Positions 1 to 12,555 of a stretch of DNA of 12,555 nt are shown one piece after another (positions within the stretch are counted from its first letter, which is position 1; the number at the start of each line of letters is the position of its first letter). Under the pieces are notes generated by a model. It worked only from the letters and a program-made list of their open reading frames with translations, had not been told where the DNA came from and searched no databases. Origin of the DNA: Candidatus Mcinerneyibacteriota bacterium (GTDB lineage Bacteria > AUK180 > JAQVHJ01); the NCBI GenBank assembly GCA_030630935.1, contig DAOVMD010000037.1, positions 1-12,555 on the forward strand. The letters run 5' to 3'. A program made the position numbers and the translations under genes.

Positions 1-49
1 ATAAAAGTCAACAATTTACCGGGCTCCTTTTATCTTGCCAATAACCGTC

Positions 50-84
50 AACCATAAATTTTAAGTGTGCAGCGAAGCGAAACT
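50..84. repeat. Dispersed intergenic repeat, copy 1
   Basis: This 35-base stretch matches 4474-4508 at 29 of 35 positions without gaps, sharing the core AGCGAAGC. Most of the differences are transitions. Here the hairpin arms seen in the second copy (GTGTAGC/GCTACAC) have decayed. Both copies lie outside genes, so it is probably a dispersed non-coding element or a repeated terminator-like hairpin. Copy number elsewhere in the genome is unknown. Confidence 0.6.
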
Positions 85-115
85 ATTAGATTGCCGCACT
101 CCACTATGTTCCGTT

Positions 116-205
116 CGCAATGACATTCTGACGTTCTGCAAAATCCGCAATGACAATCAAGCGTTCTGCTAAATTCGCAATGATATTCAGACATCAGAAA
201 AAAAC
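116..205. repeat. 30-base-period tandem repeat (about 2.5 units)
   Basis: Three consecutive units begin with CGCAATGA at 116, 146 and 176, an exact 30-base period. Units 1 and 2 agree well, sharing CGCAATGACA and GCGTTCTGC or ACGTTCTGC. The third diverges after about 15 bases and runs into the promoter of the next gene. Just upstream, ATTGC (90-94) and GCAAT (117-121) form the ends of an imperfect inverted repeat. There are no spacers between units, so it is not a CRISPR array. It resembles the GCAATGAC-type intergenic repeats found in many environmental genomes. Confidence 0.7.
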
Positions 206-207
206 AC

Positions 208-237
208 TTGATTTTGTATTTGAATTTCTGGTATAAT
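208..237 (+). promoter_or_regulatory. Probable sigma70 promoter of the DUF4178 operon
   Basis: TTGATT at 208-213 is followed after 18 bases by a perfect TATAAT at 232-237. The -10 box is preceded by TGG, giving an extended -10 motif (TGnTATAAT). The expected start of transcription is near 244, leaving a leader of about 17 bases with AAGGAGG at 250-256 before the ATG at 261. The promoter borders the last degenerate unit of the 30-base tandem array. Confidence 0.65.
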
Positions 238-260
238 AAAGAAAAATATAAGGAGGATAA

Positions 261-1073
261 ATGGGTCTTGAATATAAAGAAGTGAAGTGCCCCAATTGCG
301 GTGCTCCTATTAAACTTAAAAGTGCCTTAAGAAGTAAGGTTGTAATTTGTGAATATTGTAACGCAGAGATATCCCTTGAAGGAGATATTGGTATCAAGGT
401 TGGAGAGAGAACACGACATGAATATCCGACTCGTTTAGCAGTTAAATTAGGTCAAATAGCTTCTTTTGAAGGGAAGAGATTTGAGTTAGTAGGTAGAATT
501 GTTTATGAATTTGATGATGATGAGGATATTGATTATTGGGAAGAATTTCTTTTCCTTGCAGACGATGGGGAATATATCTGGTTAGAATGTGATTGTGACG
601 GGTTCACCAAGTATCGAGAGTTAAGGCCGAAAAAGCCAATTAATCCAAGAACCTTAAGACCTGGACAATCGATAGAATTAGACGATAAAAAAGGCACAGT
701 AAAAGAGATAGGTCCCGCTAAGATTGCTTTCTTTGAAGGTGAGCTCACATGGAAGGTCAAGTTAGATTCCAGTGTAATGTATGTTGATATTGAATTCACA
801 AATGGTGAGACAGGTTCGATTGAATATACCGATAAGGAGTTGGAGTTTTTTATTGGGAGATCAATTTCACGAAAAACCGTATATGAAGCCTTAGGAATTA
901 AATATATCCCACCGAAAAAGGATACAAAATCAGGTATTATGTTTGTGGTTATTGTTATAATAATTATCGTTTTATGTTGTCTTTTTTCAAAGTTCGGCGG
1001 TGGAACCAGTTCAAGCTCAGGTATTAGAACGAGTTCACCAAGTAATTCTTTTTCAAGTAGTGGTGGAAAATAA
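261..1073 (+). CDS. Zinc-ribbon DUF4178 membrane protein
   Basis: A 270-residue protein with an N-terminal zinc ribbon (Cys10, Cys13, Cys30, Cys33), then a central region of about residues 60-200 resembling DUF4178, a predicted beta-rich domain. Its features include a DDDEDIDYWEEFLF segment and the WLECDCDGF segment. One strongly hydrophobic helix follows at about 225-243, and then a Ser/Gly-rich tail. The likely topology is a cytosolic zinc ribbon and DUF4178 domain anchored by a single C-terminal membrane segment. The biochemical function of DUF4178 is not established. In other genomes it co-occurs with DUF350 and spermidine-synthase-like genes, as here. AAGGAGG at 250-256 supports the start. 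It is the first gene of the probable operon, 19 bases before the DUF350 gene. Confidence 0.85.
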   Translation: MGLEYKEVKCPNCGAPIKLKSALRSKVVICEYCNAEISLEGDIGIKVGERTRHEYPTRLAVKLGQIASFEGKRFELVGRIVYEFDDDEDIDYWEEFLFLADDGEYIWLECDCDGFTKYRELRPKKPINPRTLRPGQSIELDDKKGTVKEIGPAKIAFFEGELTWKVKLDSSVMYVDIEFTNGETGSIEYTDKELEFFIGRSISRKTVYEALGIKYIPPKKDTKSGIMFVVIVIIIIVLCCLFSKFGGGTSSSSGIRTSSPSNSFSSSGGK

Positions 1074-1092
1074 TATAAATTAGGAGGATGAA

Positions 1093-1332
1093 ATGTTTGG
1101 AGATATTTTTGATGTACCCTGGCACCTTGTAATAAGGAATATTCTATCAACAGGTTTTTATTCAATGTTGGGAATCATTTTAGCAATCATTGGTTATAAG
1201 ATTTATGATTGGATTACCCCGTTTTCTCTAACTAAAGAATTAGCAGAAGATCAGAATGTTGCAGTTGGGATTGTTGTGGGTTCAATGATGCTTGGAATCT
1301 GTCTTATTATTGCTTTTTCAATTGCATTTTAA
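1093..1332 (+). CDS. DUF350 family small membrane protein
   Basis: A 79-residue protein with two hydrophobic segments (about residues 12-38 and 54-77). They are separated by a short loop with the sequence KELAEDQNVAVGIVVG, which matches the DUF350 (YjfL-like) pattern of a charged loop, an Asn, then a Gly-rich second helix. DUF350 proteins are inner-membrane proteins of unknown activity, often encoded beside polyamine-related aminopropyltransferases and glutathionylspermidine-synthase-like ligases. AGGAGG at 1082-1087 sets the start. The gene is sandwiched between the DUF4178 and aminopropyltransferase genes, which supports membership of the same membrane system. The length is complete for a single DUF350 unit; many homologues carry two. 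Confidence 0.85.
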   Translation: MFGDIFDVPWHLVIRNILSTGFYSMLGIILAIIGYKIYDWITPFSLTKELAEDQNVAVGIVVGSMMLGICLIIAFSIAF

Positions 1333-1398
1333 TAAGATTTAACCTTTGGATTTAATAGTTTCAGAGAGAGATACGGGGTAGTAAACAGTTAATGTTTT

Positions 1399-2910
1399 AT
1401 GGAAAAGACTGAAGTAAAAATCATTTTAATTTCAACCCTGGTTATCGCAATAAGTTCAATTGTTTATGAACTTTTAATCGGGGCAATCGCCACATATTTC
1501 CTTGGTAATAGTGTTTATCAGTTTTCAATTACAATTGGAATCTTTATGTTTTCCGCCGGCTTAGGTTCATTCCTGTCAGCAAAAATCAAAAAGGATGAGA
1601 TATTTAATTTTATAACAATTGAGATAATAATTAGTCTTATTGGCGGTTGTTCTTCACTAATTTTAATGCTCTGTTTTGCGTATACTCGAGTCTATTCAGT
1701 TGCGATGTTTTCTATGTTGATTGTAATTGGAATATTAACCGGACTTGAGATACCGTTATTAATCAGGATTTTAAAAAGATATTTTGATCTTAAGTTTACA
1801 GTATCCCAGATTCTTGCATTTGATTATATCGGAGCATTAGTCGGGGCGGTGGTTTTTCCATTAATAATGCTTCCATATTTAGGTATTGGTTTAACTGCAA
1901 TCGTGATGGGATTATTAAATATTTTAATTGCAATTTTAAATTCCTTTTTCTTTAGTAACCTCCTGAGAAAAAGACAATTTATTAAGTGGGTATCAGTTTC
2001 GGTCTTTGTTTTCTTGTTTTTACTGGGAATAAATACATCGAGACTTACAATTAAAATTACAGGTAAGCTATATCAGAATAGTGTAATCTGGAGTAAACAA
2101 ACAAAATACCAGAGTGTTCTACTTTTAAAATTTAAAGATGACTATAGAATGATAATTGATGGCAATCTCCAGTTCTCATCAATTGATGAGTACAGGTATC
2201 ATGAAGTTCTGGTTCACCCCGTAATGTCACTTGTAAAGAAGAATCGCAACATTTTGGTTCTCGGCGGTGGTGATGGCCTTGCAATTAGAGAGATATTGAA
2301 GTATAAGGATATTGATAGTATCACACTTGTCGATATTGATAAAGAGATAGTTGAGATTTGTAAAGAGAATGTTGTAATGAAAAAGCTTAACCAGAATTCA
2401 CTCTCGCATCCAAAAGTTAAGATTGTAATTGATGATGCTCAGAAGTTTTTGGAAAAGACAGATGAAATTTATAATATTGTAATAATTGACTTACCTGACC
2501 CGAATAATTTCACTCTTTCGAAGTTATATTCTCAAGAGTTTTATCGGCTTCTTTCACATCACTTGAGTGCAGACGGAATAATTATAACTCAATCCACTTC
2601 ACCTTTCCTGTCCAATGACGCATTCTCGTGTATACATAATACATTAAAATCTGTATTTAAATATGTTGTTCCTATTAATACCTATGTTCCAACTTTTGGA
2701 TTATGGGGTTTTAATATGGCTTCAAATTACAAAATTCCGATTGATGATATAAATATTGAAGTTGAAACACGGTATCTCGATAACGAAGTTCTTAAAACAA
2801 TATTTATCTTTTCAGATGATTGTAAAGTTAAAGAAACAAAAATTAATCAGATTCATTCACCCGTTCTCCAAATGTACTATTGGAAGAATTGGAAGAAATG
2901 GCGAGGTTAA
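1399..2910 (+). CDS. Membrane-bound spermidine-synthase-like aminopropyltransferase
   Basis: A 503-residue fusion of about seven N-terminal membrane helices (residues 1-210) and a C-terminal spermidine synthase/methyltransferase fold (about 220-480). Visible motifs are DGNLQ (254-258), YHE (267-269), the nucleotide-binding LGGGDG (288-293), the acidic VDID at the end of beta 2 (311-314), DDAQKF (345-350) and DLPDP (364-368). The last corresponds to the catalytic Asp loop of aminopropyltransferases. The family (predicted membrane spermidine synthases, COG4262-like) would transfer an aminopropyl group from decarboxylated S-adenosylmethionine to an amine acceptor, but the acceptor is unknown. 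No adenosylmethionine decarboxylase gene is in the window. The start codon has only a weak ribosome site; a nearby ATG at 1392 is out of frame. The gene lies 66 bases after DUF350 and one base before the next gene's start. Confidence 0.88.
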   Translation: MEKTEVKIILISTLVIAISSIVYELLIGAIATYFLGNSVYQFSITIGIFMFSAGLGSFLSAKIKKDEIFNFITIEIIISLIGGCSSLILMLCFAYTRVYSVAMFSMLIVIGILTGLEIPLLIRILKRYFDLKFTVSQILAFDYIGALVGAVVFPLIMLPYLGIGLTAIVMGLLNILIAILNSFFFSNLLRKRQFIKWVSVSVFVFLFLLGINTSRLTIKITGKLYQNSVIWSKQTKYQSVLLLKFKDDYRMIIDGNLQFSSIDEYRYHEVLVHPVMSLVKKNRNILVLGGGDGLAIREILKYKDIDSITLVDIDKEIVEICKENVVMKKLNQNSLSHPKVKIVIDDAQKFLEKTDEIYNIVIIDLPDPNNFTLSKLYSQEFYRLLSHHLSADGIIITQSTSPFLSNDAFSCIHNTLKSVFKYVVPINTYVPTFGLWGFNMASNYKIPIDDINIEVETRYLDNEVLKTIFIFSDDCKVKETKINQIHSPVLQMYYWKNWKKWRG

Positions 2911-2911
2911 A

Positions 2912-4201
2912 TTGAAGAGAAAAAATTTATATTTAATACTTATTATGTTACTTCTGCCAACTATTATATTCTGTGATATTCTTGTTCCGATGGATTCTGT
3001 TCAGACAGATCACTTGAAAGCTTATGGACTTGTTTACTGGACACTAAAAAATTATGATAAACCATGTGAATGGTTATTAAATTACCGGGACGGTTCCTTT
3101 CTTATCCCGGACACCAATGAAATCCGCGGAAAAGCCGGGTTACTCGGAGTAAAGATTGAAGTGGTTTCACCTGAGAAAACTTTAAGAATATTTGAAACGA
3201 TTAACGAGAATAACATGGAACGTGTAATCCTTGAAAAAGCACCGAAGGTTGCAGTTTATACTCCAATGGGTAATTATTTGCAGGGTTCTAAATATGACCC
3301 GCTTGAACCTTGGGATGATGCTGTAATTCTCGCACTTGAATATGCAGAAATTCCATATGATAAAATTTACGATAGAGGAGTCTTGGCCGGTAAACTTGAT
3401 AAATATGACTGGGTGCATCTTCACCATGAAGATTTTACCGGACAGTATGGAAAATTCTACAGGAATTATCGTAATGCATACTGGTATAAAAAAAGAGTTG
3501 CCTGGACAAAAAAAGAAGCGAACGAATTAGGTTTTGAGTCAGTTCAGAAATTTAAGGCAGGAGTAGCATTGAAAATAAGAGAATATGTAATGAATGGCGG
3601 ATTTATCTTTGCAATGTGTTCTGCTTGTGATACAATTGACATAGCTTTAAGCGCAATTGATATCGATATTATTCCATCGGAAATCGACAATACACCAATT
3701 GATCTCGATTATCAATCAAAATTAAATTATGATAGATGCTTCGCATTTAAAAATTTTAAGTTAATTCATGATGTTAATATTTATGAATTTTCTAATATCG
3801 ATGTGAGTAATTATTTTAATCCGAAACAATCACATAAAGAAGATTTTATCTTATTTGAATTCTCAGCAAAGCAGGATCCCGTACCTACAATGTTAACACA
3901 GTCTCATAAGAAAGTCGTAACTGGTTTTTTCGGGCAGACAACTTCTTTTAAAGATTCCTTGCTTAAAGATGATATCATTACCCTCGGCACAGTACTTGAA
4001 GGAGGGAGGGTTAAATACATCCACGGGAATAAAGGTAAGGGTACTTTTACTTTTTATGGCGGTCATGACCCGGAAGATTATTCACATTATGTCGGGGACC
4101 CCCCTACTAATCTCTCCCTGTTTAAGAACTCCCCGGGATATCGACTTATCCTCAATAATATTTTATTTCCTGCCGCTAAGAAGAAGAAAAAAAAGACTTA
4201 G
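2912..4201 (+). CDS. Exported glutamine-amidotransferase-like protein ('asparagine synthetase B' family by common annotation)
   Basis: A 429-residue protein. I chose the TTG at 2912 because GAGGT at 2903-2907 precedes it, it begins with a basic MKRKN, and a hydrophobic core follows (residues 6-20), giving a complete Sec signal peptide. The first in-frame ATG (2945) would remove the basic end. The open frame upstream of 2912 overlaps the previous gene and is not needed. The protein resembles a Bacteroidetes family often labelled asparagine synthetase B, but no Asn synthetase domains are visible. Instead it shows a class-I amidotransferase/ThuA-like plan. Features include the HLHHEDFTGQYGKFY segment (169-183), a nucleophile-elbow-like FAMCSACD with Cys236, YGGHDPEDY with His385 (382-390), and a conserved Lys-rich end (AAKKKKKKT). 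The lipobox is poor (IIFC), so it is probably soluble or periplasmic. The function is unknown, and its coupling to the aminopropyltransferase suggests a shared pathway. Confidence 0.82.
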   Translation: MKRKNLYLILIMLLLPTIIFCDILVPMDSVQTDHLKAYGLVYWTLKNYDKPCEWLLNYRDGSFLIPDTNEIRGKAGLLGVKIEVVSPEKTLRIFETINENNMERVILEKAPKVAVYTPMGNYLQGSKYDPLEPWDDAVILALEYAEIPYDKIYDRGVLAGKLDKYDWVHLHHEDFTGQYGKFYRNYRNAYWYKKRVAWTKKEANELGFESVQKFKAGVALKIREYVMNGGFIFAMCSACDTIDIALSAIDIDIIPSEIDNTPIDLDYQSKLNYDRCFAFKNFKLIHDVNIYEFSNIDVSNYFNPKQSHKEDFILFEFSAKQDPVPTMLTQSHKKVVTGFFGQTTSFKDSLLKDDIITLGTVLEGGRVKYIHGNKGKGTFTFYGGHDPEDYSHYVGDPPTNLSLFKNSPGYRLILNNILFPAAKKKKKKT

Positions 4202-4324
4202 ATTGAGGGGACGGAGGGTACATTTTGTTGCAGTATTATGTTTACTTCAGAATGTTTCCGGTCCTTTACTTTTTTTATTGTTTTCATACTCGTTTCATAA
4301 GGGAGGATTAAGTTCTTATGGTCA

Positions 4325-4344
4325 GGGCGTCTCGCCACACGCCC
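4325..4344. repeat. GC-rich inverted repeat (GGGCGT/ACGCCC)
   Basis: Six-base perfect arms, GGGCGT (4325-4330) and ACGCCC (4339-4344), enclose an 8-base loop in an otherwise AT-rich spacer. No T-tract follows, so it is not a typical intrinsic terminator. Such isolated GC-rich dyads are often copies of dispersed REP-like elements. Confidence 0.5.
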
Positions 4345-4473
4345 CTACACCGTTTATGATACAATGCTTTGGTTTTCGGATGAATAAATTAAAAAATTTA
4401 TATTAAGAAATATCGCTCTAAACTACTGCATTGTCATATATAAAGCAAAATCAATATTCAATTAATAATTACT

Positions 4474-4508
4474 AATCATAAATCTTAAATGTGTAGCGAA
4501 GCTACACT
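4474..4508. repeat. Dispersed intergenic repeat, copy 2
   Basis: It aligns without gaps to 50-84 at 29 of 35 positions. In this copy the right half forms an intact hairpin (4491-4507), which is degraded in the other copy. It sits directly behind the stop of the kinase gene. Confidence 0.6.
4491..4507. terminator. Hairpin terminator, probably bidirectional
   Basis: A perfect 7-base stem, GTGTAGC with GCTACAC, is closed by a 3-base loop (GAA on the + strand, TTC on the - strand). On the + strand it is followed by TTTTGC, a short T-tract. On the - strand it begins 5 bases after the kinase stop codon and is followed by ATTTAAG, a weak tract. It separates two convergent transcription units. The + strand reading is about 290 bases from the upstream stop, so it serves the - strand operon more plausibly. 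Confidence 0.5.
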
Positions 4509-4512
4509 TTTG

Positions 4513-5472
4513 CTACAATATTATATCGAGTATTTCATTATTAAGTTTTAATTGTGAGAAATTAAGTTTAAAATGTTTCAGTGTGAGTGGGATATATTGT
4601 TCATATTTTGTTTTACCTTTTTCAAATGCCAGGTAGCAGAAAGTTGCGATTGCTTTTAGATTTCTTTGCAATGCTGTATATAGGATCAAGTTGAAGTCTG
4701 TTTCGTATTCCTTACCGGAAAAATCGATATACCTTCTTATAATATAATCCTTTAGTTCATCGTCAATATCAACATATGAATCCCAAATTAAAGATGCAAT
4801 ATCGTAATGTTCAGGACCAATACGTAAATCCTGGAAATCTACATTAAAGACCTTACCATTAAAATGAAGGAGATTTCTGGAATGAAAATCCCTGTGAATT
4901 GTAAAGCCAACACTTGCATAAACTGTTTTGTTAAGTTCCTTAAAAAAATCTTTCAGGATTTTTTTCTGATCACTTGTTAAAGAAATGTTTTTATATTTTT
5001 TGATGTAATATTTGAAAAAGAAATTTTCTTCCCATTTGAATTTATCTTTTGAAAATGTTTCACCCTTAATTTTTGTTATCATTCTGATCGGGATATTTTT
5101 AATTTTGATAATTTCGTTCATTGCATTAAGGTAAATTTTTTTCAAATCATATTCTGACAACTGTTTTTCTTCAATAATCTTTAAAAGTGTATTGTCGCCG
5201 ATATCCTGCATAATCACCAGCCCGGCATTCGGTATAACTTTGAATATTTTCGGGATTTTTATTTCATATAACTTCATCAATCCATAAGCTCTAAGAACTT
5301 GAAATTCACTTGATGTATGAGTGAGTTCTTTTTCATAATCCATAATTATAAATGATTTATTATCAGAGCTGAGTCCACGATAAAATATTCTATCGGAAGC
5401 ATCTCCGGTTAATCTTGTAATATCTTTTAAACCGGTTAGTTTAGTTAATTCCTGAATTTTTTCTTTGGTCAT
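4513..5472 (-). CDS. AmgK-like (COG3178) aminoglycoside-phosphotransferase-fold sugar kinase
   Basis: A 319-residue kinase of the APH/choline kinase fold. The N-lobe carries LTGDASDRIFYR (21-32) and IIMDY (42-46). These match the GDAS..R..YR and MD pattern typical of AmgK-type anomeric N-acetylmuramate/N-acetylglucosamine kinases. The catalytic loop is HRDFHSRN (193-200, Asp195 and Asn200) and the metal loop is VDFQD (211-215, Asp212). The following RIGPEHYDIASLIWDSY matches the AmgK-family stretch after the FQD motif. The usual partner MurU (uridylyltransferase) is not in the window, so peptidoglycan sugar recycling is a family-based guess, and other phosphate acceptors are possible. The ribosome site is weak. 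It is the last gene of the operon, 36 bases after the ABC ATPase stop, and a hairpin follows. Confidence 0.75.
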   Translation of the reverse strand: MTKEKIQELTKLTGLKDITRLTGDASDRIFYRGLSSDNKSFIIMDYEKELTHTSSEFQVLRAYGLMKLYEIKIPKIFKVIPNAGLVIMQDIGDNTLLKIIEEKQLSEYDLKKIYLNAMNEIIKIKNIPIRMITKIKGETFSKDKFKWEENFFFKYYIKKYKNISLTSDQKKILKDFFKELNKTVYASVGFTIHRDFHSRNLLHFNGKVFNVDFQDLRIGPEHYDIASLIWDSYVDIDDELKDYIIRRYIDFSGKEYETDFNLILYTALQRNLKAIATFCYLAFEKGKTKYEQYIPLTLKHFKLNFSQLKLNNEILDIIL

Positions 5473-5508
5473 ATTATTGGAAGATTTTTTATTTTAATTA
5501 ACTATTAA

Positions 5509-6612
5509 TCAAACGATAATTTCTTCAGTCTCCAAATCGAAGATATGTACACTTGATATATTGACTACAAGTTCCATCTCCTGATTGATTTTCACATTGG
5601 TTTGAGGGCTTACTCTTGCAATTATTGAGTTATCATTGATTTTCAGGTATAAGAAGATTTCATTCCCCATCGGTTCAATTACTTCCACGATTGCTCTGAA
5701 TGTTGTTCCTTCTTTTGGTTGAGCGATAAAAACTTTATCATAAATATCTTCCGGTCTAATTCCCAGGACAATTTCCTTACCTGTATGTGAAGCTATTTTA
5801 GTATTAAACGACTCAGGGAGTTTTAATGTAATATTTCCGGATTTAAAATAGAACTCAGAGCCTTTTGATTCGATTTTTCCGTTAAGGAAATTCATCGAAG
5901 GACTTCCGATAAACCCGGCAACGAATTTATTTGCCGGATTATTATAAAGATGAATAGGGTTATCGACTTGTTGAATATAACCATCTTTCATAACCACGAT
6001 TCTATCTCCCATTGTCATAGCTTCAACCTGATCATGTGTTACATAAATCATTGTGGTTTTCAATCTGGAATGTAACTTTTGAATTTCGGCTCTCATTTGA
6101 ACTCTGAGTTTTGCGTCAAGATTAGATAATGGTTCATCGAACAAGAAGACAGCAGGCTTCCTCACAATTGCTCTTCCAACTGCAACTCTCTGTCTTTGAC
6201 CACCGGATAATTCCTTTGGTCTTCTCTTGAGGAGATGTTCAATCTCCAGAATTGTTGAAGCATCGTTAACTCTTTTTTCAATCTCATCCTTTGGATATTT
6301 TCGTAATTTCAAACCAAACGCCATGTTTTCAAACACGGTCATGTGAGGATATAAGGCGTAATTTTGAAAGACCATTGCAATATCTCTGTCTTTTGGGGAA
6401 ATATCATTTACAACTGTTTCTCCAATCTTGATCTCTCCGCTTGAGATCTCCTCCAACCCTGCTACCATTCGAAGAGTTGTAGATTTTCCACAGCCTGAAG
6501 GCCCGACAATTACAACAAATTCTTTATCTTTGATCTCAAGATTAAACTTCTGAACCGCATAAACATCTTCACCAAATAACTTTGTAACATCTGTTAAGAT
6601 TACTTGTGCCAT
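5509..6612 (-). CDS. MalK/UgpC/MsmK-type sugar ABC transporter ATP-binding protein
   Basis: A 367-residue ATPase subunit of carbohydrate importers (CUT1 type). Motifs are Walker A GPSGCGKST (37-45), Q-loop Gln83, signature LSGGQ (135-139), Walker B VFLFDE (155-160), D-loop SNLDAK (163-168) and switch His193 in THDQVEAMTMGDR. A C-terminal regulatory OB/TOBE region follows from about residue 235. It drives permease-dependent uptake of sugars or glycerol-3-phosphate at the inner membrane. No permease or binding-protein genes are nearby, which is common for MsmK-like ATPases shared by several importers, so the substrate cannot be assigned. The ATG directly follows the folC stop (TAAATG), and GGAGGT inside the folC end serves as its ribosome site, indicating translational coupling. 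Confidence 0.93.
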   Translation of the reverse strand: MAQVILTDVTKLFGEDVYAVQKFNLEIKDKEFVVIVGPSGCGKSTTLRMVAGLEEISSGEIKIGETVVNDISPKDRDIAMVFQNYALYPHMTVFENMAFGLKLRKYPKDEIEKRVNDASTILEIEHLLKRRPKELSGGQRQRVAVGRAIVRKPAVFLFDEPLSNLDAKLRVQMRAEIQKLHSRLKTTMIYVTHDQVEAMTMGDRIVVMKDGYIQQVDNPIHLYNNPANKFVAGFIGSPSMNFLNGKIESKGSEFYFKSGNITLKLPESFNTKIASHTGKEIVLGIRPEDIYDKVFIAQPKEGTTFRAIVEVIEPMGNEIFLYLKINDNSIIARVSPQTNVKINQEMELVVNISSVHIFDLETEEIIV

Positions 6613-7950
6613 TTATTGTACCTCCAAATATAAATTTTTTTGTTTAATTCTTTCTCTCATATATCCAACGAAATAAATAGAGCCCGTATTCACAACCAGT
6701 ACTTTATGATGCTGGGAATCAACTGAAATTCCCAGGTGTGTTTTGTATTTAGTCAGATCCTCTGTGATTTTCAATGTTGGAACATAAGGTTCAAATAATT
6801 TAACCAGGACATCGGGATCTAAAGCTCGTTCAGAGACAGGCGAGACAACAAAAACCCGGTCAAATAACTTTGCTAAATCAATTAATTCTTTCTTACAAAG
6901 TTTATCCCTGAGAATTCCGATGACCAATACCTTTTCATCAAAATCGTCAAATATCTGTTCTAAGTATTTTTTCAGTGCAATAAATCCGGCTTTATTATGT
7001 GCTGCATCAATTAAAATAGTAGGGTTGCCGTCGTGAATTATTTCATTTCTCCCAAACCATCTTGTCTGCCTAATTCCTATTCTTAGTTTTTTTGTGCTTA
7101 TGGGGAGTTCATTTTTTTTATTAAGAATATCCATTGCGGTGAGTGCTGTGTTCAAGTTGTCAAGCTGATGATCCCCTGTTAAAGGAAATTCTAAAATTAA
7201 TGGCTTGCCTTTAAATTCAATCTCCAGCTTTTGCCGGTGAAGATTTTGCGATTTTCGTTTTATCTTAAATTTGTTTTTATCAGTAAAATGGATTTCTGAT
7301 TTTTTTTCCTCAGCAACTTTTTTGAAAATCCCTATTAAATCTTTTCTTTTTTCACCAATAACAACAGGTACTTTATTCTTGATTACACCAGCTTTTTCCA
7401 TGGCGATTTTCTCAAGTGTATCACCGAGGGTTTTTTTATGATCAAAATCGATATTTGTGATTACAGATACCTCAGGGATAATAATGTTTGTTGCATCTAA
7501 TCGTCCTCCTAAACCAACTTCGATAATAGCAATATCAACTTTTTTCCGTCTAAAATGTAAAAAAGCCATTGCGGTCATATACTCAAAGAAAGTAGGGTAT
7601 GATTTATTTCCCCAGCTTCGCTTTAATGCATTATTAATTACGATATATAGTTTTATTATCTCTTCCTGCAAGATATCCTTATTATTAATCCTGATTCTTT
7701 CTGTTAAATGTACAAGATGCGGCGAGGTTAATAATCCTGTTGTGTAGCCATTAGCTGTGTAGATTGAATGGAGAATTGTACCTACGGATCCTTTACCATT
7801 TGTACCTGCCACATGAATTGATTTGAATGACCTGGAAGGGTAATCTAAAATTGCATCGAGTTTTTTGATGTTTTTCAGGTCATACTTAATTTCTTTTTGG
7901 TGTCTGTTATAAATTGATTCTAAGACACTTTTATAAGTTATATTATTCAT
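6613..7950 (-). CDS. folC: Bifunctional folylpolyglutamate synthase / dihydrofolate synthase
   Basis: A 445-residue Mur-ligase-superfamily enzyme that adds glutamate to dihydropteroate and to folates in an ATP-dependent reaction in the cytosol. The P-loop is GTNGKGS (49-55). LLTSPHL (73-79), EVGLGGRLDATN (144-155), a conserved Mg-binding region NIDFDHKKTLGDT (166-178) and DAAHN (315-319) are all in the expected order. The length is normal for FolC. The ATG at 7950 overlaps the accD stop by 8 bases (ATGAATAA), so translation is probably coupled. accD-folC is a common bacterial arrangement. The gene's 3' end contains the ribosome site of the ABC ATPase. Confidence 0.95.
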   Translation of the reverse strand: MNNITYKSVLESIYNRHQKEIKYDLKNIKKLDAILDYPSRSFKSIHVAGTNGKGSVGTILHSIYTANGYTTGLLTSPHLVHLTERIRINNKDILQEEIIKLYIVINNALKRSWGNKSYPTFFEYMTAMAFLHFRRKKVDIAIIEVGLGGRLDATNIIIPEVSVITNIDFDHKKTLGDTLEKIAMEKAGVIKNKVPVVIGEKRKDLIGIFKKVAEEKKSEIHFTDKNKFKIKRKSQNLHRQKLEIEFKGKPLILEFPLTGDHQLDNLNTALTAMDILNKKNELPISTKKLRIGIRQTRWFGRNEIIHDGNPTILIDAAHNKAGFIALKKYLEQIFDDFDEKVLVIGILRDKLCKKELIDLAKLFDRVFVVSPVSERALDPDVLVKLFEPYVPTLKITEDLTKYKTHLGISVDSQHHKVLVVNTGSIYFVGYMRERIKQKNLYLEVQ

Positions 7951-8794
7951 AAACAGAAAGGTAATCTAATATTTTTGATAGGGTTTCTTTAATTTTTATT
8001 CGGGGTATTATCATGTCAACCATACCGTGTTCAACTAGAAATTCAGATCTCTGAAATCCTTCCGGGAGATCTTGCTTGATGGTTTGCTGAATTACTCTGG
8101 GACCGGCAAACCCAATTAAAGCACGCGGTTCTGCAATGTTAATATCTCCTAACATAGCAAATGATGCTGTAACTCCACCAGTAGTAGGGTCAGTTAGGAT
8201 TGAAATGTACGGAAGTTTATTTTCTGATAATCGGCCTAATGCCGCGGAAGTTTTTGCCATCTGCATCAGGGAGAGGATACTTTCCTGCATACGTGCTCCA
8301 CCTGATCCCGAAACCATAATTACAGGTAATTTCTTTTCAATTGCCAACTCAACCATTCTTGTGATCTTTTCACCTACAACAGATCCCATCGAACCACCCA
8401 TGAATGCAAAATCTAAAATCCCAAGAATTATAGGTCTGCCATTAATTTTCCCTTCCCCTATGATTACTGCTGATTTCCGATTTGTCTTTTTGACTGCAGC
8501 AACTATTCGATCTGAATATTTCTTTGAATCTTTAAAGCCAAGGGGATCAGTTGAAGTGATTTCCTTTTCAATCTCAATGAAACTTTCTTCGTCCAGCATT
8601 ATCCTTAACCGCTCTGCAACTCCTATTCGGAAATGATAATCACATTTAGGGCAAACCATCTGGTTCTGTTTTAAAGCTTTTGAATAAATTATCTCTAAAC
8701 AATTTGGGCATTTCCGCCACATCCCGTCCGGGATCTCTACTTTCTTCTCGCCATTTGGTTTTTTTATCTCTTTTTTTCTGCTAAACCATCCCAT
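7943..8794 (-). CDS. accD: Acetyl-CoA carboxylase carboxyltransferase subunit beta
   Basis: A 283-residue subunit that with AccA transfers carboxyl from carboxybiotin to acetyl-CoA to give malonyl-CoA, the first committed step of fatty acid synthesis. It has the N-terminal zinc ribbon (Cys29, Cys32, Cys48, Cys51), then the crotonase-fold carboxyltransferase core. The core contains MGGSMGSVVGEKI, SGSGGARMQES, TDPTTGGVTASFA and GFAGPRVIQQT. The length is typical. accA is not in the window. The start lies 7 bases after the phosphodiesterase-like gene stop. The ribosome site (GGAG about 13 bases away) is weak, fitting coupled translation. Confidence 0.96.
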   Translation of the reverse strand: MGWFSRKKEIKKPNGEKKVEIPDGMWRKCPNCLEIIYSKALKQNQMVCPKCDYHFRIGVAERLRIMLDEESFIEIEKEITSTDPLGFKDSKKYSDRIVAAVKKTNRKSAVIIGEGKINGRPIILGILDFAFMGGSMGSVVGEKITRMVELAIEKKLPVIMVSGSGGARMQESILSLMQMAKTSAALGRLSENKLPYISILTDPTTGGVTASFAMLGDINIAEPRALIGFAGPRVIQQTIKQDLPEGFQRSEFLVEHGMVDMIIPRIKIKETLSKILDYLSVYE

Positions 8795-8801
8795 AATTTA
8801 T

Positions 8802-9563
8802 TTAAATCTCCAAAATATCTTCTTGGGTTAAAATTTTAATTCTACCATGGTATTTAATTGTATAGATCTCTTGTGCTAATTCTTCAATGAACATAGGTTT
8901 CATGTGAAAAATATAAATGGGGACCGGTTTTTTTAACTTTTTTACTTCAATTTCAAGCTGGCTTGGAGTTAAATGCCCGCTTGATTTTGCTAACCAGTCA
9001 AGTCTATTGGGAAAAGATGTTTCGATAATTATTCCCTTTAGGTTTTTTGCCACCTTATTTATTTCTTCCCATAAATCATCAGTGTGATGCATGTCTCCAA
9101 TATATAAGAATTGTTTACCGTCCTCCTCAAGTAAAAACGCTAAAGTCGGAACTATATGATTAACCCTGAATGGTGTAATTTTTATACCACCGACTTCTAC
9201 CGGTTCCTTTTCGTGGATGGGGATAAAACCAAGTTTTGGTGCATCAATAGGAATATTTGTGAAATCCGGCCATATACTTTCACAGAACAAGTTATCTTTT
9301 AATGCTTTTAATGTTTCAAATAATCCATATATCTTAATTTGATTTTCCTTTCTTGAGAAAACGGTATCTACCAAAAAAGGTATTCCAATTGTGTGGTCGA
9401 GATGTGAGTGAGTAATAAAGATATGATCGATTGCAATCTGATCTTCATAATCTAAGAACATTGATGCTCCTGCATCCAGTAGTATTTTATCATTTACTAA
9501 AAAACAACTTAAATGATAGCCATTAATCATAGCGCCATAACAACCGATAACTTTAATTTTCAT
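8802..9563 (-). CDS. Metallo-beta-lactamase-fold hydrolase, class II cyclic-nucleotide phosphodiesterase-like
   Basis: A 253-residue metallo-hydrolase. The metal motif THSHLDHTIG begins at residue 51 (His52, His54, Asp56, His57), with further ligand candidates His136, Asp157 (in IGDMHH) and His220. HSHLDH with Leu before Asp and the later block IIETSFPNRL...SGHLTP...IYIFHMKP (about 179-223) match class II 3',5'-cyclic nucleotide phosphodiesterases (yeast PDE1, Vibrio CpdP). I therefore favour cAMP or cyclic-nucleotide hydrolysis. Other metallo-beta-lactamase activities such as RNase Z-like or lactonase cannot be excluded without structure-level comparison. AAAGGT precedes the ATG. It leads the operon immediately behind a consensus promoter. 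There is no signal peptide, so it is cytosolic. Confidence 0.78.
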   Translation of the reverse strand: MKIKVIGCYGAMINGYHLSCFLVNDKILLDAGASMFLDYEDQIAIDHIFITHSHLDHTIGIPFLVDTVFSRKENQIKIYGLFETLKALKDNLFCESIWPDFTNIPIDAPKLGFIPIHEKEPVEVGGIKITPFRVNHIVPTLAFLLEEDGKQFLYIGDMHHTDDLWEEINKVAKNLKGIIIETSFPNRLDWLAKSSGHLTPSQLEIEVKKLKKPVPIYIFHMKPMFIEELAQEIYTIKYHGRIKILTQEDILEI

Positions 9564-9597
9564 GACCTTTTCTCATTATCTACTTATTTAAAATATA

Positions 9598-9626
9598 ATT
9601 TTATCACATTTTCTTTTATTTGTCAA
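9598..9626 (-). promoter_or_regulatory. Consensus sigma70 promoter of the phosphodiesterase-accD-folC operon
   Basis: On the minus strand, TTGACA (complement of 9621-9626) is followed after exactly 17 bases by TAAAAT (complement of 9598-9603), preceded by TGA to make an extended -10. Transcription would start near 9590, giving a leader of about 27 bases to the ATG at 9563. This promoter also makes transcription of the operon independent of the upstream ammonia-lyase gene. Confidence 0.8.
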
Positions 9627-9662
9627 ATAAAAAAATACATATATTTTCCAGCATTTCTATTT

Positions 9663-11198
9663 TCAATTCAAGACTCCGATTAAGTTTTCAACTTCATTCA
9701 GGATTTCACAAGACTTTACAAGTGCCTTCATTGTATTATGGTCTTTGTATAAAGGTCGATCAATTTCCAGGAAATCAACATGGTTCCTGATAATATCTTT
9801 TGCTTTTTTAACTCCCATCCCGAATTTAAATGGATTCTCCATCTTATCCCTCAAGTCCAATGCTTGTGCCGCGGCCATAAGCTCAATCCCGAGGATACCA
9901 TAAGCGTTGTCTAATATATGGAAGTTCTTAATTGCAGTATTCATACCCATTGACACAAAATCCTCCTGATCAGCAGCAGCGGGAATTGATTGAATTGATG
10001 CCGGAGCTGATAGGATTTTTTGTTCAACAATCTGTGTGTCGGCAGTATATTGGCTTAACATTAACCCTGAAAACATACCGGCTCCTTTTGTAAGGAATGG
10101 TGGTAATCCCACGCTTAAAGCCGGATTGTTCAATCTATTCATTCGTCTCTCTGATAAGACACTCACCATTGTAACTGCAATCCCAACCATATCCATTGGT
10201 AAAGCAACCGGACTGCCCTGAAAATTTGCACCAGATATCTGTAAATTCTCTTTCGGAAAGAATATCGGATTATCTCCAACTCCATTTAATTCAATTTCCA
10301 CTTGTGATCTTGCCCAGGCCACAGCATCATGAGCTGTTCCGATAACCTGAGGAGTTGAACGCATAGAATAAGCATCCTGAACCTTAACTTTTAATTTTCC
10401 GGATGCCAGGTCTCCACCTTCGATTAACTTTTGAATTGCTTTTGCAGATTTGATAGCTCCTGCAAACCCCCGGGCTTCATGCAGTTTAGGAGAATAAGGC
10501 TTCATGTTGGCCCTTAAAGCTTCCAGTGACATTGCTGCTGCAATCTCTGCTTGTTTGAGCCACCTTTCAGTGTCAAAAAGCATTATTGCGCTCATCGCAG
10601 TCAGGACATTTGCGCCATTAATCGTAGCTAAACCATCCCTGGCTTTTAAACCTGGAACCTTAATCCTGGCTCTTTTAAAAACTTCCTTCCCGGATAATAA
10701 TTCATCTCTATAATATGCCTTACCCTCACCCAATAATAAGAGTGCAATCTGCGACATAGGTGCTAAATCACCGCATGCTCCAACAGAACCCTTTCTGCAT
10801 ACATAAGGAGTTACTCCCTTATTAAGCATCTCAATTAATGTAAGTGTAATCTCAGGTCTGCAGCCGGAGTTACCATGAGCATGAACATTGACCCTGCCTA
10901 ACATCGCTCCCCGAACATATTCAAGCGGCATTGCTTCCCCGATTCCGGCAGCATGATTATAAATTAAATATTTCTGGAACTGCTTAACTTGGTCTTCATC
11001 AAGTACAACTTCTGAAAATTCTCCAATCCCTGTATTTACGCCGTACATGATCTCTTTAGCTTCAAGCTTCCTGTCAACCATCTTACGGCAAAACTTTATC
11101 CGTTCAAGTGCATCAGGATGAAGCTCAACTTGCTCATGGTTTCTTGCAACTTTTACAACGTCTTCAATTGTTAAATTTGACCCTGTTACTATTAACAT
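9663..11198 (-). CDS. MIO-type aromatic amino acid (histidine-like) ammonia-lyase with Ala-Cys-Gly cofactor triad
   Basis: A 511-residue member of the HAL/PAL/TAL family that removes ammonia from an amino acid to give a trans-2-enoate (urocanate if the substrate is histidine). Active-site equivalents of Pseudomonas HutH are present: Tyr52, His82, Asn194, Gln274, Tyr277, Arg280, Phe326 and Glu392. The motif SIPAAADQEDFVSMG is HAL-like. The MIO-forming triad is Ala141-Cys142-Gly143 rather than Ala-Ser-Gly (codon TGC, read directly from the sequence). The selectivity pair is Asn81-His82 where HutH has Ser-His. HAL is the best guess, but no hutU, hutI or other histidine-degradation genes are nearby, so the substrate is uncertain. 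AAAGGAG precedes the ATG, supporting this start. It stands alone between two promoters. Confidence 0.88.
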   Translation of the reverse strand: MLIVTGSNLTIEDVVKVARNHEQVELHPDALERIKFCRKMVDRKLEAKEIMYGVNTGIGEFSEVVLDEDQVKQFQKYLIYNHAAGIGEAMPLEYVRGAMLGRVNVHAHGNSGCRPEITLTLIEMLNKGVTPYVCRKGSVGACGDLAPMSQIALLLLGEGKAYYRDELLSGKEVFKRARIKVPGLKARDGLATINGANVLTAMSAIMLFDTERWLKQAEIAAAMSLEALRANMKPYSPKLHEARGFAGAIKSAKAIQKLIEGGDLASGKLKVKVQDAYSMRSTPQVIGTAHDAVAWARSQVEIELNGVGDNPIFFPKENLQISGANFQGSPVALPMDMVGIAVTMVSVLSERRMNRLNNPALSVGLPPFLTKGAGMFSGLMLSQYTADTQIVEQKILSAPASIQSIPAAADQEDFVSMGMNTAIKNFHILDNAYGILGIELMAAAQALDLRDKMENPFKFGMGVKKAKDIIRNHVDFLEIDRPLYKDHNTMKALVKSCEILNEVENLIGVLN

Positions 11199-11225
11199 TA
11201 CTTTCTCCTTTAAGTAGGGATGGGG

Positions 11226-11248
11226 TATTATTCTGTTGCAGAATTATA
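11226..11248 (-). promoter_or_regulatory. Inverted repeat over the probable -10 of the ammonia-lyase gene
   Basis: The dyad has ATTCTG and CAGAAT arms (11230-11235 and 11239-11244) around a 3-base centre. It extends outward past one mismatch to TAT and ATA, for 23 bases in all. It overlaps a perfect minus-strand TATAAT (complement of 11243-11248), for which no good -35 is visible. The ATG is about 28 bases downstream of the dyad. The geometry suits a repressor or regulator operator, but it could be a chance AT-rich palindrome. Confidence 0.4.
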
Positions 11249-11295
11249 TTTTCTTTCAAGCGATTCAAGATTCCGCAAAGTATAAATTTAAAAAT

Positions 11296-12393
11296 CTATC
11301 TTAAAACATTTATTTTAAGTTCAAAGATATCCGGATATACCCCAGTTACATCTTTATTAATAAATTGAATATAATATTTCCCGGCAGCTAACTCAACTTC
11401 GAACGGAATTGATTTATTATTAACAATTAAATTTCCGAAGTTATCATAAATATTTGCTTTAACATCAATCCTTGGTTTATCAGACCCAAACTTCTTTAGA
11501 ATTTCAATTAAACTATTTCCCTTTAATGTAAATTTAAAATAATCCATATCCCCGGCAGGGAAGAGATTAATTTTATTGAATTTTCCCAATATAATCTCTT
11601 TTGATTCAGAAAAAGAGTTATTCGGTTCAAATTTATCTAAAACAACAGGTTCAAATTCAACTTTTACAGAGAACAGGTCTTCGTTTTCTGAATTCTCATT
11701 TTCATCAAAAAGGATAAATGCAAAATCTCCTTCTGCAATAGGTATCTCAACCGGAAATGATAATGGTCCTTTTAATAATTCCCCGTCAAGATTATAGAAA
11801 TTCAACATAAGTTTTATATCAATCGGCTTATTTTCATCATACGAAAATTTCAGATAGCCTGCATTAGGAGATTGGATCTTAAATGCTTCCTTATCTCCCT
11901 TTGGGAAGATATTTATTTTTAATGAGTCATTAATTTTTATTACTCGTGCTTCTTCCAGTTTATTATTCGGTTCAAATTTATCAAGAGCAACCTTAAAAAA
12001 ATTAAGAATAATGCTAAATGCTATCTGTGATTCTTCGTCATTTAAATTATCTTTAATAGATAAGAAATATTCTCCCTTTGCAAGAGTTTTTTTAAATGGT
12101 ATTTTAACATTATTAGCGATTATTTTTGTATCATTATCATATAATGTTGCGATTAGCTTAATATTGGTAGGCTTCTTAATGTCATATTCAATATGAATCA
12201 TTCCCGGATCCTTAATTGAAAATTTAAAGAAATCGATATCTCTTTTTGGGAAAATGGACATCTTTATCTTTTTATTTAATTTAATCTTCTTCGCCTGGTT
12301 AAAACTGTCGTTAGGTTCATTCCGGTCTTTATCTTTACATGACCCCATGAATAGGATGAAAAACAATAGTGAAATAACAAAAAACTTTTTCAT
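11296..12393 (-). CDS. Lipoprotein with three tandem PPC-like repeats
   Basis: A 365-residue lipoprotein. It has a hydrophobic signal (MKKFFVISLLFFILF) and a lipobox MGSC, giving Cys19 as the acylated N-terminus. The rest consists of three homologous repeats of about 105-110 residues at roughly 26-135, 141-246 and 256-364. Each opens with EPND or EPNN, then continues with IFPKRDIDFFKF, IFPKGDKEAFKI and LFPAGDMDYFKF, and later has an IPF or IPI segment before a Gly-[EDK]-[YF] turn. This matches the pre-peptidase C-terminal (PPC) beta-sandwich pattern, but no protease or other catalytic domain is attached. It probably acts as a surface or periplasmic binding or adhesive lipoprotein; this is inference. 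AGGAG at 12401-12405 lies 7 bases before the ATG. Confidence 0.8.
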   Translation of the reverse strand: MKKFFVISLLFFILFMGSCKDKDRNEPNDSFNQAKKIKLNKKIKMSIFPKRDIDFFKFSIKDPGMIHIEYDIKKPTNIKLIATLYDNDTKIIANNVKIPFKKTLAKGEYFLSIKDNLNDEESQIAFSIILNFFKVALDKFEPNNKLEEARVIKINDSLKINIFPKGDKEAFKIQSPNAGYLKFSYDENKPIDIKLMLNFYNLDGELLKGPLSFPVEIPIAEGDFAFILFDENENSENEDLFSVKVEFEPVVLDKFEPNNSFSESKEIILGKFNKINLFPAGDMDYFKFTLKGNSLIEILKKFGSDKPRIDVKANIYDNFGNLIVNNKSIPFEVELAAGKYYIQFINKDVTGVYPDIFELKINVLR

Positions 12394-12432
12394 TTAATTA
12401 CTCCTGATTTTAACTTTAAATAACTTAAATTA

Positions 12433-12461
12433 ATTATATATCAATTACTTTTGAATGTCAA
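12433..12461 (-). promoter_or_regulatory. Perfect-consensus sigma70 promoter of the PPC lipoprotein
   Basis: On the minus strand, TTGACA (complement of 12456-12461) and TATAAT (complement of 12433-12438) are separated by exactly 17 bases, a full consensus match. The predicted transcript starts near 12426 and has a leader of about 33 bases. Confidence 0.85.
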
Positions 12462-12479
12462 GTGAAAAATTAGGAAGCA

Positions 12480-12500
12480 GAGAGAAGTTTTGCTTCTCTC
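12480..12500. terminator. Perfect 8-base hairpin upstream of the lipoprotein promoter
   Basis: Arms GAGAGAAG (12480-12487) and CTTCTCTC (12493-12500) enclose a 5-base TTTTG loop. No good T-tract follows on either strand, so it may be a terminator of a gene beyond the window or simply part of an intergenic repeat. Confidence 0.4.
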
Positions 12501-12542
12501 AATGAAGAAGTAAAAATGAAGAATGAAGAAGTAAGAATGTTT
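12501..12542. repeat. Degenerate 7-base tandem repeat
   Basis: Six consecutive heptamers begin at 12501 in an exact 7-base register, alternating AATGAAG with AAGTAAA or AAGTAAG (three exact AATGAAG units). The array is purely intergenic and starts immediately after the hairpin. Confidence 0.6.
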
Positions 12543-12555
12543 TTGCATTATTTAT

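Follow-up and report, generated by a model that had tools for sequence, protein, structure and literature searches.

A compact DUF4178–DUF350–membrane aminopropyltransferase gene set in a Mcinerneyibacteriota bacterium, followed by a probably independent gene for an exported protein

Does the last gene of an operon belong to the pathway that the genes ahead of it encode? A four-gene operon from a Candidatus Mcinerneyibacteriota bacterium raises this question. It lies in the 12,555-nucleotide stretch of DNA analyzed here (hereafter, the window; contig DAOVMD010000037.1 of assembly GCA_030630935.1). A preliminary description had read it as four plus-strand genes behind one promoter, encoding a zinc-ribbon DUF4178 protein, a DUF350 membrane protein, a seven-helix spermidine synthase fusion, and an exported amidotransferase-like protein, the last proposed to replace or counterbalance an ATP-grasp ligase. 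An open reading frame check confirmed the four genes at the coordinates first given, with gaps of 19, 66, and 1 bases between them (Table 1). The operon is a real, conserved gene unit, because the same gene order recurs in G006, which represents a different genus within the window's family, and all four proteins are conserved between the two genera, with 63–84% identity and dN of 0.09–0.32; synonymous sites have dS above 1 or are saturated, and dS is hence not computable for the latter. The single promoter also held up. The count of sigma-70-like sites by itself is no higher than expected by chance; the promoter is supported because its hexamers and position are kept in the second genus, and not by its match alone. 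The junction between genes 3 and 4 is a 1-base gap in the window and a 4-base overlap in G006, a tight arrangement retained across at least 22% protein divergence.

Table 1. Features of the operon, with positions counted from the first base of the window
Feature	Positions	Strand	Basis
Sigma-70-like promoter, TTGATT-18-TATAAT, with TG before the -10 (extended -10)	208–237	+	Hexamers kept in G006
Gene 1: N-terminal zinc ribbon (CxxC...CxxC), DUF4178, and one C-terminal TM helix; 270 aa	261–1073	+	Pfam, hydropathy
Gene 2: short DUF350 protein with 2 TM helices; 79 aa	1093–1332	+	Pfam, hydropathy
Gene 3: fusion of 7 TM helices and aminopropyltransferase, PRK03612-type SpeE; 503 aa	1399–2910	+	NCBIfam, motifs, tree
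Gene 4: exported two-part protein, TTG start, probable passenger; 429 aa	2912–4201	+	AlphaFold2, VIA-align, conservation, neighborhoods

What do the first three genes encode? Gene 1 matches the Pfam family DUF4178 (1.5e-13), along with a weak LysW-like zinc ribbon, and hydropathy places its transmembrane (TM) helix at residues 224–242. The match of gene 2 to Pfam DUF350 (1.1e-15) spans profile positions 4–66 of 133, which is half a domain. Gene 3 combines matches to Pfam Spermine_synth (1.6e-45) and, over the cut-off, to the NCBIfam polyamine aminopropyltransferase model PRK03612 (4.5e-171), and the seven helices found by hydropathy lie ahead of its SpeE domain. Its YQ, DxxxYHE, GGGDG, and DxPDP motifs—catalytic and binding motifs among them—are invariant in eight aligned SpeE homologues. 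Pfam, NCBIfam, and hydropathy thus agree with the identities initially assigned to these genes. DUF350 and DUF4178 genes adjoin within one operon and are joined by a seven-helix synthase, as is characteristic of the DUF4178-DUF350-7TM SpeE set, a partnership that the preliminary description had noted and that the literature also documents (PMC11237479).

We then asked which known systems stand closest to this trio. In a midpoint-rooted synthase tree of 12 rows, gene 3 clusters with plasmid-borne SpeE homologues of Novosphingobium, Gemmatirosa, Burkholderia, and Ensifer (support 100/98); in the first three of these, the synthase has DUF4178 genes beside it, together with a short match to DUF350. 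The cluster on plasmid p1 of Novosphingobium sp. ES2-1 (NZ_CP063446.1) reads SPFH, DUF4178, DUF4178, small hypothetical protein, DUF350, aminopropyltransferase, FAD-dependent oxidoreductase, and speD. It shares with the window a zinc-ribbon DUF4178 protein (the first of its two, with an N-terminal ribbon of the kind seen in gene 1), a DUF350 protein of the same short size class (69 versus 79 aa), a PRK03612-type SpeE, the order of these genes, and a SpeD encoded in the genome. The window differs in having a single DUF4178 gene rather than a pair, no SPFH or FAD-dependent oxidoreductase gene, an unlinked speD, and gene 4 downstream. The trio is a pared-down version of the Novosphingobium cluster.

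A second layout—PspA, CesT/Tir, DUF4178, YjfL (DUF350), 7-TM spermidine synthase, and the lipoprotein Ctha_1186—has been described as an operon (PMC11237479) and is present in three of the loci that we examined (L127–L129). Might the trio work with an envelope stress system of this PspA/CesT type, as in the operons of other phyla? The DUF4178, DUF350, and 7-TM SpeE components are common to both, but the DUF350 protein there is long (281 aa in L126–L129), neither PspA nor CesT is encoded in the window, and gene 3 falls outside the PspA-linked SpeE clade, on a separate branch of the tree. Moreover, a search for PspA (PspA_IM30) found it in none of the seven phylum genomes; 9 of 14 controls were matched in that search, and the window's own genome (G000) is 80% complete. 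We consider a link to such a system very improbable. The surface polyamine genes PA4773–PA4775 of Pseudomonas aeruginosa (PMC3572637), of which PA4774 is reported to be a thermospermine synthase (PMC11107197), provide an analogy only: SpeD- and SpeE-type enzymes are tied there to cell-surface polycations, but PA4774 has 349 aa according to the literature, so it is not the 503-aa 7-TM form, and the genes are under PmrAB control.

Can the rest of the genome supply what the trio lacks? The preliminary description had remarked on the absence of two usual partners, an AdoMet decarboxylase and an ATP-grasp ligase. Both are indeed absent from the window, but the decarboxylase, SpeD, is encoded elsewhere in the same genome, on contig C7, where it scores 123 bits against a TIGR03330 cut-off of 76 and contains the usual processing site, ESHFSIHTWPE. 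SpeD occurs in exactly two of the seven phylum genomes, G000 and G006, and these are the same two that have a close 7-TM synthase, as expected if both enzymes work together. For the ligase, the absence extends beyond the window: the glutathionylspermidine-type ATP-grasp enzyme (GSP_synth) was found in 0/7 phylum genomes, with controls matched and, again, 80% completeness of the window's genome. The published account of the seven-helix SpeE group (PMC11237479) likewise lists no ATP-grasp ligase, and there is therefore nothing for gene 4 to replace.

The pairing of SpeE with SpeD is also what an ordinary spermidine route would show, in which the 7-TM SpeE and the unlinked SpeD act on cytoplasmic putrescine or agmatine and yield no special envelope product. 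The canonical catalytic residues of gene 3 fit such a route, as does the finding that the window's genome has no second close SpeE, with distant partial matches only elsewhere. However, the fusion to seven helices and the constant company of DUF350 and DUF4178 point to a role at the membrane, and our search found neither a pyruvoyl-type arginine decarboxylase (PvlArgDC) nor a clear ornithine or arginine decarboxylase, but a single Orn/Arg/DAP-type enzyme of uncertain specificity. An ordinary route is thus possible, although we doubt it. The Orn/Arg/DAP-type decarboxylase (G000:C138) was considered as a source of putrescine and set aside; it is fused to a zinc ribbon, lies among methyltransferase genes, and scores below the NCBIfam cut-offs.

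What kind of protein does gene 4 encode? Hydropathy indicates a signal-like N-terminal segment, and comparison of the sequence with Pfam, NCBIfam, and PDB chains gave no useful match. An AlphaFold2 model built from 49 aligned sequences (pLDDT 88.7, pTM 0.88) was more informative. In VIA-align comparisons, residues 109–425 of this predicted model resemble ThuA-like proteins, class I glutamine amidotransferases, and a matching GH42 domain (Z 10.5–13 over 173–229 residues), and Foldseek ranked 2gk3 first (E 8.9e-6). Cys236, invariant in all 49 sequences, sits in the model between strand 231–235 and helix 238–247, the position of a nucleophile elbow. Also invariant are Asp33, His34, and the segment HLHHEDFTGQ (169–178); His385, which follows strand 377–382, shows no variation across the 47 rows extending that far, and Glu388 is present in 44 of these 47; this His and Glu would be the candidates to complete a catalytic triad with Cys236. 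All of these key residues are conserved equally in homologues outside the operon.

The model suggests that gene 4 shares with the class I amidotransferase-like and ThuA-like fold (PDB 1t0b, 4jqs, and 3rht) the overall architecture of residues 109–425 and a Cys at the strand–helix elbow. It is unlike proteins of that type in lacking a sequence match to them, in being exported, and in having an extra N-terminal domain, at residues 21–108, and the unusual HLHHEDFTGQ motif. "Amidotransferase-like with a possible catalytic Cys," as the protein had first been characterized, is thus a fair description of the predicted fold. The fold group includes many proteins other than amidotransferases, and gene 4 probably encodes, on the evidence of the model, a Cys-dependent hydrolase or amidotransferase-fold protein. 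Its relatives may appear in public records under the name "asparagine synthetase B." A relationship to DUF4159, a frequent neighbor, was also considered; profile comparison gave a match of only 16 columns, and we claim no relation.

How widely is gene 4 distributed, and in what company? The family is very widespread, with at least 549 loci found, of which 80 were fetched with their neighborhoods. Among these 80, no DUF350, DUF4178, or synthase gene lies near gene 4 except in the window's own family. The common neighbors on the same strand encode a TPR protein (48 loci), DUF4175 (29), and DUF4159 (25), with gene 4 often downstream of a DUF4159-DUF4175-TPR series; others are lepB/hemW-like genes. 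Within the phylum, gene 4 is present in 7/7 genomes, including all five from the sister family, which have neither a close 7-TM synthase nor an AdoMet decarboxylase and in which gene 4 follows a gene for an S66 LD-carboxypeptidase. Only in one family (two genera) does it stand beside DUF350 and SpeE. Seven of 50 genomes with gene 4 also have a 7-TM synthase, and the two adjoin in just one, from the window's own family; in the other six, the synthase is accompanied by DUF350 but not by gene 4. Conversely, the SpeE operons of other phyla that we examined are without gene 4. SpeE was found in 0/132 genomes of the phylum of G051, a source of gene 4 loci, in a set that had no positive control, and no gene 4 homologue was found on plasmids.

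These distributions bear on the proposal that gene 4 serves the pathway as a dedicated component, forming, transferring, or cutting an amide of some aminopropylated compound of the envelope in place of the ATP-grasp ligase. Its predicted amidotransferase-like fold and elbow Cys, its tight coupling to gene 3 in two genera, and the failure to find a GSP_synth ligase in the genome would all suit such a part. However, all seven phylum genomes have gene 4, including those in which SpeE and SpeD are missing, and its residues are just as conserved where it lies outside the operon. It is absent from the SpeE operons of other phyla, with the published group carrying a lipoprotein instead. The proposal had also staked itself on gene 4 recurring beside DUF350, DUF4178, or SpeE genes in other genomes, and among the loci examined it does so in the window's family only. 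We therefore regard a dedicated role, including replacement or counterbalancing of a ligase, as improbable. Because gene 4 is a phylum-wide core gene whose adjacency to the trio is confined to one family, nothing convincing ties it to a polyamine pathway; it probably belongs to the old core genes of this bacterial group and lies beside the trio by chance in one family, where adjacency would not mean joint function.

Taken as a whole, the locus is likely best explained as a minimal DUF4178-DUF350-membrane-SpeE set served by an unlinked SpeD, with gene 4 as an independent passenger. SpeD from the gene on contig C7 would provide decarboxylated AdoMet, from which the SpeE domain, tethered at the inner membrane by its seven helices, would transfer an aminopropyl group to an amine, possibly putrescine or agmatine or else one linked to the membrane. 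Holding, gating, or regulating SpeE at the membrane is the probable role of the DUF350 protein and the zinc-ribbon DUF4178 protein, and the outcome would be an aminopropylated polycation produced at the envelope or destined for it. The product of gene 4 would be an independent exported core protein, probably cotranscribed with the trio and without a dedicated part in the pathway. Counting against this explanation, the tight junction of genes 3 and 4 is present in both genera, and our search, in a genome 80% complete, turned up no polyamine acceptor pathway. An alternative is that, in the window's family, an old exported Cys enzyme was recruited into the membrane polyamine operon and now takes the aminopropylated product as its periplasmic substrate, which we think unlikely.

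What, then, does this locus tell us about the systems involved? The trio is a compact form of a membrane polyamine gene set already known from bacteria. Of the layouts that we saw it is the smallest, with a single DUF4178, a single half-size DUF350, and a single SpeE together with a speD gene elsewhere in the genome, and it is useful for telling which parts of a membrane-tethered aminopropyltransferase set are essential. Our analysis also sets apart the gene 4 family as widespread and exported, with a predicted amidotransferase-like fold, outside the Pfam and NCBIfam models, and with no described function that we could find. This family poses a more interesting question than the trio itself.

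The zinc-ribbon-fused PLP decarboxylase was found only in the two genomes that bear the seven-helix SpeE synthase, the window's own (G000) and that of a second genus of the same family (G006), and methyltransferase genes adjoin it.

Features in the window and at two outside loci.
Feature	Location	Strand	Basis
Zinc-ribbon-fused Orn/Arg/DAP-type PLP decarboxylase	L141 (G000:C138), 3382-4800; also L142 (G006:C98)		
APH-family kinase, AmgK-like (N-acetylmuramate/GlcNAc kinase)	4513-5472	-	sequence models
Histidine-ammonia-lyase-like protein	9663-11198	-	NF006871 subfamily cut-off passed, narrowly
Predicted lipoprotein, three repeats of ~105 residues each	11296-12393	-	sequence

The operon's last gene (2912-4201, +) belongs, with loci L024-L103, to a very widespread, strongly conserved family of predicted exported proteins (identity about 50-60% across several phyla), for which Pfam and NCBIfam hold no model and an amidotransferase/ThuA-like fold is predicted; DUF4159-DUF4175-TPR genes often precede its members in those loci. 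Non-coding sequence upstream (window 1-207) is dense with short repeated words (GCAATGACAATC-like), as is that of the G006 counterpart (L009 1-800; ACCGCAGAGAGCG-like).

The kinase falls far short of the AmgK equivalog cut-off, and the lipoprotein repeats weakly resemble PPC domains. For hutH, the ammonia-lyase-like product does not reach the equivalog cut-off, and models of tyrosine aminomutase and flexirubin TAL give it good scores too; it could be another aromatic ammonia-lyase or an aminomutase.
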